Assembly: GCA_030377895.1 (NCBI GenBank) | Contig: JAUCGB010000007.1 | Coordinates: 1 to 64,000 of the forward strand | DNA from: Anaerolineales bacterium HSG24 | GTDB taxonomy: Bacteria > Chloroflexota > Anaerolineae > 4572-78 > J111 | Direction of reading: 5' to 3' | Length of the DNA stretch: 64,000 nucleotides | Part shown: positions 1 through 64,000 of the stretch, piece by piece | How positions within the stretch are numbered: the stretch's first letter is position 1 | Layout: each line of letters starts with the position of its first letter | The notes under the pieces: generated by a model | Told to the model about the DNA's origin: nothing | Seen by the model: the letters and a program-made list of their open reading frames with translations, nothing else | The model's database searches: none | Program-made: the position numbers and the translations under genes

Positions 1-2
1 TG

Positions 3-2078
3 CCAGAAGGGGCGAGGATTGCCACCCTCTGTAGCGCAAACGATTTGTCTATGCCGATACCGTTTTACACTTACGGTTATCGAGATGTGGGCTATCGAGA
101 AGGTGTACCGGCTGAGGGGAGGTTGCTTGGTCAGGCGATGAAGACCGAAAGCTACTCGCTGTTGTTGGACACGACCCAGATTGGGCCTGGCATGAGTGGC
201 TCGCCGTTGTATATCCCGCAGGTAGACCGAGTGGTGGGGGTGGTGACGGCGGTTTGGACTAAACGAACAGAGATAGGGGTAGACCACAATACCTCTTTTG
301 CCATGCCTGCGGAGGAGATTCAGCGGTTGTGGCCGGAGTTGGTTTTTGAGCCGCCCCAACCAGACCGGCCCGATATCCCCCAAGATAAACCTCCCCGCCC
401 AAAGCCGTTTATAGACCGCAAAGCCGAGTTAAAAAAGTTACTGGCTCAACTGCACCCGGGCCAAACCGTGACCCTGTGCGGCCCGGGCGGCATGGGTAAA
501 ACCGCCCTCGCTAGTGAAGCGATTTGGCAGTTAGCAACGGATCGTTTTCCCGATGGGATTATTTTTCATAGTTTTTATGATTTTCCCCAAACCGATATTG
601 CCCTAGAGTATATCATCACCTCGTTGGGGGGACAGGCCGAGCCGCCTTTAGATTTGACGGCTAAACGCTTGTTGGCTGGCAAACGGCTGTTGTTATTGCT
701 GGATGGGGCTGAGGATGCCGACGATTTGAAACGGTTGCAAAAACTAACGGGCAGTTGTGGGATCATCATCACTAGTCGCAAACGGAGCGATGCCCCCAAC
801 CCTCGACAACGCCAAGACATAACTCCCTTGCCTGCTGACGAGGCTCTGACCCTGCTCAAAACCCTAATCTACCCGCAAGCTCAGAGCTTGCGGGTAGATG
901 ACGACCGCGAGTTAATCCAAATTCGTGACATATTGGGTGGTTGGCCGTTGGCGGTGCGATTGGTTGGCCGATATTTGGCCGAAACTGGCGAACCGTTGGC
1001 CGACTATTTAGATTGGCTAAAAGAGACCCCTTTAGCCGCCTTAAGTCATGGTGATCACCGTCAAGAAAGCGTTACAGTTTTGTTAGAGCGCACCATAGAC
1101 CGGCTGAGTGAGGGAGCTAAGGAGCTACTGAGTTTAACCTGTCTGTTAGCCATTGCCCCCTTTAAGCGAGATTGGCTAACCAGTGCCTTAGACAAATCAT
1201 TTAACCAACTACGACCAGCCTTTAACGAACTAACCGGCTATGGCCTGCTCCAATCCCTAAAGGTTTCTGAAACCTTTAGGGATTCTGCACCACAGTACCA
1301 ACTCAGTCATGCCCTAATTCATACCTACATCCGACACGAAGTTACTCCTTTAGGGAGTGAACAACTTAAACTCTCAACTGAACTGATTGAGCAGTTAGAA
1401 AAGACCCTTTTAACCGAAGCCAATCAAATCAACAATGCCGGCTACCCTTTGGCTATGACATGGTCAAACCATCTGCGAGTTATCACCGATTTAGCCATTG
1501 CCCAAAGCCACCAGCCCGCGGCAGGTTTAGCCAATGAATTGGGCTACTATCTGAACTCGATTGCCAATTACGAGGCGGCCCGCCCCTATTTCGAGAAGGC
1601 CCTAGAGATCAATCGGGAGGTGTTGGGCCAGCGGCACCCGGACACGGCTCAAAGCCTGAACAACCTTGGGGCATTGCTGAGAGCGATGGGTGATTACGAG
1701 GCGGCCCGCCCCTACTACGAGAAGGCCCTAGAGATAAGGAGGGAGGTGTTGGGCCAGCGGCACCCGTCCACGGCTCAAAGCCTGAACAACCTTGGGTTTT
1801 TGCTTCAAGCGATGGGGGATTACGAGGCGGCCCGCCCCTACTACGAGAAGGCCCTAGAGATCAATCGGGAGGTGTTGGGCCAGCGGCACCCGTTGACTGC
1901 GAGTAGCCTGAACAACCTTGGGGGATTGCTTGATTCTATGGGGGATTACGAGGCGGCCCGCCCCTACTACGAGAAGGCCCTAGAGATCCATCGGGAGGTG
2001 TTGGGCCAGCGGCACCCAGACACGGCGACTAGCCTGAGGTGTTGGGCCAGCGGCACCCGTCCACGGCGACTAGCCTGA
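3..2078 (+). CDS. Trypsin-like / NB-ARC (STAND) / TPR protein, 5'-truncated by the window edge
   Basis: The frame is open to the window's left edge, so the true start lies upstream; the first internal start is a TTG at 45. Counting from 45, residues 1-70 are the end of a trypsin-like serine protease domain with the GMSGSP motif (nucleophile Ser about 51). An NB-ARC ATPase follows: P-loop GPGGMGKT at 146-153, Walker B LLLLLDGAED near 215, GGWPLA near 305. From about residue 510 come kinesin-light-chain-like TPRs of 42 residues (GDYEAARPYYEKALEI) that are nearly identical in DNA. Proteins of this layout are STAND NTPases; in multicellular bacteria such protease-STAND-repeat proteins are thought to be conflict or defence sensors, with the TPRs binding a trigger and the protease as effector. 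The frame ends at a TGA created by a partial repeat deletion; two further TPR fragments follow in other frames. Function is inferred. Confidence 0.85.
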   Translation, partial: PEGARIATLCSANDLSMPIPFYTYGYRDVGYREGVPAEGRLLGQAMKTESYSLLLDTTQIGPGMSGSPLYIPQVDRVVGVVTAVWTKRTEIGVDHNTSFAMPAEEIQRLWPELVFEPPQPDRPDIPQDKPPRPKPFIDRKAELKKLLAQLHPGQTVTLCGPGGMGKTALASEAIWQLATDRFPDGIIFHSFYDFPQTDIALEYIITSLGGQAEPPLDLTAKRLLAGKRLLLLLDGAEDADDLKRLQKLTGSCGIIITSRKRSDAPNPRQRQDITPLPADEALTLLKTLIYPQAQSLRVDDDRELIQIRDILGGWPLAVRLVGRYLAETGEPLADYLDWLKETPLAALSHGDHRQESVTVLLERTIDRLSEGAKELLSLTCLLAIAPFKRDWLTSALDKSFNQLRPAFNELTGYGLLQSLKVSETFRDSAPQYQLSHALIHTYIRHEVTPLGSEQLKLSTELIEQLEKTLLTEANQINNAGYPLAMTWSNHLRVITDLAIAQSHQPAAGLANELGYYLNSIANYEAARPYFEKALEINREVLGQRHPDTAQSLNNLGALLRAMGDYEAARPYYEKALEIRREVLGQRHPSTAQSLNNLGFLLQAMGDYEAARPYYEKALEINREVLGQRHPLTASSLNNLGGLLDSMGDYEAARPYYEKALEIHREVLGQRHPDTATSLRCWASGTRPRRLA
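867..899. repeat. 33-bp perfect palindrome inside the STAND gene
   Basis: Arms of 15 bp (ATCTACCCGCAAGCT) around a 3-nt loop. The same CCCGCAAG core hairpin recurs between genes near 25.48, 27.99, 31.99, 34.58 and 60.59 kb. Here it is translated in frame as part of the NB-ARC domain (about residues 275-285). Confidence 0.9.
1252..1284. repeat. Second 33-bp perfect palindrome inside the STAND gene
   Basis: Arms of 15 bp (AATCCCTAAAGGTTT) and a 3-nt loop, again exactly 11 codons and in frame (about residues 403-413). The CCTAAAGG core recurs between genes near 32.92, 38.82 and 44.64 kb. Confidence 0.9.
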
Positions 2079-2640
2079 ACAACCTTGGGGCATTGCTTGA
2101 TTCTATGGGGGATTACGAGGCGGCCCGCCCCTACTACGAGAAGGCCCTAGAGATAAGGAGGGAGGTGTTGGGCCAGCGGCACCCGTCCACGGCGACTAGC
2201 CTGAACAACCTTGGGGTATTGCTTCAATCGATGGGGGATTACGAGGCGGCCCGCCCCTACTACGAGAAGGCCCTAGAGATCAATCGGGAGGTGTTGGGCC
2301 AGCGGCACCCGTTGACTGCGAGTAGCCTGAACAACCTTGGGGGATTGCTTGATTCTATGGGGGATTACGAGGCGGCCCGCCCCTACTACGAGAAGGCCCT
2401 AGAGATCCATCGGGAGGTGTTGGGCCAGCGGCACCCAGACACGGCGACTAGCCTGAGGTGTTGGGCCAGCGGCACCCGTCCACGGCGACTAGCCTGAACA
2501 ACCTTGGGGCATTGCTTGATTCTATGGGGGATTACGAGGCGGCCCGCCCCTACTACGAGAAGGCCCTAGAGATAAGGAGGGAGGTGTTGGGCCAGCGGCA
2601 CCCGTCCACGGCGACTAGCCTGAACAACCTTGGGGTATTG
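1618..2640 (+). repeat. 419-bp tandem units made of 126-bp TPR-coding repeats
   Basis: Blocks begin at 1618, 2037 and 2456, each opening with AGGTGTTGGGCC. A block has three full 126-bp TPR units plus a 41-bp remnant, i.e. a TPR unit with an 85-bp internal deletion. 419 is not a multiple of 3, so each block boundary shifts the frame. The last two blocks are almost identical; the third breaks off after about 180 bp into a divergent final TPR. Confidence 0.85.
2039..2497 (+). pseudogene. TPR fragment of the STAND gene (second frame)
   Basis: Continues the TPR array of the upstream gene in another frame after the 41-bp junction at 2037. It encodes three complete 42-residue TPRs and ends with the same aberrant junction peptide (RCWASGTRPRRLA) as the first frame, because the identical junction recurs at 2456. 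The GTG that opens it lies within a repeat and has no Shine-Dalgarno, so it is unlikely to be an independent gene. It is most simply a frameshifted part of the 5' gene, or an assembly error in near-identical repeats. Confidence 0.6.
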
Positions 2641-2787
2641 TGTTATTATCAAGGTCAGTTAAACGAGGCCATTGATTTTATTGGGCAAGCATTGGCAATT
2701 GAGGAGGTAGTACTAGGGGCAAATCATCCTAGTACCAAATCAACGCGAGATAATTTGGCTTTCCTAACCTCAAAACAGACTAAATAA
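2458..2787 (+). pseudogene. Terminal TPR fragment of the STAND gene (third frame)
   Basis: It carries two identical-type TPRs and then a diverged last repeat (GQLNEAIDFIGQALAIEEVVLGANHPST) and a hydrophilic tail ending at a TAA. The divergence and natural ending suggest this is the authentic C-terminus of the STAND protein, reached only if both 41-bp junctions were absent or bypassed. No independent ribosome-binding site is seen. Confidence 0.6.
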
Positions 2788-2896
2788 GGAATTAGGCCGT
2801 CTAATCTCAGGAAAAGTACCCAAGTTGTTAGCTCCAATAGCACTACGGCGAGTCCCGCCGGAAGCAACACCTGTGGAGAGGGTCAGGTTCATGCCC

Positions 2897-2975
2897 TAAA
2901 TAAGTTGCACGTTTGGCAATCGTAGGCTAGGCCAGGCGGTGTAGCGTTGGTTTGAAATCAGAACTAGCCCTACGT
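2897..2975. repeat. Copy of the AAATAAGTTGCGCGTTTG dispersed repeat
   Basis: Begins TAAATAAGTTGCACGTTTGGCAATCGTAGG in spaced form and continues into GGCGGTGTAGCGTTGG and TTTGAAATCAGAACT. The same words occur at 29938-30140 and, reversed, at 43138-43240. Shorter pieces carrying only the AATAAGTTGCGCG end lie near 17.66, 19.18, 20.94, 24.64, 56.13 and 61.35 kb. Confidence 0.8.
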
Positions 2976-2978
2976 AAT

Positions 2979-4409
2979 CTATCGACCCCGCGTCACCAGC
3001 TCAACCGCCGAGATGTGCCCATAATCCTCACACCCCCGCACTATATGCAAAATTTCAGGCAAATGATCCTTCTCCAGCCAAGCCCGTTGATAGTCGCTAT
3101 TGACCTGTAAAACCAAACAATCCCCCCGCACCTCTAGCACATGAAGCCCCGTAAATAACCCATGAAAAACAGCAGGCATAACCTGATGTTCTAAGTGCCA
3201 TAAAGCTTCTTTCCACATGCGCTTATGCTTATCAAGTTCAATCTCGATTTCGGTTTTAGGCTCAGGTTCAACCTCAGGCTCAAGCCAAATAGTAGGCTCA
3301 ATTATCGGCTCAGGCCAAACCGGATATTTACCTCGCCTGAGACGGCTAATAGCCACGCCTACGGGGTTTTTACACCCATTAAAGGGTAGATGTCCAGCCT
3401 CCAAAAATTTGCACCAATCCGCTATCATCTCGTTAGTGGCTCCATCATCATTTAGCAAGATGTCGAACATTGGCGAACTGTGGTCAACGCCCAGTCTTTT
3501 CAAGAGGTTTGCTTTTTCGGAATCGACCTCACCTGTAGCCTCATGAGTGTCTGTGTCTGCGGTTTCATGAGCGTCTACAACTTCATGAGTGCCTGTGTCT
3601 ACGACTTCATGAGCATCTGTGTTTACGACTTCATGAGCATCTGTGTTTACGGCTTCATGAGCGTCTGTGTCTACGGCTTCATGAGCATCTGTGTTTACGG
3701 CTTCATGAGTATCCGTGTCTACGGCTTCATGAACATCCGTGTTTACGACTTCATGAGCATCCGTGTCTACGGCTTCATGGGCATCCGTGTTTACGGCTTC
3801 ATGAGCATCTGTGTTTACGGCTTCATGAGTATCCGTGTCTACGGCTTCATGAGCATCCGTTTCTACGACTTCATGAGCGTCTGTGTCTACGGCTTCATGA
3901 GCGTCCGTGTTTACGACTACGACTTCATGAGCATCCGTGCTTGTAGACTCGGTTGAGCTACCATTCATATCTACCGTTATCGTTTCGATTGGAATTGAAA
4001 TGACTGGGGATGTGGTTTTGGTTATCGTGCCGACTACAACTTCGTAGTTAGGATTAAGTCGGTAGATGTTGGCATGTTCTCGGTCTCCACGGCTAACGAT
4101 TTCGATAATGCCCATCGCCTCCAGACTGTTGATAGTGGGGCTAACCATTGAGCGAGCCATTGGGAACGCGGCATAAGGTATTCCGGCCTCTTGGCGACCA
4201 TATAAAATTGTTTCGTTAAGGATGGTATTTAAAGCTCTGCTTTCGCACTGTCCTAAGAGGGGGTTGATGTGTTGACCAACTACTGCTATTACATCAACAT
4301 TATTTGCGTCGGGGTCTGCAAATGGATTGCAGATTATGGTTAAAGTGTCACTATCGGTAGCGATAGTTTGAATTTCTAACGTTGTTGTGTTACACTGTTG
4401 CTTAATCAA
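2979..4409 (-). CDS. Initiator-like protein: wHTH, His-Glu repeat linker, DnaA domain I-like C-terminus
   Basis: The ORF is open from 4436, but the only good Shine-Dalgarno (GAGGAG) precedes a TTG at 4409, giving MIKQQCNTTT as the start. Residues about 60-145 look like a winged helix ending in ANIYRLNP, a motif shared with the genes at 18036 and 30604. A linker of 17 His-Glu units (mostly TDAHEAVN, 24-bp DNA repeats) follows. The last about 80 residues (WKEALWHLEHQVMPAVF ... LVLQV ... WLEKDHLPEIL) resemble DnaA domain I, which recruits the replicative helicase and partners, and are nearly identical to the C-terminus of the 18036 product. The 5' end is covered by a convergent antisense RNA and an R1 MITE sits just upstream of the promoter. 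A replication-initiator or phage O-like role is inferred from domain order, not proven. Confidence 0.75.
   Translation of the reverse strand: MIKQQCNTTTLEIQTIATDSDTLTIICNPFADPDANNVDVIAVVGQHINPLLGQCESRALNTILNETILYGRQEAGIPYAAFPMARSMVSPTINSLEAMGIIEIVSRGDREHANIYRLNPNYEVVVGTITKTTSPVISIPIETITVDMNGSSTESTSTDAHEVVVVNTDAHEAVDTDAHEVVETDAHEAVDTDTHEAVNTDAHEAVNTDAHEAVDTDAHEVVNTDVHEAVDTDTHEAVNTDAHEAVDTDAHEAVNTDAHEVVNTDAHEVVDTGTHEVVDAHETADTDTHEATGEVDSEKANLLKRLGVDHSSPMFDILLNDDGATNEMIADWCKFLEAGHLPFNGCKNPVGVAISRLRRGKYPVWPEPIIEPTIWLEPEVEPEPKTEIEIELDKHKRMWKEALWHLEHQVMPAVFHGLFTGLHVLEVRGDCLVLQVNSDYQRAWLEKDHLPEILHIVRGCEDYGHISAVELVTRGR
3538..3950. repeat. 24-bp tandem array encoding the HE linker
   Basis: About 17 degenerate units, on the + strand of type GTTTACGGCTTCATGAGCAT followed by CCGT. 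The core TTCATGAGC is close to palindromic around TCATGA. The third codon positions and the Asp/Asn, Ala/Val choices vary while the CATGA core is nearly constant. Confidence 0.9.
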
Positions 4410-4472
4410 ACGAACTCTCCTCGATGTGGAGAACAATAAATTGGGTCAAGCGGTTCGCTTGTCCCTTTTTTT
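4403..4472 (+). ncRNA. Antisense RNA over the start of the 2979-4409 gene (copy 1)
   Basis: Promoter TTGAAT at 4368-4373, 17-bp spacer, TACACT at 4391-4396. The terminator is a hairpin, GGGTCAAGC (4443-4451) with GCTTGTCCC (4457-4465) and one T-T mismatch, followed by seven T. The about 70-nt product is complementary to the Shine-Dalgarno and TTG start of the gene on the other strand. The same promoter-terminator arrangement occurs at 17972-18042 and 30537-30610. Confidence 0.7.
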
Positions 4473-4511
4473 GTCCATCCAGTTAATTTTATAGTAATAA
4501 ATATATTGGCT

Positions 4512-4540
4512 ACTTTAACACAGTTTTAGCCAGTTGTCAA
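4512..4540 (-). promoter_or_regulatory. Sense promoter of initiator-like gene, copy 1
   Basis: Reading on the - strand: TTGACA (4535-4540), 17-bp spacer starting ACTGGCTAAAACTGTG, then TAAAGT (4512-4517). It is nearly the same sequence as the promoters at 17784-17812 and 30254-30282. Confidence 0.8.
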
Positions 4541-4564
4541 AATTCACTCATTAACATTTTTAGG

Positions 4565-4667
4565 GACTATCAACGTAAGCCGAGACATGTAGCACATGCT
4601 TCAGCCTGTGCCGCACAGTCTAAAGACTGTGTTACGATATTATTTGTCGCACGTTAAGTCGATAGCC
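4565..4667. mobile_element. MITE family R1 with 8-bp target duplication
   Basis: Ends GACTATCAAC (variant of GGCTATCAAC) and GTCGATAGCC. It is flanked by TTTTTAGG at 4557-4564 and 4668-4675. No coding capacity; internal CAGTCTAAAGACTGTG hairpin. Confidence 0.9.
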
Positions 4668-4679
4668 TTTTTAGGTGTT

Positions 4680-4980
4680 TCAGAATATATTTTCATGCGA
4701 GCTTGCGAGTGCTCGCGCATGTAGGTTCGTGAATATCCGTTCATGTGATGTTGCGCACGCGCATGTAGGTTCGTGAGTGTTCGTGCCTGTGAGCTTGTGG
4801 GCGCGCTCCCTCATGCGAGAAAGCCAAATCTTCATTACTCATCTTATCACCAACAACAAAAGCTTTTAAAGAAGGGAGTGATTTTCGCGAGTTCTTCTGG
4901 TTGGTTTGGTTATTTTTTCGCGCTACCATTCACATCTACCGTTATCGTTTCGATTGGAATTGAAATGACCGGGGAGGATA
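4680..4980 (-). pseudogene. Decayed partial copy of the 2979-4409 gene
   Basis: On the - strand, about 4923-4980 matches 3958-4015 almost base for base and translates as SPVISIPIETITVDVNGS, then hits a stop after AKK. Below it (4680-4810) lie degenerate CATG-rich words (TTCGTGAG, CATGCGAG, CATGTAGG) like a decayed HE-repeat array. An ORF of 62 codons runs through in another frame but has no support as a gene. Confidence 0.65.
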
Positions 4981-4986
4981 AAATGT

Positions 4987-5175
4987 TTATTGGGAAACAG
5001 ATCGACGATCATTCTCTTTTGCATTGTTATCCTCATTGACCCAACCTTCCAACAAATCTTCAATCACTTGTTGTAATGTCTTGCCGTTTAAAATAGCCTT
5101 CACTTTGGCCGCTACAACAATATCCTTACTAATCCACGGACTTAACCTTTGTTTGCCTTCATATCCTTTTGTCAT
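4987..5175 (-). CDS. Small ribbon-helix-helix-like protein
   Basis: 62 residues, well-placed Shine-Dalgarno AAGGAAGAG before the ATG. The pattern LSPWISKDIVVAAKVKAIL then GKTLQQVIEDLLEGWV fits a ribbon-helix-helix DNA-binding fold: a short beta strand followed by two helices. Proteins of this kind act as plasmid copy or partition regulators (ParG/Omega type) or antitoxins. Its position beside an initiator-like gene and its decayed copy fits a replicon accessory regulator, but no partner gene is present here. The family assignment is by pattern only. Confidence 0.65.
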   Translation of the reverse strand: MTKGYEGKQRLSPWISKDIVVAAKVKAILNGKTLQQVIEDLLEGWVNEDNNAKENDRRSVSQ

Positions 5176-5381
5176 ATCTCTTCCTTATGAGTGTTATGTG
5201 TATAGCATGCATTAATACACATTGTACACGTCGCATTTAACAAAATCAAATAATTGCCTACAAACGTTAAGTTGGTAGGAACGTTGGGAAATTTATTTTT
5301 CTGGAACTGCCTAATGACCTATTCGGTCATTCGTTAACATACCTTAATATTATTAAGGATATGAACGTTATCTTTATTGAT

Positions 5382-5414
5382 TCAAACCAGATTCAAACAT
5401 TGACGTGTTACTAT
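5382..5414 (+). promoter_or_regulatory. PhoB/OmpR-like promoter, copy 1
   Basis: TCAAAC at 5382 and 5393 (11-bp phase), then 10 bp, then the -10 box TACTAT at 5409-5414. The same geometry occurs before the small-peptide genes at 10319 and 17221. Confidence 0.65.
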
Positions 5415-5475
5415 GGTACTAGTAAACATTTTTTACTGGCAATATAATCTAAAAAACTATAAGGGAGATGTCATT

Positions 5476-5535
5476 GTGAAAGTACGAAAAGTAGAAGTGG
5501 TAAAACCGACGGGTGCTAGTCGAGGTGGGTCATAA
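5476..5535 (+). CDS. 19-residue peptide MKVRKVEVVKPTGASRGGS
   Basis: GTG start preceded by the Shine-Dalgarno AAGGGAG; stop TAA at 5533. The peptide is basic with a Gly/Ser-rich end. It is supported by its promoter, which shares the phased TCAAAC repeats of two other small-peptide genes, and by a strong terminator downstream. A hairpin (CTTGGTT/AACCAAG, about 5546-5567) lies just after the stop. It shows no clear sequence similarity to the other two peptides. The locus could alternatively be a small RNA with an incidental ORF. Confidence 0.45.
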   Translation: MKVRKVEVVKPTGASRGGS

Positions 5536-5625
5536 AAAGCCGACTTGGTTCGTTTATAAACCAAGCCAGCTAATTCATCCACTAGCCTCACAAAAGGTAA
5601 GCCAGAAAATGGCAATTTAGTAGTT

Positions 5626-5655
5626 GGGACATCCATGCGGATGTCCCGTTTTTTT
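5626..5655 (+). terminator. Rho-independent terminator of the small-peptide transcript
   Basis: GGGACATCC, 4-nt loop, GGATGTCCC, then seven T. Confidence 0.85.
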
Positions 5656-5706
5656 GTAGAACAGTGCTTTAGCCTGTTCCTTACGAGGCACAGACTTTAG
5701 TCTGTG

Positions 5707-8700
5707 CTACATCCTCGTCTCATTCTTCATATATTTATTGTTCACTTGCAGATACGCCTCACGTAAATCGTCATCCTGAATATGTTCGGCCCGTGTTTCG
5801 ATAAAATTTCGAGCCAGACTATAAGCCTGTTCAGCCCGGCTATCCCCCACATGGGCAAAAACATCCCCACAGGCGCAGTAATCCCGTTGTGGAAACTCCG
5901 GCCCCTCTCCCTTACATTCTTCTAACAACTCCCATGCTTGATTGGCATACTCAACCGCTTTGTTTGTATCGCCTTGCGTCAAATAGGCTTTGGCCAACAC
6001 TGCAAAATTATCAGTAGTTGACCATTTCATATCCAACGTATGGTGTAGAGTCATTGATTTATTTGCCTGCTCAATCGCCTTATCACAATCACCAATTTCT
6101 ACATAAACCATTGATAAATAGTTATGAAAATAAGTCATTAAACTTTTGTCACCAGCCGTCTTGACAATCACCATACCCTCTAACAGAAGTTGTTCCGCTT
6201 TAGCATAATCCCCTTGGTCTAGCTCAACCAAGCCCCAATTGACTAGCAGGTAAGCCACGCCAACCTCATCTCCAATATCTTGAGCGAGTTTTATGCCAGA
6301 GCGCAAACAATCTTCAGCTTCTGAAAAAACACCTAGTTCCTGAAACATGATACCTAAATCAATCCAAACATTCACCTCTTCCCATCGGTTATTGGTGGCC
6401 TGTAAAATCTCTAAGGCTTGATTTGAATAGATTTGGGCTTGGTGATAGTGACCCTGATTTCGCGTCGTTCCAGATAAATCGTTTAGAATTTTACCTTCTC
6501 CAACTCGGTCACCAGTTAACTGTTGAATGGTCAAAGCTTGTTGATAATACGCCACCGCCACTTGATGATGTCGTTGATAAGAAGCAATGTCTCCTAGTTT
6601 GTAGTATGCAACCGCCTGATTCTGTTTATCTTCCAACTCTCCACTCATAGCCAGCGCGTCCTCGGCATAGGTGGTCGCTCCTTGAAAATCACCCTGTTGC
6701 CTCTTAACGGTACTAAGACCATGAAAGATTTCGATGACGATATGGCGTTTGGTTTCAGTCGTTATAGTTTTCAAATCAAGCAACCCAATCGCCTCGTTAT
6801 ACCGCTCTTCAGCTAGATTATAGTTGCCCTGCTTGGTGGCGAGTAGGGCTAGATTCAGCCAGCTCGCGGCCTGCTCGGTTATGGTTTCGGCCACGGACAA
6901 GGCCGCTTTACCCGCTTTTTCAGCCTCATCATATTCGGCGATGGCGAAATAAAGCTCAAACCAGAGCTTATGCTGGCCCAGATTGGTCACGTCAGGCGTA
7001 TCGGCCAACGTCTCTAAGGCGGCTCGTTGACGGTCGCGCAAGCCGAGCAGGTGCAGAATTTCGATTTGGCCCAAACGCAACTGAGCCACTTCGCCAAACT
7101 CGAGGGCCTTGGTGTAAAAGTCGAGGGCGGTCTCGTTGGCGTATTCAATTTTGGCCTTGAGCGCGGCTCGCTCTAAATGGTAAACGGCTTTGTCGGCAAT
7201 TTTGGCTTCGTAAAAATGATGAGCCAGCCGTTCCACCTCATCGGGTTTGACGACCTCCAAACTTTCAGCAATCAGTCGATGGTATTGCCGCTCCTTATCA
7301 CCTAGCATGGTTTCGTAGGCCACCTGTTGCGTGATGTTGTGGCGAAAGATAAAGGCTCTGCTAGGCGTGAGCGGATCGGGCTGGATAAAATCCTGCTCTT
7401 GCAAATCGGCCATCATCAGCCTAATTTCATCGGTTTGGAGTCGTTCTGGATGAGCATGGGCCAACACATCAAACTCAAATTTGCGTCCGATGAGACTGGC
7501 AAACTTGAGCAGATTAAAGCTCGTGGGCGGCAACCCCTTTAACCGATTTAAGACGACTTCATGCATCGTTTCCGGTATCCCTAAATCAATCTTGGTCAAG
7601 TCATCAGCCACCCAACTGCCACCTTGTTTTAGAATATGATTATTGGCCTTAAGTTGATTGAACAGGTGGGGGACAATATGCCACTCGTTCTTAACCGGAT
7701 GCAGATAGATAAAATCACCACTTTGTAACGATTTGGTAAACTCCTGCACAAAAAACGGTACGCCTTGCGTTTTCGATTGTATCAGATTAACCACCAAGGT
7801 CGATATTTCGTCGCCCAGCAGATGTTTAGCATACTGATAAACCCCCTCCGCCGATAGCTCGCCCAAATGAAGATGGCTGTAGTTGGAGATTCCTTCAAAC
7901 AGTTTGGTGACAGATTTGCCAGTGATAGGCCGTTGTACCAACAGATACATCACTCCCAAATCTTTTTGTCGTCGGGTCAGGCTGGCGAGGAGTTGCCAAC
8001 TAGCCTCATCGAGCCAATGGGTATCCTCCAGCAAAATCACAATTGGATTTTCAAACTGGTAGGTTTCGGGCGAGATGGTGGCATGCTGAATAATCTTCTC
8101 GGCCAGATCGAATAGGGAATTTTGCCGTACTTCAGGGCTAAAGTTGGCCGTGGTTGCGTTGTCGGGAATGTTCAAATTCAGAAGGTCGCCCAACACCGGC
8201 AAACGGACTAAATAGCGTCGACCAATCCCCTTAATTTTTTGCTCTAAATGGACAATCTGTTTCTCTAACTGTTGTTGATTAACTTGCCGAATCTGATCGG
8301 CGGTCATGCGATAAGTTGCGGTGATCTCGGGTGTAGCCGGAAGGTCTAGCAGTGCCCTAAAAATGGCTCGCCACGGATGATACATCACGTTTTGGATACT
8401 TGGGTCGCAACTGCCTTGAATCACCCGTACCCCACGACGATAGGCCCGCTTGACAAATTCGTTTGCTAGATGGCTCTTGCCAATCCCTTTGACTCCTTCT
8501 ATACAAAAAACCTGCTCCTTTTCGGCCCAAATCACTCCTAACGAGCGATCAATACGGCTGATCTGCGAACCTCGTCCCCAGAGTGGCTCGGTAAATTGAC
8601 TAAAAATATCGAGCTGTAACGCATCAATCACCCGATAAATTTCATGATGTCCGACCTTGCCCTTAAGTTGCACCGCCCCGACATGGTCAAACCGATATTT

Positions 8701-9891
8701 TTTATGCCCATAATCATAAATCGACTGACTGACCATTATCTCGCCCGGTTTGGCCTTGCTCATCAAGCGAGCCGCGGTGTTAACCGTGTCGCCTAAGCCG
8801 CCATAAGTCAGCCGGTTTTTGCCGCCATACCGTCCGGTGCGGGTGCGTCCGTAGTCAATGCCGATTTTGACGGTGTTGATATAGTCAAACTGGTCGGCCA
8901 CATGTTGTAGGGCTATGGCCGCGTCGATGGCCTGTTTGCCTGCGTCATCGAGAGGCAACGGCGCGCCAAACATCACATAAAAATAGCTGCCCTTATCGCC
9001 AAAAATAAGCTGTTTGATGTAACTGCGATAACTTTGTAGAGTTCGCTGGGTCTGTTGGATAAAGTCGTTTAGCTTCGTAGACGCGTCTGGATCGCGGTCA
9101 TAATCTAACCCAGTAAAGCTGAAAAATAGGACGGCCACTGGCTGGAGGGTATCCAACTCATCGGCTCGGTCTTCTTGATACTGTTGATAAACAGGGGGCA
9201 GAACCCAAGGTTGCACTTCGGATTCGGGGACAGAGGTAGCAGTCAGCGGCCAAGGTTCAACTTCTGGCTGATGATTGATGCTCCGTACCACAGCGTACCG
9301 CGCCCCTTTGAGATATTGGCTCTCCTTGCCGCGCTGTTCAGCAATATCGAGCGAGCCATTCAAGTAAACGGCCACCTCTGGACTAAGTAACACCTCACCC
9401 GATGCGGCGAATTTTTCGGCCTTGGCCATGCGGTTCAGAGTGTCACCAACTAGCACATCAAGTAGTTGAATCTTGGGATCGCCGACTAGAAAACGGTTGG
9501 CGTTACCACTGGCAACGGCTACTTTTAAGGCTAAGGGCGGCTCAAGCGAGGCAAAACGTTGCATGGCTGATTGCATAGCTAATCCGCAGGCGGTAGCTCG
9601 CAAGCCATCATCTTGCTCAAACCAACAGGTAATCGCGTCCCCAGCGAAGGTGAGGACGCTTCCGCGATAACAATGGACTTGCTCAACCAAAACGCCATAC
9701 ACCTCGTTGAGTTGAACGGTCAGCAAGTCGTTGCCGCGCCGAATATCATATTGCTGAATCAGTAGTTCGGTTAGGGGGGTAAAGCCAGAGACATCGGCAA
9801 ACAGGGCCGTGCCCCATGTTCCACGGGGAAGGGTTTTCTCGACTCGCCGGTCAATTGGAAGGTAGGAGAGTGTTTTTGCAGGACTATTCAT
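5707..9891 (-). CDS. Class III cyclase-like / AAA ATPase / TPR signalling protein (1394 aa)
   Basis: Residues about 25-205 form a guanylate/adenylate cyclase homology domain with FADVSGF and FAGDAITCWF, keeping both metal-binding Asp positions. A second cyclase-type domain (about 240-425) has FFSFTGL where the first metal Asp should be, but retains GDTVNTAARL. A STAND/MalT-like ATPase follows (P-loop GVKGIGKS near 470; ILLEDTHWLDEASW near 650) and then about 500 residues of TPRs. This order is known in large adenylate-cyclase/AAA/TPR regulators, which are thought to couple ligand sensing by the TPRs to ATPase-driven control of the cyclase. One degenerate and one intact domain suggests a pseudo-heterodimeric catalytic pair. 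It stands alone between repeats, with start ATG at 9891. No effector gene is adjacent. Confidence 0.85.
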   Translation of the reverse strand: MNSPAKTLSYLPIDRRVEKTLPRGTWGTALFADVSGFTPLTELLIQQYDIRRGNDLLTVQLNEVYGVLVEQVHCYRGSVLTFAGDAITCWFEQDDGLRATACGLAMQSAMQRFASLEPPLALKVAVASGNANRFLVGDPKIQLLDVLVGDTLNRMAKAEKFAASGEVLLSPEVAVYLNGSLDIAEQRGKESQYLKGARYAVVRSINHQPEVEPWPLTATSVPESEVQPWVLPPVYQQYQEDRADELDTLQPVAVLFFSFTGLDYDRDPDASTKLNDFIQQTQRTLQSYRSYIKQLIFGDKGSYFYVMFGAPLPLDDAGKQAIDAAIALQHVADQFDYINTVKIGIDYGRTRTGRYGGKNRLTYGGLGDTVNTAARLMSKAKPGEIMVSQSIYDYGHKKYRFDHVGAVQLKGKVGHHEIYRVIDALQLDIFSQFTEPLWGRGSQISRIDRSLGVIWAEKEQVFCIEGVKGIGKSHLANEFVKRAYRRGVRVIQGSCDPSIQNVMYHPWRAIFRALLDLPATPEITATYRMTADQIRQVNQQQLEKQIVHLEQKIKGIGRRYLVRLPVLGDLLNLNIPDNATTANFSPEVRQNSLFDLAEKIIQHATISPETYQFENPIVILLEDTHWLDEASWQLLASLTRRQKDLGVMYLLVQRPITGKSVTKLFEGISNYSHLHLGELSAEGVYQYAKHLLGDEISTLVVNLIQSKTQGVPFFVQEFTKSLQSGDFIYLHPVKNEWHIVPHLFNQLKANNHILKQGGSWVADDLTKIDLGIPETMHEVVLNRLKGLPPTSFNLLKFASLIGRKFEFDVLAHAHPERLQTDEIRLMMADLQEQDFIQPDPLTPSRAFIFRHNITQQVAYETMLGDKERQYHRLIAESLEVVKPDEVERLAHHFYEAKIADKAVYHLERAALKAKIEYANETALDFYTKALEFGEVAQLRLGQIEILHLLGLRDRQRAALETLADTPDVTNLGQHKLWFELYFAIAEYDEAEKAGKAALSVAETITEQAASWLNLALLATKQGNYNLAEERYNEAIGLLDLKTITTETKRHIVIEIFHGLSTVKRQQGDFQGATTYAEDALAMSGELEDKQNQAVAYYKLGDIASYQRHHQVAVAYYQQALTIQQLTGDRVGEGKILNDLSGTTRNQGHYHQAQIYSNQALEILQATNNRWEEVNVWIDLGIMFQELGVFSEAEDCLRSGIKLAQDIGDEVGVAYLLVNWGLVELDQGDYAKAEQLLLEGMVIVKTAGDKSLMTYFHNYLSMVYVEIGDCDKAIEQANKSMTLHHTLDMKWSTTDNFAVLAKAYLTQGDTNKAVEYANQAWELLEECKGEGPEFPQRDYCACGDVFAHVGDSRAEQAYSLARNFIETRAEHIQDDDLREAYLQVNNKYMKNETRM

Positions 9892-10235
9892 TATACATTA
9901 TATTCCTATCGTTGTCCACTATTGTTGCAATATATGTTGTCACAGGTTACTATTAATTTTAATACAAAAATCACAATATCAACACAGTATTTTTGTCCTA
10001 TGAAAATTTAGAGCCAGCTAAAAGTAAAGACATAAGACGCGCAAAGCCCCGACCATATTGACCGGGGCTCATATTTGAATTGTACAAACAAAACCAAATT
10101 ATAAATGGTGAATGGTGAATTATAAATGGTAAATGAATGTAAGCGGCATTATGAATGAATGTGACCAACTCTATCGTGTTTTCAGTGCCAGTAATAAAAA
10201 CAACAATTGTAAGCCTACAAAAATTTTAAGGAGAC
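9892..10235. other. Intergenic region between the cyclase gene and peptide A
   Basis: AT-rich. It holds one copy of a dispersed repeat (10099-10188: ATAAATGGTGAATGGTGAAT, GTAAGCGGCATTATGAATG, TATCGTGTTTTCAG) that recurs at 43050-43139. No gene was recognised. Confidence 0.6.
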
Positions 10236-10268
10236 TCAAACCAATTTCAAACGTTCGTAGTGTATAAT
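10236..10268 (+). promoter_or_regulatory. PhoB/OmpR-like promoter of peptide A
   Basis: TCAAAC at 10236 and 10247, 10 bp, then a consensus TATAAT at 10263-10268. No -35 box: the direct repeats occupy that position, as in PhoB-activated promoters. Confidence 0.75.
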
Positions 10269-10318
10269 GAAAATAAATCATAAACTATTTAATAAACTAA
10301 ATTTAAGGAGTTTCAAAA

Positions 10319-10489
10319 ATGAAAAATATCGTAGCAGTTGAAGACAAAGTAAAAGTAGAAGAAACGTTGCCGGTTTATGAAGTACCAACGGTGACAACTT
10401 ATACTGATGAAGCAATTCTTGAAGAGTTGGGACCAGCTCAAGCCAACACCTATGAGGTGGATAACCCGTTCGAAGGCAGTAAATTTTAA
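10319..10489 (+). CDS. Peptide A, leader-like small peptide (56 aa)
   Basis: ATG at 10319 with Shine-Dalgarno AAGGAG; TAA at 10487. The peptide contains LPVYEVPTVTTYTDEAILEE then LGPAQA and an acidic tail ending FEGSKF. It aligns with peptide B (17069-17221) over about 30 residues. The YExPT start of the block resembles the YxxP element by which RiPP leader peptides dock to RRE domains, and an abrupt GPAQA before a variable tail fits a leader/core border. No radical SAM, YcaO, lanthionine synthetase, B1/B2 or ATP-grasp gene is in the window, so RiPP identity is inference. It lies in front of a secreted protein gene. Confidence 0.7.
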   Translation: MKNIVAVEDKVKVEETLPVYEVPTVTTYTDEAILEELGPAQANTYEVDNPFEGSKF

Positions 10490-10534
10490 AAACTAGGTTT
10501 TCGTTTGGGCCATATCATGCTGAAACCGTAGGTT

Positions 10535-10565
10535 GAGGAGTCCCCTGACTGTTTGGGGATTCTTC
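10535..10565 (+). terminator. Possible terminator after peptide A
   Basis: GAGGAGTCCCC and GGGGATTCTTC can pair over 11 positions including G-T pairs; the T-tract is poor, so some read-through into the gene at 10617 is likely. Confidence 0.4.
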
Positions 10566-10616
10566 ATAAACTCTAAGTAGTTTAACAAAAATTAAAGAAA
10601 TTTTAGGAGAATAAAA

Positions 10617-12776
10617 ATGAAAGTGATAAAATCTTTAGCAATTTTGCTCGTGCTTTTTATGATAGTAACACCAATTTTGGCTGATGAGCCAGACCCAATT
10701 GGTGGAGGCCCGGTGGGACAAGATACGGGTGGGGAAGTTGTTGTAGCACAACAAGATAATGATACATGTCACACAAACGTTGATGGTTTTACCATTTGTT
10801 TTGTTAGTAAAAATGGTAATGACTGGACATACACTGTCACCAGTGATGATGACAAAAATACCAAAGCTTTGAGCCATGTTGTGTTTGGTCTGTGTGCCTA
10901 TCCAACGAATGTAACTACGACTGGTGGTAGTGGTGGTTATGTACACGAAGATGGTCAACTCCAAGTAGACCCAACGACCGGCACTTACGGTTATAAGCTG
11001 GATACTACAGAGCCTGGATTAGGTGAAGATAAGACTATCGAAACGACCACCTTTGTGTTCACCTTAGATGCTGATTATGGCGAAGGCACAATCACTGTAG
11101 CCACCAAAGCTGGCGGAGTTAGTGCTTATTCTTCTGATATAACCGGCCCCAATTGTGATAACGTAGCTACTTCAACCCCTGAACCAACCTCTGAACCAAC
11201 CTCTGAACCGACAGATGAACCAACCTCTGAACCAACTCCTGATTTAGGTACGACTAGCTGTAAATTATACTCAGTTCATGATGAAAGTACCCGAGATTCA
11301 CAGTTCTTCACCATTGATCTTCTTACCAATGAGGTCGTTGCTTTGAATGACGAACTACATGAAGAAAAAGATTTAGAAGGTTTAGATTTTGAACCGGGGA
11401 CAGGTCGCTTGTTTGCTACATCCGGTAAAGATGCTGGTCAACAAAACCCAGCACAACCGAGCGAACTCTATCTTGTTAACTCCGAAAATGGTGATATTAC
11501 TCTAGTAGGTACGATTGAAGATGATACTGCTCCTTTCTATGATGTTGCAGCCTTGAGTTTTCGTAATGATGGAACATTATGGGCTTATGGTCGCAAAAAA
11601 AGCAAGGTTGGTCGAAAGGGTGTCATCCAACTTGACCCCAATACTGGCAAAGTTCTCTTCTATAAAAGCAGTGGTATAAACGCCGAAGCTGTTGCTTGGA
11701 GCCCGGATGGTAGCACACTCTGGATCGCTTACAAAAAGAAATTGTATACCTATACCGAAGGTGGTTCTGTTAGCTATAAAGATACCGTGAGTGCCCCCGA
11801 TGATATAGAAGGTTTGGGCTTCGGGCCAAGTGGTTATCTAATGGCCGGTGTCCATCACGGTGGTAAGATCAACATCTTCTCAATGGATGTTAGCGACCCA
11901 ACTGATGTTAAAGTTGTTGGTAACTCAGTGGTTTCAACAAACCAATTTGAAGATGTAGAATCAATCGCTTGGCTTGATGGCTGTGAAGGTTCACTTGGTG
12001 ATACCGTTTGGAACGATAGTGATGAAGATGGTCTTCAAGATGATAATGAAGAAGGTATTGTCGGTGCCGTTGTCAATCTCTATGAAGATACCGATGGTAA
12101 TGGTGAATTTAATCCCGATACGACCGGTGATCCCTTCAATCCCAATGGTGATTTGTTAGTCGCGACAACCCAGACCAATAATAGCGGAAAGTATCTGTTT
12201 GATAATTTACTTCCCAACCAATACTTCGTGGCCTTAGATGACAGCAACTTTAGTGATGCGGGTGCTTTGGTTGGCTATGAGGTAACGAAGAAAGATGCTG
12301 GTGATGATGATAGTGATGATAGTGATGGTAGTACCTCCTCACCTTACGTTACCACGTTGATTAACTTACCAGCCGAGACAGATGATATGACTTGGGACTT
12401 TGGCCTCTTTGAGCCGGGTACAACTGCTATTGCCCTGAAATCATTCACTACTGATATTCAAGGCAACACAGTTATCATCAACTGGGAAACCGCGGCTGAG
12501 ATTGATAACGCTGGTTTTAACATCTACCGGGCCAATGCTCTGAATGGTCAGTATGAGAAGATCAACGAGCGAATGATTGGTGCCCAAGGTGGTTTGGCTG
12601 GTGCAGTCTACAGCTTTGAAGATACACCGCCGGCAGTTGGCGTTTACTTCTACGTCCTTGAAGATATTGACACCTTCGGTCTAGCAACCTCTTACGAACC
12701 AGTTCAAGCCTCTCTTAAAGATATTCTACCAACACGTAGCCTCAACTACCACCCAATACGACCAGCAACCAACTAA
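10617..12776 (+). CDS. Secreted multidomain protein with beta-propeller-like and SdrD B-like domains (719 aa)
   Basis: A signal peptide (MKVIKSLAILLVLFMIVTPI, cleavage probably after ILA) precedes an unassigned domain (45-185), a Pro/Thr/Glu linker with repeated EPTS units (188-212), a six-bladed-propeller-like repeat region (about 215-455, e.g. DLEGLDFEPGTGRLFATSG), an SdrD B-like domain (GDTVWNDSDEDGLQDDNEEG, about 459-560; normally Ca-binding) and a C-terminal Fn3-like module (AEIDNAGFNIYRA) frequent in Chloroflexota exoproteins. There is no LPXTG or anchor, so secretion or loose surface association is likely. Shine-Dalgarno TAGGAG before the ATG. It stands directly after peptide A and before the C25 protease, suggesting a surface module. 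Confidence 0.8.
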   Translation: MKVIKSLAILLVLFMIVTPILADEPDPIGGGPVGQDTGGEVVVAQQDNDTCHTNVDGFTICFVSKNGNDWTYTVTSDDDKNTKALSHVVFGLCAYPTNVTTTGGSGGYVHEDGQLQVDPTTGTYGYKLDTTEPGLGEDKTIETTTFVFTLDADYGEGTITVATKAGGVSAYSSDITGPNCDNVATSTPEPTSEPTSEPTDEPTSEPTPDLGTTSCKLYSVHDESTRDSQFFTIDLLTNEVVALNDELHEEKDLEGLDFEPGTGRLFATSGKDAGQQNPAQPSELYLVNSENGDITLVGTIEDDTAPFYDVAALSFRNDGTLWAYGRKKSKVGRKGVIQLDPNTGKVLFYKSSGINAEAVAWSPDGSTLWIAYKKKLYTYTEGGSVSYKDTVSAPDDIEGLGFGPSGYLMAGVHHGGKINIFSMDVSDPTDVKVVGNSVVSTNQFEDVESIAWLDGCEGSLGDTVWNDSDEDGLQDDNEEGIVGAVVNLYEDTDGNGEFNPDTTGDPFNPNGDLLVATTQTNNSGKYLFDNLLPNQYFVALDDSNFSDAGALVGYEVTKKDAGDDDSDDSDGSTSSPYVTTLINLPAETDDMTWDFGLFEPGTTAIALKSFTTDIQGNTVIINWETAAEIDNAGFNIYRANALNGQYEKINERMIGAQGGLAGAVYSFEDTPPAVGVYFYVLEDIDTFGLATSYEPVQASLKDILPTRSLNYHPIRPATN

Positions 12777-12790
12777 TTTGAAATAGTTAA

Positions 12791-12826
12791 GAAGCTCGGC
12801 TCCTCAAAAAAGCCGAGCTTCTTTCA
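12791..12826 (+). terminator. Terminator of the SdrD B-like protein gene
   Basis: GAAGCTCGGCT (12791-12801) pairs with AGCCGAGCTTC (12811-12821), followed by TTTC. Confidence 0.8.
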
Positions 12827-12839
12827 TGTACGGAACACA

Positions 12840-13170
12840 AGATGCAACAGTCTTTCAGATAATCTTATTGTCACGCTACAAGCGTGACCTCCAATTATCG
12901 TAGGTGACGCTTGTAGCGTCACGTGAAGGCTGTAGTTTGTTCGAGAACAAAAACCCACCTATAGATTCTTAACTATGGGTGGGTTGTCTGTTTTAGGACT
13001 CATTCCTAACTTGCCTTTGATGAAACGGTAAGTTACAATCGGAATGACTATCAAAAGTTTGTCGCTTCACCGAACTATAGATTTTTAGGACACGAATTAA
13101 CACAGAGAAACACGGATAATACAAAAAAATCCGTGTAAATCCGCGTTATTCGCGTCCAGAATTATTTTTG
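12840..13170. repeat. Cluster of palindromic intergenic repeats
   Basis: Contains ACAGTCTTTCAGATAA followed by GTCACGCTACAAGCGTGAC and GTGACGCTTGTAGCGTCAC hairpins (12848-12925), a CCCACC/GGTGGG hairpin near 12955, and a region from GACACGAATTAACAC to GCGTTATTCGCGTCC (13090-13160) that has a relative at 57340-57525. No gene. Confidence 0.7.
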
Positions 13171-13224
13171 TTGAGAAACGATAAACTTTTGGACTATCAT
13201 TCTAAATTTAAGGAGATAAATTTT

Positions 13225-16200
13225 ATGAAGAACAAGCAAATTTTTGTCGTTTTAGTAGTTACATTGTTGTTGGTAACTGGTTCAGCTTCATTAGTTGTGG
13301 CTCAAGGGCCTGAGCCTGATGAAGCTAACCTTTCTCATGATGGTGCTGGTCTGAAAGTTATCACAAATAATTCCCAAAAAATTTTGGTTGAGTTGACTAT
13401 TGATGATTATCAAATTGAGACTATTACTCACAATGGTCAAACATACCAGCGGTTGAATGTTCCAGAAACGGTTCAATCAACTAAGATTGGCAAACCTCAA
13501 CTGCCGATTCTAGGAACTTGGCTGGGTGTGCCAACCACCAATGATGTTTCGGTCAAGATAGTTGAAACCGAATCTGAAACATTGACGGGTTATCCGCTAT
13601 ATCCGGCTCCGGCAACAAAGATTGTCGGGCAAGGTCTACAACAGTATGCCCAAGAGGTTTTTGCCCTTGATGAGCAAACTTATAATACCGATGCCTTCTA
13701 TCCTAATGAAAGTGAAATTGCTACGCTTGGTGATACAGGCAAAATTCGTGAGCAAGCAGTAGCTCAATTGCAATTTTATGCGGCACAGCATAACCCACTG
13801 ACAGGTGAAACACGGCTCTACACGCGGATTTTGGTTGAAATTACATGGGATGGTTCAGCCAGAACTGCTCAAGAGCAAACTGTCAGCTCGGCTTATGATA
13901 GCATGTATAAAAATATTCTGCTCAATTATGATGAACTGAATCTCCAGACCGCTCAACCGGCCCCGCAGGGACGAGCCAAAGTTGAAGCCCAACAAACAGC
14001 CAAGACTATCAAAATTAGTGTAGAAAACAATGGTATCTACAAAGTCGGTTATGAAGATTTGACTACCGCCGGATTAGATTTAAGTGGGGTTACACCGACT
14101 AATATAAAGATGACCCACCTCGGTCAACCGGTTGATATTTGGGTGATTAGCGCAGATGGTAGCACATTCAAAACTGGAGATTATGTTCTCTTTTATGGTC
14201 AGACAATCGAAAGTATCTACACGACCAAAAATATATATCTCTTGACCGTTGGTGAGGCTGGTCAGCAGATGTCTAGCCGTGATGGCGCTCCCCAAGGTGG
14301 CACAGTGCCCACTGAGTTTCCCATCGAAGCCCATTTTGAAGAGGATACTAATAATCAGCGGACAATACCTGATGGTGAAGGCAAAGATCATTGGTTCTGG
14401 GGTGGTTTGATTGCCCCGAATACTGATAAACTAGACCCCAGTCGTGATTATAAGGTTACACTCAACAACATTTCAACCACAGCTACCTCCGCAACTATTC
14501 GGGTACAACTATATGGTCAAACTGATGATCAGAGCGTTGCTGCCGATAAACCAAACCATAACACCAAAATCTCTCTCAACGATAGCGAGATTGATAATCA
14601 AACTTGGCGCGGGAAAATCTTTTATACCCATACAGTTGAAATAGACCACTCTAAGCTAACAGAGGGTGAGAATATTATCAAAGTTGAAACGCCCGGTGGT
14701 ACGGAGGCTAACGTTGAATCGGCCTATATCAACTGGATTGAGATTGATTACTTTGGAACCTACAAAGCTGATGATAATCAACTGTTTTTTAATGCGCCCA
14801 ATGCTGGTTCGTTCCAATTTGAAGTGACAGGTTTTACTGGTGACAGTGTTGATCTGTTTGATATTACCGACCCTAATAAACTGGTTCGCATTACTGATGG
14901 TACTGTCACCGATGGCAAGCTACAGTTCCAACAAGATGCGGCTCAAGATACCGAATATCTGGCTCTCACTTCGGCGCGGTATCAAACCCCAAGCAGTATC
15001 GCACTTGATGAAGCCTCTACTTTGAAGAGTGATAATAGTTATGCTAACTATATCATTATCAGCCATAGAGATTTTCTGACGGATGCAGAGCGTTTGGCTG
15101 AATATCACCGCGATGCCTTTACTCGGACTGTACGAGTGGTTAAAATAGATGATGTGTATGACGAGTTCAGCGACAGCATCTTTACGCCACAAGCGATTCG
15201 TGACTTTTTGAAACACGCTTATGAAAACTGGAAAGATAGCTCTAACAATCGTCCTGACTATGTGCTATTGTTGGGTGATGGGTTTGATGATTATCGAAAG
15301 TTGGAGTCTCAGAGTAAAGATATGACCAACTACATCCCACCACAGTTGATAGAAATTGCTGGTGAAATTTCTAATGGACAAACTCCTTCTGATAACTGGT
15401 TTGTGGAGGTTAGCGGTAATGATGTATTGCCGGATATGATGATTGGTCGCTTACCGGCCCAAAGTAGTACTGAGGCCAAGACAATGGTTGATAAGATTAT
15501 CAGTTATGAGCCGACTGATGCTTGGCAGAAAAATGTGTTGTTTATATCCGATGACGGTAATGATATTGTACCCGGTGATATTTATGACCCCGTTTTCGAT
15601 ACTGTGTCAGACTATTTGGCTTCTGCTGTACCTCACTATTACACAGTCAATAAAGTATATTTCAACCAATATTCTGATACTTCTACCACTACACCAAAAC
15701 AGGATATAAATACGCATATCAACAATGGTACTTTGCTAGTCAACTATGCTGGTCACGGAGAAGTTAACGCATGGGGACTGTGGAAAAGGGAAGAAGTTCT
15801 TCCGCCGAATGATATCAACAATCTTAATAATGGTGATAAATTACCTTTAGTTACGGTAGCCAACTGTCTGAGTGGTTTCTTTTCTAGTGTGAAAGTGACC
15901 AACTCAATGGCCGAAACTTTTCTACGGGCTGATAATAAGGGGGCTGTGGCTGTTTGGGCTCCTTCATGGCTTGATTTCCCATCTGGACACCGAACCTTGA
16001 TAAGTAATTTCTATGACCATTTCTTTGAGAATGATATGTATGTAATAGGGCATGCAGTCGATAGAACTAAGTTGGGTATCTATGGTCAGAATCATGATTG
16101 GAAAACATTGGTACAGACCTTCATTCTATTTGGTGATCCAGCTATGCCACTTGGGGTAGCCCCAAACTATCCTTACGTGGAATACACATCCCCGGAGGCT

Positions 16201-16821
16201 GGCACAACTGATATATCGTTGGATAGTAGCATTGAGGTTTTATTCAATAAACCTGTTTTGCCAGACTCGGTCAAAATTGAGGTTCAGGGTGCGACCAACT
16301 TGACCTTTACTCCAAAATGGAATAGCGTTGATACATCCGTTAAATACACTGCCAGTACAAATTTTGCTACTAATCAAACACTTACGGTTACTATCTCCGG
16401 TGTTAAAGATGAGTTGGGCAATGAGTTAGGTGCCGGCTTAGTACCGTCTACATGGTCATTTACCACCGTGAATCCGGGCAGTATTAGTGGTAAGGTAACG
16501 GACAGTCAAGGGCAACCTCTAAGCGAAATGTTGGTGGAGGCAAATCTCAAGGCTAGTCGTCAAGCTACCTACGGGGAGGCAACCACCGATGCCACGGGAG
16601 TGTATACCATAACTGGTTTGGCTGCCGGTAGCTACATCATCAGTTACGAAGACCCCGACGAAGGTTATGCTCCTAAATATTACGACAACGTCACCGATAT
16701 TAGTCAAGCAACTCCGGTTGAGGTTAAAGCAGGGGAAACTAGTAGTGGATTTGATACTCAGTTAGAACCAGAACAAACGAGTAGTCCAGCTAAGACTTAT
16801 TTGCCTGTTGTTATCAAGTAA
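13225..16821 (+). CDS. Gingipain-type C25 cysteine protease, secreted (1198 aa)
   Basis: The start at 13225 is chosen for its Shine-Dalgarno (AAGGAG) and the signal peptide it opens (MKNKQIFVVLVVTLLLVTGS, cleavage near VVAQ). The C25 catalytic pair is visible: His about 844 in NYAGHGE and Cys about 881 in VANCLSGFF. Downstream are a Big_5-type Ig-like domain (SLDSSIEVLFNKPV), a carboxypeptidase regulatory-like domain (GSISGKVTDSQGQPL) and the tail TYLPVVIK, a C-terminal pattern common in Chloroflexota exported proteins. The N-terminal about 200 residues resemble a gingipain propeptide. It should hydrolyse extracellular proteins or process surface proteins; specificity is unknown. Its neighbours are another secreted protein and two leader-like peptides. 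Maturation of those peptides by this protease is conceivable but has no direct support. Confidence 0.85.
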   Translation: MKNKQIFVVLVVTLLLVTGSASLVVAQGPEPDEANLSHDGAGLKVITNNSQKILVELTIDDYQIETITHNGQTYQRLNVPETVQSTKIGKPQLPILGTWLGVPTTNDVSVKIVETESETLTGYPLYPAPATKIVGQGLQQYAQEVFALDEQTYNTDAFYPNESEIATLGDTGKIREQAVAQLQFYAAQHNPLTGETRLYTRILVEITWDGSARTAQEQTVSSAYDSMYKNILLNYDELNLQTAQPAPQGRAKVEAQQTAKTIKISVENNGIYKVGYEDLTTAGLDLSGVTPTNIKMTHLGQPVDIWVISADGSTFKTGDYVLFYGQTIESIYTTKNIYLLTVGEAGQQMSSRDGAPQGGTVPTEFPIEAHFEEDTNNQRTIPDGEGKDHWFWGGLIAPNTDKLDPSRDYKVTLNNISTTATSATIRVQLYGQTDDQSVAADKPNHNTKISLNDSEIDNQTWRGKIFYTHTVEIDHSKLTEGENIIKVETPGGTEANVESAYINWIEIDYFGTYKADDNQLFFNAPNAGSFQFEVTGFTGDSVDLFDITDPNKLVRITDGTVTDGKLQFQQDAAQDTEYLALTSARYQTPSSIALDEASTLKSDNSYANYIIISHRDFLTDAERLAEYHRDAFTRTVRVVKIDDVYDEFSDSIFTPQAIRDFLKHAYENWKDSSNNRPDYVLLLGDGFDDYRKLESQSKDMTNYIPPQLIEIAGEISNGQTPSDNWFVEVSGNDVLPDMMIGRLPAQSSTEAKTMVDKIISYEPTDAWQKNVLFISDDGNDIVPGDIYDPVFDTVSDYLASAVPHYYTVNKVYFNQYSDTSTTTPKQDINTHINNGTLLVNYAGHGEVNAWGLWKREEVLPPNDINNLNNGDKLPLVTVANCLSGFFSSVKVTNSMAETFLRADNKGAVAVWAPSWLDFPSGHRTLISNFYDHFFENDMYVIGHAVDRTKLGIYGQNHDWKTLVQTFILFGDPAMPLGVAPNYPYVEYTSPEAGTTDISLDSSIEVLFNKPVLPDSVKIEVQGATNLTFTPKWNSVDTSVKYTASTNFATNQTLTVTISGVKDELGNELGAGLVPSTWSFTTVNPGSISGKVTDSQGQPLSEMLVEANLKASRQATYGEATTDATGVYTITGLAAGSYIISYEDPDEGYAPKYYDNVTDISQATPVEVKAGETSSGFDTQLEPEQTSSPAKTYLPVVIK

Positions 16822-16837
16822 TTGGCTTGTGAAGTAG

Positions 16838-16934
16838 GGCTATCAACTTAACGTGAGACAGATAATATCGTAGCACAGTGCGGCACAGGCTGAAGCATGT
16901 GCTACATGTCTCGGCTTACGTTAAGTTGATAGCC
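16838..16934. mobile_element. MITE family R1 with 8-bp target duplication
   Basis: Ends GGCTATCAAC and GTTGATAGCC; flanks TGAAGTAG at 16830-16837 and 16935-16942. No ORF. Confidence 0.92.
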
Positions 16935-16964
16935 TGAAGTAGGTCTCCTGGTTTCAAATCTATA

Positions 16965-17019
16965 CGCCCGAATCAAAAGAGCCTGATCGTTTACACGTCA
17001 GGCTCTTTTGATTCGGGCG
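16965..17019. terminator. Bidirectional terminator between convergent genes
   Basis: A perfect 22-bp inverted repeat (starting CGCCCGAATCAAAAG, 16965-16986 and 16998-17019) with an 11-nt loop separates the C25 protease gene from peptide B on the other strand. Confidence 0.8.
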
Positions 17020-17068
17020 CATAAATTTGTTGAGCTAAACCCGATCCTCAATAAACATTCTTTATTTT

Positions 17069-17221
17069 CTACCAAACACCATCGCCTATATTATACTGGT
17101 TCGCTTGAGCAGGCCCTAACTCTTCAAGGATTTCGTCATCCGTGAAAGTTACAATCGTTGGTATTTCGTACACCGGTAGTTTTGTTTCTTCTACTTGAGT
17201 TACTTCTTTTTTGTCCGTCAT
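17069..17221 (-). CDS. Peptide B, leader-like small peptide (50 aa)
   Basis: The ATG at 17221 follows AGGAG; the longer ORF to 17272 lacks such a site. Sequence: MTDKKEVTQVEETKLPVYEI continuing PTIVTFTDDEILEELGPAQA and a 10-residue tail ending GDGVW. It shares about 22 of 30 central residues with peptide A while the tails differ completely, as for a conserved leader with a variable core. Its promoter has the same phased TCAAAC architecture as peptide A's. No modification enzyme is nearby. Confidence 0.75.
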   Translation of the reverse strand: MTDKKEVTQVEETKLPVYEIPTIVTFTDDEILEELGPAQANQYNIGDGVW

Positions 17222-17376
17222 TTTTGATCTCCTATTATTTTGATTACTTGGGTAATCCGACAACCAGATCACGTTATAAATTTATATTTGGCTATGGTCT
17301 TTGTTTCGGTCATCACTCAGCACTTCGCAACTCAGAGTGATATGGCCCAAACAAAAACGCTAGACCTTATATTTCT

Positions 17377-17409
17377 AGTATACAACATGAAAGTTTGGTT
17401 TTGGTTTGA
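17377..17409 (-). promoter_or_regulatory. PhoB/OmpR-like promoter of peptide B
   Basis: On the - strand: TCAAAC, 11 bp later CCAAAC, then 10 bp (TTTCATGTTG) and the -10 box TATACT (17377-17382). Same phase and spacing as the promoters at 5382 and 10236. Confidence 0.75.
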
Positions 17410-17521
17410 GGGAGCTTAAAAATTGGGGCTATTTTTAATTTAATTTGCATTTAAAATAAAGCGTCCCCCAGATGCACCCGGGGGACATGCTCAATCAAAC
17501 TAAACACGGAGGATAATCATC

Positions 17522-17599
17522 ATGAACAATTCTTATTGTAAGCATATTTACCTAGTATGCAACTCGACAACGAATCGTTGGATTTGGGCCTGCGAGTGA
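17522..17599 (+). CDS. 25-residue peptide with terminator overlapping its stop
   Basis: ATG preceded by the Shine-Dalgarno CACGGAGGA; translates as MNNSYCKHIYLVCNSTTNRW then IWACE. A GTCCCCC/GGGGGAC hairpin lies 30 nt before it, and an intrinsic terminator begins within its last codons. The terminator with the codons for CE-stop is repeated at 50239-50265. It could be a small protein, a leader peptide or a small RNA. No downstream gene suits Trp- or Cys-attenuation. Confidence 0.35.
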   Translation: MNNSYCKHIYLVCNSTTNRWIWACE

Positions 17600-17616
17600 C
17601 AATTCGCGGGCTTTTT
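17588..17616 (+). terminator. Terminator overlapping the 25-residue ORF
   Basis: GCCTGCGA pairs with TCGCGGGC around GTGACAAT, followed by TTTTT. Confidence 0.75.
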
Positions 17617-17783
17617 GATTGGCGATCAACTTAAGGCACTTCAGTGCCTTTGAGGCGATAAGGAATTAAATAAGTTGCGCGTTTGGAGGTCACGCTTGTA
17701 GCGTGACAATAACCTGAAAAAGATTATTTGAAAGACTGTATCAGCATGCACATGTTAATTAATGCTCATTCCTTACGTGAATC

Positions 17784-17812
17784 TTGACAACCGGCTTAGA
17801 CTGTGTTAATCT
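17784..17812 (+). promoter_or_regulatory. Sense promoter of initiator-like gene, copy 2
   Basis: TTGACA, 17-bp spacer, TAATCT. About 225 nt of leader separate it from the ATG at 18036. Confidence 0.8.
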
Positions 17813-17868
17813 AGTCGGAGATTTGCCGCCAACAAATTTAGATAGCTTTGCTAACAAATCAACAACGC

Positions 17869-17965
17869 GGGTTTTTACCTGTGGTCAGTCTAAGTGGAGC
17901 TATCCATATAGATTTGTGCTTGGCGGTACATCTCTGGCCACAGGTGAAAGTCCGTTTTTTGTTTT
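17869..17965 (+). terminator. Leader attenuator, copy 2
   Basis: Arms around CCTGTGGTCAG (17878-17888) and CTGGCCACAGG (17934-17944) extend outward to about 20 bp and end in TCCG followed by TTTTTTGTTTT. Compared with copy 3, two stem positions have changed while pairing is kept. Confidence 0.65.
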
Positions 17966-17971
17966 CGAGAC

Positions 17972-18042
17972 AAAAAAAAGGGCAAGCTGTTCCGCTTGCC
18001 CTGATTTACTGTCTCCCATATAAGGAGAGTCCATAATGCATA
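17972..18042 (-). ncRNA. Antisense RNA over the start of the 18036 gene (copy 2)
   Basis: - strand promoter TTGATT (18071-18076), 16-bp spacer, TATACT (18049-18054), all within the first codons of the gene. Terminator GGGCAAGC/GCTTGCCC (17980-18001) followed by eight U. The about 71-nt RNA is complementary to the AAGGAG and ATG of the sense gene. The first 60 nt of the gene, which contain this promoter, are almost invariant between copies 2 and 3. Confidence 0.75.
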
Positions 18043-19007
18043 CCCCTCAGTATACCCCAAACGACGTAAAAATCAAGCCGTTCAATGGCCAATATAGCGC
18101 GCCGGATATGTTGTTGTTCGCCACCCAGTTTATAATGCCTACCCTGCCAACCGGGAGTTATTTTTCCTTGTTGGCCTTTTTTATTATTCGCCTTGCTGAT
18201 GGCGATACACCTGTTTCCTATCCTGAAATCATCAACAGTACCAATATCAATAGCCCAACCACCGTATATCGCACCGTCAACCGGCTAGAGGAGTTAGGTT
18301 TCATCATCGTACCTAGCCGGAACAAGCGAGATACCGAAAATATTTATCGGCTTAACGCTGCTTTTACCGTAGAGATACCCCAAAAGCATGCCAACGTTTG
18401 GACGGCAAAGGGTACTCCAACAAATGGAGTAGGTACTCCAACAAATGGAGTAGAGGGTACTCCAATAGTTGGAATGAGCGGGCGCTCAGAGCCTACTCCA
18501 ACTATTGAAGTAGGCTCAAGCCCTGATAAAACGGGCGATTCCAGACCTACTCCAATAGTTGGAGTGTTAACTACTATTAATACATGTAATACACGCACAT
18601 GTGATCATGATCACTACTCGCATGAACAAGCGCATGACTCACATGAACAAACGCATGATTCACATGAACAAACGCATGACTCACATGAGCAAGCGCATGA
18701 TTCACATGAACGAGCGCATGATTCACATGAGCGAGCGCATGGCTCGCATGAGAGAGATCATGCACGCATGTGGAAAGAAGCTTTATGGCACTTAGAACAT
18801 CAAGTTATGCCTGCTGTTTTTCAGGGGCTATTTACGGGGCTTTGTGTGCTGGAGGTGCGGGGGGATTGTTTGGTTTTACAGGTTCATAACGAATATCAAC
18901 GGGCTTGGCTGGAGAAGGATCATTTGCCTGAAATTTTGCATATAGTGCAGGAATTTGAGGAATATCAGCATATTACGACCATTGAGGTGGTCTGTAGAAC
19001 AAGATGA
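18036..19007 (+). CDS. Initiator-like protein: wHTH, HE heptads, DnaA domain I-like C-terminus (323 aa)
   Basis: Residues 1-115 form a winged-helix region (start MHTPQYTPNDVKIKPFNGQY; recognition-helix zone PTTVYRTVNRLEELGFIIV; end ENIYRL), nearly identical in its first 40 residues to the 30604 product. Residues about 125-180 contain five TP(T/I)xxV units encoded by palindromic DNA. A linker of 7-residue DSHEQTH units follows. The C-terminal 80 residues (WKEALWHLEHQVMPAVFQGL ... AWLEKDHLPEIL) match the 2979-4409 product and resemble DnaA domain I. Domain order (site-specific wHTH, in-gene binding sites, helicase-recruiting end) parallels lambda O. Expression looks controlled by an attenuator and an antisense RNA. 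A parA/RHH locus lies 2.2 kb downstream. Confidence 0.8.
   Translation: MHTPQYTPNDVKIKPFNGQYSAPDMLLFATQFIMPTLPTGSYFSLLAFFIIRLADGDTPVSYPEIINSTNINSPTTVYRTVNRLEELGFIIVPSRNKRDTENIYRLNAAFTVEIPQKHANVWTAKGTPTNGVGTPTNGVEGTPIVGMSGRSEPTPTIEVGSSPDKTGDSRPTPIVGVLTTINTCNTRTCDHDHYSHEQAHDSHEQTHDSHEQTHDSHEQAHDSHERAHDSHERAHGSHERDHARMWKEALWHLEHQVMPAVFQGLFTGLCVLEVRGDCLVLQVHNEYQRAWLEKDHLPEILHIVQEFEEYQHITTIEVVCRTR
18413..18592. repeat. In-gene iteron-like palindromes plus AT-rich stretch (candidate origin)
   Basis: Five 19-bp imperfect palindromes of type TACTCCA-N5-TGGAGTA start at 18413, 18434, 18458, 18494 and 18548. The arms are kept while the 5-bp centre varies (ACAAA, ATAGT, ACTAT). They are followed at 18566-18592 by an AT-rich stretch with few GC pairs. 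Confidence 0.7.
18620..18760. repeat. 21-bp tandem array encoding HE heptads
   Basis: About seven units of CATGAACAAACGCATGACTC plus A, encoding DSHEQTH and variants. It shares the CATGA core with the 24-bp array at 3538-3950. Confidence 0.9.
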
Positions 19008-19012
19008 GGGTA

Positions 19013-19165
19013 CTTGCTACGACAAACTGGTTTAGGAAAAGCTAAAACAGGAACACGGAGTTTCACAGAGGCGCACAGAGGAACACAGAGGAAAGAATAA
19101 ATCACTTTTTCTCTGTGTTCTCTGTGAAACTCTGTGTTAATTAGTTCAGGCTGTCGGGTACTAAG
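19013..19165. mobile_element. MITE-like family R3
   Basis: Ends CTTGCTAC(CC)GACA and TGTCGGGTACTAAG. The centre is palindromic (GTTTCACAGAGG, CTCTGTGAAACTC). Flanks TGAGGGTA and TGAGGCAA match only in five bases, so this copy is older or rearranged. Confidence 0.7.
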
Positions 19166-19243
19166 TGAGGCAAGGAATCGGAATTAAACAAGTTGCGCGT
19201 TTCGCCTTCGATCATGGTACTTCGACAAGCTCAGGCCGAAGTC

Positions 19244-19346
19244 GGCTATCAACGTAAGCTGAGATATGTAGCACATGCTTCAGCCTGTGCCGCACAGTCT
19301 AAAGACTGTGTTACGATATTATCTGTCACACGTTAAGTTGATAGCC
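19244..19346. mobile_element. MITE family R1 with 8-bp target duplication
   Basis: Ends GGCTATCAAC and GTTGATAGCC; flanks CCGAAGTC at 19236-19243 and 19347-19354. It interrupts another palindrome whose halves are CTTCGACAAGC and CTTGTCGAAGC. Confidence 0.92.
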
Positions 19347-19467
19347 CCGAAGTCTTGTCGAAGCGTGGCTAATGCGTCAGAGATTATGATTTTTAACGAT
19401 AATTGGAGGTCACGCTTGTAGCGTGACAATAACTTGAAAAAGATTATCTGATTGCCAGCGAAACTCA

Positions 19468-20739
19468 TCAAACCTCGCAAAGCATTGGAATTGTAGCATT
19501 AGCCAGTGGCATTATCCCAATACGGGCATCAGAGGATAGTCCCTCTAATGTCTGCCCTAATGCTTCTTCAAGGTCACTCACAGGCATGAGCAATAGTTGA
19601 CGCACAAAATCATCTGGCATATCTGAGAGCAACAGCACCCTCACGTTGGAGGCGTCGCGGGCAATTTGAAACGCCTTATGTGCCCCCACCTGAAATCCTT
19701 CATGCTCAAAGCTATCAAACACATCTTGATAGGAGGTTTTGGTTGATACCCATCGCTCATACTTATCGCTACCAGTTCCCTCTGGGCATGCGGCGGCTAA
19801 AATAATGGTCCCTGCTTTTTTCATTACCTGTGCCGCGTGAGCCAGCCCCTTTTGAGATTGATAGACATTGATATCTTTAGGGTGTCCTCCCGGCGAAACA
19901 ATCATCAGGTCAAATGGCGCATTAACGTCAAATTGATAGATTTTTTTCACCAGAGGGATGCCATGTTCCATCACAATCCTCGGTTCCCCTGCAATAGCCG
20001 TGACGATTTGTTTATTTTCATTTAAGATGACATTCAAGGCAAAATGAATACCGACCATCCGGCCAATTTCCTCGACATCCTGCCGAGCAGGGTTATGGTT
20101 AAAATGCCCTAATTTAGACTGAGCATCGGTCATCATAGCATGATTGTGATTGATAAGTTCTTTGCCAGCCAGTCCAATCGCCGCGCTTTTTACTCCACCA
20201 GAAAAACCCATAAATTGATGTGGTTCCATATTACCAACTACCAACCGAAAATCAGCCTGAGCAAAGTGGCGATTAATCCAAACAGGTGTACCTCGCTCCG
20301 TTTGACCAAGATAAACGAGATTTTCCTTGTCATTAGCATCGTGACATTTAATAGGATAACGAGTTAGAATATCCGGTGGGATAATGGCGGAGTATTCATC
20401 AGGCGACATTGGGGGATGGGTTCCGGTGGCAATAAGTAGGGTGATAGCGTCCGGTGACAAGCCCACACGTTCCAGTCGCTCCAGCAAGGGGGGGAGTAAA
20501 TGGTGATGGGGTACGGGCCGAGTTTTGTCGCTAATGGCAATGGCCGCTGAGCGGGCCTCGGCGAAATCACTCAGATTGTGTTTACCCACTGGCTGGTCTA
20601 AGGCTTGTTTGACCAGTTCCATTGGATTGGGTGCTGCGGGTGTTTCTTTCGGCGCGATGAGGGTCGTTTGCCACATGTCGGGCAAAGAGAAAGTAAGTTT
20701 TGTTTTGCCGTAGGGTATGGTAAATTCGGGCATTGGCAT
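19468..20739 (-). CDS. larA: LarA-like nickel-pincer racemase/epimerase
   Basis: 423 residues, the usual LarA length. The key LarA positions are present with almost the original numbering: SDKTRP (70-75), GTH (His108), MEPH (His174), GGVKSA (Lys184, which carries the pyridinium-thioamide cofactor) and INHNH (His200, nickel ligand). LarA interconverts D- and L-lactate through hydride transfer; related proteins act on other 2-hydroxyacids, so the substrate is open. The cofactor-making larB, larC and larE genes are not in this window. Start ATG at 20739 lacks a strong Shine-Dalgarno; MPEFT at 20733 is an alternative. The gene stands alone, flanked by MITE remnants and the par locus. Confidence 0.85.
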   Translation of the reverse strand: MPMPEFTIPYGKTKLTFSLPDMWQTTLIAPKETPAAPNPMELVKQALDQPVGKHNLSDFAEARSAAIAISDKTRPVPHHHLLPPLLERLERVGLSPDAITLLIATGTHPPMSPDEYSAIIPPDILTRYPIKCHDANDKENLVYLGQTERGTPVWINRHFAQADFRLVVGNMEPHQFMGFSGGVKSAAIGLAGKELINHNHAMMTDAQSKLGHFNHNPARQDVEEIGRMVGIHFALNVILNENKQIVTAIAGEPRIVMEHGIPLVKKIYQFDVNAPFDLMIVSPGGHPKDINVYQSQKGLAHAAQVMKKAGTIILAAACPEGTGSDKYERWVSTKTSYQDVFDSFEHEGFQVGAHKAFQIARDASNVRVLLLSDMPDDFVRQLLLMPVSDLEEALGQTLEGLSSDARIGIMPLANATIPMLCEV

Positions 20740-20936
20740 TAAAAAACAGGTAGTGTTGACCTGTTGACTGATAGCCTTGGGCTAAAGCCACAAGGCTAAA
20801 AGCTCAAGACCGCTAAAAGCGGCCTAAATAGCTGGCTTCAGCCTGCTTTAGCTTTTAGCATCGGGATTGATTCCGATGCGTCATCAGTCAAGATAACAAC
20901 ACTACCAGTCTACATGGTAAATTTTAAGAATTTGGA

Positions 20937-21116
20937 ATTAAATAAGTTGCGCGTTTGTAGTAGGCGATTCATCGCCTTCAGACGGCACTAAAGTGCCTAC
21001 TACGGGTAGTCCTGCACAAGTAGTGATGGAAATCCGGAGTGCAAGGCTTGCCTTGCATGCAAAGCAAGCTTTGCACTCCGGATCACTCCACTCATCTGCA
21101 CCACTCCTTAACTACC
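20937..21116. repeat. Adjacent palindromic repeats, including one GGTAGT-framed element
   Basis: AATAAGTTGCGCG end, a GTAGTAGGCGATTCATCGCC / AGTGCCTACTAC element (20957-21003), then an element framed by GGTAGTCCTGCAC (21005) and ACTACC (21116) with a GGAGTGCAAGGCTTG-type core hairpin. Confidence 0.75.
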
Positions 21117-21159
21117 GATTTTTTGATTTGCTTAAACTAGTTTTAGCAGATAATATAGT

Positions 21160-21255
21160 GGTTATCCAGACGGTTATCCAGATGGTTATCCAGATGGTTA
21201 TCCACACGGTTATCCAGATGGTTATCCAGACGGTTATCCAGATGGTTATCCATAA
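21160..21255 (+). repeat. Eight 12-bp iterons upstream of parA
   Basis: Perfect 12-bp phasing of GGTTATCCAGAT/C; the fourth unit reads GGTTATCCACAC and contains the consensus DnaA box TTATCCACA, and the others differ by one base (TTATCCAGA). The array ends within 15 bp of the parA start. It is a candidate partition site for the RHH protein or a DnaA-binding array. Confidence 0.85.
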
Positions 21256-21269
21256 AATGAGTGAATATA

Positions 21270-22031
21270 ATGCGTATAATTACTATTGCAAATCAAAAAG
21301 GCGGGGTCGGTAAAACCACCACTGCCGTCAATTTAGCGGCGGGCTTAGTTCTGCGTGGCAAGCGGGTGCTATTGGTCGATATGGACGCGCAGGCCAACAC
21401 TACCTTAGCCTGTTTGGGTCAAGCCAAGGCCGAGCTAACCTGCTACCATTTATTGAGCGACGATGGAGTCAAACTGTCGCAGGTAATTCACCCAGTCTCG
21501 CAGATGCAGATTGATTTGGTGCCGAGCCACATCAATCTGGCCGCATGTGAGATTGAACTGATCTCGAAAGTGGGCGGGCAAACCATGCTCCGCAGTCGCC
21601 TGCTAGAGGGGGCGACCATCTCTTACGATTTTATCGTGATTGATGCGCCGCCCAGTTTGGGCCTGTTGACCATAAATAGTCTGGCCGCAGCCAATGAGGT
21701 GTTAATTCCGGTCAACGCCAGCGTGTTTGCCCTAGAGGGGATTGGACAGTTGATGAGTACCATTCGGCAGGTACAACGTCACCTCAATCGGCCTGACCTG
21801 AGAATTGGGGGCATGTTGGCTACTTTTGTTGATAATACCAACGTCTCCAAAGATGTCGAGCGGATTATTCGGCAACAGTTCGCCGAGTATGTCTTTAAGA
21901 CGGCCATCCCTAAAAACGTGGCGATTGAGGAGGCTCACTCTCATCGAGAGAGTATTTTCAATCATGACCTTGAGTCAAAAGGGGCAGTTGCCTATCAAAA
22001 ACTAGTTGAGGAGATATTACAGCGTGGCTAA
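21270..22031 (+). CDS. parA: ParA-type partition ATPase
   Basis: Deviant Walker A KGGVGKTT near residue 10, VDMDAQANTT, and DFIVIDAPPSLG (Walker B) place it among Soj/ParA ATPases (about 253 aa, no N-terminal HTH). It uses ATP-dependent nonspecific DNA binding to move partition complexes. ATG at 21270 is chosen; a GTG at 21261 is in frame. The 3' end overlaps the following RHH gene by 8 bp, so the two are translationally coupled. Preceded directly by the iterons. The absence of a ParB-type gene and the presence of an RHH partner point to a type Ib-like cassette, though the ATPase itself looks like the chromosomal/Ia-short class. Confidence 0.9.
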   Translation: MRIITIANQKGGVGKTTTAVNLAAGLVLRGKRVLLVDMDAQANTTLACLGQAKAELTCYHLLSDDGVKLSQVIHPVSQMQIDLVPSHINLAACEIELISKVGGQTMLRSRLLEGATISYDFIVIDAPPSLGLLTINSLAAANEVLIPVNASVFALEGIGQLMSTIRQVQRHLNRPDLRIGGMLATFVDNTNVSKDVERIIRQQFAEYVFKTAIPKNVAIEEAHSHRESIFNHDLESKGAVAYQKLVEEILQRG

Positions 22032-22344
22032 GAAAACATCAGGTGTCTCGGATATCTACGAACCAACCGCCGTTTTTTTTCAATCGCCCCCGGAACCCGA
22101 ACCGACCGCAGAGGACGAGCCAACAACACCTAAACCGGAGCGGAAGAAACGAAAGGATGCAACCGGACGGAAGAAAGATTATCATAAAAACAGTCGCATG
22201 GTCGCAACTCGATTGCCTAACGACATCGTCGAACAAATTCGAGCTATAGCCGAGTCTGATAATCTTTCGGTCAGTGCATGGCTCGGCGCGCTCATCTTGC
22301 GCGAACTTAAGGCGATTGATTCACCCGAATCGCCGAATTGCTGA
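22024..22344 (+). CDS. RHH-type partition/centromere-binding partner of ParA
   Basis: GTG start overlapping the parA stop, with GAGGAG 8 nt upstream; 106 residues. The N-terminal half is disordered and charged (EPEPTAEDEPTTPKPERKKR). Residues about 60-95 (RMVATRLPNDIVEQIRAIAE then LSVSAWLGALILREL) have the ribbon-helix-helix pattern of CopG/ParG proteins. Such proteins bind direct-repeat centromeres upstream of their operon and stimulate ParA, which fits the eight 12-bp repeats. Confidence 0.75.
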   Translation: MAKKTSGVSDIYEPTAVFFQSPPEPEPTAEDEPTTPKPERKKRKDATGRKKDYHKNSRMVATRLPNDIVEQIRAIAESDNLSVSAWLGALILRELKAIDSPESPNC

Positions 22345-22357
22345 ATCGCTTTCATTC

Positions 22358-23479
22358 TCAAAAAACTCGTTGTAACCCCGGTAACTTTTTTAAAATCAAG
22401 GCCGTAACAGCCCAAGATAGGACAAACCCAAGCAGAATCACCAAAGGTGCTTTGACAAAAAGCGGCAGGGAGATGTCGAGGAAAAGAAATGCCAAAGGAT
22501 ATAAAATCAGGGGGTGGATGTAGTAAATTCCATAGGAGTTGGCCGACATGCTTTTCCAGATCGGGCCGTCACCGTTGACTTTGGCTTGAAAGAAAGCACT
22601 CCCGCCCATTAGAGAGGACAAGCAAAAACTGTTGAACAGTACAACATAGATCCCCTGATTGATAATCGGTGGGCCGGAGAAAGTCGGGGCAATTATTATG
22701 CGGTAAGCCAGATATAGCAACCCTGAAACAAGCCAGAGGGCTGACCAAGGCCACAAGCGCGGCATGTATCCATCTGCCCTAAACCAGCCTCGTTGATAAG
22801 CATAGAGGCCCAGCCAAAAATAACCAATATATAAGGGCACTCGCAGAGGTTGAATTACTAGAATATACAACTGTGTAAACCAGGTTTCTGCCTCAAAAAA
22901 CTGATGTATGAATAGCATCATCAGAGTCATAATAGCCCAAAACATGACGAACAATTTCCATGAGGGGTTGGATAGTTGCGGGGTAGCGTCTCGCAACCGA
23001 GGATTCAGGTTATAAATTAGGCTGAGGACAATGAAAAAGAAAAAAAGCACCCCCAGAAACCAGTAAACCGATTGTTGATAGGCCGCACCCCAAAAATCAC
23101 CGATCCAAAACTCAACCAAACTCACCGGAAGTTGGCGAGAAAAGTACATTATATAGGCCGTCGGTGGCGCAAGAAATAAAGCCCCAAAAATCCAAGGCGC
23201 GCCCACTCGTATAAACTTATTTTTCAAGAATGTTTGTATCCCACGCTTACGGAGCGAGGGCAAGGCAAAATATCCCGCCACAAAAAACATGATTTGCATG
23301 ATGGGAATATCAACTAGCAGGACTAATAAGGTAAAAAACAGGCTATTTTGGCTATCAACCACATACCACCATTGAGGAGCATAGGCCATATAAGTCATTG
23401 CTCCATGTAATAGTACGACCAGCATAATGTTAAAAGCACGCAGGTTGTCGAGAAAAAAAATACGGTTTGGTTGAGACAT
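22358..23479 (-). CDS. Acyltransferase 3 family membrane protein
   Basis: Start at 23479 (MSQPNRIFFLDNLRAFNIML) chosen for its AAGGA box. About 373 residues with around ten membrane segments. FLDNLRAFNIMLVVLLHGAM carries the family's N-terminal motif with the conserved His; YYIHPLILY near the C-terminus is also typical. Closest in style to OpgC/MdoC-like or OafA-like integral membrane acyltransferases that transfer acyl or succinyl groups to glycans. Substrate unknown. It ends 13 bp from the converging RHH gene. Confidence 0.8.
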   Translation of the reverse strand: MSQPNRIFFLDNLRAFNIMLVVLLHGAMTYMAYAPQWWYVVDSQNSLFFTLLVLLVDIPIMQIMFFVAGYFALPSLRKRGIQTFLKNKFIRVGAPWIFGALFLAPPTAYIMYFSRQLPVSLVEFWIGDFWGAAYQQSVYWFLGVLFFFFIVLSLIYNLNPRLRDATPQLSNPSWKLFVMFWAIMTLMMLFIHQFFEAETWFTQLYILVIQPLRVPLYIGYFWLGLYAYQRGWFRADGYMPRLWPWSALWLVSGLLYLAYRIIIAPTFSGPPIINQGIYVVLFNSFCLSSLMGGSAFFQAKVNGDGPIWKSMSANSYGIYYIHPLILYPLAFLFLDISLPLFVKAPLVILLGFVLSWAVTALILKKLPGLQRVF

Positions 23480-24048
23480 ATCTATTCCTTGATACAAGAT
23501 ATTCTCGCAAAGTCGCAAAGTCGCAAATAAAAATGTAAAAACTTTGCGGCTTCGCGACTTTACGAGATATTTCAGGTTATTGTCAGTCCTCTTAAAATGA
23601 TAAACACAAATAATACAAAAAATTCGTGTTTATCGCTTTTCTAAAAAAATCTTTTGAATTTCTAATTCTAACATTATATAAGTTTTTTCGCCAAAGGTCG
23701 TACTCACGCTATGTTTCAAGCTTAACAACCCGATCTTGCGTTTTACATCCCTCTTCACCTAATTTGACCTAACACCTTAGTCTTTTGTACAATAGAGTAC
23801 GAAATCTGTGTAGTTCTACAAGTCAGCCGAGGTCTACACGAAGTGGCATCTCGGTTCATAAATCGCTCACTGTTCTTATGGTCAACAAAGTTTAGGATGC
23901 AATATGTGTTTTCAACCCAAAATTGGCGAGCCTAAAACCGCCATATCAATAAATATCAATAAACATCAACATTTTGCATCTTTCAGAAAAGTCTGCTATA
24001 CTTAGGGTTGCAATAGACATTGCAATAAAATGACACAATAGGAACATT
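23480..24048. other. Intergenic region with divergent control sequences
   Basis: 23505-23575 holds an inverted repeat (TCGCAAAGTCGCAAA and TTTGCGGCTTCGCGAC). From 23940, AATATCAATAAATATCAATAA direct repeats and, at about 24010-24030, a direct repeat TTGCAATA precede the Xre gene; -10-like TATACT near 23997. These may be autoregulatory operators. Confidence 0.5.
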
Positions 24049-24465
24049 ATGGCAGAACAAACACCATTTATTCGATTTGTAGTTGCGAAGTTAGATGAAA
24101 GATCATGGTCACGAAACAAGTTGGCTCGTGAAGCTGGTTTATCGAACACTCTAGTACATAAGATTTTGTCCCCGAAAAATCTTCGTGAAAGTTATATCCC
24201 TATCTCTCAACGGGCTTGTATCCGAATAGCCAAAGCGTTAGCAGAACCCCCCGAAAAAATGTTGGCCTTGGGTGGGTATCTTCCCTTTGGCAGTGACAGG
24301 GTTGATGAGTTAGCCAGCTTGGCTAAATTGTTAGAAGAGGATCGGTTCGAGACTCTCTTGCGTTTTGCTCAATTTTTGTTGGATCAACAACGCATTGAGC
24401 GTAGTCGAGAGCAAGTTAAAGCCGAAAACAATCGGCGCGAGCGTTCTATTCCCACTAGCATATAA
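24049..24465 (+). CDS. Xre-family transcriptional regulator
   Basis: 138 residues. The HTH_3 fold is visible in the first 75 residues (SRNKLAREAGLSNTLVHKIL). The C-terminal part is helical and charged (LLRFAQFLLDQQRIERSREQ) and is probably used for dimerisation. Repeats just upstream (TTGCAATA twice, ATCAATAAA) are candidate operators. No neighbouring operon partner. Confidence 0.8.
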   Translation: MAEQTPFIRFVVAKLDERSWSRNKLAREAGLSNTLVHKILSPKNLRESYIPISQRACIRIAKALAEPPEKMLALGGYLPFGSDRVDELASLAKLLEEDRFETLLRFAQFLLDQQRIERSREQVKAENNRRERSIPTSI

Positions 24466-25099
24466 GGCAATTCCAGAAAAATAATTCTTCTAACGTTCCC
24501 TGAGCCAAACGCTCAGCCAACGATATTTGGGAGAGTTTAAAAATTGGAACGGCCTAAGTGGGCAGAATATGAGTGTTAGATAAGTTGTATTTATCGTCAG
24601 AGTCGGAGCGCAGGCTGTAAGTCTGCGCTCCGCTCCCACGCGCAACTTATTTAATCCCGCTTCCTAACGTGAATTAGCCACCGAAAACAAAGGTAATTCG
24701 CTCTTTTTGATTCTGGCTTCCTTGTTATGCGGCGTAATTTATTTAACTAGTGTTTCATAAAAACGTGGTTGGTTTTCCTTATTTACATTATTTAGGCCGC
24801 ATAATCTATATTAGGCGGCTTTGGTTGGCAACAGTTGGCTTTTATATTATCCGCTTAAGTATTCTGTTAGAGTGTTTGCTATTCGCTTAATTACTTTGTT
24901 AGAGATTTCGCCTTTCCTACCAACTTTTCTCGACAGCGTAGCGGCTCTTGGAATTTAAATTCTGCTGTCCGTTCTGCCTATGCAGAGGTCGTCGATCAAA
25001 TAGCTGAGATAATGGGCAGTGGTATTCTAAACAGATTACTCTTGTACAATTCAAACCGAAACCAAGTTATCACGCAGAAACAATTAGAGACTAGCCCCG
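24466..25099. other. Intergenic stretch without a recognised gene
   Basis: A GGAGCGCAGGCTG/CTGCGCTCC hairpin and a GCGCAACTTATTTAATCCCG repeat end occur around 24.60-24.66 kb. The rest is AT-rich and shows no convincing ORF. Confidence 0.5.
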
Positions 25100-25128
25100 T
25101 TGAGAGACAAGTCCATATCGGGTATACT
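25100..25128 (+). promoter_or_regulatory. Promoter of candidate sRNA
   Basis: TTGAGA, exactly 17 bp, TATACT. Confidence 0.75.
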
Positions 25129-25134
25129 AGGTTC

Positions 25135-25230
25135 AATTCAGTAACAGGAACAAGCTGAACGATAAAAAAGCATCTCTCTCCTTTTTTTCTCCTTTGTAAG
25201 AGGGCCACGTCGGGGCAACGTGGCCCTTTT
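25135..25230 (+). ncRNA. Candidate CU-rich small RNA (about 95 nt)
   Basis: Starts about 7 nt after a near-consensus promoter. It has a short 5' hairpin (GTTCA/TGAAC), then an unpaired CU-rich stretch (CATCTCTCTCC, TTTTTTTCTCCTTT) complementary to Shine-Dalgarno sequences, and ends in a strong terminator GGGCCACGT-cggggca-ACGTGGCCC-TTTT. No ORF. C/U-rich loops of this sort are typical of trans-acting sRNAs that block ribosome binding. Confidence 0.65.
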
Positions 25231-25366
25231 CGATTCTGGCGCGTTTATCTGTCCCAGTTCTTGTTTTTTCGCCAGTGTCCAGTATTATAAGCGAACGGAA
25301 GGCATAGAGCCTTATAAATCAATTTTGATTTTCAAAACGGTAAATGAGTCAAACCTTGGTTTGCTG

Positions 25367-25544
25367 GGCTACCAACTTAACGTGCGACAGATAATATCGT
25401 AACACAGTCTTTAGACTGTGCGGCACAGGCTGAAGCATGTGCTACATGTCTCGGCTTACATTGGTAGTCCTGTGATCACCTACCCGCAAGTTCCAAACTT
25501 GCGGGTAGGTAACTGACATATATCACTACTTCTGCACCACTACC
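25367..25544. mobile_element. R1 MITE joined to a GGTAGT-framed element
   Basis: 25367-25462 is an R1 copy (GGCTACCAAC end) whose right end runs directly into GGTAGTCC of a second element (25463-25544) with a CTACCCGCAAG core hairpin and CACTACC end. No target duplication remains. Confidence 0.7.
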
Positions 25545-25583
25545 GTCTCATTTACCCATTTGGTCGTCAAAATTCATCTTCTG

Positions 25584-26423
25584 ATGGGTATTTTATATTT
25601 AGTTTCAACGCCGTTAGGAAATCTTGAGGATATAACTTTTCGAGCCGTGAAAGTCCTGCGCGAAGTGGGCTGTATCGCCAGCGAGGACACTCGCACCACA
25701 GGTCGGTTACTGGCTCATTTTGAGATAAAAACGAACCTCATAAGCTACCATGAGCATAGCAAACCTCATCAACTCAAACGTATTGTAGACATGCTGACCG
25801 AGCATGATGTGGCTCTCGTCTCCGAGGCCGGGACTCCTTTGCTCTCTGACCCCGGCTATAAATTGGTGCGAGCCACTATTGAGCATGGTATCGAAGTGGT
25901 GGCAATTCCGGGCGCGAGCGCGCTCTTGACGGCCTTGCCGGTGAGTGGATTGCCAACAGATCGGTTTCTGTTTATGGGCTTTTTGCCCCGAAAATCAGCC
26001 GCTCGACGAACCCTGTTTGAGCAGTTGACCGCGCAATCGGCGACCCTAGTTTTTTACGAATCGCCGCATCGGTTGCAGGCCAGTTTGCTCGACATGGCGA
26101 CGGTATTCGGCGCAGAGCGACAAATTGCGATCTGTCGGGAGTTGACCAAACTGCATGAGGAGATTTGGCGGGGCACACTTGGTCAGGCTGGTGAGGTATG
26201 GGCCGAGCGCACACTGCGCGGGGAGTTTACTTTGGTGGTGGATGGCGCGCCCGAAGAGGAAATTTGGAGCGAAGAGGCTGTCCAGCAAGCTTTGGTCGCC
26301 GCCATGACCGGTGGTTTGGCCCGTAAAGACGCGGTCAAACAGGTCAGGCAACAAAGCGGTTGGCCCAAACGAGAAGTCTATGCCCTCGCCGAGCGGGTCA
26401 AGCGGTGCCGGGTAAAATGGTGA
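25584..26423 (+). CDS. rsmI: 16S rRNA (cytidine1402-2'-O)-methyltransferase RsmI
   Basis: MGILYLVSTPLGNLEDITFR at the start is the family signature. Further motifs are SEDTRTTGRLL, HEHSKP, LVSEAGTPLLSDPG and IPGASALLTALPVSGL for AdoMet binding and the tetrapyrrole-methylase fold. About 279 residues, standard length. It methylates the ribose of C1402 in the decoding centre of 16S rRNA. The ATG at 25584 fits family alignments better than an upstream TTG at 25560. Monocistronic, surrounded by repeats. Confidence 0.93.
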   Translation: MGILYLVSTPLGNLEDITFRAVKVLREVGCIASEDTRTTGRLLAHFEIKTNLISYHEHSKPHQLKRIVDMLTEHDVALVSEAGTPLLSDPGYKLVRATIEHGIEVVAIPGASALLTALPVSGLPTDRFLFMGFLPRKSAARRTLFEQLTAQSATLVFYESPHRLQASLLDMATVFGAERQIAICRELTKLHEEIWRGTLGQAGEVWAERTLRGEFTLVVDGAPEEEIWSEEAVQQALVAAMTGGLARKDAVKQVRQQSGWPKREVYALAERVKRCRVKW

Positions 26424-26500
26424 ACGGTTAATGGTGAACGGTCAATGGTTAATTACGTTTTGCCGCCAAGAGCGGTAATCCGCTTACACTCATTCACCAT

Positions 26501-27961
26501 TTATAATTTAGGTTGATCCTCTAACTTCTTCGCCTCCATATAGTCCGCTACGGCCTTAGCTCGTGGATACTCGCGCCCTCCGTAGTGGATACCGAGTGCT
26601 TCGCAGATGGAGGCTCTGACGGCTTTTTCCTTGCGGTAGCGGATTTTGTGGCGATTTTGCATGACGGTTTCTATATCGGCCAATAACTGTTGGTCAGAGA
26701 CCTTATTTGACGAATCTGGTTTCTTTTTGTGGCCGTTTTGCTTGGGTTTCAGGTGATTTTTTGGCGGATTACAATCGGCCAGATTGATGAACTCCGGTTT
26801 GGATAGGTACGGAATCGCGGCCACAAAGGGAGGGCCTTTACCACTGGCCGGAATCGCGAGACATGAGCGGATGCTCTTTTCTTGCAGATATTGTAACTGT
26901 TTGCTCCACAGTGCCCGATCCGATTTGGCCCAGTATGAAAATTGGATGTTGCGTAGAAAAGCTAGAGCCTCTGTGCCAAATACAAAGCGAGCCATGTTCC
27001 GAAACAGCGAGCCGGAGAGGCCGACATCCTTGGCCAGAGGAGATTGTCCGGCCAAGAAGCAATAGGTCAATCCACTTCGCCCCTCTTTGATGATGCGCTT
27101 AAGCGGTTTTGTGAACTCTTTGCCATGTTCTTCAAAACAGCCATCCGCCTCATCAAAAATCAAAAACGCTGGATGTTTAGGATCGCTACCCGTTCGTTTA
27201 GCCAGTTTGCGAGCCGTGACCACCTTATCATACAAATATTGCGCTCCCGTTGCCACGTTGTCAAAATCGGTCACAAACGGCTCAAAAGGCCAACCAGATG
27301 ACTTGCCCTCGAACTTGGGATCGCACAGCCAATACTCTGCCGCGGGATGCGGTTGTTGCAATAGCCATATAATGTGGAGCATGAGGCGTGTTTTGCCCAC
27401 GCCCGTCGGCCCGTCCATCTTGATATGGAATTGTTTGAGCCGATTTTGCTCATCGAATAGGAATTTGTTAATCCAGTTCGAGTCTTTGACGTAGGCCCGC
27501 GCTTGATTATCATGGCCTTGAATGGCTGTGGTGGGTACGTTTACGTTATTTGACTTCACTATCGGAGTAGGCCCGGTCATCAGGGTGAGGTTTGGTTGAT
27601 TAGAGACCAGCGATTCGCCCGATTTTAGCACCTGCATGACCTCCAGCGACTTCTGAAATTCAATCCACATCTGCAATTCGGTGTGGTGCAGTTCTAACTG
27701 TTCTCGCATATTCTGCAATCGGGCTTGCCGAGTCACCTCTTTCTGTTGGCACAGGCGTTCAAATCCCCATGAAACCGTCAAGACACCACCGCTCCCCAAC
27801 ACAACCAATATGATTACCGCTACAATGGCTGAGACGATCAATACTCCCCAACTAAACAAAACGACAAATCCCAAAATAGTGGCATGAAACGTAATCAGTA
27901 TGAGCAACATGCTTAGACCAAACAACAACATTGATGAAGCGATAATCTCTAACTTTCTCAT
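26501..27961 (-). CDS. Membrane-anchored FtsK/HerA-like ATPase
   Basis: Start at 27961 (MRKLEIIASS) after GAGGAT. Two to three N-terminal membrane segments (residues 1-75) and a coiled stretch precede an ATPase with P-loop GPTGVGKTR near 195 and Walker B FLIFDEADG near 280. CDPKFEGKSSGWPFEP and QSPLAKDVGLSGSLFRNMA fit a DNA-pump or conjugation ATPase. The last 60 residues look like a small HTH (VRASICEALGIHYGGREYPR). The layout resembles plasmid/ICE-borne FtsK-like or VirD4-type coupling proteins. No relaxase or other secretion gene was seen nearby, so its substrate is unknown. Confidence 0.65.
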   Translation of the reverse strand: MRKLEIIASSMLLFGLSMLLILITFHATILGFVVLFSWGVLIVSAIVAVIILVVLGSGGVLTVSWGFERLCQQKEVTRQARLQNMREQLELHHTELQMWIEFQKSLEVMQVLKSGESLVSNQPNLTLMTGPTPIVKSNNVNVPTTAIQGHDNQARAYVKDSNWINKFLFDEQNRLKQFHIKMDGPTGVGKTRLMLHIIWLLQQPHPAAEYWLCDPKFEGKSSGWPFEPFVTDFDNVATGAQYLYDKVVTARKLAKRTGSDPKHPAFLIFDEADGCFEEHGKEFTKPLKRIIKEGRSGLTYCFLAGQSPLAKDVGLSGSLFRNMARFVFGTEALAFLRNIQFSYWAKSDRALWSKQLQYLQEKSIRSCLAIPASGKGPPFVAAIPYLSKPEFINLADCNPPKNHLKPKQNGHKKKPDSSNKVSDQQLLADIETVMQNRHKIRYRKEKAVRASICEALGIHYGGREYPRAKAVADYMEAKKLEDQPKL

Positions 27962-27989
27962 GATAATCCTCGTCTGATTTTTCAAGACC

Positions 27990-28023
27990 AACCTTCCCGC
28001 AAGTTCTAAACTTGCGGGAAGGT
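27990..28023. repeat. CCTTCCCGCAAG core palindrome
   Basis: ACCTTCCCGCAAGTT and its reverse complement around a 3-4 nt loop. Just downstream (28045-28077) is an R3 end fragment (TATCGGGTAGCAAG). Confidence 0.8.
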
Positions 28024-28134
28024 AACGGCCTAATTACTGTTTTAGCTTTTCCTAAACTACTTTATCGGGTAGCAAGAGCAGTAATTCATTTACCATTTAT
28101 AATTCACCATTCACCATTTATAATTACTAAGGCC

Positions 28135-28400
28135 AGAAATCAAAAAACGCCCCGACAACCAATGAAGGTGTCGCGGCGTTGAGATAATCAGTGAGCACAA
28201 CGAATTGGAGAAAAACAAATTTTGCCGGTATATAAACTCGTTTTTTTTCAGTTTGTTGCTTTAAAGTAAAAAACGCCGAGGCGGTTGGTCGCTTGGCGTT
28301 GTATGGTTCGTCACTACAATCACGCGGATGACCAAGTTTAGTTTGGTTGTCAGTAGCCCTCGGAGGTCGAAATGACCAAAGGGGGCTTAACAATTTTATT
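28135..28400 (-). ncRNA. Candidate tandem small RNAs with twin terminators
   Basis: On the - strand two intrinsic terminators of the same design (AACGCC stem ... GGCGTT followed by six T) lie at 28267-28300 and 28142-28180. An 89-codon ORF spans both hairpins, which argues against coding. Upstream, TTAACA and TTACAA spaced by 17 bp (about 28403-28436, - strand) is a possible promoter. No homology to known RNA families was recognised. Confidence 0.4.
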
Positions 28401-28412
28401 TATTAAATTTGT

Positions 28413-28427
28413 AATCTAGCCTAGATT
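28413..28427. promoter_or_regulatory. Palindromic operator-like site AATCTAGCCTAGATT
   Basis: A perfect 7-bp inverted repeat around one base, 33 bp before the ATG at 28460 and overlapping the presumed promoter of the - strand RNA. Confidence 0.5.
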
Positions 28428-28459
28428 ATCATGTTAAAGTTGTTTTGTTAAGGGTGAAT

Positions 28460-28795
28460 ATGATTAAAAAATTATTTGTATATGGCACACTGGGGCCTGG
28501 TTGTCCCAACGAATATATCCTGAGAAATATTGGTGGTTCATGGGAAAAAGCAAATGTAACTGGAATCTTGCATGAAGAAGGTTGGGGTTCAGCAATGGGC
28601 TACCCCGGAATCACTCTCGATAAAGATGGAGATAAAATTGAAGGTTTTTTGTTTAATTCTGATAAAATCTCAGAACATTGGTCTGAGTTGGATGAATTTG
28701 AAGGAGACGCTTATGAACGAGTACTAACAACAGTGAAACTCCAAAATGGAACTGTAGTAGATGCTTATATTTATAGTTTGAAACGGAGTTTGTAG
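28460..28795 (+). CDS. Gamma-glutamylcyclotransferase (GGCT/AIG2-like) family protein
   Basis: 111 residues starting MIKKLFVYGTLGPG, the family's YGTL loop that binds the substrate gamma-glutamyl group. The catalytic acid is expected in the ELDEFEG segment (LDxFEG motif). Family members cyclise gamma-glutamyl amines to 5-oxoproline. The ATG at 28460 has AGGG 8 nt upstream. The stand-alone gene is next to a lipoprotein-like gene; no pathway context. Confidence 0.85.
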   Translation: MIKKLFVYGTLGPGCPNEYILRNIGGSWEKANVTGILHEEGWGSAMGYPGITLDKDGDKIEGFLFNSDKISEHWSELDEFEGDAYERVLTTVKLQNGTVVDAYIYSLKRSL

Positions 28796-28897
28796 GCATG
28801 AACTCTTTTGCTCGATTGGACGTTTTGTTATAGAATAAATGAAAAAGTTGTTTAAATTCCATTTACTCTACTTTGTTAAAAAAAATAGGAGAATTTT

Positions 28898-29893
28898 ATG
28901 AAGAATATAAAAATGATTGTTATTGCTGTTGTTGGTTTATTATGTGTTGGGTTACTCATATTTAATACCATATCGTTGATGGATCCTGAGTATGGAGCCA
29001 CTCCTACGCCAGAACCTAGTCGTAAAATCGGCGAGGTGGTAACGGTTGGGGATCTGTCTTTTACGGTTAATTCGATTGAACCCTTTGATGCTTTTAATGA
29101 CCCTGATCCGGACATGATGTTTGTGAATGTACATTTCAATGTTGAAAACACCGGAGCAAAGGAAGAAGATTTTGGTGATTCGCCTGGCGTTATTCGTATT
29201 AAAGGAGACTCCAAAGAATATCCCTATCATCATGTTGCTGAAAGTTCAGTACCCTATGCAGAACGTTTACCAGATGAAGTAGACTCAGGACAAACGGTGT
29301 CCGGCTATGTCAGCTATGAAATCCCCGATGACTCGGCAGATATAGAGCTTATATTTAAAGACAAAAAGCGAGTCTTTTTGTCTGAATCAAGTACTGCATT
29401 AAAAGATGTGTATGCCGAAACGGAAAAGCTTATGAAAGATTTAGCCAAAACCTGCGCGCAGTTAAACAGTGATTCCGCAACCGATGAGGCGGCAACCGGC
29501 ATTCTTCAGATTTTACGGATTGAGTCATCGTCATCTCCACCTCTTGCATTTATGCGACCCAATTTAGAGGGATATGCAGAATCCTCCGAATCATTTGAGG
29601 TGTTAGGTTGTTATATAATCAACGAGCAAATGGTCGAAAAATGCGAGTATAAAAGTGATACAGATTTCTCTACGGTTGAACTAAGACGGGTTAAGATTGA
29701 TAAAACTGTCTTGTTGATTGATCCTAAAGAGAAAAAGCTTCTTCGTAAGAAACAGTTTGAGGGAGGTGCTCCCGAAGCCTGTCCTCGTACGGTTGAAATG
29801 GATAATAATGTTCCTGTTTTACCCCGTCAAATAGGTGAAGTCGCTGATGATGACGATATTCTGGAGTGGGTTCAAGAAAATTGGACTCCCTAA
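28898..29893 (+). CDS. Membrane-anchored DUF4352-type protein
   Basis: An N-terminal membrane helix (IKMIVIAVVGLLCVGLLIF) and a Pro/Thr linker lead to a domain at about 40-155 (KIGEVVTVGDLSFTVNSIEP ... NVHFNVENTG) matching the Ig-like DUF4352/telokin-like extracytoplasmic fold. Residues 160-331 are unassigned, with four Cys (CAQLN, GCYII, KCEYK, ACPRT) that could form disulfides. Shine-Dalgarno AGGAG. Function unknown; extracytoplasmic location inferred. Confidence 0.65.
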   Translation: MKNIKMIVIAVVGLLCVGLLIFNTISLMDPEYGATPTPEPSRKIGEVVTVGDLSFTVNSIEPFDAFNDPDPDMMFVNVHFNVENTGAKEEDFGDSPGVIRIKGDSKEYPYHHVAESSVPYAERLPDEVDSGQTVSGYVSYEIPDDSADIELIFKDKKRVFLSESSTALKDVYAETEKLMKDLAKTCAQLNSDSATDEAATGILQILRIESSSSPPLAFMRPNLEGYAESSESFEVLGCYIINEQMVEKCEYKSDTDFSTVELRRVKIDKTVLLIDPKEKKLLRKKQFEGGAPEACPRTVEMDNNVPVLPRQIGEVADDDDILEWVQENWTP

Positions 29894-29928
29894 ACAAACA
29901 TCATGGAGTTCCGATAAACTGGTTTAGG

Positions 29929-30145
29929 AATGAGTCCTAAATAAGTTGCGCGTTTGGCAATCGTAGGGGCTAGGCAAGGCGGTGTAGCGTTGGTTTGAAA
30001 TCAGAACTCCAATCCGCCTTGCCTCGCCCTGAATCTACGGAATGACGGGCGAGGCAGGGGCGGAGAGAACATGGATGTACGTTCCAAAATCAGACCGCCC
30101 TGCCTAGCCCCTACCATAATCTCCGATACAAACGCGCAAGTTATT
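29929..30145. repeat. Longest copy of the AATAAGTTGCGCG element, with inverted ends
   Basis: Left end CTAAATAAGTTGCGCGTTTG followed by GGGGCTAGGCAAGGCGG; right end CCGCCCTGCCTAGCCCC followed by AAACGCGCAAGTTATT. The ends are near inverted repeats of each other, so this may be the complete element of which the other copies are fragments. Confidence 0.8.
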
Positions 30146-30253
30146 AAAATCCTGTTCCTCAGGTTATTGTCACGCTACAAGCGTCACCTCCAATTATCGT
30201 AGGTGACGCTTGTAGCGTCACGTATACCCCAAACGACGTAAATCGAGCGAATC

Positions 30254-30282
30254 TTGACAACCGGCTTAGGCTGTGTTAAAGT
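30254..30282 (+). promoter_or_regulatory. Sense promoter of initiator-like gene, copy 3
   Basis: TTGACA, 17-bp spacer (ACCGGCTTAGGCTGTGT), TAAAGT. Just before it, 30224-30243 repeats 20 nt of the 5' end of the gene (GTATACCCCAAACGACGTAA). Confidence 0.8.
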
Positions 30283-30329
30283 AGAGCCAACATTCGTACC
30301 GCCAATTCTAATGTTCGAGTTACTCAAAA

Positions 30330-30411
30330 GGCTACCAACTTAACGTGCGACAGATAATATCGTAACACAATCTTTAGACTGTGCTACGTGTCTCGGCTTA
30401 CGTTGATAGCC
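30330..30411. mobile_element. MITE family R1 inserted in the leader of copy 3
   Basis: Ends GGCTACCAAC and GTTGATAGCC; flanks ACTCAAAA at 30322-30329 and 30412-30419. It is 82 bp and lies between the sense promoter and the attenuator. Confidence 0.93.
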
Positions 30412-30436
30412 ACTCAAAACAAATATGTCAACAATA

Positions 30437-30533
30437 CGGATTTTAGCCTGTGGTTAGTGCAAATAAATGAGTAACATTTATTGGTACTTGGCGGTACGAC
30501 GCTGACCACAGGTAAAAGTCCGTTTTTGTTTTC
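30437..30533 (+). terminator. Leader attenuator, copy 3
   Basis: CGGATTTTAGCCTGTGGTTAG (21-nt arm, 30437-30457) pairs with the arm at 30502-30522 ending AAAAGTCCG, followed by TTTTTGTTTT. Pairing is kept relative to copy 2 despite changes. Confidence 0.65.
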
Positions 30534-30536
30534 GGG

Positions 30537-30610
30537 AAAAAAAAAAGGGCAAGCCGTTTTGCTTGCCCTGATTTACTGTCTCCCAATTAAGGAGTGTTAA
30601 AAAATGTATG
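30537..30610 (-). ncRNA. Antisense RNA over the start of the 30604 gene (copy 3)
   Basis: - strand promoter TTGATT (30639-30644), 16-bp spacer, TATACT (30617-30622). Terminator GGGCAAGC/GCTTGCCC (30547-30568) with a loop different from copy 2, then ten U. Covers AAGGAG and ATG of the sense gene. Confidence 0.75.
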
Positions 30611-31386
30611 ACCCTCAGTATACCCCAAACGACGTAAAAATCAAGCCGTTCAATGGCCAATATAGCGCGCCAGATATGTTGTTGTTCGCCACCCAGTTTA
30701 TAATGCCTACCCTGCCAACCGCAAACTGTTTTGCGCTGTTGGCTTTTTTTATTGGTCGCTTGCCTCCAGAGGGGGCGGGTGTGAGCTACAAGGAGATTGT
30801 TGCTCGGACATGTATAAAGAGTAATAAAACAGCCTACGTGACAGTTAATCGGTTAGATGAATTTGAGATATTATTGATTGACAGCCGGAATAAGCGAGAT
30901 GCCGAAAATATTTATCGGCTTAACCCAGAGTTTGCGCTGACAATGCCTCAAAAAGATGCCGCTTATTGGCTCGACAGGGTGTGTCATGAAGACGCTGTCG
31001 CTGATGATGATGAGTACATTGGGCTGAACCAAGTTGACGAAATGGGGGGAGTAGAGTTTGAACATTTTATTGCTAAAGTTCTGGCTCATAGGGGGTATAA
31101 CGATGTACATGTGACGCAAGGTTCAAACGATTTAGGTGTAGATATTACAGCTACAAAAGATGGGATACGGTGGGCCATACAGGCCAAACGGTATAAATCC
31201 CCCATATCACGCCGTGCCATCAGTGATGTAGTAGGAGGCGTAGCCTATTATAAATGCGATAGGGCTATGGTGATAACCAATAGCACCTTGAGAAAGCCCG
31301 CTCGTATCCTCGCCCAAATCAATGGTTGCAGGGTAGTTGATAGGGATGAGCTTCTTGAATGGGTGACGGATTATCATAATGTGTGA
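30604..31386 (+). CDS. wHTH protein fused to an Mrr-type nuclease domain (260 aa)
   Basis: Residues 1-115 are the same winged-helix module as in the 18036 gene; the first about 110 nt are nearly identical (YDPQYTPNDVKIKPFNGQYS). The C-terminal half (about 150-260) is an Mrr_cat/PD-(D/E)XK endonuclease: FEHFIAKVLAHRGY, SNDLGVDITA (catalytic Asp), WAIQAKRY (QxK variant) and AISDVVGGVAYYKCDRAMVI. Mrr-type domains cleave modified or foreign DNA. Here one is attached to the DNA-binding part of an initiator family and under the same antisense/attenuator control. A replicon-exclusion or defence role is inferred. Confidence 0.8.
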   Translation: MYDPQYTPNDVKIKPFNGQYSAPDMLLFATQFIMPTLPTANCFALLAFFIGRLPPEGAGVSYKEIVARTCIKSNKTAYVTVNRLDEFEILLIDSRNKRDAENIYRLNPEFALTMPQKDAAYWLDRVCHEDAVADDDEYIGLNQVDEMGGVEFEHFIAKVLAHRGYNDVHVTQGSNDLGVDITATKDGIRWAIQAKRYKSPISRRAISDVVGGVAYYKCDRAMVITNSTLRKPARILAQINGCRVVDRDELLEWVTDYHNV

Positions 31387-31496
31387 TGTTCGACCAGGGT
31401 TTTGCAACTTTACAGAATACATCTCGTAAACTATCCTGAAAATGGTCAAAATAAAAAAACGGTAGTGCTAATCCACATGAAAAGGAAACAAAAAAA

Positions 31497-31928
31497 TTGA
31501 ACTCTGAAAAAAAGACCGCAACAACCTTGGAAGATATAAAGATAAATGTGAAGATAAAACTCTCAGCATTATGGATTACTGTGATGTCTTCATATATATA
31601 TAATGATATTTTCGATTTATATAAGCCAGGTGAAATGGCGCATATAATGGCGGGAAATATGGGGCCTTTCCCAACGACTCAAGGAGCGTTATTGACAGCT
31701 ATGATACTGATGACGATTCCGACTCTAATGATTTTCCTGTCCCTGACATTGAAGGCTCAAGCGAATCGCTGGACAAACATCATCGTAGGTATATTATATA
31801 TTGTTGTTGCGATAAGTAACGTAATAGGAGAGGTTTGGGCTTTTTATATATTTGGTAATATTGTACAAGTTTTGCTTCTTTTACTAATTGTCGGGTATGC
31901 ATGGAAGTGGCCTAAACAGGAAGCATGA
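31497..31928 (+). CDS. DUF6326-like four-helix membrane protein
   Basis: TTG start at 31497 with AAAGGA upstream. Four membrane segments; motifs ALWITVMSSYIYNDIFDLY, PGEMAHIMAG and AFYIFGN resemble small DUF6326-type proteins. About 143 aa. Function unknown. AT-rich gene compared with the next one. Confidence 0.65.
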   Translation: MNSEKKTATTLEDIKINVKIKLSALWITVMSSYIYNDIFDLYKPGEMAHIMAGNMGPFPTTQGALLTAMILMTIPTLMIFLSLTLKAQANRWTNIIVGILYIVVAISNVIGEVWAFYIFGNIVQVLLLLLIVGYAWKWPKQEA

Positions 31929-31960
31929 GTCAATCCATCTTTTTAGAACTACAAAAGTTC

Positions 31961-32068
31961 GTAGTAGGCACTTCAGATCCGGATCCGTTAGCTACCCGCA
32001 AGTTCTAAACTTGCGGGTAGCTGACCCTACTACTTCAGTGCCTTTGAGGGCGATAAATCGCCTACTAC
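31961..32068. repeat. Palindrome inserted into another palindromic repeat
   Basis: A GTAGTAGGCACTTCAGTGCC-type element (intact reverse copy 34635-34680) is split by 31977-32031, which holds a GCTACCCGCAAG core hairpin. ACTTCAG is duplicated at 31970-31976 and 32032-32038. Confidence 0.85.
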
Positions 32069-32182
32069 AAACGGTGGTTTGATACATTGCCAGCCCTATT
32101 TCCTATTTCAGCCCTCAGGAGCAGGATGGCGGTCACAGATTTATTCAAGCTTATCAATATCGTTCAAATAAGGAAATGAAAA

Positions 32183-32878
32183 ATGAATAATTTACAACAG
32201 ATTGAGCAGGAAAAAAGCGTTCTCCAATGGGGTGGTCTGGCCGGTATACTGGGTGGCATCCTCTTCATTATCGTTTTTGCTGTCGTGTTCGGCTTCGTGG
32301 GAGAGGAGCCTGTCGAACTCGAGGAGTGGGTCATGAGATTCCCTGACGTTAGAGCGGCGCGCACGGTAGAGAATGGTCTTTACTTATTGGTCTTCATCTT
32401 TTGGATTCCTCACTTTCTCGCCCTGTATCGTGCGCTCAAGGAGACGAGGCTCGCGCCCGCTCTCTTTGGGAGTGTCCTCGGTATTCTGGGTCTCACTGTG
32501 CTTGCGGCAGGGTCGCTCATTCATGTTGCTACCGACCCGCTCTCCGATATTTATCACGCGTCTGGAGCTACCCCCGCGGATCAAGCAGCTCTCGCCCTGA
32601 TGTGGCAGGCGACCTGGGGTATATTTGATGCACTGCTGTTCGCAGGTCTCGGCATCGTGTCTGTCGGTCTTACTCTCCTGGGCGTGGCGATGTTCGGGTC
32701 TCCGGCCTTTGGCAAGGGATTTGCCTGGTTTAGCCTGATAATCGGGGTGATTGGTATCGTGGCGACAGTTGTACTTCTGATTGATCCTGACTCTCCAATT
32801 GCCATCCTCAATATTTTCGGACTCATCATCTTTCATCTCGTTATAGGATGGAAAACTTACAGTCTGTCGAGGGCGTAG
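32183..32878 (+). CDS. DUF4386 family membrane protein
   Basis: 231 residues with six to seven membrane helices (GGLAGILGGILFIIVFAVVF; LYLLVFIFWIPHFLALYRAL; LGILGLTVLAAGSLIHVATD). Matches DUF4386-type integral membrane proteins of unknown function. Shine-Dalgarno AAGGAA. Noticeably GC-richer than its left neighbour, which may indicate separate acquisition. Confidence 0.75.
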   Translation: MNNLQQIEQEKSVLQWGGLAGILGGILFIIVFAVVFGFVGEEPVELEEWVMRFPDVRAARTVENGLYLLVFIFWIPHFLALYRALKETRLAPALFGSVLGILGLTVLAAGSLIHVATDPLSDIYHASGATPADQAALALMWQATWGIFDALLFAGLGIVSVGLTLLGVAMFGSPAFGKGFAWFSLIIGVIGIVATVVLLIDPDSPIAILNIFGLIIFHLVIGWKTYSLSRA

Positions 32879-32887
32879 GATGTCTTT

Positions 32888-32984
32888 AGATGTTCAGATA
32901 ATGTTTTGCAGTTCAATACCCTAAAGGTTTCTAAAACCTTTAGGGTCTGTCTATCCGAGTGAAAATCTTTATCTGAAAGACTGT
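32888..32984. repeat. TTCAGATAA-framed element with CCCTAAAGG core
   Basis: Outer ends AGATGTTCAGATAA and TTATCTGAAAGACTGT; core CCCTAAAGGTTT. Almost identical to 44611-44711; at 34533-34634 the same frame holds a CCCGCAAG core instead. Confidence 0.85.
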
Positions 32985-33051
32985 TGAAGAGGAACAGGTA
33001 ATTGTGGCGATAATCGCCAACCGCTTAATCTTGGCGAAAACTGCTTGTTAT

Positions 33052-33089
33052 AAAACCACCGTCTCATGTGTAATGAGGGGGTGGTTTTT
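33052..33089 (+). terminator. Intrinsic terminator
   Basis: AAAACCACC and GGTGGTTTTT arms with a loop of about 19 nt. Confidence 0.65.
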
Positions 33090-33155
33090 AGCTTTGTCTT
33101 CAGTGCCGATTTAAGCATTTTTATAATTCTAGCCTAATCGTTAGGAGGGCGTAAA

Positions 33156-33227
33156 ATGATTATAAATCTGGATAACCAGATGGTTATCCACGAAGATTCG
33201 TCAAGTCGGATGAATCGCCCAAATTAG
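33156..33227 (+). CDS. Possible 23-residue ORF with DnaA-box palindrome
   Basis: ATG with an optimal Shine-Dalgarno (TAGGAGGGC); translates as MIINLDNQMVIHEDSSSRMN then RPN. The ORF overlaps a 9-bp-arm palindrome (TGGATAACC-AGAT-GGTTATCCA, 33169-33190) built from the same word as the parA iterons, and 18-bp GATGAATCGCCCGAATCG-type repeats (33209-33260). It may equally be a regulatory region. Confidence 0.3.
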   Translation: MIINLDNQMVIHEDSSSRMNRPN

Positions 33228-33276
33228 ATGAATCGCCCGAATCGGATGAATCGCTAAATCATGATATACTTCACGC

Positions 33277-34464
33277 ATGTCAAAAAATAACTCACACTCA
33301 TATTGTTTTTTTAATCATTCGGCAAAGCGATCATTGGATATAACTTTGACCGTTGGGGAGTTAATGCCCCCTTCGCCATTTAGCCAACTGTTGATTGAGC
33401 AGATGGAAATTCTGCCCCATGAGACGATTCTTGATTTAGGAGCGGGAACGGGAGTTGTCAGCCTTGCCGCTCGGCAATTGGGCGCGGGCGCGTTGTCTAT
33501 GGTTGATGTAGAACGTAATACATTAGAAATTATCTCGACCAATCTGAGCTTGAATCAGGTCGATTCGACCAATGTAACCGTTAAGCAGAGCGACCTGTTC
33601 AAGTCGTTAAATGGTGATAAGTTCGACCATATCTTAATCAACCCCCCTTCCATTCCGACCCCGCCCGACCAATCTTTATCATCGGCTTACGACTCCGGCC
33701 CTTTTGGCCGAGCAATCCATGACCCGGTTCAACACACGGCCAAATATTATCTCAACCCCGGTGGCCGACTGACCATGGTGCATGGTTCTCTGTGCAACCT
33801 TGAGTTATCGTTGCAGAACCTCACCCAGAATGGATTTAGCTATGATCTAGCTGGCCCGTTTGAGTTTCCCTTCCGTGATTTTTACGCGGTTGATTATTTT
33901 CAGAAGTTGGCCGAACAGGGGCAAGCCAAAATCATCAAACGAAATGGAAAGCTCTACGAAGAGCGGTATGTCATCAAAGCCAAACTCGATCAGCCAACTT
34001 TGCCACGAGCTTTGGTTTTTTTGAGAGAGCAGGGTGTCAGCTATCGCCTGCTACCTCACAAAAAAATCGCCAAAACAGTTGAATTGGCCGTTGAGGAGCG
34101 AGGCGTTCCCGTTGAGGAGATGGTCAAATGTATTTTGTTGAAGGACAAAAAAGGCCGTTTTGTGTTAGCTTGTTTAACCGGCGAGGCCACGCTCAACACC
34201 CAAGCCGTGCGGAAATATGAGGATGGTTTGACTCGGCTCTCTTTTGCCTCGCCCGAAGAAATTAGCACCATGCTGGGGTATCAACTGGGGTCGGTGGCCC
34301 CGCTAAATCTGCGGCAGTCGATTCCGGTGGTGCTAGATAATCAGATTAAATCCCAAACTAAGTTAAACATCAGCTCAGGCGATCCCCGTTTAGGATTAGA
34401 GCTTGAGACTGAAACATTATTAAATCTTTTAGACCAGCCAATCTTTGGCGATATTAGTAATTGA
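33277..34464 (+). CDS. Methyltransferase fused to a YbaK/ProX-type editing domain (395 aa)
   Basis: Residues 30-215 form a class I AdoMet methyltransferase (ILDLGAGTGVVSLAARQLGA, VDVERN) with the NPPS motif of N-methylating small-domain enzymes (HemK/RsmC-like). Residues about 235-395 form a YbaK/aminoacyl-tRNA deacylase domain (ALVFLREQGVSYRLLPHKKI, EMVKCILLKDKKGRFVLACL, FGDISN). YbaK proteins hydrolyse mischarged tRNA. The ORF is continuous through the junction, so this is a true fusion unless assembled wrongly. The pairing hints at a link to tRNA or translation quality control, but no substrate is known. Confidence 0.75.
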   Translation: MSKNNSHSYCFFNHSAKRSLDITLTVGELMPPSPFSQLLIEQMEILPHETILDLGAGTGVVSLAARQLGAGALSMVDVERNTLEIISTNLSLNQVDSTNVTVKQSDLFKSLNGDKFDHILINPPSIPTPPDQSLSSAYDSGPFGRAIHDPVQHTAKYYLNPGGRLTMVHGSLCNLELSLQNLTQNGFSYDLAGPFEFPFRDFYAVDYFQKLAEQGQAKIIKRNGKLYEERYVIKAKLDQPTLPRALVFLREQGVSYRLLPHKKIAKTVELAVEERGVPVEEMVKCILLKDKKGRFVLACLTGEATLNTQAVRKYEDGLTRLSFASPEEISTMLGYQLGSVAPLNLRQSIPVVLDNQIKSQTKLNISSGDPRLGLELETETLLNLLDQPIFGDISN

Positions 34465-34532
34465 ATGTAACCGGAGCGCAATAGCTTATGTGAGACGGAG
34501 CGCAAAGCTCGCTTTGCCAGCAAATACCGTTT

Positions 34533-34683
34533 GTACAGTCTTTCAGATAATGGTTTTCAATTCAAGACCAACCTTCCCGCAAGTTCTAAACTTGCGGGAA
34601 GGTAACGGCTGAAAATGTTTATCTGAACATCTATAGTAGGCGATTTATCGCCCTCAAAGGCACTGAAGTGCCTACTACGAACT
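34533..34683. repeat. TTCAGATAA-framed element with CCCGCAAG core, followed by TAGTAGGCGATT element
   Basis: Frame ACAGTCTTTCAGATAA ... TTATCTGAACATCTA (34533-34634) encloses ACCTTCCCGCAAGTT palindrome; directly followed by an intact TAGTAGGCGATTTATCGCC / AGTGCCTACTAC unit. Confidence 0.85.
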
Positions 34684-34719
34684 TTTTAAGTTGATAATTC
34701 ACCATCTACCATTCATAAT

Positions 34720-35655
34720 TCACAATTCATAATTTAGTTCTTGTTCTACCTTGACGATGTCGGTTTCATGTTTCAACAAAATGCTCAAACTGTTTTTGAC
34801 GGTCTCCGAGTCGAGGTCGGTGGCGTTCAATTCGACCAAGGCTCTGGCCCAATCAATCGTCTCACCAATTGAGGGTAGTTTGCGTAAATCAAACTGACGA
34901 ATCCGATGCACCAGTTCAACGAGGTCATGCTGTAGTTGCTCTGCCAATTGCGGCACTTTCATCTGTACAATATTCAATTCTTGGTCAATGGTGGGATAGG
35001 TAATAAAAAGGTACAAACAACGTCGTTTGAGAGCTTCGCTCAGTTCGCGGGTATTGTTACTGGTCAAAAAAACGATGGGCTGATGTTTGGCCCGAATCGT
35101 ACCTAGTTCGGGGATGGTCACTTGAAACTCGCTCAATATTTCGAGCAGAAACGCTTCAAACTCCACTTCGGCTCGGTCGATTTCGTCAATCAGCAACAGG
35201 GCCGGTTTATTAGAGGTGAGAGCTTGCAGTAAAGGGCGAGGTAGTAAAAACTGTTTGGAGAAGAAAACCGACTCCTCAGCGGCCACCCGTTGCGCGGCCT
35301 CTTTCAGATTGGTCACATCTCCGACGATCATCTTGAGTTGGTCACGCAAAAGTTGGGTGTACAACATCTGCTTGGCATATTCCCACTCATAGAGAGCCTT
35401 ACTCTCGTCTAATCCCTCGTAACATTGCAATCGAATAAACCGCCGTCCGGTGATGGCCGACCAAATCTTGCTCAGTTCGGTTTTGCCGACTCCGGCTGGC
35501 CCTTCGCACAAAATCGGCTTATTCAGCTTTTCAGCCAGATACAACATCGTAGCGATTCGGTCTGAGCCGATATATTGACGGGCGGCTAGTTTCTTTTTGA
35601 TGGTGTTCGTAATAGCGGTAGGACTACTGCTCATGGAGCTACTGCTCATCATCAA
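34720..35655 (-). CDS. MoxR/CoxD-like AAA+ ATPase
   Basis: Walker A GPAGVGKTE, LQCYEGLDESKALYEW and Walker B LLLIDEIDRAEVEFEAFLLE are hallmarks of MoxR-type chaperone ATPases; best fit is the CoxD-like branch (about 300 aa). These ATPases usually act with a VWA-domain protein in metal-cofactor insertion or complex assembly. No VWA gene was found beside it. The Ser/Met-rich start offers several ATGs. The first overlaps the end of the upstream glycosyltransferase gene by 17 bp, suggesting co-transcription. Confidence 0.82.
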   Translation of the reverse strand: MMMSSSSMSSSPTAITNTIKKKLAARQYIGSDRIATMLYLAEKLNKPILCEGPAGVGKTELSKIWSAITGRRFIRLQCYEGLDESKALYEWEYAKQMLYTQLLRDQLKMIVGDVTNLKEAAQRVAAEESVFFSKQFLLPRPLLQALTSNKPALLLIDEIDRAEVEFEAFLLEILSEFQVTIPELGTIRAKHQPIVFLTSNNTRELSEALKRRCLYLFITYPTIDQELNIVQMKVPQLAEQLQHDLVELVHRIRQFDLRKLPSIGETIDWARALVELNATDLDSETVKNSLSILLKHETDIVKVEQELNYEL

Positions 35656-38600
35656 CGACCAAAATCTGACTTAACCACACTCGATTGTCCGAGATGGAAG
35701 ATTCTGCGCTATACATCGGCAATCGCTGACCTGTGTTAGCATCGTACATGCCGACAAAAATATCATATTTCCAGGCCGGAACATTCTTGGACATGGGGAT
35801 GTCGTAATGGTCAACGATAACCTCACCCGGTAGCCAGCCACTGGTTGACGAGGTTCCCTGCACCGGCAGACTATCCCACTGACCGCGCATCGACTGGTCT
35901 GGACCAACCACATGGATAAATACCGTATAGTTGGCTTCAGCCGGACGATGCCCACGCCAATAGAGAGTCAGGCCAAAATTCTCTTTTGCTGAGATTGCGT
36001 CGTTCTCTAGCTCAAAGCCGACCAGTTCAATTTCATCATTCAGATAGGCCGATATAGGGGACACATCTTGGGGCAGATCATAGTTCCGCTCCACCGCCTG
36101 AACCGTGACCTGTGCTAAGGAAACATCCTGACCAACCGTCTGCCCCGTTTCGGGATCGAGCAGGCTGACCATCAACGGATACTCTCCGGCGGGGGCGTAT
36201 GCAGAGGCTCGGAAACGATAGGCCGTGCCAACCAGTTCTGACTGTCGCCATTGAGAAGTGGGATAATTTTCGGATAACAGCCCTTCATGGACAATATATT
36301 TCCGCTCGCTACCCTGTTCATTCAACCAAAATTGGACTTGATAATCTTGTTGAATGGTGTCATTTAGTTGCCAGAAAATTTTACCGCTAATTTCTGCACC
36401 AGGGGCAATTACTGCCTGTTGATAACTATGTTCGACCAAAGTTAGAACCTTGTTGAGTGGTGCGAGGGTCAATTGTTCGGTCTGTAACTGCTCTCGAGTG
36501 GGTAGTTTTTGGGCCGGAGTGAGGGTCAGTTGGCCGATGTTTTTAGCCACGCCGTAGGTCACGCCGGTCTCAAAGTCATACAAGCCCACCTCAAAATGAT
36601 AGGTCCCGGGCGGCGTAGCGGGGTCAATCGGGAGACGATATTCGTCTTTAATGACATAACCGGGTTGCCAGCGATCAGGTCGCCACAGGCCAGCCAAAAT
36701 CAGCCGGTCAACCTGCCCCCAAACATTACCCTGCTCATCCACCAAACGGATGTAAACGTTATGCTCACCCGAAATTCTAGCCACCGTCTCCCAATGAAGT
36801 GTAATCGGAAGCCCCGGTTCACTTTGGGTAAAAATTGGGATACGGTCGGTATCTGGTTGATTTTGATTAAGCATCGCATACTGGTCGGCTGAAATTTCGG
36901 TTTCGGGAATATCCAGCCCTAATAGATTTGCACCACCGCCCAACAATGACCCTACTTGATAGGTGTACTCGGTGGGGGCTTCTTGGCTAATAACCGGCCC
37001 GTCATAAATCCAGGCATAATTAACCCCGCCCAGTTTGACCACATGAAGCGGCTCTCGTTGTCGAAAATAGTCTATCATCTCAGCACTTGGAAAACCACGT
37101 TGCACTTGATTGAGATAAAATACTGTAAAATCGCTGTATAATGGAGCGCCATGATCAGATAAATCAATTGTGCGCCCGTTGTAGTAGGGGGCAAACTGAT
37201 TGCTGTACCATGCGGCCACTTGCGAGGGGGATTGTGAGGGAGATTGCTCTTTAGCCATTTTGTCGTTGAGATAGCGGGCCGCTTGGTCTAAGCCTTCGCC
37301 CCAGCCTATGTTTAACATGTAGGGAGCCGTTTGACCGCCGCCCATCAACGGATTGTAGTAGGCTAAATAGTAGGGGTGATAGAGCAGAACTGACACAATC
37401 TGGAGCAGGACTGCCACACCGAGCAACCGTCCGGGGGTGCCGGAGATGGTGTACCACAGTTGACCAACTCCTGGCATGGTGCTGACGAATTTCGTCCGAT
37501 GGGCCAGCCATGTGGCTAACCACCATATCCCCAAGGCGGCTAATAAGGCGGTGGCAAAATAAACGGGTAAAATATAACGGTCGCCCCGTCGAGAAACAAA
37601 AGAAACAGGGGTGACAAATAACACCACATAACTGGCTAAAGCCATAGCCAAGGGGAGTTTGTCGGCCAGCCAGCTATCGGAGTCTAAACGATGGCGAGCG
37701 TGACTCCATAACCCCGTCACAATCATCATCAAACCAGCCAGAGAGCCAACTGTGACCAGTGGAGTGAAATGGTAGGGCAGGACATATAAATAGTAGTAGG
37801 GACTTTGATCTGTAACCCAATCACCCCAAAATACGCCGGTGGTGGGATGGTGCATTTTATTGACACTTTTCAGATTGCCCATAATCCAAGTGAGGGCTTT
37901 GGTTGGTTGCGTCCACATGGTCGGCCATAAGGCAAAAAAGGCCAAACTGCCTATCAAACCACAGCCGACTAGAGCCATAACCAGCCGTTTCCAATAGACC
38001 CAGCGAGATTGACCGACGGGGCAGGGATAAAGGGCTACGTAAAATAGTCCCCCAATCATCAGAATCGGGCCTAAGAACACAGCCGGGCCAGTTTTGCTGA
38101 GGGCGGCTAATCCAGCAAACAGACCAGCCATAATCAGATAGCGCAACTGCCCTCGGATGATGTAGAGTATGAAGGCGAGGAAGGCCAGAAACATGAAATA
38201 GGCCAGTGGGGCATCAACATGGATGACACGGGAATGGGCTAAAATAAAGGGGTCGAAGGCTATGATGAGCGAGCCTAAGAGGGCCAGAGGTTCACCCAAC
38301 AATCGTTGGGCTAGAAGATAGATGCCGACTACACACAGAGCGGCGGCGATAGCCATAGGCGCTCGGACCCACATGATAAAGTCTAGGGGGTGGTCAAACA
38401 TGCCAAACTGCATGGTGGTTTGCTCAAGGGTGGTCATCAAATCACCCGTGACCCAAGGGAGTGGTAACAAATCGCTATAGTGGAACAGGTAGCGTAAACC
38501 GATCCCACAAGCCCCTAAAATGAGGGTCGGTACGCCGGGGTAGCCCAACACAAGGGCGTTACCGGGGTCGCCATTGAGAATCGCTTTCAAAAAGAGAGAA

Positions 38601-38782
38601 GCAAACATAATCTGATCATCTTCATCGGCGGTCAGAAAAACATCCAGATTGGCAATGCGGGGCAACAGGGCAATTATAAAAACAATCAACGGGACTAAAA
38701 TTGGGGCAAATCGTTGACTAACGGTTAATTTTGCTACCTCTATATTATGATAGAGAGGCTTGCGAATCATTGAATCGTTCAT
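35639..38782 (-). CDS. GT39-like membrane glycosyltransferase with C-terminal beta domains (1047 aa)
   Basis: The N-terminal about 500 residues have around ten membrane helices. FLTADEDDQIMFASLFLKAI carries the acidic DE motif of PMT/ArnT-type (GT39/GT-C) enzymes, and ILAHSRVIHVDAPLAYFMF fits the second loop. From about 560 on there are several beta-sandwich-like repeats (LPITLHWETVARISGEHNVY; FGLTLYWRGHRPAEANYTVF) typical of Chloroflexota GT39 relatives. It probably transfers sugar from a polyprenyl-phosphate donor to exported protein or polymer. Upstream is a second gene of the same type. Confidence 0.8.
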   Translation of the reverse strand: MNDSMIRKPLYHNIEVAKLTVSQRFAPILVPLIVFIIALLPRIANLDVFLTADEDDQIMFASLFLKAILNGDPGNALVLGYPGVPTLILGACGIGLRYLFHYSDLLPLPWVTGDLMTTLEQTTMQFGMFDHPLDFIMWVRAPMAIAAALCVVGIYLLAQRLLGEPLALLGSLIIAFDPFILAHSRVIHVDAPLAYFMFLAFLAFILYIIRGQLRYLIMAGLFAGLAALSKTGPAVFLGPILMIGGLFYVALYPCPVGQSRWVYWKRLVMALVGCGLIGSLAFFALWPTMWTQPTKALTWIMGNLKSVNKMHHPTTGVFWGDWVTDQSPYYYLYVLPYHFTPLVTVGSLAGLMMIVTGLWSHARHRLDSDSWLADKLPLAMALASYVVLFVTPVSFVSRRGDRYILPVYFATALLAALGIWWLATWLAHRTKFVSTMPGVGQLWYTISGTPGRLLGVAVLLQIVSVLLYHPYYLAYYNPLMGGGQTAPYMLNIGWGEGLDQAARYLNDKMAKEQSPSQSPSQVAAWYSNQFAPYYNGRTIDLSDHGAPLYSDFTVFYLNQVQRGFPSAEMIDYFRQREPLHVVKLGGVNYAWIYDGPVISQEAPTEYTYQVGSLLGGGANLLGLDIPETEISADQYAMLNQNQPDTDRIPIFTQSEPGLPITLHWETVARISGEHNVYIRLVDEQGNVWGQVDRLILAGLWRPDRWQPGYVIKDEYRLPIDPATPPGTYHFEVGLYDFETGVTYGVAKNIGQLTLTPAQKLPTREQLQTEQLTLAPLNKVLTLVEHSYQQAVIAPGAEISGKIFWQLNDTIQQDYQVQFWLNEQGSERKYIVHEGLLSENYPTSQWRQSELVGTAYRFRASAYAPAGEYPLMVSLLDPETGQTVGQDVSLAQVTVQAVERNYDLPQDVSPISAYLNDEIELVGFELENDAISAKENFGLTLYWRGHRPAEANYTVFIHVVGPDQSMRGQWDSLPVQGTSSTSGWLPGEVIVDHYDIPMSKNVPAWKYDIFVGMYDANTGQRLPMYSAESSISDNRVWLSQILVVDDEQ

Positions 38783-38873
38783 AGTGCGAATTAAGAATTA
38801 AAAATGAAGAATTAAGTGTGGAAGACCCTAAAGGTTTATAAAACCTTTAGGGTCTAAACTGGCCTAAACGTTC

Positions 38874-40967
38874 TTAGTTCTCACTTTCAATTCTGGTTAA
38901 AGATAGATGTCTGGTTAAAGATAGATGTCTGGTTAAAGATAGATGGTCTTGACCAGTTGGGCTGGTTAAACGTTCTAACGTGTCCAACTGATACATACCA
39001 GTAATCAGGCGGTACTCTCCTGATGCTAAATCGGACGGGAGAGGAAACTGAACAATGTCGGTTATAATTTCGTCAGCAGGCCATTGGCTGGTCGGAAAAT
39101 GTCCGCCCAACGGCTGGCTATCCCATCCGGCGACCAACTGCCCATTTGTATCGAGCAGTTGGGTAAAAACGGTATAGTTCTTTTCTAAAGGTGCGTCGGT
39201 TTGCCAATACAGCTTCAGATTCAGTTGAGTCGTGTCGAGTGAAAATGGCTCAACGTCAGGCGTGAGCGGCTCAATCTGATAACCACGCAGGCTAATATCT
39301 GCTCCGAGTTGGCTGACCTGTGGGTTGGGCAATGGCCGGTCAGCCGGAATTCGAGGTACGTAGTAGATGATATGGTCATTATCCCACATTCGTTGGGCCA
39401 AGTAGTTATTTTCTGTCCATGTTAAATAATCGGGCAACCACGGCAGGCGTAAGCTCCATTTGACAACAGCAGGAGCTTGATACCGCTCAGTCAAATCAAT
39501 CATGCGCTCTGAGGTTTGCAGACCGGCTTTGATGGCAACGAGTGCCACATCTCCCAACGGCGGAGGGGTCTGACGCTCGGCCATAAAAATCAACAGTTGG
39601 CTATCCCCCATGATAAAATCAGTCGGATGGGAGACTGCTTGCAGAAAGGTCAGGGCTTCCGCTTCTCGTCCACCTGTCACGATGGCGGCGGTTTCTTGGT
39701 TAGCGGAGACCATGCTCGGCAAATTCAACATCGCCAGCCCAATCAACAGCAAATTGGCTAACAGGTAGATAGGTTTATGTCTATGTTTATGTTTAAATGA
39801 AAACTTAAAGTGGGTTAAGAAAGAAAAACGGTCACTCGCCAAGATAATCAAGGGTGGTAACAGGACGATAAAATGGTGGGGAAAAAGAGGGGTGTGCCAA
39901 CTCAATATCAGCGAACCAGCAATCAGCCAGCCTAGCCAGAACAGTCTCGGAGTGGTGGCATATAGATGAATTAGCCTTATGATAACCTGCTGATTTTTGT
40001 TCGATCTAAGCCGCTTGAGTGAGCCGAAAAGTAGTCCGAATATAGTCGGGGTAGCTAATAGCCACAAGCCCCAATAATTGGTCACAAATAGCTCAAACTG
40101 TTGATAGGTCGCCGTAGTCGAGCCGGGAATCGCGACTCGCAACTGATTTCGGAACAAGACTAATTGTTCGTACAACGCGTTAGGATTGTATGATAGGCCG
40201 ACCATTAATATGGGCAAGCCGATTGCCAACCCCCAGCCCAATAGATGGAAGTAAAGTCGGCGAGGAGGCCACTCGGAAATAATAAGGTGGCAAATCAGCA
40301 AACCGCCGAGTAAGAGCATCAAAAACGGATATAGGGCTTTGGTGATAAAACTTAGCCCCAAACATAAGCCTGATAAAAATAACCACCGACGGCGGCGGCT
40401 ATTCAAATAGAAAAAGAGCAACAAGGTAGATAGCACGGCTAGAGTTGTGGCTGGAATTTCGGCCATGACCAAGCGTGAATATTTGAATAATAAGGGGGCA
40501 ACCGATACCAAAATCAGAGTCCCAATCGCGCCGCCCCACCCACTAGATTGATAGGCCAACCAGCTCAAGGCCATAGCTAATATAACGAAACTGACCATGA
40601 TCGTCCATCGAGCCGTTTCAACCGTGGGTTTGAACAGACGAAACGAAAGCCCAACTGTCTCTATAAATAAAGGAGATTGTACGGCCCGTGTCTTCTCGTA
40701 CAACGGGTGGCCGTTTGCTGATAGATTGGCCCACATCACATGCGCCCCTTCGTCATTCGAGAGACCAAAGGCCGCTAAGTTGGGAGTTCGCCACCATAGG
40801 CTAAATCCCATAATCAAAAGCCAGACTGTCAGCCAGAAGAGCTTACTATGCAGATTTGAAAGAAGTTGTCCACGTCGACGAGGTTCTGGGCTGAAGCGCG
40901 TCATCGTTTGAGATTCATTGACAAATACCGCTGATTTGTTCATATAGTTCCAGTATACACCTAACAT
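38874..40967 (-). CDS. GT39-like membrane glycosyltransferase (697 aa)
   Basis: About ten membrane segments. FGLSNDEGAHVMWANL has the GT-C acidic motif, and ARWTIMVSFVI and YSRLVMAEIPATTL follow in PMT-like order. The C-terminal about 120 residues repeat the beta domain of the neighbour (LNLKLYWQTDAPLEKNYTVF). The last 20 residues are three HLSLTR units encoded by an 18-bp tandem repeat (38886-38942), so tail length may vary. Start uncertain: MNKSAVF at 40943 or MTRFSPE further in are alternatives. Confidence 0.75.
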   Translation of the reverse strand: MLGVYWNYMNKSAVFVNESQTMTRFSPEPRRRGQLLSNLHSKLFWLTVWLLIMGFSLWWRTPNLAAFGLSNDEGAHVMWANLSANGHPLYEKTRAVQSPLFIETVGLSFRLFKPTVETARWTIMVSFVILAMALSWLAYQSSGWGGAIGTLILVSVAPLLFKYSRLVMAEIPATTLAVLSTLLLFFYLNSRRRRWLFLSGLCLGLSFITKALYPFLMLLLGGLLICHLIISEWPPRRLYFHLLGWGLAIGLPILMVGLSYNPNALYEQLVLFRNQLRVAIPGSTTATYQQFELFVTNYWGLWLLATPTIFGLLFGSLKRLRSNKNQQVIIRLIHLYATTPRLFWLGWLIAGSLILSWHTPLFPHHFIVLLPPLIILASDRFSFLTHFKFSFKHKHRHKPIYLLANLLLIGLAMLNLPSMVSANQETAAIVTGGREAEALTFLQAVSHPTDFIMGDSQLLIFMAERQTPPPLGDVALVAIKAGLQTSERMIDLTERYQAPAVVKWSLRLPWLPDYLTWTENNYLAQRMWDNDHIIYYVPRIPADRPLPNPQVSQLGADISLRGYQIEPLTPDVEPFSLDTTQLNLKLYWQTDAPLEKNYTVFTQLLDTNGQLVAGWDSQPLGGHFPTSQWPADEIITDIVQFPLPSDLASGEYRLITGMYQLDTLERLTSPTGQDHLSLTRHLSLTRHLSLTRIESEN

Positions 40968-41576
40968 TTTAACAATGAAAAATAACTTAACAAGTCACTC
41001 ATGGGTCTCAAACGCGTATATAAGCCACTTGAACAATTAGCTTAAATGCTAATTGTCCTTGTAAAATAGGGATGTTACAGGGGGTAACAGGGAGATTTAA
41101 CCCCAAACAAGCCAAATTGCCTACGCCATTTGGCGGTCACAAAAATAACGTTGGTTAATAGAACGATTTTAGTAGGCGGAGCGTACCTCACATGGTTTTT
41201 GGGATTTTTGGAAAAATTTATCCGCTATTTGGGATTATATCAAATAAATAGTGTTTTCTGTTGTATCCGCGTTATTCTAATGTTAGGGTTGAATGGGATA
41301 GTATTCTTTTTTGCTTGTACATTTGCAAACAAAAACACGCCTCTGTTTCGGAGACGCGTTATAGTTTTTCAGAGTCACTTTCCCCCTCGTTCCCAATCTA
41401 AAGATTGGGAACGTATTTGCCATAGAAACTCTGTTTCTGGCATGCTGCAAGTCGCAAACAGAGTTTGCTTGAGCAATTGTGTTCCCAAACCCAGTTTGGG
41501 AACAAGGGGGCTAAATGATTACTGATAATACTCTTTTCTTAGTTTTTAGTCTTGCATTGTACCTTTCTGAATAAAT
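40968..41576. other. Intergenic region with palindromes
   Basis: CGTTCCCAATCTAAAGATTG-type (41388-41413) and GTTCCCAAACCCAGTTTGG-type (41481-41506) hairpins flank CTCTGTTTC-type words. A 131-codon ORF runs across these palindromes on the + strand but has no coding features, so no gene is called. Confidence 0.55.
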
Positions 41577-43004
41577 TCATACCCCCAACAGTTTACCCCC
41601 CTCTTTGATAATGCCATCAACGGCCTCTATGCTGTTAGACTCGGCATAAACCCGCAGAATCGGTTCGGTGCCAGAGGGGCGAATCAACAGCCAACTATCA
41701 TCGGCCAGATAGTATTTGACCCCATCATGGCTATCCACTTTTATAACCTCTTCGCCGATAATCGTTTGCGGTGTGGAGGCGACGAGTCGGGCAACCATTT
41801 CCCTTTTTGAAATAGGGTGATTGAGCCGAATATCATCCCGTTTATAAACCGTTGGCCCGACCTGCGCCTGTAAATCGGCCACCAGTTCACTCAGTGGCAC
41901 TTGAGCATCGGCCACAATCTCCATGAGCAGTAGCCCCATCAATATGCCGTCTCCTTCTGGAATATGCCCTTTTATGCTGATACCGCCCGACTCCTCACCG
42001 CCCAGTAGCACATCATCGGTTAGCATGTGATGGGCGATCAAGTCGAAACCAACGGGAGTCTCATATAGCTCTAAACCGTACTTTTTCGCCAGTCGATTCA
42101 GCATGAGGGTACTGCTGATGGTTTTGGCAATTCCGCCGCTCATACCTCGTTTTTCCACTAGATAACGGACGGCTAACGACATGATGGTGTGCGGATCAAC
42201 AAATTTGCCCTGCTCATCGACGGCCCCCAGCCGGTCAGCGTCGCCGTCGGTGGCTAATCCTAAATGGACATTGCTGTTTTGCACCGTCGTAATCAGTTGG
42301 CGCAGATTACGGCCCAGTGGTTCAGGGTGCAGACCGCCAAAACCGGGGTTCATCTGTCCATGTAGCTCCTTAACTCTGGTGCGGGTACGAGACAAAATCT
42401 CACCATATACCCCTCGCCCGGAACCGTACATGGAATCGACTACCACGCTCAGTTCTCCATTCGAGATGATGTCCATGTCGATTAGGTTAGTCGTTAGGTG
42501 TTCGTAATAAGGCCAAGCTGGATCAAACCGACGGATTAAGCCTTGATCGATAGCTCTGCTGTAATCCATCAAATTCGCCCCGAATTGTTCATGGACGGCG
42601 GTCAGTTGCCTTTGAATACTGCGGGTTTGGCGTTGGGAGGCCGCGCCACCATAAGCGGCTTTGACCTTGAATCCGTTGTAACGAGGTGGGTTATGGCTGG
42701 CCGTAATCATCACTCCGCCAGCCGCTTTTTTGTGGACAATGTTGTAACTAATCGCCGGAGTAGGGCTGTCGGCTCGAGCCAGATGGGCAATAATGCCATT
42801 GGCGGCCATGACGCGGGCCACCTCGGATGCGAATCGGTCAGACAAAAAACGGGTGTCAAAACCGATCACGATTTCGACATGGTTGTTGTTGGTGGTTTCT
42901 AAAAGATGGTTGGCGACGGCTTGGCTAACCAAGCGTACATTTTCAAAGGTAAAGGTTTCGGCAATCACGGCTCGCCAGCCGTCTGTACCAAATTTGATAG
43001 TCAT
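41577..43004 (-). CDS. Phosphoglucomutase/phosphomannomutase family protein
   Basis: 475 residues. All four alpha-D-phosphohexomutase motifs are present: TASHNPPRYNG (phosphoserine), TDGDADRLG (metal), GGEESGGIS (sugar specificity; the GEESGG form suits both glucose and mannose) and RPSGTEPILRVY (phosphate binding). It interconverts hexose 1- and 6-phosphates, providing precursors for the neighbouring glycosyltransferases. Shine-Dalgarno weak. Confidence 0.9.
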   Translation of the reverse strand: MTIKFGTDGWRAVIAETFTFENVRLVSQAVANHLLETTNNNHVEIVIGFDTRFLSDRFASEVARVMAANGIIAHLARADSPTPAISYNIVHKKAAGGVMITASHNPPRYNGFKVKAAYGGAASQRQTRSIQRQLTAVHEQFGANLMDYSRAIDQGLIRRFDPAWPYYEHLTTNLIDMDIISNGELSVVVDSMYGSGRGVYGEILSRTRTRVKELHGQMNPGFGGLHPEPLGRNLRQLITTVQNSNVHLGLATDGDADRLGAVDEQGKFVDPHTIMSLAVRYLVEKRGMSGGIAKTISSTLMLNRLAKKYGLELYETPVGFDLIAHHMLTDDVLLGGEESGGISIKGHIPEGDGILMGLLLMEIVADAQVPLSELVADLQAQVGPTVYKRDDIRLNHPISKREMVARLVASTPQTIIGEEVIKVDSHDGVKYYLADDSWLLIRPSGTEPILRVYAESNSIEAVDGIIKEGGKLLGV

Positions 43005-43049
43005 AAAAGTTTTATTTTCTCCAAATATTTGTAATTGGTGTGGTAAGAA

Positions 43050-43240
43050 ATTATAAATGGTAAATGGTGAATGGTGAATTATAAATGAATGTAAGCGGCA
43101 TTATGAATGAATGTGACCAAATTTTATCGTGTTTTCAGGGCAAGGCGGGTTGGAGTTCTGATTTCAAACCAACGCTACACGCCCTGCCTAGCCCCTACGA
43201 TTGCCAAACGCGCAACTTATTTAATCCCGATTCCATGCAA
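43050..43240. repeat. Two dispersed repeats in tandem
   Basis: 43050-43139 repeats 10099-10188 (TAAATGGTGAATGGTGAATT; GTAAGCGGCATTATGAATG). 43138-43240 is a reversed AATAAGTTGCGCG element (CCTAGCCCCTACGATTGCC, CGCGCAACTTATTTAATCCC). Confidence 0.85.
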
Positions 43241-43245
43241 AAATA

Positions 43246-44595
43246 TCAATAGGTGCGCCAGCGTAGTTTAAGATATTCCCGTAGTTCTTCAAACTCCACC
43301 GCTTGGGCCGAGACGGTTCCTTCGCAACCAATCGACGACAGTCCGGCGACCTGTTGCCAGTAGGCGGCTAAACGTCCTTGATAGATGGGAAATAACGCTT
43401 TGATGATTTGACGGGGGTCATACTCACTGAGATTAAAACTGACGATGAAGTCGTAGATGATACGCGTCCACAGGTCGGTGGGAAAATAAAAATCATCCAA
43501 GGGAAGGAACGCAACCGACTTTAACTGGGTCATATTATTAGGGGTGAGAATCTGTTGCCACAGGGTACGATAATCAATCCAGCCTAATATCAACTTGTCT
43601 AACAAATGGCTCATGTTGATGTCTGGCACGAGAACCGGAGTGGTGCGCGTGGAAAACTCGGTCAGCGTGGAGCGTGACCGGAAACGGCGGCGGTTGATGT
43701 TCCAACTCGGTCGATGGTAGCGGGTCATGGCGAACATGACGCTGGCCACATCTTCAAACATTGCCTGTGATTGGATGATGGCCTCGAAGATTTGGGCCTC
43801 TGAGATTTTGAGCATGGGTAAGGCTTCGACAGGCCAATCGGTTGCAATCGGCAAGCCCGGTTTTAGCGGGTTGACTAGAGTCGGCATGTCAACGAGGGCA
43901 TGTTTTGTCCCCAAGGCGGTTTGAGCCACTCGCCAGCCATGCACTGTGGCGTAGGTGGTTGTCCAAGCGGGCAAGCCAAAGCCGGATACGGCCGTCTCCC
44001 ACACATCCTCATCGAGCAGGGTGGTGGCTAACTGTGGGCTGAGGGCAAAATCGGGCGCGATGGGGTGACGGAGACTCTGTCCCCACAAGACCCGAAACAA
44101 GGGGTAGGCGAACAGGTCACTCAGGGCGCTGGCCGGTAGCAACCATTGATAGCGAGGCACGACCAAATCGGCCTTATCGGTCAACAACAGATGGGCTAAC
44201 CCGGCGGTCCAGTTGGGGGCGAGGGTGCATGAGTTGCTGTCCAAAATGATGATGGCTTTAGCATCTAAGGCTAGGGCCGCGTCGAGAATGGCGGCGATGG
44301 CGTTGCCCCGTCCAAACGCACCATTATATCGCCCTGAAACAACGGGCGTGTAGTGCCCGTTGTTCAAGGCTTGACTCAACACTGCCTGACGAGTCGACGG
44401 GTCGAAGCCCGCGTCGGCGTTAATCAACACCGTGCGTAGTTCTGGGTAATGCAGAGACGCGCCCTGTAAGGCCATCTGAGTCACGTAAGCCGCTTGAGCC
44501 GGATTTTTGTGAGTCGGCAGTCCAATCACCAAGTCAGCCTGATGAATCTGTTTCAGTTGTTGTTGGGCCTCAGCCTGTAAAATAGGATGATACAT
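43246..44595 (-). CDS. GT-A type glycosyltransferase, GT78/GT81-like
   Basis: 449 residues. ADLVIGLPTHKN, RTVLINADAG, GRGNAIAAILDAAL and IIILDSNSC describe a nucleotide-sugar-binding Rossmann-like GT-A domain, with DSNS in the place of the DXD metal site. LRHPIAPDFALSPQLA resembles the acceptor loop of mannosylglycerate and glucosyl-3-phosphoglycerate synthases. The C-terminal 200 residues are helical. A role in compatible-solute or lipid-head synthesis is possible; assignment to those families is by motif only. Confidence 0.6.
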   Translation of the reverse strand: MYHPILQAEAQQQLKQIHQADLVIGLPTHKNPAQAAYVTQMALQGASLHYPELRTVLINADAGFDPSTRQAVLSQALNNGHYTPVVSGRYNGAFGRGNAIAAILDAALALDAKAIIILDSNSCTLAPNWTAGLAHLLLTDKADLVVPRYQWLLPASALSDLFAYPLFRVLWGQSLRHPIAPDFALSPQLATTLLDEDVWETAVSGFGLPAWTTTYATVHGWRVAQTALGTKHALVDMPTLVNPLKPGLPIATDWPVEALPMLKISEAQIFEAIIQSQAMFEDVASVMFAMTRYHRPSWNINRRRFRSRSTLTEFSTRTTPVLVPDINMSHLLDKLILGWIDYRTLWQQILTPNNMTQLKSVAFLPLDDFYFPTDLWTRIIYDFIVSFNLSEYDPRQIIKALFPIYQGRLAAYWQQVAGLSSIGCEGTVSAQAVEFEELREYLKLRWRTY

Positions 44596-44610
44596 AGGTG
44601 TTGCGTGATG

Positions 44611-44711
44611 TATAGATGTTCAGATAATGTTTTGCAGTTCAATACCCTAAAGGTTTCTAAAACCTTTAGGGTCTGTCCATCCGAGTGAAAATCTTTATCT
44701 GAAAGACTGTA
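44611..44711. repeat. TTCAGATAA-framed element with CCCTAAAGG core
   Basis: Near-identical to 32888-32984, including core CCCTAAAGGTTT and the flanking GTCTGTC-ATCCGAGTGAAAA segment. Confidence 0.85.
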
Positions 44712-44774
44712 GGGATTTGCGAATCACTATCCACTATCCACTATCCACTATCCACTACTCCACTATTCACTACT

Positions 44775-46202
44775 TCACGCGACTCCCGCTCGTTCCAACA
44801 TTTCACGACTCAAGCGGTTATGGGTTTCGACTAGTGGATCAATCTCAAACGGTAGGAACTGTCCATCTTCGATGATGACCCGCCCGTTGATGACCGAGAG
44901 CCATGCTTGCCCGGGAGCGCAGGTCACTAGCGAGGCCAAGGGATCAGACAGACTACCGGCATGGGCCAGATCATCAACCCGAAAGGCGACAAAATCAGCC
45001 GCTTGACCGAGGGCTAAAGTGGCGATGTCATCTCGACGTAGCACCCGCGCCCCGCCGATGGTCGCCAGTTCCAAGGCTTCACGAGCAGTGAAGCGGTCAG
45101 CGCGAGACTCAAACCCGGGCCAGCCGACCCGTTGCAGGAGCATGGCTAGTCGAGCCTCACCGAGCATGTCATTGCCGTCATTGCTAGCCGAACCATCAAG
45201 TCCCAAACCAAGCCGCACGTCCTTGTCCTTCATGTGCCGAACCGGAGCAATGCCCGAAGCCAATAGCATGTTGCTCGATGGACAATGGCAAACTCCCGTA
45301 TTGGTCTTAGCCAGCCAATCCATCTCAGACTCGTTGGGATGCACCATGTGGGCAAACCAAACATCCTCACCAGCCCAGTTAACCGATTCGGCATACTCTA
45401 GGGGACGTTTGCCGAACATCTCCAAACAAAAACGATCTTCGTCAACCGTCTCAGCCAGATGGGTGTGCAGATTGACCAGCGGATATTGGCGAGCCAATTC
45501 CACCGATTCTCGCATTAAATCGGACGTAACGCTAAAGGGCGAACATGGCGCGACCCCAATCCGCAACATGGAAAATGGCTCCGGGTCATGAAACGTTTCA
45601 ATCGCCCGTAGACAATCCTTAAGAATGACCGGTTCGGTATCGCAGACTCGGTCAGGGGGCAGACCGCCTTGGCTTTCACCCAAACTCATACTGCCCCGCG
45701 TCGGGTGGAAGCGCACGCCTACCTCTTGAGCGGCTCGAATCTCATCATCAATTTTACTACCGTTGGGGTATAGATACAGATGGTCGGCCACGGTGGTACA
45801 ACCGCTCAACACCAGTTCGACCAGAGCCAGTTTTGCACTGGTATAGACCGATTCGGGAGTCAACTCAGCCCAAATCGGGTAGAGAAACTTGAGCCAATCG
45901 AACAGCACCATGCCGTTTCCGGTGGCGATGGTACGGGTCAGGGTTTGGTATAGATGATGATGACAGTTGACCAAACCGGGAATGACCACACAGCCATGCC
46001 CGTCAATCACCTTATCAAAGCCAATTTGCTCTAACGCAGGGCGATTTTCTCGTACCCAGCGCTCGGCCTCGGTGGTCGGGCCGACAAACTCAATCCGGTT
46101 ATCTTCGACGACGATTGCAGCCTGTTTTATCTCTGTCCATTGCCGAGTCGCCATGTCGGGTGTGGCTAAGAGATCAATATTTTTAACGAATAGATTTGTC
46201 AT
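44775..46202 (-). CDS. Amidohydrolase, 8-oxoguanine deaminase-like
   Basis: 475 residues. Metal ligands: NCHHHLYQ (two His of the HxH), HTHLAE, HMVHPNESE and GLDGSASND (Asp). FDWLKFLYPIWAEL, SGCTTVADHLYLYP and GSMSLGESQGGLPPDRVC are closest to 8-oxoguanine deaminases of the ATZ/TRZ superfamily, which convert 8-oxoguanine to urate and NH3. Guanine or S-adenosylhomocysteine deaminase are alternatives, but the RGSMSxGxSxGGLPPD block favours the first. Stand-alone gene. Confidence 0.8.
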   Translation of the reverse strand: MTNLFVKNIDLLATPDMATRQWTEIKQAAIVVEDNRIEFVGPTTEAERWVRENRPALEQIGFDKVIDGHGCVVIPGLVNCHHHLYQTLTRTIATGNGMVLFDWLKFLYPIWAELTPESVYTSAKLALVELVLSGCTTVADHLYLYPNGSKIDDEIRAAQEVGVRFHPTRGSMSLGESQGGLPPDRVCDTEPVILKDCLRAIETFHDPEPFSMLRIGVAPCSPFSVTSDLMRESVELARQYPLVNLHTHLAETVDEDRFCLEMFGKRPLEYAESVNWAGEDVWFAHMVHPNESEMDWLAKTNTGVCHCPSSNMLLASGIAPVRHMKDKDVRLGLGLDGSASNDGNDMLGEARLAMLLQRVGWPGFESRADRFTAREALELATIGGARVLRRDDIATLALGQAADFVAFRVDDLAHAGSLSDPLASLVTCAPGQAWLSVINGRVIIEDGQFLPFEIDPLVETHNRLSREMLERAGVA

Positions 46203-46786
46203 GCGTTTGTCCTTATAACGGGGAGTAGCAACATATTTCCCGCCTTAAATTTATAATATGATATTCGCTGATTTTGAACCTGCCTACTGTTGAGCATTTT
46301 AGCACAGGTGTTAATGTACGTCAATACCTAAACGGTATATCCTGCTACGCTCCATTTTGCATTTTGAAATGATATGCTTACTACCCGACAAAGTGGTTTA
46401 GGGAAGGCTAAAACAGGAACACAGAGCTTCACAGAGGAAAAAATAATTCGCTTTTCTCTGTGTTCCTCTGTGTTCCTCTGTGTTCCTCTGTGAAACTCTG
46501 TGCTAATTAGTTTGGGTTAATTTCAAAATTAGCCCCAATAGGGTAAAATATAAGGGTAGGAAATTGATGATTTGATGAAACAAACCACGTAGAAAAAACG
46601 AAAAAACATGGAAATAAATCAAGAAACATCACGCTGGGCACGCCAGCCGTCTCCATAAAACCTGCATATTTATTGAGTATAATGGATATAATGGATATAT
46701 CTCACTTTAGAGACCATTAGTTGTGTTATACTATTTCCCTATCCGAAAGCAATCGTGGAGCAGTGTCCGTTAACAGGAGTATTAAC
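46203..46786. other. Intergenic region with R3-like half element
   Basis: 46377-46505 begins like R3 (CTTACTACCCGACA) and has CACAGAGG/CCTCTGTG runs but lacks the right end. Near 46670-46730, TATAATGGATA repeats and a TATACT likely belong to the promoter of the response-regulator operon. Confidence 0.55.
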
Positions 46787-47485
46787 ATGCCGAAAATTTT
46801 AGTCGTTGATGATGATAAAAAAATAGTTCGATTGGTGCGGGCCTATCTGGAGAAGACTAATTTTGAGGTATTGACCGCCTTCGATGGCGAGACGGCACTA
46901 CACATCATCCGACGCGACCAGCCCGATTTGGTTGTCCTCGATTTGATGCTCCCAGACCGAGATGGCTGGGACATCACCCGCATCATTCGGACCGAGCCGA
47001 ATTTGGCCCATCTGCCCATCATCATGTTGACCGCCCGCGTTGAGGATAGCGACAAAATCGTCGGGCTAGAGTTGGGCGCAGATGATTATATCAGCAAACC
47101 CTTTAACCCCAAAGAGGTGGTAGCTCGTGTGCGAGCGGTACTACGCCGTAGTGAAACAACCCGCGCCGTTGATAAACAGGTCGCGATTCAAATTGGGGCC
47201 TTACGAATCGAATTGACGCGGCATCAACTGTTGTACCACAATCAACCCCTGGAGTTGACTCCGACCGAGTTCGAGTTGATCAAACTGCTTATGGAAAATC
47301 CGGGGCGGGTCTTTAGTCGAACCGAACTCATCGAAAAGGGGCTAGGCTACAGTTACGAGGGGCTAGAACGCACGGTCGATAGCCATATCAAAAATATTCG
47401 TAAAAAAGTGAACGCGCCGAGCGACAGTCCGGCCTACATCGAGACGGTGCGGGGTGTGGGGTATCGGTTGCGGGGTGAGCGATGA
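46787..47485 (+). CDS. OmpR/PhoB-family response regulator
   Basis: Start MPKILVVDDDKKIVRL at 46787 after ACAGGAG; a longer ORF from 46721 has no such site. Receiver domain with DDD (8-10), phospho-acceptor Asp52 (LVVLDLMLP), Thr in MLTAR and Lys in ISKPF; C-terminal winged helix (ELTPTEFELIKLLMENPGRV, TVDSHIKNIRKK, VRGVGYRL). It overlaps the kinase gene by 4 bp (ATGA), so the pair is co-translated. Proteins of this family bind direct repeats spaced 11 bp, the phase seen at the three small-peptide promoters, which makes it one candidate regulator for them. Confidence 0.93.
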   Translation: MPKILVVDDDKKIVRLVRAYLEKTNFEVLTAFDGETALHIIRRDQPDLVVLDLMLPDRDGWDITRIIRTEPNLAHLPIIMLTARVEDSDKIVGLELGADDYISKPFNPKEVVARVRAVLRRSETTRAVDKQVAIQIGALRIELTRHQLLYHNQPLELTPTEFELIKLLMENPGRVFSRTELIEKGLGYSYEGLERTVDSHIKNIRKKVNAPSDSPAYIETVRGVGYRLRGER

Positions 47486-48801
47486 ACAAGCTGTGGGTCA
47501 GGCTGACTGTGGCCTTTGCTCTGGTGGTGCTGGTGACGATTCTGACCGTCTCCATGCTGACCAATCAACAAGTGGAGCAACAGTTTAACCAATTTATGAG
47601 ACATCATCAGACAAATTCTCCGTTGCAAACTGCATTAATCACCCATTTTGCCGAGCAGAAAAGTTGGGACGGCGTGGAAACGGTCTTTAAAAATTGGCCT
47701 CGTGGCAGACAAGGGCGAACAGATTTTGTGTTGGCTGACCCAAGCGGACAAATGATTTATGGATCCTCCCAACTTTTGCCAACAGCGTTGATAAACGGGG
47801 TTCCCATCAAATATCAACAGAAGGTTAGAGGTTATTTATGGGTTGATAATGTGACAGGTAACCTCTCGCCAGAAGCAACGCGTTTTTTGCGTCAGACCAA
47901 CATGACTCTGCTCCAAGCTGGTTTGATTGCCGGATTGCTGGGCCTACTGCTCGGTATTCTTGTGGCTCGGACCCTCTCTGCGCCGTTGGGGCAGTTGGCG
48001 ACAGCGGCCAAGTCTATTGCTCAGGGTGATTTTGAGCAGCGGGTTCCAATACAAGGGGCGGCTGAGTTGGCTGAGTTGGCTCAAACTTTTAACCACATGG
48101 CAATCCAACTCCAAGCGGCGGAGAGTCTGCGCCGTAACATGGTGGCCGATGTAGCCCATGAATTGCGTACCCCGTTGAGTGTAATTCAGGGCAATTTGCA
48201 AGCAATTTTGGATGATATTTATCCCCTAGACAAGGCCGAGATTGCCTCGATTCATGAGGAATCGCTCATTTTGGGACGACTAATCGCTGACCTGAAGGAG
48301 TTGGCTCAGGCCGAAGCGGGGCAGTTAAGTTTGACGATTCAGCCCACCGATTTGGCGGCTTTGTTACATCAACATGTGATGCGGTTTAAAGAGTTAGCCA
48401 ATGAGGAGCAAGTGACTCTCAAGCTGGATTTGTCTACTGATTTGCCACAAGTTTTGACCGATTCGGATCGCACCACCCAAGTTATTCACAACCTGCTCTC
48501 TAACGCCCTGCGCCACAGTCCGCCACAGGGAGAAATCATCGTTCAGGCAGAACGGTCTGAACTGGACACAGTGCGCGTGACCGTTATCGACAGTGGGCCG
48601 GGCATTGCCGAGGAGGACATGGCTCATCTGTTCAATCGGTTTTGGCGAGCTGATAAATCACGCACTCGTGAGCAGGGAGGCTCAGGGTTAGGGTTAGCTA
48701 TCAGTCAACAGTTAATTCAACATCAAAACGGGCAAATTGGGGTAGAGAGTCAACTGGGGCAAGGGAGTTGTTTTTGGTTTACGTTGCCGATAGCTATATA
48801 A
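47482..48801 (+). CDS. HAMP sensor histidine kinase (BaeS-like)
   Basis: Membrane helix at 5-27, an extracytoplasmic region of about 120 residues, a second helix near 145-165, HAMP (APLGQLATAAKSIAQGDFEQ), HisKA with DVAHELRTPLS, and HATPase_c with NLLSNALRHS, DSGPGI, FNRFWRADKSR and GGSGLGLAI. It autophosphorylates on the H-box His and signals to the preceding response regulator. Signal unknown. Confidence 0.93.
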   Translation: MNKLWVRLTVAFALVVLVTILTVSMLTNQQVEQQFNQFMRHHQTNSPLQTALITHFAEQKSWDGVETVFKNWPRGRQGRTDFVLADPSGQMIYGSSQLLPTALINGVPIKYQQKVRGYLWVDNVTGNLSPEATRFLRQTNMTLLQAGLIAGLLGLLLGILVARTLSAPLGQLATAAKSIAQGDFEQRVPIQGAAELAELAQTFNHMAIQLQAAESLRRNMVADVAHELRTPLSVIQGNLQAILDDIYPLDKAEIASIHEESLILGRLIADLKELAQAEAGQLSLTIQPTDLAALLHQHVMRFKELANEEQVTLKLDLSTDLPQVLTDSDRTTQVIHNLLSNALRHSPPQGEIIVQAERSELDTVRVTVIDSGPGIAEEDMAHLFNRFWRADKSRTREQGGSGLGLAISQQLIQHQNGQIGVESQLGQGSCFWFTLPIAI

Positions 48802-48949
48802 AAACATGTCTTCAAAACAGCATGGTCTTGCGGGATAAATGCGTTAAGAGAATCTTCATGTCTTAAGTTGACGACCATGACCGCTGTATTATTTGCAAAA
48901 ACTTAAAATTTGACTATATTCTTATGTAGAACATAATATGGAGGTTAGC

Positions 48950-50020
48950 ATGTATATTGCACCATTAAATTATGATCGTTATTTCAAGAAGGTTTTTTCT
49001 GACGATAATATTGCCAAACAGTTCTTGGAAGATTTTCTGAACGTAACAATCACCTCGTTAGAAAGATTACCGGAAAAACGACGGGTGACGGATGATGCTC
49101 GTCTGGTTGAATTTGATTACCGTTGTAAGGTTGATGATGGTTATGTTATCATTGATATGCAGCAATGGTATAAGCCAGATATAAGCCAGCGTTTCTATCT
49201 GTACCACGCCCTAAATTCTGGGCTACAGTTGGAGACTCTACCAAAAGAACGTTTCTTGTTTGATAAAGCAAGCAAAAAGATGAAAAAAGTGACCGATTAT
49301 CGACGGTTGGAGCCAGCGTTGACCTTGATATGGTTGGCTGATGATACACTTCATTTTGAGGATAATTATATGGCTTACACGATGGCTCCGGAGTTGATCT
49401 TGAATTTCATTGAAAATGATCGGCTATGGCGGACTCCGGAAATTCAAGCGTTGCTGGAAGAACGAAAACGGGTGTTGGATGTGGCTCAAAGCACGACCAA
49501 AGATTTAGATTTTCTAAGACGAAATCGGCTAATATTCATCTTACAGCCGAATATCGTGAAGAATGGGAAGGGCGAGCGGTATGAACGCTGGTTTCGGTTT
49601 GCCGAGAAAAGTCGCAATTTAGAAAATCAAGAGGCGGATTTTGTAGAATTTGAGGGGGATGATCTGTTTGAGGATATCATGCGGCGACTGAATAAGGGAA
49701 AGTTGACAGAAGATGATTACGAGTATATTGAACATGAGCATGAGATGTGGGAGGAGGTGAAACGGTTGGAGGAAGGTTATTATGAAACTGGCATGAAAGA
49801 TGGGCACAAAACAGGCTTCCGTGAAGGGCGTGAAGAAGGTCGTGAAAAAGGCCGCGAAGAAGGCCGCGAAGAAGGCCGCGAAGAAGGCCGCGAAGAAGGC
49901 CGCGAAGAAGGCCGCACTGAAATCGTGCGACGAATGTACCGGAAAGGAAAATCTGTGGATGAAATTGCTGAGTTGATTGATTTGCCGTTAGAGACGGTGC
50001 AAGCGTTGATAAATGAGTAA
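48950..50020 (+). CDS. Rpn/PD-(D/E)XK-type nuclease-transposase family protein
   Basis: The second ATG at 48950 is the likely start, since GGAGG lies 7 nt before it. Residues 1-210: NYDRYFKKVFSDDNIAKQFL, VEFDYRCKVDDGYVIIDMQQ (PD-(D/E)XK core), ISQRFYLYHALNSGL. This is the Rpn/PDDEXK_2 type (recombination-promoting nuclease or stand-alone transposase-like). The C-terminal tail has seven EGRE repeats from 12-bp DNA repeats (GAAGGCCGCGAA, about 49840-49910) and ends in a small HTH-like helix (SVDEIAELIDLPLETVQALI). Repeat number may vary. The family is often multicopy. Confidence 0.85.
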   Translation: MYIAPLNYDRYFKKVFSDDNIAKQFLEDFLNVTITSLERLPEKRRVTDDARLVEFDYRCKVDDGYVIIDMQQWYKPDISQRFYLYHALNSGLQLETLPKERFLFDKASKKMKKVTDYRRLEPALTLIWLADDTLHFEDNYMAYTMAPELILNFIENDRLWRTPEIQALLEERKRVLDVAQSTTKDLDFLRRNRLIFILQPNIVKNGKGERYERWFRFAEKSRNLENQEADFVEFEGDDLFEDIMRRLNKGKLTEDDYEYIEHEHEMWEEVKRLEEGYYETGMKDGHKTGFREGREEGREKGREEGREEGREEGREEGREEGRTEIVRRMYRKGKSVDEIAELIDLPLETVQALINE

Positions 50021-50355
50021 TGTCTCTATAGCATCAGATATTTCCTTACCCCTAACTTTTTTTTGGTTCGATTGAAAACAACAACGAATTCAACGAATTT
50101 AGAATACAACGAATATGATTTGCTCGCATATAAAAGGGCGCATAGAGTAGTTGGGGGAGTGCAGAATATGACCGCTAATCCAGTTGACGCGAATGAGTCA
50201 CCTCCGACAACAGACCTCTTTTTGGCTCAAAATTCATCCTGCGAGTGACAATTCGCGGGCTTTTTGATTGGCGGTCATATCTCCCCGAACTGTTCCCCGC
50301 GCCCAATCACCTCACGGCCCGCCAGAGCCTCAACCACAAATAAATATCGCCTCAT
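50021..50355. other. Intergenic region with a repeated terminator
   Basis: 50239-50265 repeats the terminator and TGCGAGTGA stop context seen at 17588-17616. A 61-codon ORF (50063-50248) ending at that stop has no Shine-Dalgarno and is not called. Confidence 0.5.
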
Positions 50356-50384
50356 TTGACAACATTGCTTAACCATGTTAGGAT
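50356..50384 (+). promoter_or_regulatory. Promoter of the 50534 gene with structured leader
   Basis: TTGACA, 17 bp, TAGGAT. The leader then forms TAGCCC/GGGCTA (50422-50440) and a long TTGTCCC-CTTCTGT / ACAGAAG-GGGACAA hairpin (50455-50489) before the Shine-Dalgarno. Confidence 0.65.
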
Positions 50385-50533
50385 GGGCAATATAGGGGAA
50401 ATACCCCTTCCTAAATTAATGTAGCCCATTTTACGGGCTAATATTGCTAGGTGATTGTCCCTCTTCTGTAATTAACAGAAGGGGGACAAATTGCCATAGA
50501 TTATTAATGCACCCACAGAGGAGATCAAAAATC

Positions 50534-51034
50534 ATGACGGACAATATTGTAACGTTATTTGGTGGAAATATCAATAATGATCGTGGTTCAAATGGACATA
50601 ACGGGGCCAATCCACCGCCTGTGTTACCTGAACCAAACGACGGCGCGGAAAAACGTCGTCGACGCTGGCAACTACGGGGCATGTCCTTGTGGCAAAAGGA
50701 GTTGCGCGTTGTTCAGGAAAATTTGAAAGATATTGACATGCTGATTTTGGCTTGGCAACGGGGTTTGCTGAGTGACGCGGAGTTAAACAATCGTTTGGAC
50801 ATGGCCTTAAAAAGAGTCAACCTGCACGAATGGGGGTATCATACCTCGTTGTTGGTTGGCTCTTTTGCTATCTACCTGAACCATGATCCGGAGCCTCGCT
50901 TGGCTGATTCGGTGCAGATAACAACCTTGTGGCAAGAGATTTATGAGCTGGTATGGGCCAGTGATGATGCAACATTGCTATCCGAGGTACGGGAAATGCT
51001 AACAGCCCTGTATCAAATTTTGTTGGATGAGTAA
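50534..51034 (+). CDS. Hypothetical protein, 166 aa
   Basis: ATG at 50534 with GAGGAG. N-terminus MTDNIVTLFGGNINNDRGSN, then a basic Pro/Gly segment (EKRRRRWQLRG) and a helical C-terminal domain (WQKELRVVQENLKDIDMLIL; DSVQITTLWQEIYELVWASD). No family recognised. It has a solid promoter resembling, in its TTGACAAC-GCTTA words, the promoter of the initiator-like genes, and a hairpin leader, but no antisense promoter or terminator was found here. Confidence 0.65.
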   Translation: MTDNIVTLFGGNINNDRGSNGHNGANPPPVLPEPNDGAEKRRRRWQLRGMSLWQKELRVVQENLKDIDMLILAWQRGLLSDAELNNRLDMALKRVNLHEWGYHTSLLVGSFAIYLNHDPEPRLADSVQITTLWQEIYELVWASDDATLLSEVREMLTALYQILLDE

Positions 51035-51066
51035 GCAATCGGGTGGTGCTGACCTATCAGGATTGT

Positions 51067-51153
51067 TCAGTACCCGACAAAAAAGTTAGCCAAAACTAAT
51101 TAACACAGAGTTCCTATTTTAGCCTTCCCTAAGCCACTTTGTCGGATAGCAAG
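51067..51153. mobile_element. Short R3-like element
   Basis: Ends CAGTACCCGACA and TGTCGGATAGCAAG; interior AATTAACACAGAGTTCC and TTTTAGCCTTCCCTAAGCC. Internally deleted relative to 60654-60817; no clear target duplication. Confidence 0.65.
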
Positions 51154-51173
51154 TCTTCGTGTAACAGATAGTT

Positions 51174-51875
51174 CTACAAAACATATAAAATCCGGCCACA
51201 TGTACCACAATAATTGAGGTCGTTACCGGCTCGGGTGCGTTGCAGTTTACTGTTTGAGATGGAGACGTTGCAAGCCAGACACGCTCCCTCTTTGACTCCG
51301 GTCACAGCTCGACGGTTCTTTTTTGCCCGCAACTGGTTATATTCGGCCATATCTGAGGCGTTGATTTTACTGGCTGCGATGGAGCGTTGTTCTTTTAGGC
51401 TAACCAACTTCTGCTCAAACTGTCTCTGCAAGAGGGTCAACTTGGCCTGTTCATCCTTCCATGTGGCTTGGATTTCGACTAAGGTGGCCTGAGTTTCATT
51501 ATCAATCGTTTCGGTTTCTTCGGTGGCAATCATAATCTCCAGTAACTGCTCCTCGATGGTGGCATAACGACGCTTTAAGGAGGCCACCTCCTCTTGCAGA
51601 TTACCGGCTTCTTTGGCTGTCATATTCTTACCGCCGTACAATCGTTTTTCTTGGGTCTTGATTTTATCGGACAACCCTTTTAGTTCAAATTCAAAATTGG
51701 TCAGCCGAGTTTTCACCTCCCGCAAAGATTGGGCGGTCGTTTTGGCCTTGGCTTCGGCATTCAGCAAGGCTTTGGTTTTACCCAAATTAGCCTTGATTCG
51801 GGCTAAATATTGGTTTGTTTCGTCAATCTGGCTATCAATCGCTTGTAAACGGTATAGATATTGCGCTCGACTCAA
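51174..51875 (-). CDS. Coiled-coil protein with C4 zinc ribbon
   Basis: About 180 residues of coiled coil (heptad-like LQAIDSQIDETNQYLARIKA, YGGKNMTAKEAGNLQEEVAS) end in a zinc ribbon with two CxxC pairs (ACLACN and YCGTCG), the arrangement of DUF164/CdsZ-type proteins. The conserved LYGGKN..KE motif supports the family. The role is unsettled: nucleic-acid binding or secretion accessory functions are proposed for relatives. Single gene. Confidence 0.82.
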   Translation of the reverse strand: MSRAQYLYRLQAIDSQIDETNQYLARIKANLGKTKALLNAEAKAKTTAQSLREVKTRLTNFEFELKGLSDKIKTQEKRLYGGKNMTAKEAGNLQEEVASLKRRYATIEEQLLEIMIATEETETIDNETQATLVEIQATWKDEQAKLTLLQRQFEQKLVSLKEQRSIAASKINASDMAEYNQLRAKKNRRAVTGVKEGACLACNVSISNSKLQRTRAGNDLNYCGTCGRILYVL

Positions 51876-52017
51876 AAGAACTCCTCCATTGGGGACTGTA
51901 TCAGATATGATAACTGCCTTCCATTATAACATCCCTTAACCAAAGTCGCCAACAATCTTTGACAAGTTCAAGAGTAAACGATAAGATGGAATGCTATAAT
52001 ATCTACCGGAGGCAATT

Positions 52018-52395
52018 ATGAAAGTTGGTACAGTTTTACTTGGCTTGGTCTCGATTATGTTACTCTCTGCTGGACAAACAGCCCTAAAATATGGGCTAAA
52101 TCTCATCGGTGGAGTCGATTTAAGTGAGGGGCCGTTAACCTTGCTCAAACTGTTTCAAACCCCGTGGGTGCTGGCTGGCTTTGTCTGCTATGGCATCAGT
52201 TCAATTTTATGGTTGGATGTTCTCTCAAAATTAGATTTTAGCCTCGCTTTTCCCATGGTCAGTCTGACCTACGTTTTTACCCTGTTGATTGGTCGCTTCT
52301 TTTTCGGCGAGTATGTCGGCCCAGAACGAATTTTAGGAGTCATGCTGATTTTGGCGGGATTATTCTTTTTGGTCAGAAGTAGCGCAAACGGATAA
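52018..52395 (+). CDS. EamA/SMR-like small membrane transporter
   Basis: 125 residues, four membrane helices (VGTVLLGLVSIMLLSAGQTA; SILWLDVLSKLDFSLAFPMV; GVMLILAGLFFLV). The SAGQTALKYG and SLAFPMVSLTYV words match half-EamA proteins of the ArnE/ArnF-like flippase group. Likely works as a dimer; substrate unknown, possibly a polyprenyl-linked sugar. Confidence 0.75.
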   Translation: MKVGTVLLGLVSIMLLSAGQTALKYGLNLIGGVDLSEGPLTLLKLFQTPWVLAGFVCYGISSILWLDVLSKLDFSLAFPMVSLTYVFTLLIGRFFFGEYVGPERILGVMLILAGLFFLVRSSANG

Positions 52396-52537
52396 TCAGT
52401 GTTTATGCGGATATCAAAAACCCGTTTTCATTTAGAAACATAGAAACGGGTTTCAAGGGCGTTTGGCTCCTCCCTTGAAATTTGAGTATCAAGGAAGGTT
52501 GGACTACGCTCGTCTTTATTTGGATATTTATGTCGAT

Positions 52538-52771
52538 TCACACAAATAACATTGCAGAAAGATGAAAAATAGTACTATAGGCTAAGATTAAACAAATCGC
52601 GCCAGCCATAACAAACATCATCCCAAACAAACTGTAGTTCTCCTCAGTATAATAGATGCCGTCCTTGTACTGCAAAACAAATGCAGCTCGCACGGTTTTT
52701 ATACCACCTTGAATAAACAGCAATCCAATAAGACTTAATAACATATTTCCAGCAAAATCTAGTGCAAACAT
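52538..52771 (-). CDS. Small two-to-three-helix membrane protein
   Basis: 77 residues, start MFALDFAGNML at 52771 placed 8 nt after a full AAGGAGG. Hydrophobic stretches NMLLSLIGLLFIQGG and FGMMFVMAGAICLILAYSTI. No family recognised. Confidence 0.65.
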   Translation of the reverse strand: MFALDFAGNMLLSLIGLLFIQGGIKTVRAAFVLQYKDGIYYTEENYSLFGMMFVMAGAICLILAYSTIFHLSAMLFV

Positions 52772-52816
52772 CGTCAAATCCTCCTTAGGTTAGTTAAGTG
52801 TTAAGTAGAAAATAAA

Positions 52817-52846
52817 GTGGTCAAGGCAACTGTCTTGGCCGCTTTT
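52817..52846. terminator. Terminator GTGGTCAAG/CTTGGCCGC, T-rich on both sides
   Basis: Lies downstream of the - strand two-component genes and upstream of the small membrane protein gene. Usable in both directions. Confidence 0.65.
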
Positions 52847-53014
52847 GTTTTTAACACTTATAGAATAACATGAAACGAGGAGTTTGTCAAGGAGTAAATA
52901 CGTTTTTTTGTATTTTCTACAATTGACAACTACTTTAAGGCTATAGATCAAGTTGTTTGCTGTGTATCTACGGAGTTTTGGGTTCTGTAGCTATCCAAAA
53001 CCTTAGCCTCACCT

Positions 53015-53632
53015 TTAGCCTTCAAAGGTTTGGCGGACTGCTTCGGCTCGGTTATTGACATTTAGTTTGGTAAAGATGCTCTGCACATGTTTTTTAACTG
53101 TGTTGACGCTGATGAATAGCTCAACCGCAATTTCTTTGTTGGTTTGTCCCTGTCCAAGTCGATAGAATACCTCTAACTCCCGCACACTCAGTTTGTTGAC
53201 AACGTTTGGGTTGATTTGACGTTGGAACTGAGCCGGAACTTTGGTCTCACCATGACCCAACTCAGCCTTGACTTGGGTTATAAATTTGCGACGATCAAAA
53301 TCATCCTTGCGGAAAAAATGGACTGCTTTTAACTCGGCCAAAACTTGCACCGCCAAATCAACGGTAGCGTAGCCAGTAACTACGATAGCTGGTAGTGTGG
53401 GATATGAGGCGGCAATTTCTTGTAACACAGCCAAACCGTCTCGGTTGTCATGGTGGAGCAACGACAGGGACATATCAACAATGGCTAGAGCAAACTTACG
53501 TCGCTCCTTTAATGCGTTGAGCGCGTCGGCATAACTACTGACCGGATGCGCGACGGCTGAAACATCCTCGACGATTTCGCTCAGAATATCGAGCCAAGCG
53601 GGGTCATCTTCAATAATTAGAATTGTAGGCAT
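53015..53632 (-). CDS. NarL/FixJ-type response regulator
   Basis: Start MPTILIIEDDPAWLDILSEI at 53632 fits the receiver fold; upstream codons are repeat-derived. Phospho-acceptor Asp in AIVDMSLSLL, then VVTGYA and FFRKDDF; LuxR-type HTH at the end (LSVRELEVFYRLGQGQTNKE IAVEL in two parts). It follows the multi-GAF kinase gene on the same strand and is its likely partner. A weak Shine-Dalgarno and tandem TTCACG repeats upstream suggest unusual expression control. Confidence 0.9.
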   Translation of the reverse strand: MPTILIIEDDPAWLDILSEIVEDVSAVAHPVSSYADALNALKERRKFALAIVDMSLSLLHHDNRDGLAVLQEIAASYPTLPAIVVTGYATVDLAVQVLAELKAVHFFRKDDFDRRKFITQVKAELGHGETKVPAQFQRQINPNVVNKLSVRELEVFYRLGQGQTNKEIAVELFISVNTVKKHVQSIFTKLNVNNRAEAVRQTFEG

Positions 53633-53639
53633 GGAATGT

Positions 53640-53838
53640 GAGGTGAGGCGTGAAACGTGAGGCGTGAGGTGATAACGTTTCTCAACAATTTTCACGTGAC
53701 GCTACAAGCGTCACCTACGATAACTGGAGGTCACGCTTGTAGCGTGACAATAACCTGAAAAAGATTATCTGAAAGACTGTAGTTCACGTATTCACGTATT
53801 CACGTATTCACGTATTCACGTTTCACGTTTCACGTTTC
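53640..53838. repeat. TTCACGTA tandem repeats and CGCTTGTAGCG hairpins between kinase and regulator
   Basis: GTGAGGCGTGAAAC-type repeats (53640-53685), two GTGACGCTACAAGCGTCAC-type hairpins (53696-53752), a TTATCTGAAAGACTGTA end, then five TTCACGTA units and three TTTCACG units (53782-53836). Confidence 0.8.
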
Positions 53839-53844
53839 ACTCTT

Positions 53845-56103
53845 TTAACTTTCTATTGGCAGGGAGACGGTAAAGGTCGTGCCTTGTCCTGTCTCGCTTT
53901 CCATCTCGATATGACCGCCAAATCGATCAACAAACCGTTTGACCCACCATAGGCCAAAGCCTAATCGGTTAGTTTGATGGTGTTGATGTAGGGGCAGTAG
54001 GTCAAAAATATAGGGTCGGATATTGGGCGCGATGCCCGGCCCATTATCAGCTACGGTGATACAAATCTGTCCGTCAGTCTCATGACCGGTCAAGGTCAAC
54101 ACCCCTTCGTGTCCCATAGCTTTGAGGGCGTTGTCAATCAAGTTGTAAAAAATCATCTCCAATTGTTGCTCTCCGGCGACGAGGGGAGGCAACTCAGCCA
54201 GCCCATTACGATTGATGATGATGGTCGATTTGGGATTGGCTCGTTGAATTGCTTGCTCCAAACAGTGAGCTAACACAACCGGCTTGCGCTCAATCGGGCG
54301 GAGATGGGCCATCGAATCACGCACAATGGCTAGGGCCTGATGCGCGCTTTCTTCGATACGGCGCAGGTTTTTCGCTAGATAAGGGTAGCTGGCTAAGGCC
54401 GGGCCTGACTTATCCTCAATGGCCTGAACCCGAGCCGGAATCGCCCCCACCTTGTTGTTCAGTTGATGGAGCAGATTGGCCGACACATCACCTACCGCGG
54501 CAAATGTTTCGGCCAGTGCTTGCCGTTCTTGTGCTTTTTGTAACTTCTCGAACTGTTTGGCATATTGAATGGCGATGGCGGCATGATTGGCTAAACAGAG
54601 GAGAATCCGTTTGTCCCAACTAGAAAAATCACGCAAATGGGTTGAGAAAAAGCTAAAACTTCCTAATGTATGCCCCATTTCCTTAGGCAAGAGTAGGGGC
54701 ACTATAATCATGGAGACTAAGTTGTCCTCGGCCAGCATGGGGCGTTTGTGGTAGATGGGGCTATGTCGTAAATCGTCAACGGTAACAATCTGCTGAGATT
54801 TAATCGCCTGTTGAGTGATACTTTCTGACAATGCAATCGACTCTCCAATTTTATATCCGGCCGTTGATTGCTCGACCACCAGCCGCCCTTCATCGTTGAT
54901 TAACCAGACTGAGCCAACCGGCACATTAATCAGGTCGCAAGCCCAGTTGATAATCAGCTTGAATAGCGCAGTAGATTCACTAATTAAAAGCCGATTAAAT
55001 ATCTCGTGTAACGCATCAAGAAGGCGAATCTCTTGCATGGCTACTACGGCATGGCTGGCAATAGTTTGCAAGAGCCGTTTATCTTTAACTCGGAAGGCGT
55101 TGGGCAGAGGGCTTTCTATGTTGATGACTCCCTCTAGCCCGCCACCAGTGCCAATTAGCGGGACGGTGAGTTCGGAGCGCATCTCGCGACTGATTGGCAA
55201 GGGACGATAGATACTACGCCATCGTGACGTTCGCAAATCGGTGATGAGCATGGGTTTGACATGGGTTGCCACCCACCCAATTATACTTTGGTCGTTCAAA
55301 GTCATATCAAAAACCTCGTCGGGAGCGCGTTTGTAACCAGCCAAAGCTCCTAATCGCAGGGTATGATTCTTTTTGTCATAAATCTCCACACTGCCATATT
55401 GTGCCCCGAGCATGTCCAAACTACTCGACAAAATCTCTCGTAAAGTGCTGGCTAAGGTAGAGCGGCTGTTGATGCGACCAATCACAACCCATAACTTCTC
55501 CAACTCATCCACGCGATGGGCCAAGTTGTTTGCCGGTTTGGGGGGGCGATGTCGATTGCTGATGACGGTCGTGGCTAGATGGGCGCAGTTTTGCAAAAAA
55601 AGACGCTCACCTTCATTCAACGGGTTGGGGCCAGCATGGTAAACATAAAATACCCCCATCGGTAGGTCAGCCCGAATAAGCGGATAACAAATCGCCGCCG
55701 TGAATCCTAGACGTTGCCATGCCGGATGAATGGCTAAATCTGGCTCTTGGTAAGTGTAAATCGACTGCCGCCGGTAGAGTGCTTGTCGGCCCAAACCATC
55801 GGGGCGGGGGAGATCGTTAAGGGTCTGCTCGGGGGCGTTTCCGGCTGATACTCGGTGGCGCGGGTCAATGGCTTGAGATGATTCATCAAGCAGCCAAATA
55901 ACGGCTGAGAGGCGAAAATTGAGGGGACGACGGGCCACAAAAGAGGGAGAACCGTTTAATGAACGAGTCGCTCGGTCTACAATAAGTTGTAGCAGATTCT
56001 GTAACGTGTCGTTCGCTCCGGCCTGATGAATCTGCTCATTCAAATCGCTAAGGATCCGAAGTAGGTTGGTTAATGGTGATGATCTTTTTGCAGATTGGTT
56101 CAT
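53845..56103 (-). CDS. Multi-GAF sensor histidine kinase (752 aa)
   Basis: No membrane helices. Three GAF-like domains (about 15-190, 210-365, 370-520) precede a phospho-acceptor region with LLHQLNNKVGAIP and HATPase_c motifs FYNLIDNALKAMG, DNGPGIAPN and GFGLWWVKRF. A cytosolic sensor that probably binds small ligands through the GAF domains and phosphorylates the NarL-type regulator encoded next. Confidence 0.88.
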   Translation of the reverse strand: MNQSAKRSSPLTNLLRILSDLNEQIHQAGANDTLQNLLQLIVDRATRSLNGSPSFVARRPLNFRLSAVIWLLDESSQAIDPRHRVSAGNAPEQTLNDLPRPDGLGRQALYRRQSIYTYQEPDLAIHPAWQRLGFTAAICYPLIRADLPMGVFYVYHAGPNPLNEGERLFLQNCAHLATTVISNRHRPPKPANNLAHRVDELEKLWVVIGRINSRSTLASTLREILSSSLDMLGAQYGSVEIYDKKNHTLRLGALAGYKRAPDEVFDMTLNDQSIIGWVATHVKPMLITDLRTSRWRSIYRPLPISREMRSELTVPLIGTGGGLEGVINIESPLPNAFRVKDKRLLQTIASHAVVAMQEIRLLDALHEIFNRLLISESTALFKLIINWACDLINVPVGSVWLINDEGRLVVEQSTAGYKIGESIALSESITQQAIKSQQIVTVDDLRHSPIYHKRPMLAEDNLVSMIIVPLLLPKEMGHTLGSFSFFSTHLRDFSSWDKRILLCLANHAAIAIQYAKQFEKLQKAQERQALAETFAAVGDVSANLLHQLNNKVGAIPARVQAIEDKSGPALASYPYLAKNLRRIEESAHQALAIVRDSMAHLRPIERKPVVLAHCLEQAIQRANPKSTIIINRNGLAELPPLVAGEQQLEMIFYNLIDNALKAMGHEGVLTLTGHETDGQICITVADNGPGIAPNIRPYIFDLLPLHQHHQTNRLGFGLWWVKRFVDRFGGHIEMESETGQGTTFTVSLPIES

Positions 56104-56243
56104 AAGCCAATGTCAAGTTAAGAAATCGGAATTAAATAAGTTGCGCGTTTCGCCTTCGACAAGCTCAGTCAAATAGCCTTTAAAATCAAAAACAGAGCTT
56201 GCAGGAGAATGAATCTGCAAGCTCTGTTTTCACGCCTCAAGTT

Positions 56244-56543
56244 TCACGACTCACGCTCGTTCTGTTGCCCTAATCCACGCCGATTGACGGTATCGGTGAT
56301 ATTCGATTTACCTTGTTGCACGGTATCGACGACGGAGCTTCGGCCTTTTTCCATGGCTTCGGTTCCGCGTTGGCGGGCTATCAAGGCTCCCTCTTCTGCC
56401 AAATCTTTATACTCCAATCCCTTATCTTTCAGGATAGAGCGGGTTTCTTCGCCCGATTGCGGAGCCATCATCAAGGCGACCACTATGCCTATCAATCCGC
56501 CTATTAAAAACCCAATAAAAAACGATTTTATACTACTTAACAT
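56244..56543 (-). CDS. YtxH-domain small membrane protein
   Basis: 99 residues; FFIGFLIGGLIGIVVALMMA followed by PQSGEETRSIL is the YtxH signature (one membrane helix, APxSGxETR). C-terminal amphipathic helix. General stress-associated family without known activity. Close to another one-helix membrane protein gene at 56770. Confidence 0.85.
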   Translation of the reverse strand: MLSSIKSFFIGFLIGGLIGIVVALMMAPQSGEETRSILKDKGLEYKDLAEEGALIARQRGTEAMEKGRSSVVDTVQQGKSNITDTVNRRGLGQQNERES

Positions 56544-56591
56544 GTGTCACACTCCTTTATCCGACAACTAGTCGGATTATTGTTTTATCGA

Positions 56592-56767
56592 CTTAGTACC
56601 CGACAGCCTGAACTACATAATTAACACAGAGATACACGGAGTTTCACAGAGAAAAAGCGATTTATTTTTGGCTCACTAGCGTGCAAATAGAGCCTTATTT
56701 TTTCCTCTGCCTTTGTACGCGTAGCGTCTGTTTTAGCCTTCCCTAAACCAGTTTGTCGGGTAGCAAG
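56592..56767. mobile_element. R3-type element, full length
   Basis: Ends CTTAGTACCCGACA and TGTCGGGTAGCAAG; inside are CACAGAGATACACGGAG, a CGCGTAGCG hairpin and TTTTAGCCTTCCCTAAACC. No clean target duplication. Confidence 0.7.
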
Positions 56768-56769
56768 TA

Positions 56770-57303
56770 TCATTCCCAGAATATCGACTTAAGTACTTTC
56801 CGAGTAGCAGTCATAATGCTGACAGTTTCAATCACAGGCTGAACTGCCTTGTTACTAATGAACGAGGTGGTGCCACGTAGTTCGGCAATGGTACTTTGCA
56901 TATTGACTAGAATTGGTTTGATTTCTCGGTTGAGCAACTGCACCAGATCGTTCACTTTTAGGGCCAAGTAGAGCAGGACTGCGGTTAAAACGACCAAGAT
57001 CACCATAATCAAAACCACTGCAAAACCGAGGTAGATAATCACAATATCTCGTAAAATTTGGGTGACTACGGGATAGCTATATAACAGGTAGGTCAACCCC
57101 ACAAAGCCGATCAGGGCTAATATTGCCACAATCACCGCTACAATTATGGCTGTTTTGTCTTGCGGCTTAGTGGTGAGTTCGGGGTACTTATTTTCGGGTG
57201 GATAGTTGCCACGTTCAGTCAGGTCGGTCTTATCTTCAATTTTGCTTAACGACGAGGCAGGTTGAGTATCGGTTGTTTGGGAAACATTATTTTCTGTTGG
57301 CAT
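56770..57303 (-). CDS. Two-helix membrane protein, DUF948-like
   Basis: 177 residues: a hydrophilic N-terminus (1-50), two membrane segments (IIVAVIVAILALIGFVGLTY; IVIIYLGFAVVLIMVILVVL) and a cytosolic/peripheral tail LNREIKPILVNMQSTIAELR as in DUF948-type proteins. Often found beside YtxH genes, as here, forming a small envelope-stress pair. Confidence 0.65.
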   Translation of the reverse strand: MPTENNVSQTTDTQPASSLSKIEDKTDLTERGNYPPENKYPELTTKPQDKTAIIVAVIVAILALIGFVGLTYLLYSYPVVTQILRDIVIIYLGFAVVLIMVILVVLTAVLLYLALKVNDLVQLLNREIKPILVNMQSTIAELRGTTSFISNKAVQPVIETVSIMTATRKVLKSIFWE

Positions 57304-57378
57304 AAGATTGCAGAAGTTTATCGTTTCTCATAAGGTTAGATTTTGTACCCGGATAAACACGGATAAACACGGATTATT

Positions 57379-57468
57379 GGTAGTGGTACAGATGTAGTGA
57401 GAGGAGTGCAAAGCTTGCATGCAAGCCTTGCACTCCGGATTTCCTATCACTACTTGTGCAGGACTACC
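57379..57468. mobile_element. GGTAGT-framed MITE with 8-bp target duplication
   Basis: Ends GGTAGTGGTACAGATG and TTGTGCAGGACTACC; core AGTGCAAAGCTTGCATG; flanks GGATTATT at 57371-57378 and 57469-57476. It is inserted in a degenerate ACACGGATAA repeat. Confidence 0.92.
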
Positions 57469-57629
57469 GGATTATTTTGTTATCTGTGTTTTTCTATGTT
57501 AATTCGTGTCCAAAAAATTGTAACTCGATGAATCGACAAACTTTTGAGGTTGTTCACCTATAGATTTTTTGGTACGTCAAGCCACATGGTAACACATTCT
57601 TAAAAATCTGTCACATTAGCCGATTGGTT

Positions 57630-57902
57630 TTATATCGGGGGTTGGTTTTCAGTGGTAATCTTGAGCCACCGAGCCGCGAAGAGGCTCAACCAACTGATTA
57701 CTGTTCCTTCAACAATATATAACGGGCCAATCATCACAAAATCGAAGGCAAAGGTCAGGCCGAGCAGTTGCCCCACCGCCAAGCCAACAAGGGCTACTAA
57801 TAGATAGAGAACTAGATCAATGAGTTGCTGACCTTGCCAAATATAGAAAATTGTGCCGTATATCGCGGCTAAAACAAGTCCAAATAGAATGTATGGTGGC
57901 AT
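57630..57902 (-). CDS. Small three-helix membrane protein
   Basis: 90 residues; hydrophobic segments ILFGLVLAAIYGTIFYIW, LVLYLLVALVGLAVGQLLGL and IGPLYIVEGTVISWLSLFAA. No family recognised; ordinary coding pattern with an ATG at 57902. Confidence 0.65.
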   Translation of the reverse strand: MPPYILFGLVLAAIYGTIFYIWQGQQLIDLVLYLLVALVGLAVGQLLGLTFAFDFVMIGPLYIVEGTVISWLSLFAARWLKITTENQPPI

Positions 57903-57998
57903 GGGTGTAAAATGTGATGCGTCGGCTAGAGTGGTGACCCACGAAAACCATAGCCTTTTATCTCTGATGCTAACTTTTTCTTTGGTTTAGCCGGAATC

Positions 57999-58125
57999 AA
58001 CACTACAACGGATACTTAACTACGAAACGGATAGTTTTTATCCGATATAATCACCGTAAATAGCAAAGAAACCCTGTTATTGGCGAAATATATCCGTTGA
58101 GTTTTGAAGTATCCGTTGTAGTGTT
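57999..58125. repeat. Inverted-repeat element with ACACTACAACGGATACTT arms
   Basis: Perfect 19-bp arms at 57999-58017 and 58107-58125; inside, ACGGATAG and TATCCG form further stems. The TTAAGTTGATAGCC end of an R1 element lies just beyond (58167-58182). Confidence 0.8.
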
Positions 58126-58255
58126 CCCGCCAAAGTTTCCGTTAGCGTCAGTTTTATCTTTTTATCGCACCTTAAGTTGATAGCCGTATTGTAGACTAAT
58201 TGGGGTGGGTTGGCAAAAGGGAAAACTGATGAATCTTATGTTCCTCCTTTCCTCG

Positions 58256-60481
58256 CTAAACCAGCGCGTTTTCTTGGCCAGAATCCTTCACAAACAGGCA
58301 AGAGGATTTTAGAGTCTCTGACGATTGGCGCACAAAGTTAAACGGCACCTTACCTAACGATAAGCCGAAGATGTTCAAATCCGCTCTGGGAGCGGTTTCT
58401 AGGGCCTCGCTAAATGACCCCAGTAGGACATGAAACTTGGTTGTAGAGGGCAAACGAGCTTGATCGCTCAAAAATTCCAAGAACTCATATAAAGAGGCTT
58501 CATCTTGATTATTGGCCACAGTAATCAAATTAATCGTACCATTCCAATTTGCTTGTAATTGTAGGGTGATTAACATCGCCAAATGCCAGTTGGGGCTTTT
58601 ATCTCGTAGCCACAGGTTAATCTCTTGTTGCATGCCAAACGCGATTTGCGGATGCTGGTACATCAAGATAAGCCCCATCTCATATCGAGTGGCGATTCTG
58701 ACTAGTTCATTCAGTAGATGTTGTTTATCCTCTATTTTGGGAGTGATTCGTCCATACGAACTGGTGAGTATATCTCTGCTAATCGTTAAAAACAGGGTAT
58801 TTGGTCGAAACGCGCCTCCCCGTAAGGTCTGAATCACCGTCTTGGCCCCATGTAAAAATCGGTTACCATCAATTACGACTGAATTAACTAGAATTCCCTG
58901 TTGCTTTAAGGGCAAGAGAATATCATGTAATGCCTTATCTTCGATGTCATGGTCTTCTTGAGTAACATTGAAGGCGAAGATACTTCCCGATGGATAGGTA
59001 ATATTTTTGACGAACAGGAGTGAGCCAGCCCACATTTTAGGATCGTCTATTGGCACAAGCAGGTCAGGCTTCCATGAGATATGGTGTTTGGGAAATTTCT
59101 CGGCCATACGTGAGGCTCGTTCCGCTAGGGCTACAAACAACCCGCCCCGAATATCACCCCAATCAGCGTCAAGTTCTTGGCGCATGAGCCAAATATAGAC
59201 ACTGATGATGGTCATAATTGCAAACACACTAAAGATTGGATCGATAAAAAACATCATAAAAATACAACTTATCCCGCCAAATAGGGGAACTATGCGAGGT
59301 ATCTTAAAACTAGGCCGGAAGCTGATTATTTTGATGCTTTGTTGTAAGAAAACAACCACATTTAACATGCCGTAGGTAATCAAAAAGAACATGGTGATGA
59401 GGCTAGCAAGGGCGTTCAGGTCGCCGATAATCAGTGCAACGAAGATGATTGCGCTGGTGAGGATGATGGCATTCCCCGGCTCGTTACGGGATGTTTTGAT
59501 AGACAGGATATCATAAAAGGGAACGGTTTTCTGCTCGGCCAAGGCTTGGAGAATACGGGGCGCGCCAAGCATACTGCCCAAGGCAGAGGAGAGGGTGGCT
59601 CCCATAATCCCGGCCACAACTGCCCCACCCCAGCGAGCAGAATCGACCATTACCATTTGATTGATACGCATCTCGTCTGGAGTGGAGACCAAGGCTAACA
59701 CTACGGCCAAAGAGATGTAGATAATCAAGGTAACCGCGACGGAACTTAACGTGCCTAAGGGAATGGATCGTCGCGGATCTTCTAAATCGCCCGACATATT
59801 GGCCCCGGCCATAATTCCGGTTACGGCGGGGAAGAAAACGGCAAATACTTGCCAGAAGCTCGCATCCTCAAAGCTGCCAATCCAAACTATCTCTTCCATA
59901 GGTTTAATCGGGATGGGAGTGAATACAAAAGAGACTAACGAGACGGCCATCACCGTCATAATCAGATACTGAAGGCGGATGGCAAATTGCGCGCTCACAT
60001 ACGATATAGTGGTTAGAATAAGCCAGGCCATTAACGAAACCGCTAGGCCCGGATGGCTAGGAAATACCCGGAGCCAGCCTTCGGTAAAGCCGATAATGTA
60101 GAGCGCGGCGGATAAGGTTTGGGCGATGTAGAGCGGGATCCCAATACTGCCACCAGCCTCCAATCCCAACGAATGGGAGATAATCGAATACGCGCCGCCC
60201 GCGCCAATGCGGATGTTGGTGGTAATGGAGGCCATAGAAAGACCTGTGCAAATTGTGATTATCTTAGCCATTAAGATAATCACAATCGCGCCTAACAATC
60301 CGGCGTTACCCACCACCCAACCAAGACGGAGGTACATGATGACTCCCAAAATAGTCAATACGTTGGGAGTAAATACCCCGCCAAATGTACCAAATTTACT
60401 GACCGAACTTTCTTTATTTTCGACAGATAGTTGTTCGGTAAATGCTGAAAATGTGCCGGTTAAGGTTCTTCTTTTAGTCAT
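58256..60481 (-). CDS. SLC12-like amino acid permease/cation-chloride cotransporter homologue
   Basis: 741 residues. The first about 440 have 11-12 helices of the APC fold; FGGVFTPNVLTILGVIMYLR followed by LGWVVGNAGL matches the start of the Na-K-2Cl/SLC12 transporters, and GIMAGANMSGDL is the helix 6 substrate-site motif. The C-terminal about 270 residues are a cytosolic domain (HLLNELVRIATRYEMGLILM) comparable to the SLC12 regulatory tail. Probably an ion-coupled transporter; ions not predictable from sequence. Confidence 0.83.
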   Translation of the reverse strand: MTKRRTLTGTFSAFTEQLSVENKESSVSKFGTFGGVFTPNVLTILGVIMYLRLGWVVGNAGLLGAIVIILMAKIITICTGLSMASITTNIRIGAGGAYSIISHSLGLEAGGSIGIPLYIAQTLSAALYIIGFTEGWLRVFPSHPGLAVSLMAWLILTTISYVSAQFAIRLQYLIMTVMAVSLVSFVFTPIPIKPMEEIVWIGSFEDASFWQVFAVFFPAVTGIMAGANMSGDLEDPRRSIPLGTLSSVAVTLIIYISLAVVLALVSTPDEMRINQMVMVDSARWGGAVVAGIMGATLSSALGSMLGAPRILQALAEQKTVPFYDILSIKTSRNEPGNAIILTSAIIFVALIIGDLNALASLITMFFLITYGMLNVVVFLQQSIKIISFRPSFKIPRIVPLFGGISCIFMMFFIDPIFSVFAIMTIISVYIWLMRQELDADWGDIRGGLFVALAERASRMAEKFPKHHISWKPDLLVPIDDPKMWAGSLLFVKNITYPSGSIFAFNVTQEDHDIEDKALHDILLPLKQQGILVNSVVIDGNRFLHGAKTVIQTLRGGAFRPNTLFLTISRDILTSSYGRITPKIEDKQHLLNELVRIATRYEMGLILMYQHPQIAFGMQQEINLWLRDKSPNWHLAMLITLQLQANWNGTINLITVANNQDEASLYEFLEFLSDQARLPSTTKFHVLLGSFSEALETAPRADLNIFGLSLGKVPFNFVRQSSETLKSSCLFVKDSGQENALV

Positions 60482-60569
60482 AAGTGTTAAAAATTTTCCA
60501 TTTGGATGATACAGTCTTTCAGATAATCTTTTTCAGTTTATTGTCAGGCTATTGGCGAGAACTTTTTTG

Positions 60570-60642
60570 GGTAATGGTGCAGGTTAGCTACCCGCAAGTT
60601 CTAAACTTGCGGGTAGCTGACCACTACCTATGCAGGACTACC
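60570..60642. mobile_element. GGTAGT-framed MITE with 8-bp target duplication
   Basis: Ends GGTAATGGTGCAGG and TGCAGGACTACC; core GCTACCCGCAAG palindrome; flanks CTTTTTTG at 60562-60569 and 60643-60650. Confidence 0.9.
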
Positions 60643-60653
60643 CTTTTTTGGCT

Positions 60654-60817
60654 CTTGCTACCCGACAAACTGGTTTCGAGAAAGTTAAAACAGTAACACA
60701 GAGGACACAGAGGGACACAGAGTTTCACAGAGGAAAGAATAACTCGCTTTTTCTCTGTGAAACTCTGTGATCCTCTGTGTTAATTAGTTCAGACTAAATT
60801 TCCTGTCGGGTACTAAG
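60654..60817. mobile_element. R3 MITE with 8-bp target duplication
   Basis: Ends CTTGCTACCCGACA and TGTCGGGTACTAAG; flanks TTTTGGCT at 60646-60653 and 60818-60825. It lies 11 bp from the preceding element and their target duplications overlap. Confidence 0.92.
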
Positions 60818-60918
60818 TTTTGGCTAACTGTAGGCTGTCAGGTCTGGATCACGTACCACCCAAATGGAAAAAAGCTGTTTTTAAGGTATTATCTTGATTG
60901 TGGTGTACTGATAATTTG

Positions 60919-61167
60919 TTAGGCCATTGCCTGACTTCGCCATACTCGTTTAAGTCGCCATGTTAAACTGCTACGTTCTAAGGCCACCTCAAACCTAATA
61001 TTTCCCACCGCTTCAACCAACACATGGCGACCCGTTTCCGTGTCCCATTGTCGCCCGATGGAGATGATTGAGTAAGTTTGTTCTTGCCAAGTCAGTTGGT
61101 CAACATCTAACTCCCCATCAGTTGCCACCGAGCCATTGACCATGATGGGGTCATCGAAATACTCCAT
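60919..61167 (-). CDS. Hypothetical protein, 82 aa
   Basis: Sequence features: acidic N-terminus, central DVDQLTWQEQTYSIISIGRQ and VEAVGNIRFEVALERSSLTW, suggesting a small beta barrel; resembles in pattern DUF6504-type proteins found next to DNA-repair genes, but this is a weak match. Good codon structure and an AAGGAG-like box (TTAAGGAGACAAAC) before the ATG. Confidence 0.6.
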   Translation of the reverse strand: MEYFDDPIMVNGSVATDGELDVDQLTWQEQTYSIISIGRQWDTETGRHVLVEAVGNIRFEVALERSSLTWRLKRVWRSQAMA

Positions 61168-61519
61168 GTTTGTCTCCTTAAGTAAACTGCCTTAATTTAA
61201 TTAAATACCGCCTGATTATACCATTAATTGGTCTAATTGGCATTGTGATATCGAGTTAATGATATTCCCATTCCGCTCCTTATCAGTTGCCTTAATTTAG
61301 CCTTTATGTTACCATTTTCAGACTGTTTTTACTCCACGTTAATTAAGAATCGGAATTAAATAAGTTGCGCGTTTCGACATCGTAGGGGCGGTAGTACGCA
61401 CTCCAATTCGTGTCCCCAAAAAGTTGCCTGATTGTTCAACAACCACTATTATAAAAAACAAGACACAGGTATCTCCCTGTGCCTTGTTGAACGTTTTTAC
61501 GTTTGATTAATGGTCGCGC
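61168..61519. other. Intergenic region
   Basis: Contains an AATAAGTTGCGCG repeat end (about 61350-61390) and an AAGGCACAGG-type hairpin (CAAGACACAGG / CCTGTGCCTTG near 61458-61486) that terminates the small coiled-coil gene. Confidence 0.5.
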
Positions 61520-61801
61520 TTAATCGGTGCTTGATGAATCGGCTGAGCGCGACCGGCCTGGTTTTTTACGAGAGGGCATGTTGGTGTGGGCTTTTAAAGC
61601 CTCAACATCTTGGCTGAGTTTGGTTAGGGTACGGTTGATTTCTTTTACCGCTTGTGCGAGTTGGGTACGGCTGATTTTGCCAGTGTCGTTATCCCCGTCC
61701 AAACGGTCGATATGTTGTAACACCTGTCCCATAGCCCGTTCCAATTCTAGCTCATGTTGTTTCCATTGACCTAACAGTTTGTGAGTTGGTTCAGTGCTCA
61801 C
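61520..61801 (-). CDS. Small coiled-coil protein, 93 aa
   Basis: GTG start with a near-perfect AAAAGGAGG box. Long amphipathic helix (LGQWKQHELELERAMGQVLQ) and basic, Ser-rich tail (PSRKKPGRSRSADSSSTD). Divergent from the Xre gene, sharing a palindromic operator. No family recognised. Confidence 0.65.
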   Translation of the reverse strand: MSTEPTHKLLGQWKQHELELERAMGQVLQHIDRLDGDNDTGKISRTQLAQAVKEINRTLTKLSQDVEALKAHTNMPSRKKPGRSRSADSSSTD

Positions 61802-61824
61802 GGATACCTCCTTTTTAAAATTGG

Positions 61825-61848
61825 ATTTGTGTTATATATAACACAAAT
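61825..61848. promoter_or_regulatory. 24-bp perfect palindrome between divergent genes
   Basis: ATTTGTGTTATA and its reverse complement, immediately upstream of both the coiled-coil gene and the Xre gene; likely binding site of the Xre protein. Confidence 0.7.
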
Positions 61849-61901
61849 CATAATATACACTACGTTTAACAGATTGTCAAATTACAACTGGTTTTTTTTA
61901 C

Positions 61902-62114
61902 ATGAGTCAATTTGGTGAAAAATTACGATTTTTACGCACCAGCAAAGGTATAACATTGCGTGATTTAGCAAATGCTGTTGATGCCAGTTATGGTTATATT
62001 GCCCGCATTGAACGTGGCGAGAGTATCCCCACCGTCACCATCGCCTATAAGATTGCTCAATTCTTTGATGTGTTGTTGGATGATTTAGCCAACGATGATG
62101 TTGAGTTATCATAA
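61902..62114 (+). CDS. Short Xre-family regulator (70 aa)
   Basis: A complete HTH_3 domain and nothing else: FGEKLRFLRTSKGITLRDLA then YGYIARIERGESIP. It probably represses itself and the divergent gene through the palindrome at 61825. No strong Shine-Dalgarno. Its last 24 nt are repeated at the end of the next gene. Confidence 0.85.
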   Translation: MSQFGEKLRFLRTSKGITLRDLANAVDASYGYIARIERGESIPTVTIAYKIAQFFDVLLDDLANDDVELS

Positions 62115-62263
62115 TCGTACAGCGAATTGAGAACAAGAAGTTACAGGTTGATACCTTGGATATGCCTTATGACCGCTAATCCAACTATAAGACAGGCCCT
62201 CGCTCCGAATTTAATCGGCTCAGAAAATATGCTGACCGTCATTTTGAATGAGGTATATGATAA

Positions 62264-62773
62264 ATGAATACCCCACTAGAAGAACAAGCATGGCTCGTCG
62301 GATTTTCTATCAACCCGACTGCCGACGGGCCTGACCTATACACTCTCATTTTTCCGGGTGAGGTGGATGAACCATTATCAAAAGATGGGTATTTACTTTT
62401 TTTTAGCAATCCAAACTCAGCCCCACAGTTCCTCAACAGTTCATGTGAATTGAACCGTTCATGCCAATTGACCGGAGAAGTCGATGCGGTGTATGATATT
62501 GCCATGATGTTGGATATGTTGGCGCGTAAAGATACCGATACGACAGCCACGATTGTTGATGGGTTGAATATTCTGTTTGATTTGGTCAAGGCCAGCAATC
62601 TGTCTATCCCGCCTGACTATCAACAAACCCTGTACAGTTTGGCTGACCATACGACCTTCAATCGTGAGTTTGCCTCGTTTTTGACGAAGCAGGCTATACC
62701 CAGAAACACAGTCATTGATGGCGTTTTATGGTGTTTGGGGGCGATTGTATCCAAAGCGAAGATTGTTGGATGA
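62264..62773 (+). CDS. Hypothetical protein, 169 aa
   Basis: Start MNTPLEEQAWLVGFSINPTA with GAGGTA upstream. Helical second half (LNILFDLVKASNLSIPPDYQ). No family recognised. Just at its stop the DNA reads TTGGATGATTTAGCCAACGA, a duplicate of the 3' end of the Xre gene, so this gene may have been joined to the remnant of a second Xre copy. Confidence 0.6.
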   Translation: MNTPLEEQAWLVGFSINPTADGPDLYTLIFPGEVDEPLSKDGYLLFFSNPNSAPQFLNSSCELNRSCQLTGEVDAVYDIAMMLDMLARKDTDTTATIVDGLNILFDLVKASNLSIPPDYQQTLYSLADHTTFNREFASFLTKQAIPRNTVIDGVLWCLGAIVSKAKIVG

Positions 62774-62814
62774 TTTAGCCAACGATGAGTTAACTTAATC
62801 ATAATGAGGCAAGA

Positions 62815-63087
62815 ATGAATCCAATTGAACGAATGAAACGAGCCATTTATGAGGAACGATACCGTATTACTGCCCACGCTAATGAAGAAATGGCTGATGA
62901 TGATTTGCTTGTGATTGATATTGAACATATCATTAACACTGGTAAAATTGTTCAAAAATTGACCCAAGACTCACGAGGTAGACGATATGTAATATTGGGA
63001 AATAGTACTGATAATCGACCTGCCTATGTTGTCTGTCGTTTTATGTTGTCTGGAAATTTACTGATTATCACCGCGTACGCGGAATAA
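62815..63087 (+). CDS. DUF4258 protein, probable toxin
   Basis: 90 residues: MKRAIYEERYRITAHANEEM, DIEHIINTGKIVQ and YVVCRFMLSGNLLIITAYAE give the BrnT/RelE-like DUF4258 pattern (HAxxRM-like His, C-terminal TAYxE). These occur upstream of YgiT/MqsA-type antitoxins, as here, with 12 bp between the genes. Probable RNase or mRNA interferase; activity not shown. Confidence 0.78.
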   Translation: MNPIERMKRAIYEERYRITAHANEEMADDDLLVIDIEHIINTGKIVQKLTQDSRGRRYVILGNSTDNRPAYVVCRFMLSGNLLIITAYAE

Positions 63088-63099
63088 AGAGGTGACAAA

Positions 63100-63342
63100 A
63101 TGGAAGATAAATGTGAATTTTGTATAGGTGTTATGAAACAAGGACGAATATTAGCCCGATTCCGGTTTAGAAACGAGATTATCTATATCGAAAATGTTCC
63201 GGCATGGGTCTGTAATCGGTGTGGTGAACAATATTTTGATGCCCCGATATACAAACGTCTTGAATTGATTGCTCAACATCGTGAAATGATTCAACGGTCT
63301 ATATCATTCCCCTTAGCGGAATTTGACATGGCTCTGGCATGA
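63100..63342 (+). CDS. YgiT-type zinc-finger protein, probable antitoxin
   Basis: 80 residues. Two CxxC pairs (CEFC and CNRC) form the zinc finger, followed by a helix-rich tail. The MqsA N-terminal domain is present but without its DNA-binding HTH. GAGGTG box. Forms a two-gene unit with the DUF4258 gene. Confidence 0.8.
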   Translation: MEDKCEFCIGVMKQGRILARFRFRNEIIYIENVPAWVCNRCGEQYFDAPIYKRLELIAQHREMIQRSISFPLAEFDMALA

Positions 63343-63408
63343 AACCAGATATGACCATCAATCCATGCCCTTATGACCGCTAATCTAACTACTCGCTAAT
63401 CTCATCCG

Positions 63409-63945
63409 CACACCCCAATTCGTGCCACCTAGATTAGCGGTCATAGCACAACAAATCCAAAAACGTAAGGAGTGACTAATGTTAGAAACCTCATCCATAT
63501 CACCAAACCTCGAAGCAAACATACCCGCTTTGAGAGAAAAAGTTATTGAAGAAATTAAGCGCATCTCCGATGATGAGTTGATTGAATTATACCGTTTTGT
63601 TCTTTATTTTCGGTTGGGATGGGAACGTTTGCGAGAGATTGAGGCTCGGCAAGCAATTGTCCCTGACAAAAGCCCGTTTCAGCTTTGGTTAGCCAAAAGT
63701 GAGGCCCTGTCAAACAGGATTTTGAAACGCCGTGAGGGAAAACCGTTAGATGTAGATACCTTATGGCAGTCCACACGAGATGATTTGGAGAGTAAATATT
63801 CCAACCCCGCACCCCAATTCGCGCCACCTAGATTAGCGGTCATAACACAACAAATCTCAAAATGTAAGGAGTGACTAATGTTAGAAACCTCATCCATATC
63901 ACCAAACCTCGAAGCAAACATACCCGCTTTGAGAGAAAAGATCAT
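63409..63945 (+). repeat. 400-bp tandem duplication
   Basis: 63409-63545 and 63809-63945 agree almost throughout: CACCCCAATTCG, GCCACCTAGATTAGCGGTCA, AAGGAGTGACTAATG and the first about 20 codons of the gene. Confidence 0.9.
63479..63874 (+). CDS. Hypothetical helical protein with read-through tail (131 aa)
   Basis: ATG with AAGGAG. Residues 1-105 are helical (LREKVIEEIKRISDDELIEL; LWLAKSEALSNRILKRREGK). The final about 23 residues (NPAPQFAPPRLAVITQQISK) are encoded by the duplicated 5' untranslated segment of the next gene, so the original stop was probably lost at the duplication border. Family unknown; similar small proteins often pair with toxin-like genes, but none adjoins it directly. 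Confidence 0.6.
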   Translation: MLETSSISPNLEANIPALREKVIEEIKRISDDELIELYRFVLYFRLGWERLREIEARQAIVPDKSPFQLWLAKSEALSNRILKRREGKPLDVDTLWQSTRDDLESKYSNPAPQFAPPRLAVITQQISKCKE

Positions 63946-64000
63946 TGAAGAAATGACGAGTATTACTGACGAAAACGAATTACATTCTATGACTATTGTC
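63878..64000 (+). CDS. Second copy of the preceding gene, cut by the window edge
   Basis: ATG with the same AAGGAG; first 20 residues (MLETSSISPNLEANIPALRE) identical to the gene before, then divergence (KIIEEMTSITDENELHSMTI). Only 41 codons are visible. Confidence 0.7.
   Translation, partial: MLETSSISPNLEANIPALREKIIEEMTSITDENELHSMTIV

Follow-up and report, generated by a model that had tools for sequence, protein, structure and literature searches.

Background

In the pho box, a direct repeat with an 11-bp period lies in the -35 region, and some 10 bp separate the end of its second half-site from the -10 box. The half-site recognised by Escherichia coli PhoB is TGTCA(T/C), and E. coli KdpE reads, at kdpFABC, two 6-bp half-sites, TTTATA/TTTACA, separated by a 5-bp spacer (PMC3264566). 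In SARP promoters, direct repeats recur at a distance of 11 or 22 bp, and the 3' repeat lies 8 bp from the -10 box (PMC10936776). Little is known of the regulons and promoter codes that uncultured Anaerolineae use. We describe here a promoter motif found in a 64,000-nucleotide stretch of DNA (the window) from the uncultured Chloroflexota Anaerolineales bacterium HSG24 (genome G000, a 4.04 Mb assembly, 75% complete). Working from sequence alone, the analysis yields a promoter code and points to one particular candidate regulator, notable for its unusual recognition helix; many of the listed targets have surface or extracellular functions, which bears on adhesion and mat building.

An 11-bp-phased promoter motif in the window

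An earlier note on the window had proposed that three small-peptide genes share a promoter made of an 11-bp-phased repeat and a -10 box. The strict pattern YCAAAC-N5-YCAAAC-N10-TAnnnT was searched in the window, in the assembly and in relatives, and the three sites were recovered with exactly the coordinates and spacing that had been claimed (Table 1). The remark that they have no -35 box is fair, the -35 region being occupied by the two repeats. An extended -10 TG stands one base ahead of TACTAT at site 5382; it is absent or shifted at sites 10236 and 17409. The strict motif gave 3 matches in the window, where 60 dinucleotide shuffles averaged 0.017, and among the spacings found in the window between a TCAAAC and a second YCAAAC, 11 bp accounted for three cases and every other spacing for one. 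The sharing of the motif by the three window sites is genuine and far above chance. They are not fully independent of each other, since the 56-aa and 50-aa ORFs downstream of two of them are paralogous.

The genome-wide search that the note had called for returned 4 matches in the 4.04 Mb assembly and 0 with the reversed pattern. The description of a small regulon spread over 12 kb was thus an understatement: one further site is on a different contig, and as many as 23 strict sites occur in a relative. In the sister species, Anaerolineales bacterium HSG25 (G001), the same element (locus L010) precedes a gene homologous to the 5382 peptide gene.

Table 1. Coordinates of the promoter sites, short ORFs and regulators. 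Positions are those of the window unless a contig is given.
Feature	Position	Strand	Description
Motif site 1	5382-5414	+	TCAAACCAGATTCAAACATTGACGTGTTACTAT; two TCAAAC half-sites 11 bp apart, 10 bp to -10 TACTAT
Motif site 2	10236-10268	+	TCAAACCAATTTCAAACGTTCGTAGTGTATAAT; -10 TATAAT
Motif site 3	17409-17377	-	TCAAACCAAAACCAAACTTTCATGTTGTATACT; second half-site CCAAAC, -10 TATACT
Motif site 4	contig 180: 16226-16258	-	Outside the window; precedes gene of a large secreted protein
19-aa ORF	5476-5535	+	MKVRKVEVVKPTGASRGGS; GTG start
56-aa ORF	10319-10489	+	MKNIVAVEDKVKVEETLPVYEVPTVTTYTDEAILEELGPAQANTYEVDNPFEGSKF; downstream of site 2
50-aa ORF	17069-17221	-	MTDKKEVTQVEETKLPVYEIPTIVTFTDDEILEELGPAQANQYNIGDGVW; downstream of site 3; paralogue of the 56-aa ORF
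SdrD_B-like protein gene	10617-12776	+	Secreted protein, SdrD_B-like domain (PF17210), signal-peptide-like N-terminus
OmpR-family response regulator	46787-47485	+	Activator proposed by the earlier note; histidine kinase partner at 47482-48801
RR-B	contig 48: 5754-6446		OmpR-family candidate activator, outside the window; recognition helix KSVKWYVWRLRTKIE

Short ORFs and neighbouring genes

Between each -10 box and the start of its short ORF lie 50-155 bp. In G001, the first 12 residues of the 19-aa ORF are identical and only its end varies; the identity of these residues despite four silent codon differences between the two genomes suggests that the ORF is translated. The 56-aa and 50-aa paralogues have in common the pattern LPVYE[VI]PT...ILEELGPAQAN and matched nothing in Pfam or NCBIfam. 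No RiPP-modifying enzyme was detected among the larger window proteins scanned, so that, within these searches, neither a known precursor family nor a modifying-enzyme gene nearby marks the two ORFs as RiPP precursors; their YxxP leader-like stretch is a resemblance only. Short genes of this kind (17-56 aa) tend to escape gene callers, and the promoter motif offers a handle for finding them. The SdrD_B-like gene has the same orientation as the 56-aa ORF, begins 127 bp past it and is possibly the second gene of the 10236 transcript.

Several other features of the window were recorded. The 15-mer GTTTGGGCCATATCA occurs exactly twice, at 10503-10517 (+) past the 56-aa ORF and at 17338-17352 (-) in the 5' leader of the 50-aa ORF. 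This leader (17222-17370, -) folds far better than shuffled sequences (z -3.9); neither it nor the rest of the window matched a known RNA family of Rfam at gathering score. A tiny ORF, MNNSYCKHIYLVCNSTTNRWIWACE, was read by eye at 17522-17599 (+), on the strand opposite to the 17409 promoter. The proteins encoded at 45-2078 (+), of NB-ARC/TPR type, and at 5707-9891 (-), of cyclase-AAA-TPR type, resemble FxSxx-COOH system proteins and TOMM kinase/cyclase proteins, respectively, both below the curated cut-offs. Finally, a gingipain-type C25 peptidase with propeptide, an unusual sight in a Chloroflexota genome, is encoded at 13168-16821 (+); type IX sortase PorU models matched it below cut-off.

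Conservation and phylogenetic range of the motif

Among 61 related genomes, 10 contain the strict motif (23 sites in G011, 19 in G007, 5 in G008, 4 in G018 and fewer in the others), with 0-2 matches for the reversed-pattern controls, and the same genomes stand out when the -10 box is not required. At the level of the class, the strict motif was found in 12 of 298 Anaerolineae genomes belonging to five families, f1, f2 and, with one genome each, f11, f12 and f54. When 84,980 named genomes were scanned, the matches came mainly from records of Anaerolineales and further Chloroflexi (H5_CFX5, H5_CFX7, bin12, HSG25, J111, CSMAG_674, Dive96 and HyVt-206). The twelve scattered matches in other phyla look like chance occurrences, because six of them fall inside ORFs. 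The range of the motif is restricted to a small number of families within the Anaerolineae.

The resulting consensus is TTCAAAC-N4-TTCAAAC-N7-TG-N-TAtaaT. Base counts over 65 sites revealed strong conservation of the T directly ahead of each TCAAAC (position -1), of ATT before the second TCAAAC and of TG one base before the -10 box, all of them positions outside the letters required by the search. Replacing the 10-bp spacing by 9 bp gave background-level matches only. The note had named a lack of enrichment upstream of genes as grounds for rejecting its reading; 41 of 43 Chloroflexota sites proved to be intergenic, versus 22% of random positions drawn from the same loci (78% of which fall inside long ORFs).

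Genes downstream of the motif sites in relatives

The predicted targets comprise polysaccharide and NRPS genes as well as genes of surface, secreted and receiver proteins. In relatives, the motif stands before genes for a family-2 glycosyltransferase, for a membrane protein of the chain-length type with GGDEF, for condensation and adenylation proteins of NRPS, for surface proteins (DUF11, Calx-beta, CBM2-PPC and SdrD_B/Big_1/SpaA proteins), for single-domain receivers and for a regulator called here RR-A. Further targets are a PAPS-reductase-domain protein, a FemAB/GNAT protein, a subtilase, TadE, an AAA_35 protein and a periplasmic binding protein. A simple measure of hydrophobicity assigned a hydrophobic N-terminus to 24 of 47 non-redundant targets, as against 32 of 131 control genes (p = 0.0009). 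Surface location and secretion as a common theme of the targets are thereby supported, though not proven. The note had also pointed to phosphate limitation; this link was not borne out, no phosphate-uptake gene being located downstream of the sites examined.

Two kinds of loci deserve a separate mention. At L019, L020 and L023 (G016, G024 and G008, respectively), the motif precedes proteins of about 140 aa that are degenerate and receiver-like, with no DNA-binding domain. At L254 and L255 (G141 and G099, family f12), the gene following the VKWYxW regulator described below encodes a Pro/Thr-rich secreted protein, predicted to be motif-driven, whose end consists of LLPEVGGG and a hydrophobic stretch, resembling a sortase sorting signal.

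A regulator that co-occurs with the motif

Two kinds of regulators, OmpR-type and BTAD candidates, were compared with the distribution of the motif. The starting clue was an OmpR regulator of G098, with helix SVKWYIWSLRRKIE, whose gene lies 302 bp before a motif. Its counterpart in G000 is the candidate activator RR-B (Table 1), an OmpR-family response regulator with an N-terminal receiver domain (phospho-acceptor Asp, VIDDD and LDIMMPD motifs) and a winged-helix DNA-binding domain at its C-terminus; it is matched over its full length by OmpR-family NCBIfam models and by the PDB structures of MtrA, RpaA and KdpE. Among the 61 genomes, RR-B orthologues with at least 54% identity occur in motif-bearing genomes only, and G024 (63% complete) is the sole motif-bearing genome of this set with no detected RR-B.

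We then searched the 298 class genomes for the VKWYxW signature of the recognition helix with the helix-coding DNA pattern GTNAARTGGTAYNTNTGG. It was found in 27 genomes; the matches translate as C-termini of OmpR type, and for nearly all of them a receiver motif lies in frame. A VKWYxW regulator is present in 12 of the 12 strict-motif genomes and in 15 of the 286 genomes lacking the strict motif (Fisher p = 2e-14), a p-value that overstates independence because the genomes are related. The family-level value is safer: all 5 motif families are among the 7 of 59 families with VKWYxW (p = 4e-6). In a tree of 20 VKWYxW proteins, they form one clade with a support of 0.985, together with one RWYIW relative.

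The two elements are also linked in position. When up to two mismatches are tolerated, G291, G141, G099 and G068, all from f12 and devoid of the strict motif, exhibit a motif 24-145 bp past the VKWYxW stop codon; with G098 of f11, this makes five genomes in which the motif begins 24-302 bp past this stop and before a secreted-protein gene. Control genomes with no VKWYxW gave nothing but scattered matches at two mismatches. In f13, f23 and f2-g9, VKWYxW is present and the motif is found little or not at all, even at two mismatches; around the VKWYxW genes, a scan for 11-bp repeats of any other kind that accompany an extended -10 returned just the known ones. The VKWYxW gene of f1 and f2 has no motif of its own, its promoter in f1 being of a plain TTGACA type, and no kinase gene was detected among the neighbours of the RR-B gene in G000.

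When aligned with KdpE and PhoB, the VKWYxW signature overlaps the positions that contact bases in PhoB. Judging from published structures, the first Trp of the helix would occupy the base-contact position V197 of PhoB, and an Arg that of R201. The part of the earlier note that invoked a regulator of OmpR/PhoB type on the 11-bp repeat therefore probably holds, the motif being intergenic, located before genes in many genomes and tracking one recognition helix in its distribution; the protein at 46787, which it named as one candidate, is not supported (see below).

Proposed mechanism and alternative explanations

Starting from the motif, its conservation and intergenic position, and its computed co-occurrence and linkage with the VKWYxW regulator, we consider it probable (about 0.74) that the three window sites are activator-dependent housekeeping-sigma promoters of one regulon, read by a VKWYxW OmpR regulator, RR-B in this genome, with a largely surface or secreted output. 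A pair of protomers would bind head to tail on TTCAAAC-N4-TTCAAAC through the helix (S/N)VKWY(V/I)WxLRxKIE, and the bound half-sites would take the place of a -35 box. The bound regulator would then recruit the housekeeping polymerase to the often-extended -10 box (TGnTAtaaT), as PhoB and KdpE do. The regulon output would consist of adhesin-like proteins, exopolysaccharide, pilus-like and NRPS genes and receivers, and here of three short peptides. We infer that the VKWYxW regulator binds these sites, activates transcription and is controlled by phosphorylation.

A different activator has to be weighed for the same sites. RR-A, a KdpE-like OmpR regulator with helix DYLRLYISYLRRKLE, could be both the activator and its own target: the motif lies directly upstream of its gene in seven genomes (G006, G007, G008, G010, G011, G018 and G024, twice in G007 and G011), that site is the only strict one in G006 and G010, and the KdpE half-sites with their 5-bp spacer resemble TTCAAAC (PMC3264566). 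Yet RR-A is absent from the motif users G000 and G001, no orthologue above 52% exists in the motif genomes of f11, f12 and f54, and eight motif-less genomes of the order possess it with an essentially unchanged recognition helix. Missing in the former two and present in the latter eight, RR-A is better seen as a conserved target, and we regard it as an unlikely activator. In G007 and G010, its gene adjoins hybrid-kinase and sugar-transferase genes. The 46787 response regulator belongs to the OmpR family, is intact and is encoded near the sites, but it has an ordinary helix (RTVDSHIKNIRKKV), falls outside the VKWYxW clade and has its own kinase, which makes it a most improbable activator; it shares just 35% identity with RR-A. 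Less improbable, though still very unlikely, is an activator of the SARP/AfsR (BTAD) type: the 11-bp repeats of SARP promoters are suggestive and BTAD proteins abound in these genomes, but as they occur in 60 of the 61 genomes, with or without the motif, they do not track it. Moreover, SARP promoters have the -10 box about 2 bp closer to the repeats, and no BTAD gene linked to a motif was seen.

That the sites arose by chance, or that one promoter was copied along with duplicated peptide genes, is hardly credible. Two of the three sites could share one ancestral copy, given that the 50-aa and 56-aa paralogues both have GTTTGGGCCATATCA nearby; the same element, however, stands before unrelated genes in more than 10 genomes, sharply conserved and with an intergenic bias. 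As a full explanation, chance or promoter duplication is refuted by this recurrence before unrelated genes.

Beyond the reading of the motif by the VKWYxW regulator, a wider speculation can be put forward, to which we give little credit. The short peptides of this genus might be exported signals or modified peptides under the VKWYxW switch, making a cell-cell communication circuit. VKWYxW might define an OmpR subfamily of the Chloroflexota that has a half-site code to itself, TTCAAAC being read via the tryptophans of the recognition helix, and that acts as a master switch of surface structures and secondary metabolism.

Comparison with known systems

RR-B has the same winged-helix fold as E. 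coli KdpE and a full-length sequence match to 4KNY, but by alignment it carries Lys at R193, Trp at I194 and Arg at H198, and the KdpE-like YLRxY helix belongs to RR-A, not to RR-B. The targets also differ, a potassium pump for KdpE and, as predicted here, surface and secretion genes. The best curated-family and PDB matches of RR-B over its full length are MtrA, RpaA and RpaB; it nevertheless scores well under every NCBIfam equivalog cut-off (214 versus 300 for MtrA, 208 versus 330 for RpaB). The PhoB equivalog cut-off of 296 is likewise not reached, either by RR-B (184) or by the 46787 regulator (236). The SARP/AfsR regulators share with the proposed system an OmpR-type DNA-binding domain, 11-bp direct repeats over the -35 region and the control of secondary metabolism (PMC10936776), whereas they have a BTA domain, no receiver and a different spacing to the -10 box.

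A further parallel is E. coli PhoB, an OmpR-family regulator on an 11-bp-period repeat that replaces the -35 box about 10 bp from the -10, an arrangement predicted here. The differences reside in the half-site, TTCAAAC instead of TGTCA(T/C), in the VKWYxW helix and in the targets, among which no phosphate genes were seen. A literature search retrieved nothing relevant on the motif, on a comparable Chloroflexota regulon or on the peptides, nor the pairing of a TTCAAAC code with a VKWYxW helix, which was seen here only in Anaerolineae. The mechanism itself is not new, direct-repeat OmpR regulons being well known; what is new is the TTCAAAC regulon and the VKWYxW regulator subfamily.

Follow-up and report, generated by a model that had tools for sequence, protein, structure and literature searches.

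Initiator-like loci with predicted antisense RNAs over the translation start in an Anaerolineales bacterium

The window examined, a stretch of 64,000 nucleotides from contig JAUCGB010000007.1 of Anaerolineales bacterium HSG24, contains three related genes, designated here c1, c2 and c3. The c2 gene (coordinates 18036 to 19007, + strand) encodes an initiator-like protein of 323 aa with an HTH_36-type winged helix (wHTH), a repeat region and a C-terminus corresponding to DnaA domain I. The initiator-like c1 gene (2979 to 4409, - strand), which starts with a TTG codon at 4409 (the mechanically called ORF runs from 4436), ends in the same type of domain, and the C-terminal domains of c1 and c2 are 80% identical. 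The 260 aa product of c3 (30604 to 31386, + strand) has the N-terminal wHTH region seen in c2, fused to an Mrr-type nuclease domain (Mrr_cat, E=1.7e-28), in agreement with an earlier description of this copy as a nuclease variant under the shared control region.

The HTH_36 domain was found in all five homologues of an alignment that includes c2 (A7; best E 2.6e-14), and full-length c2 gave a weak match when searched singly (E=0.012). The N-termini also match PHROG families named replication initiation and O-like. They gave no match to RepA_N, no RepC match to the three proteins was obtained in Pfam or NCBIfam, peptide patterns of the N-terminus found nothing in the genome and viral collections, and there was no match in plasmid and phage records. 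The AlphaFold model of the N-terminal domain has a pLDDT of 36. The C-terminus was assigned to DnaA domain I by profile comparison (4tps, E=3e-13), with which the fold also agrees; this is the only DnaA domain present, as the AAA+ domain and domain IV are absent. Replacement of the chromosomal DnaA by these initiators was considered and rejected, as a regular dnaA gene is present on another contig (C57). The dN/dS values of ~0.37 for the C-terminus of c1/c2 and ~0.16 for the N-terminus of c2/c3, where dS is saturated, indicate purifying selection on the proteins.

Repeats were found within the coding regions of c1 and c2. Those in c2 (18413 to 18762, + strand) include five palindromes resembling TACTCCAAN5TGGAGTA at 18413-18566, as many matches being found in 0 of 100 shuffled sequences, and 21-bp direct repeats at 18595-18762, while c1 carries 24-bp direct repeats. 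On the staphylococcal plasmid pSK41, the boxes bound by the initiator lie inside rep (PMC5703833), and by this parallel the repeats in c1 and c2 are candidate origin sites, those of c2 being candidate iterons.

The initial annotation had placed an antisense RNA at each of the three loci, and the promoters, terminators and positions given for these RNAs agree with a direct reading of the sequence. At c2, an antisense promoter within the gene (TTGATT-16-TATACT; 18049 to 18076, - strand; 9/12) precedes a predicted RNA of ~68 nt (17972 to 18040, - strand) that ends at an intrinsic terminator with a 9-bp stem and a T8 tail (17972 to 18002, - strand). This RNA spans the Shine-Dalgarno (SD) sequence at 18022-18027 and the ATG at 18036. 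At c3, a promoter of the same sequence and score (30617 to 30644, - strand) precedes a predicted RNA at 30537 to 30608 (- strand; terminator at 30569-30537), and at c1 the promoter TTGAAT-17-TACACT (4368 to 4396, + strand; 8/12) precedes a predicted RNA at 4405 to 4472 (+ strand; terminator at 4443-4472). The SD and the start codon fall within the predicted RNA in 3/3 cases, as had been claimed, and the best antisense -35/-10 pair puts the TSS at offset +4 from the start codon in each. The terminators lie in the leaders with the T-tract directed away from the gene (AGGGCAAGCGGAACAGCTTGCCCT-T7G in c2, AGGGCAAGCAAAACGGCTTGCCCT-T8 in c3 and GGGTCAAGCGGTTCGCTTGTCCC-T7 in c1). The stems in c2 and c3 are perfect over 9 bp and followed by T8-T9, that in c1 is kept with one U.U mismatch, and an uninterrupted minus-strand tail of T7-T9 is retained in all three copies.

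The frequency of these elements was examined in a sample of 239 ORFs (minimum length 120 aa) from 408 kb of the genome, made up of the window and the starts of 20 contigs. An antisense terminator no more than 150 nt upstream of the ORF start was found for five ORFs, three of which are c1, c2 and c3, leaving 2 among the other ~236. The antisense promoter motif is common by itself, as scores of at least 8/12 were found in 54 of the 239 ORFs (23%) and 9/12 in 13, and the c1 promoter (8/12) was not picked up by a consensus scan. The antisense promoters thus appear weak as motifs, that of c1 the weakest, and the case for them is made by positional conservation together with the terminator, not by the motif score. 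As c1, c2 and c3 are homologous, their shared layout represents one lineage rather than three independent events; on these counts, the placement of antisense terminators in the three leaders is nevertheless not background.

The three predicted antisense RNAs form more stable folds than shuffled sequences, with z values of -5.0, -4.7 and -2.8. That stems are kept while loops differ holds for c2 and c3, in which the terminator stems are identical and the loop differs at 3/6 positions. The check for covariation that had been suggested gave a divided result, with one double change in c1 (pair 79/102 of alignment A1, A-U in c2/c3 and G-C in c1) and one pair broken to U.U in c1 (82/99), and the covariation visible in three related sequences is modest. 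No Rfam family matched above its gathering score, and a covariance model detected no homologue of these RNAs, only unrelated terminators, in 298 genomes of the class.

The sense promoters are also related. That of c2 (TTGACAACCGGCTTAGACTGTGTTAATCT; 17784 to 17812, + strand; a 25-bp pattern) has counterparts with the form TTGACA-17-TAAAGT at c3 (30254 to 30282, + strand) and c1 (4512 to 4540, - strand). The family, TTGACAAC[C/T]GGCT..CTGTGTTA, is mismatch-free only at these three genes in the 4.04-Mb draft genome; it has no exact match in the genome and viral contig collections, and the terminator pattern was not found in the viral contigs.

Between the sense promoter and the start codon of c2 and c3 lies a further element, which the initial annotation had missed, along with the want of one in c1. 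An intrinsic terminator in the sense direction, a candidate attenuator, is located at 17868 to 17965 (+ strand) in c2, where a stem of ~21 bp is followed by TTTTTTGTTTT, and at 30437 to 30532 (+ strand) in c3. The hairpin of both copies has the form CGG[G/A]UUUU..CCUGUGGU[C/U]AG / CUG[G/A]CCACAGGU.AAAGUCCG, directly followed by U5-6GU4. A 5' arm of the leader that is complementary to the terminator apex (17815 to 17853 in c2 and 30284 to 30329 in c3, both + strand) is a candidate antiterminator. The duplex of arm and apex is predicted at -49.6 kcal/mol in c2 and -37.0 kcal/mol in c3, values that none of 2000 shuffles reached in either copy. Both arm and apex have diverged between the copies, yet each arm still matches its own apex, and pairing across the copies is weaker (-28). 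The two leaders thus have what is plausibly the layout of a terminator/antiterminator switch, though the MFE structures are lopsided, favouring the antiterminator in c2 and the terminator in c3. No such element is present in the c1 leader.

The apex holds UUGGCG and the 5' arm CGCCAA. In the Inc RNA system of ColIb-P9, the partner motif acts on a repZ pseudoknot, whereas at c2 and c3 it is situated on the 5' side and its target would be a terminator. UUGGCG is the motif given for the Inc RNA target of ColIb-P9 (IncI-alpha) in a title cited in PMC10724649, and common to both cases is UUGGCG in a leader hairpin region with CGCCAA elsewhere in that leader. A literature search with UUGGCG returned chance matches only, and the resemblance is probably convergence.

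In the c3 leader, an 82-bp MITE-like repeat (30330 to 30411) lies between the arm and the terminator, flanked by the 8-bp target duplication ACTCAAAA (30322-30329 and 30412-30419). Further copies of this family, with GGCTATCAACTTAACG ends, are found at 4567-4667, 16838-16922, 19246-19347 and 25367-25470.

The DNA of c2 and c3 had been described as almost identical exactly over the antisense promoter. This needs correction, as the near-identical block covers codons 4-39 and reaches far past the promoter. Over these 36 codons there is a single synonymous change, whereas identity collapses from codon 40, where synonymous sites are saturated (dS ~2.5), and the leaders are ~88% identical. Recent gene conversion between c2 and c3 is the simplest reading of this pattern. 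A 21-bp duplicate of the opening stretch of the coding block (GTATACCCCAAACGACGTAAA) is present at 30225-30245, upstream of the c3 sense promoter, and is likely a recombination scar.

A profile search with the N-terminus identified relatives in 15 further genomes within the class. In four of the five closest homologues, the leader carries an antisense promoter and, beyond it, an antisense terminator; these are the homologues of G214, G161 and G143 (TTGACA-17-TACCAT and a terminator with a 12-bp stem) and of G030 (TTGACA-17-TATTCT and an 11-bp stem). The fifth, G097, has kept the G030-type promoter, displaced to -256. Such units occur at ~1-3% of control ORFs, and none was seen at 11 more distant loci (L142-L151 and L153). 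As G214, G161 and G143 are closely related (g77 genomes), they count as about one event, giving approximately two independent lineages overall. The units are ~70-190 nt upstream of the start, clear of the SD, and the mechanism there would differ. They are supportive of antisense control but not conclusive. The antisense -10 in the leaders from G214, G161 and G143 (L136, L137 and L138) is overlapped by an inverted repeat (GGAGTGCGCTACCAT / ATGGTAGCGCATCTCC), which may represent two facing promoters or an operator.

The leader hairpin could alternatively be an element of the sense strand only, affecting mRNA stability or the masking and exposure of the SD, with the -35/-10 match arising by coincidence in a conserved or converted coding stretch. 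The hairpin, which is symmetric, folds in the sense strand as well, with an outer stem (GAGACA/UGUCUC) in competition with one that sequesters the SD, and a promoter motif so widespread among ORFs, which in c2 and c3 sits inside the 36-codon block, could be fortuitous. However, this would leave unaccounted for the T7-T9 tail on the minus strand in 3/3 copies, in a placement that is rare elsewhere, the conserved position of the c1 antisense promoter despite strong divergence of the protein, and the unrelated antisense units in the leaders of close homologues. In addition, c1 is without the sense attenuator but keeps the A/T run and hairpin beside the SD, and the T-tract was therefore assigned to the antisense terminator. 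A sense-strand role alone is thus considered unlikely. Antisense control, as proposed in the initial annotation, is the best reading of the conserved terminator, the promoter position, the coverage of SD and start codon, the initiator-type proteins and the units in homologues, though the promoter motif itself adds little.

The 71-kb contig is of ordinary composition and not distinguishable from other contigs. It carries the only copy of rsmI in the genome, and several neighbouring genes have homologues in a genome of the same genus (G001), where the PorU-like gene and its neighbour stand together without c2, larA or parA adjoining. No homologue of the c2 protein was found in G001, where only DnaA domain I was matched, and gene content at the corresponding sites differs. 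These features fit a chromosome or chromid into which initiator loci have been inserted, and the chromosomal location suggested earlier is supported but not proven. The contig may instead be a plasmid, given the presence of parA, a small gene and a repeat array at 21148-22344. In a check for circularity, the contig ends showed no overlap. The parA and small gene are ~2-3 kb from c2 and form a separate unit, and a repA-repB-repC operon is absent from all three loci. The array consists of nine 12-bp repeats (GGTTATCCAnnn / GGTTATCCA) directly upstream of parA and the small gene that follows it; one repeat holds a perfect DnaA box (TTATCCACA), and the array is centromere-like or origin-like.

Other features of the window were recorded. 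The rsmI gene (25560-26423) is apart from the dnaA neighbourhood (contig C57) conserved in four relatives, indicating a rearrangement in this genome. The segment 20740-20910 matches dozens of places in G001 with 81-98% identity and is an abundant dispersed repeat, and a large tandem array with 126/126/167-bp spacing lies inside ORFs at 1491-2754.

The differing gene content in G001, the repeat inserted into the c3 leader and the loss of the initiator C-terminus in c3 would be expected if the loci were left over from integrated plasmids or phages and now in decay, with fossil control elements. This appears improbable, as the ORFs are intact with dN/dS well under 1, and the RNA stems have been kept while the loops drift. 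Still less probable is that the minus-strand terminators merely stop stray read-through from convergent downstream genes with no dedicated RNA, for although a larA-like gene (19468-20739, - strand) converges on c2, no long gene faces c3 from directly downstream (that at 31497-31928 has the orientation of c3), and a leader, reached only once the entire gene has been read through, is a poor site for insulation.

Plasmids control copy number by antisense RNAs directed against the initiator message. Among the closest parallels are the staphylococcal plasmids pSK41 and pPR9, with initiators under antisense RNAI, that of pPR9 being of the HTH_36 type (pfam13730) (PMC5703833). Like the loci described here, they have an N-terminal wHTH and a separate C-terminal domain, with exchange of the N-terminal part as a module while the control region is kept; they also have initiator boxes in the central part of rep, for which the in-gene repeats here are candidate counterparts, and an antisense RNA of ~83 nt, forming two stem-loops and controlling the translation of Rep, which the predicted RNAs resemble (PMC5703833). 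They differ in being plasmid-borne, in a C-terminus not described as DnaA domain I, and in the action of RNAI, which pairs ~100 nt ahead of the translation start and brings about a stem that masks the SD (PMC5703833). RNAII of pMV158 and the RNAs of pC194-pUB110 are likewise short, with a 5' tail and terminator hairpin at the rep translation-initiation region, but RNAII pairs at a position immediately 5' to the initiation signals, and these are rolling-circle plasmids with unrelated Reps (PMC4485353, PMC5703833). The repABC replicons have a ctRNA of 55-59 nt within the leader of repC, which can adopt alternative structures that include an intrinsic terminator, and they have an origin inside repC and several loci per genome, on secondary chromosomes too; however, repC is in an operon with repA/repB, and the ctRNA itself induces the terminator (PMC3155836, PMC10194956). 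A leader terminator with a competing pre-emptor arm, predicted here for c2 and c3 only, is known from pT181 and pIP501, where termination results from pairing of the antisense RNA to the leader (PMC5703833). In c2 and c3 the attenuator precedes the region of the predicted antisense RNA, so that coupling of the pT181 type is not evident and the geometry is against it.

From the architecture, terminators, complementarities and domain identities, which can be read directly from the DNA, we infer transcription, pairing, repression and origin function as follows. The promoter just inside the gene would produce a short constitutive RNA of ~70 nt ending at the intrinsic terminator in the leader. By pairing with the sense message across the SD and start codon, this RNA would block initiator translation in proportion to the number of gene copies. 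The messages of c2 and c3 would first have to pass an intrinsic terminator ~70 nt before the start codon, with the 5' leader arm competing for its apex as an antiterminator. The repeats within the gene would be bound by the winged helix of the initiator encoded there, with recruitment of the replication machinery falling to the C-terminal DnaA domain I, while in c3 the C-terminus would have been swapped for an Mrr-type nuclease and the control region retained. Plasmid- or phage-type initiator loci under plasmid-type RNA control, residing in a chromosome or chromid, are the interpretation that we hold to be reasonably probable. It is doubtful that the loci constitute a multicopy family of chromosomal initiators in which leader attenuation is stacked on antisense RNA over the start codon, and one copy of which, turned into a nuclease with the initiator-type DNA-binding domain, would allow related incoming replicons to be recognised and cut, itself subject to the shared copy-number-sensing control.

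A search for papers joining Chloroflexi, plasmid replication and antisense RNA found nothing in the library covered. The arrangement had been put forward as undescribed; an antisense-controlled HTH_36 initiator is known on pPR9 (PMC5703833), and it is the combination of a multicopy family, a nuclease-fused copy and a predicted second RNA switch that appears undescribed. If confirmed, it would widen the range of plasmid-style RNA copy control to include a new type of initiator, built from an HTH_36 winged helix and DnaA domain I, in a group that has been little studied. With three paralogues in the same cell, whose loops have drifted apart, the loci would provide a test bed for the evolution of specificity between antisense RNA and target, and they would supply candidate control elements for vectors in bacteria for which few exist.

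Follow-up and report, generated by a model that had tools for sequence, protein, structure and literature searches.

Palindromic cores shared by several MITE families, and also found alone, in an uncultured Chloroflexota genome

The window (the whole stretch of DNA analyzed here, 64,000 nucleotides) comes from an Anaerolineales MAG of an uncultured Chloroflexota (G000; 4.04 Mb in 206 contigs, ~75% complete), and its sister genome HSG25 (G001) is the sole other member of the genus among 200 relatives. Short palindromes, here termed cores and designated by letters, lie nested within longer palindromic frames in this window, and further cores stand alone, either between genes or within them (Table 1). 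The catalogue of repeats was compiled from 1.50 Mb of G000 and 1.26 Mb of G001 (2.77 Mb), and core A was searched for as CCCGCAAGTT-N(0-8)-AACTTGCGGG, counted per strand. All of the sequences named in a first-pass annotation of this DNA are present where it had placed them. The frame TTCAGATAA...TTATCTGAA encloses core CCCTAAAGG at 32893-32977 and 44619-44703 and core CCCGCAAG at 34542-34627, and the frame GGTAGT...ACTACC encloses CCCGCAAG at 25463-25544 and 60570-60642 (left end GGTAAT) and GTGCAAGGCTTG at 21005-21116 and 57379-57468. A correction concerns the copies at 25463 and 60570: both are F2 elements, and one arm of each has small deletions. The nested repeats are non-random: core A (CCCGCAAGTT-N3-AACTTGCGGG) has 219 copies per strand in the 4.04-Mb genome and the reversed pattern has none, a difference far beyond chance.

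Table 1. Frames, cores and remnants located in the window.
Feature	Position	Strand	Description
Solo core A	867..899	+	ATCTACCCGCAAGCT-CAG-AGCTTGCGGGTAGAT; in frame, NACHT-like ORF 45-2078, peptide IYPQAQSLRVD
Solo core B	1252..1284	+	AATCCCTAAAGGTTT-CTG-AAACCTTTAGGGATT; in frame, NACHT-like ORF 45-2078, peptide QSLKVSETFRDS
MITE F2 with core G	21005..21116	-	GGAGTGCAAAGC...GCTTTGCACTCC
MITE F2a with core A	25463..25544	-	core 25483-25505; small deletion, one end
F1A interior remnant	27980..28034	-	core A 27996-28018; TIRs lost
F2b inner part, ends missing	31977..32031	+	core A 31995-32017; 55 nt
MITE F1B	32887..32983	+	TIRs TAGATGTTCAGATAA / TTATCTGAAAGACTG
Core B of F1B copy 32887..32983	32919-32945		CCCTAAAGGTTT-CTA-AAACCTTTAGGG
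MITE F1A	34536..34633	-	TIRs as in F1B, opposite orientation; TA each side
Core A of F1A copy 34536..34633	34571-34603		33-bp palindrome ACCTTCCCGCAAGTT-CTA-AACTTGCGGGAAGGT
Solo core B	38824..38854	.	intergenic, between two genes
MITE F1B, second copy	44613..44709	+	core B 44645-44671; TA each side
F1-type end with core H	53690..53781	-	GTGACGCTACAAGCGTCAC double hairpin; opposite end diverged
MITE F2 with core G	57379..57468	+	
MITE F2b with core A	60570..60642	+	core 60591-60613; internal deletion on left; 8-bp duplication CTTTTTTG

Copies of F1 are ~97 bp long, have terminal inverted repeats (ends TAGATGTTCAGATAA and CAGTCTTTCAGATAA), and in most cases are bordered by TA on either side; the F1B copy at 32887..32983 has TT on each side instead. 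For one F1A copy, homologous repeat sites are empty and hold a single TA, which identifies the TA as a target duplication. Among the 200 relatives, the F1 end occurs in both members of this genus and in two matches in one other genome, and nowhere else. Within 1.50 Mb of G000, F1 carries core A (n = 20) or core B (n = 9) and never core G, while rarer F1-type frames carry cores H, E, I, and J; one of these, F1e (TATAGATGTCCAGATAAATTCTG...CCAAAACTTTTCTG), carries core E, H, or A. Two further loci (L061 and L032) are candidates for a common F1A insertion, with flanks too diverged for proof. The whole F1 interior may be inverted between F1A and F1B, for which the comparison is only suggestive; the arms of the two have similarity z values of 3.8 and 4.5 when compared crosswise, and of 2.2 and 3.6 when compared in parallel.

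The F2 copies, which also have terminal inverted repeats, measure 91 bp with core A or ~102 bp with core G, have the ends GGTAGT...ACTACC, and lie between 8-bp direct repeats. At two F2a loci, the orthologous site in G001 is cleanly empty, and the 8-bp target is present there once (400-bp flanks, 80-84% identity). Taken together with the empty F1A site, these establish the inserting unit: in F1A and F2a, it is the frame together with its core that transposes. The cores in F2 copies from the same 1.50 Mb are A (n = 29), G (n = 27), D (n = 1), and others (n = 11), with no instance of B. In one F2a element (L134:7687-7796), a full core D hairpin (CTCGTTCCCAATC...) stands in place of the left half of core A, possibly through direct replacement of one core by another. 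A half F2 element, consisting of core A and the right end only (L025:18700-18860), lies between 18-bp direct repeats, AAATTCCGATATTATCTA, the last bases of which extend the hairpin arm. A third MITE family, F3, has a ~20-bp end (TCTTTGGGGCTTTCCGTGCAA) and long TIRs, and occurs mainly in the sister genome.

The modular anatomy of these repeats is apparent from how cores are shared among frames. F1 houses cores A, B, E, H, I, and J, and F2 houses A, G, and D; conversely, core B occurs in F1 and alone, and core A occurs alone and in F1, F1e, F2, and F3, so that at least four frames have core A in common. Cores A, B, C, D, G, and I are all found without any frame. The first-pass annotation had inferred from such combinations that cores move independently of frames, and had allowed that a full catalogue might instead bind each core to a single frame. 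The catalogue does not do so, and the several frames per core, several cores per frame, and solo cores bear out part of the claim, but free movement of the cores does not follow: all members of a MITE subfamily have the same core and a uniform interior throughout, F1 never has core G, F2 never has core B, and frame and core transpose together. A frame of the same MITE with no core at all was searched for and not found, so no core is directly seen to have entered a pre-existing frame. The distributions of cores and frames also differ. Core A has 317 copies in G001 and none in the 198 other relatives or in IMG/VR viral contigs, while core B (CCCTAAAGG) is present in 33 of the 200 relatives, spanning 27 genera. 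Given the solo occurrences and the several unrelated host families, sequence comparison indicates that core and frame have separate histories, with their pairing fixed inside any one family. Core C (AAACCCGATTTC...GAAATCGGGTTT) is ~10x more numerous in G001 (114 copies in 1.26 Mb) than in G000 (12 in 1.50 Mb); its flanks recur (TTCAGTAA..., ...GGCGAGTTCAC), and it may therefore be one more MITE family.

At one place in the window, a palindrome (GTAGTAGGCACTTCAGTGCC) is split by a 55-nt insert, 31977-32031, with ACTTCAG on both sides (31970-31976 and 32032-32038; 7 bp). It had been described as a hairpin that split another palindrome with a 7-bp duplication. The split and the paired ACTTCAG are confirmed, but the insert is more than a core alone: it matches the F2b interior (ATCCGGATCCGTTAGCTA-core-TAGCTGACC) without its ends, and intact F2 gives 8 bp. 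As the duplication is one base below the F2 norm, the insert most likely stems from an F2b insertion that has decayed; less likely, the inner unit jumped there on its own. The surrounding sequence (31962-32068) is a two-hairpin repeat (TAGTAGGCGATTTATCGCC...GGCACTGAAGTGCCTACTA), a second copy of which, at 34634-34677, abuts the F1A element at 34634.

Several solo cores lie in frame within large genes. Clean DNA-level empty sites for solo cores were looked for and none was found, so protein alignments were used instead; no consistent target duplication flanks the solo copies. The peptide encoded by core B is TLKVSKTFRV in each of two unrelated genes; in the NACHT-like ORF of the window it is SLKVSETFRD. 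At or beside the core B hairpin of one gene (L138), 10 residues are missing in 13 of 13 orthologues (41-55% identity); ~12 residues are missing in all three orthologues of another (L129), and ~9 residues in all seven for the core B at 1252-1284. For a core A in a gene (L057), 10 residues are missing in one covering homologue and 8 in another, while for the core A of the NACHT-like ORF the homologue gaps span just 4-7 residues and constitute weak evidence of an in-frame gain. In-frame solo cores with orthologue gaps are best read, on these alignments, as gains of a micro-palindrome by the gene. The two species' versions of a TIR-CHAT-NACHT-TPR-like gene (L070:4636-7998 / L119:6072-10748) are 97% identical over 1.9 kb, against a background of ~82%, yet differ by several in-frame palindromic inserts, of which APPQPPPKGGKPVPPPFGRGLGGGL is present only in G001.

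The hairpins themselves vary in two ways. In the main F1A haplotype, with identical frames, the 3-nt loop reads TAG in 12 copies and CTA in three; the orientations are split 3/3 in one of the other F1A haplotypes and as one TTG to three CAA in another, and both also occur in F1B, F2a, F2b, and F3. Two genes, 97% identical over 1.9 kb beside the site, differ by a loop flip between the two species. In addition, the five bases outside an intact core A read ACCTT, ATCTT, AGCTA, ACCTA, ATCTA, ATTTT, or ATTTA, and all seven variants occur perfectly complementary across the hairpin. Within the 10-bp core arm, by contrast, most single changes are uncompensated (11 of 100 compensated), although many of the uncompensated ones come from unrelated chance sites. 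In published work (PMC8794818, PMC8604942), loop inversion and arm homogenization mark template switching at inverted repeats; the flips and complementary arm variants fit this mechanism, which may have acted here.

The probable explanation, in our assessment, is that the MITEs gained independent SDR/RPE-like micro-palindromes a few times, and that each host MITE then spread its core. The outer frames are MITE ends, F1 inserting at TA, F2 with an 8-bp duplication, and F3 with long inverted ends, each presumably mobilized by a transposase in trans. The inner cores A, B, D, G, and I would form a separate class of ~30-35 bp palindromes that also occur alone (A and B in frame in genes), and would have entered MITE centers a handful of times; amplification of a core by its host MITE would then leave one core per subfamily. 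The uniformity of the subfamilies, along with the co-transposition of frame and core, suggests that cores were exchanged only a few times, probably at the birth of each subfamily. In the hairpin arms, polymerase template switching or arm-arm recombination could keep complementarity while the sequence changes, and could flip the loop. We infer the direction of transfer, from core to frame, and the existence of the transposases.

An autonomous element with F1 or F2 ends was not found in the 2.77 Mb sampled (the MAG being ~75% complete). F1 has the TA duplication of IS630/mariner elements, but the corresponding IS630-type DDE_3 domain (PF13358) has no match in G000; IS1595 models have no match in G000 or G001. 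Long stretches with F1 or F2 ends around a gene proved, in nearly all cases, to be neighboring MITE copies around ordinary genes, and the only one without inner ends (L032 17127-18466) has no recognizable transposase ORF.

A more tentative reading, to which we give limited credence, is that the cores are self-standing mobile units of ~30-35 bp that favor the tips of palindromes, are tolerated in frame, and colonize MITEs. Core B would be such a unit across the Anaerolineae, and the cores would move by a route that is possibly hairpin-templated. If the cores are indeed self-mobile, they would be among the smallest mobile DNAs known.

It is unlikely, though conceivable, that the frames were instead built around the cores by a snap-back: at a solo core beside a transposon end, the replication fork would have folded back and laid down an inverted copy of that end. 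Such an origin would account for the position of the cores, which is always at or near the MITE center, and for the likeness of the F2 ends (GGTAGTGGTGCAGAAGTAGTG / GGTAGTCCTGCACATGTAGTG) and the TTTTCA that the F1 subterminal arms have in common; the template switching involved would also explain the loop flips. However, the two arms resemble each other only in the terminal repeat and in the 5-8 bp nearest the core, and their middles differ in F1A and F3; a palindrome that began as a perfect one would give this pattern only if it were old.

Selection for a host function is much less probable still. Under this reading, several MITE families would have acquired, or converged upon, a core that works as an RNA hairpin, a terminator, or a protein site, as the same 33-bp palindrome at the center of three unrelated families and the paired arm changes might suggest; but neither strand has a T-run after the hairpin, a search of the window against Rfam returned no match, solo copies lie within genes, and many different cores serve one frame. 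Least credible of all is a REP/REPIN system moved by a RAYT (an IS200/IS605-like Y1 transposase), although the first-pass annotation had proposed looking for a RAYT or an IS608-like TnpA: the hairpins are short and of high copy number and the genome has four Y1_Tnp matches, but neither a core nor an F1 or F2 end lies in the 1.7-3.3 kb examined around any of the four, the flanks of solo cores (read by eye) have no constant GTAG/CGTC tag at the hairpin foot, and the frames have inverted ends with 8-bp or TA target duplications. To our knowledge, Y1 (IS200/IS605) transposition does not make such duplications with inverted ends.

These results tell apart the transposing MITE and the micro-palindrome it carries, which annotation of bacterial repeats usually treats as one thing. 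On identical frames, many copies have flipped loops and paired changes in the arms, a natural record that fits hairpin template switching, and the in-frame solo cores with orthologue gaps make the spread of ~30-bp palindromes in bacteria directly testable.

F1 and F2 resemble known MITEs in size (~100 bp), inverted ends, target duplication, lack of an ORF, and tens to hundreds of near-identical copies. Unlike in usual MITEs, most interiors here consist of an unrelated perfect hairpin whose type is also found free of any MITE, and one hairpin type is common to families with different ends. The arrangement had been called unusual for REP or MITE elements, which is partly true, but the nesting of palindromes itself has precedents. 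Section 7 of PMC3733652 describes REP dimers inside longer palindromes (A. variabilis GTAG-15, H. neapolitanus CGTC-1, T. roseum GTAG-23), which, like the cores, are short palindromes within longer ones; compared with the dimers as described there, the cores have no GTAG/CGTC tag, one core occurs in several frames, and the frames transpose with the core. A second precedent is the cyanobacterial SDR5, which inserts at the center of the HIP1 palindrome (Elhai et al., 2008, as cited in PMC4390886); cyanobacterial SDRs are, by that description, very small dispersed repeats like the cores, in hosts of another phylum. The template-switch mutations of PMC8794818 and PMC8604942 have the same paired arm changes and spacer inversion, but the marks observed here, unlike those cases, recur over mobile-element copies with identical frames. 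Rickettsia palindromic elements (RPE), ~150 bp long, lie in frame in unrelated genes (reviewed in PMC10969869). As in SDRs and RPEs, the cores are dispersed outside larger elements and occur also in frame in genes; they differ from RPEs in being only ~30-35 bp long and mostly intergenic.
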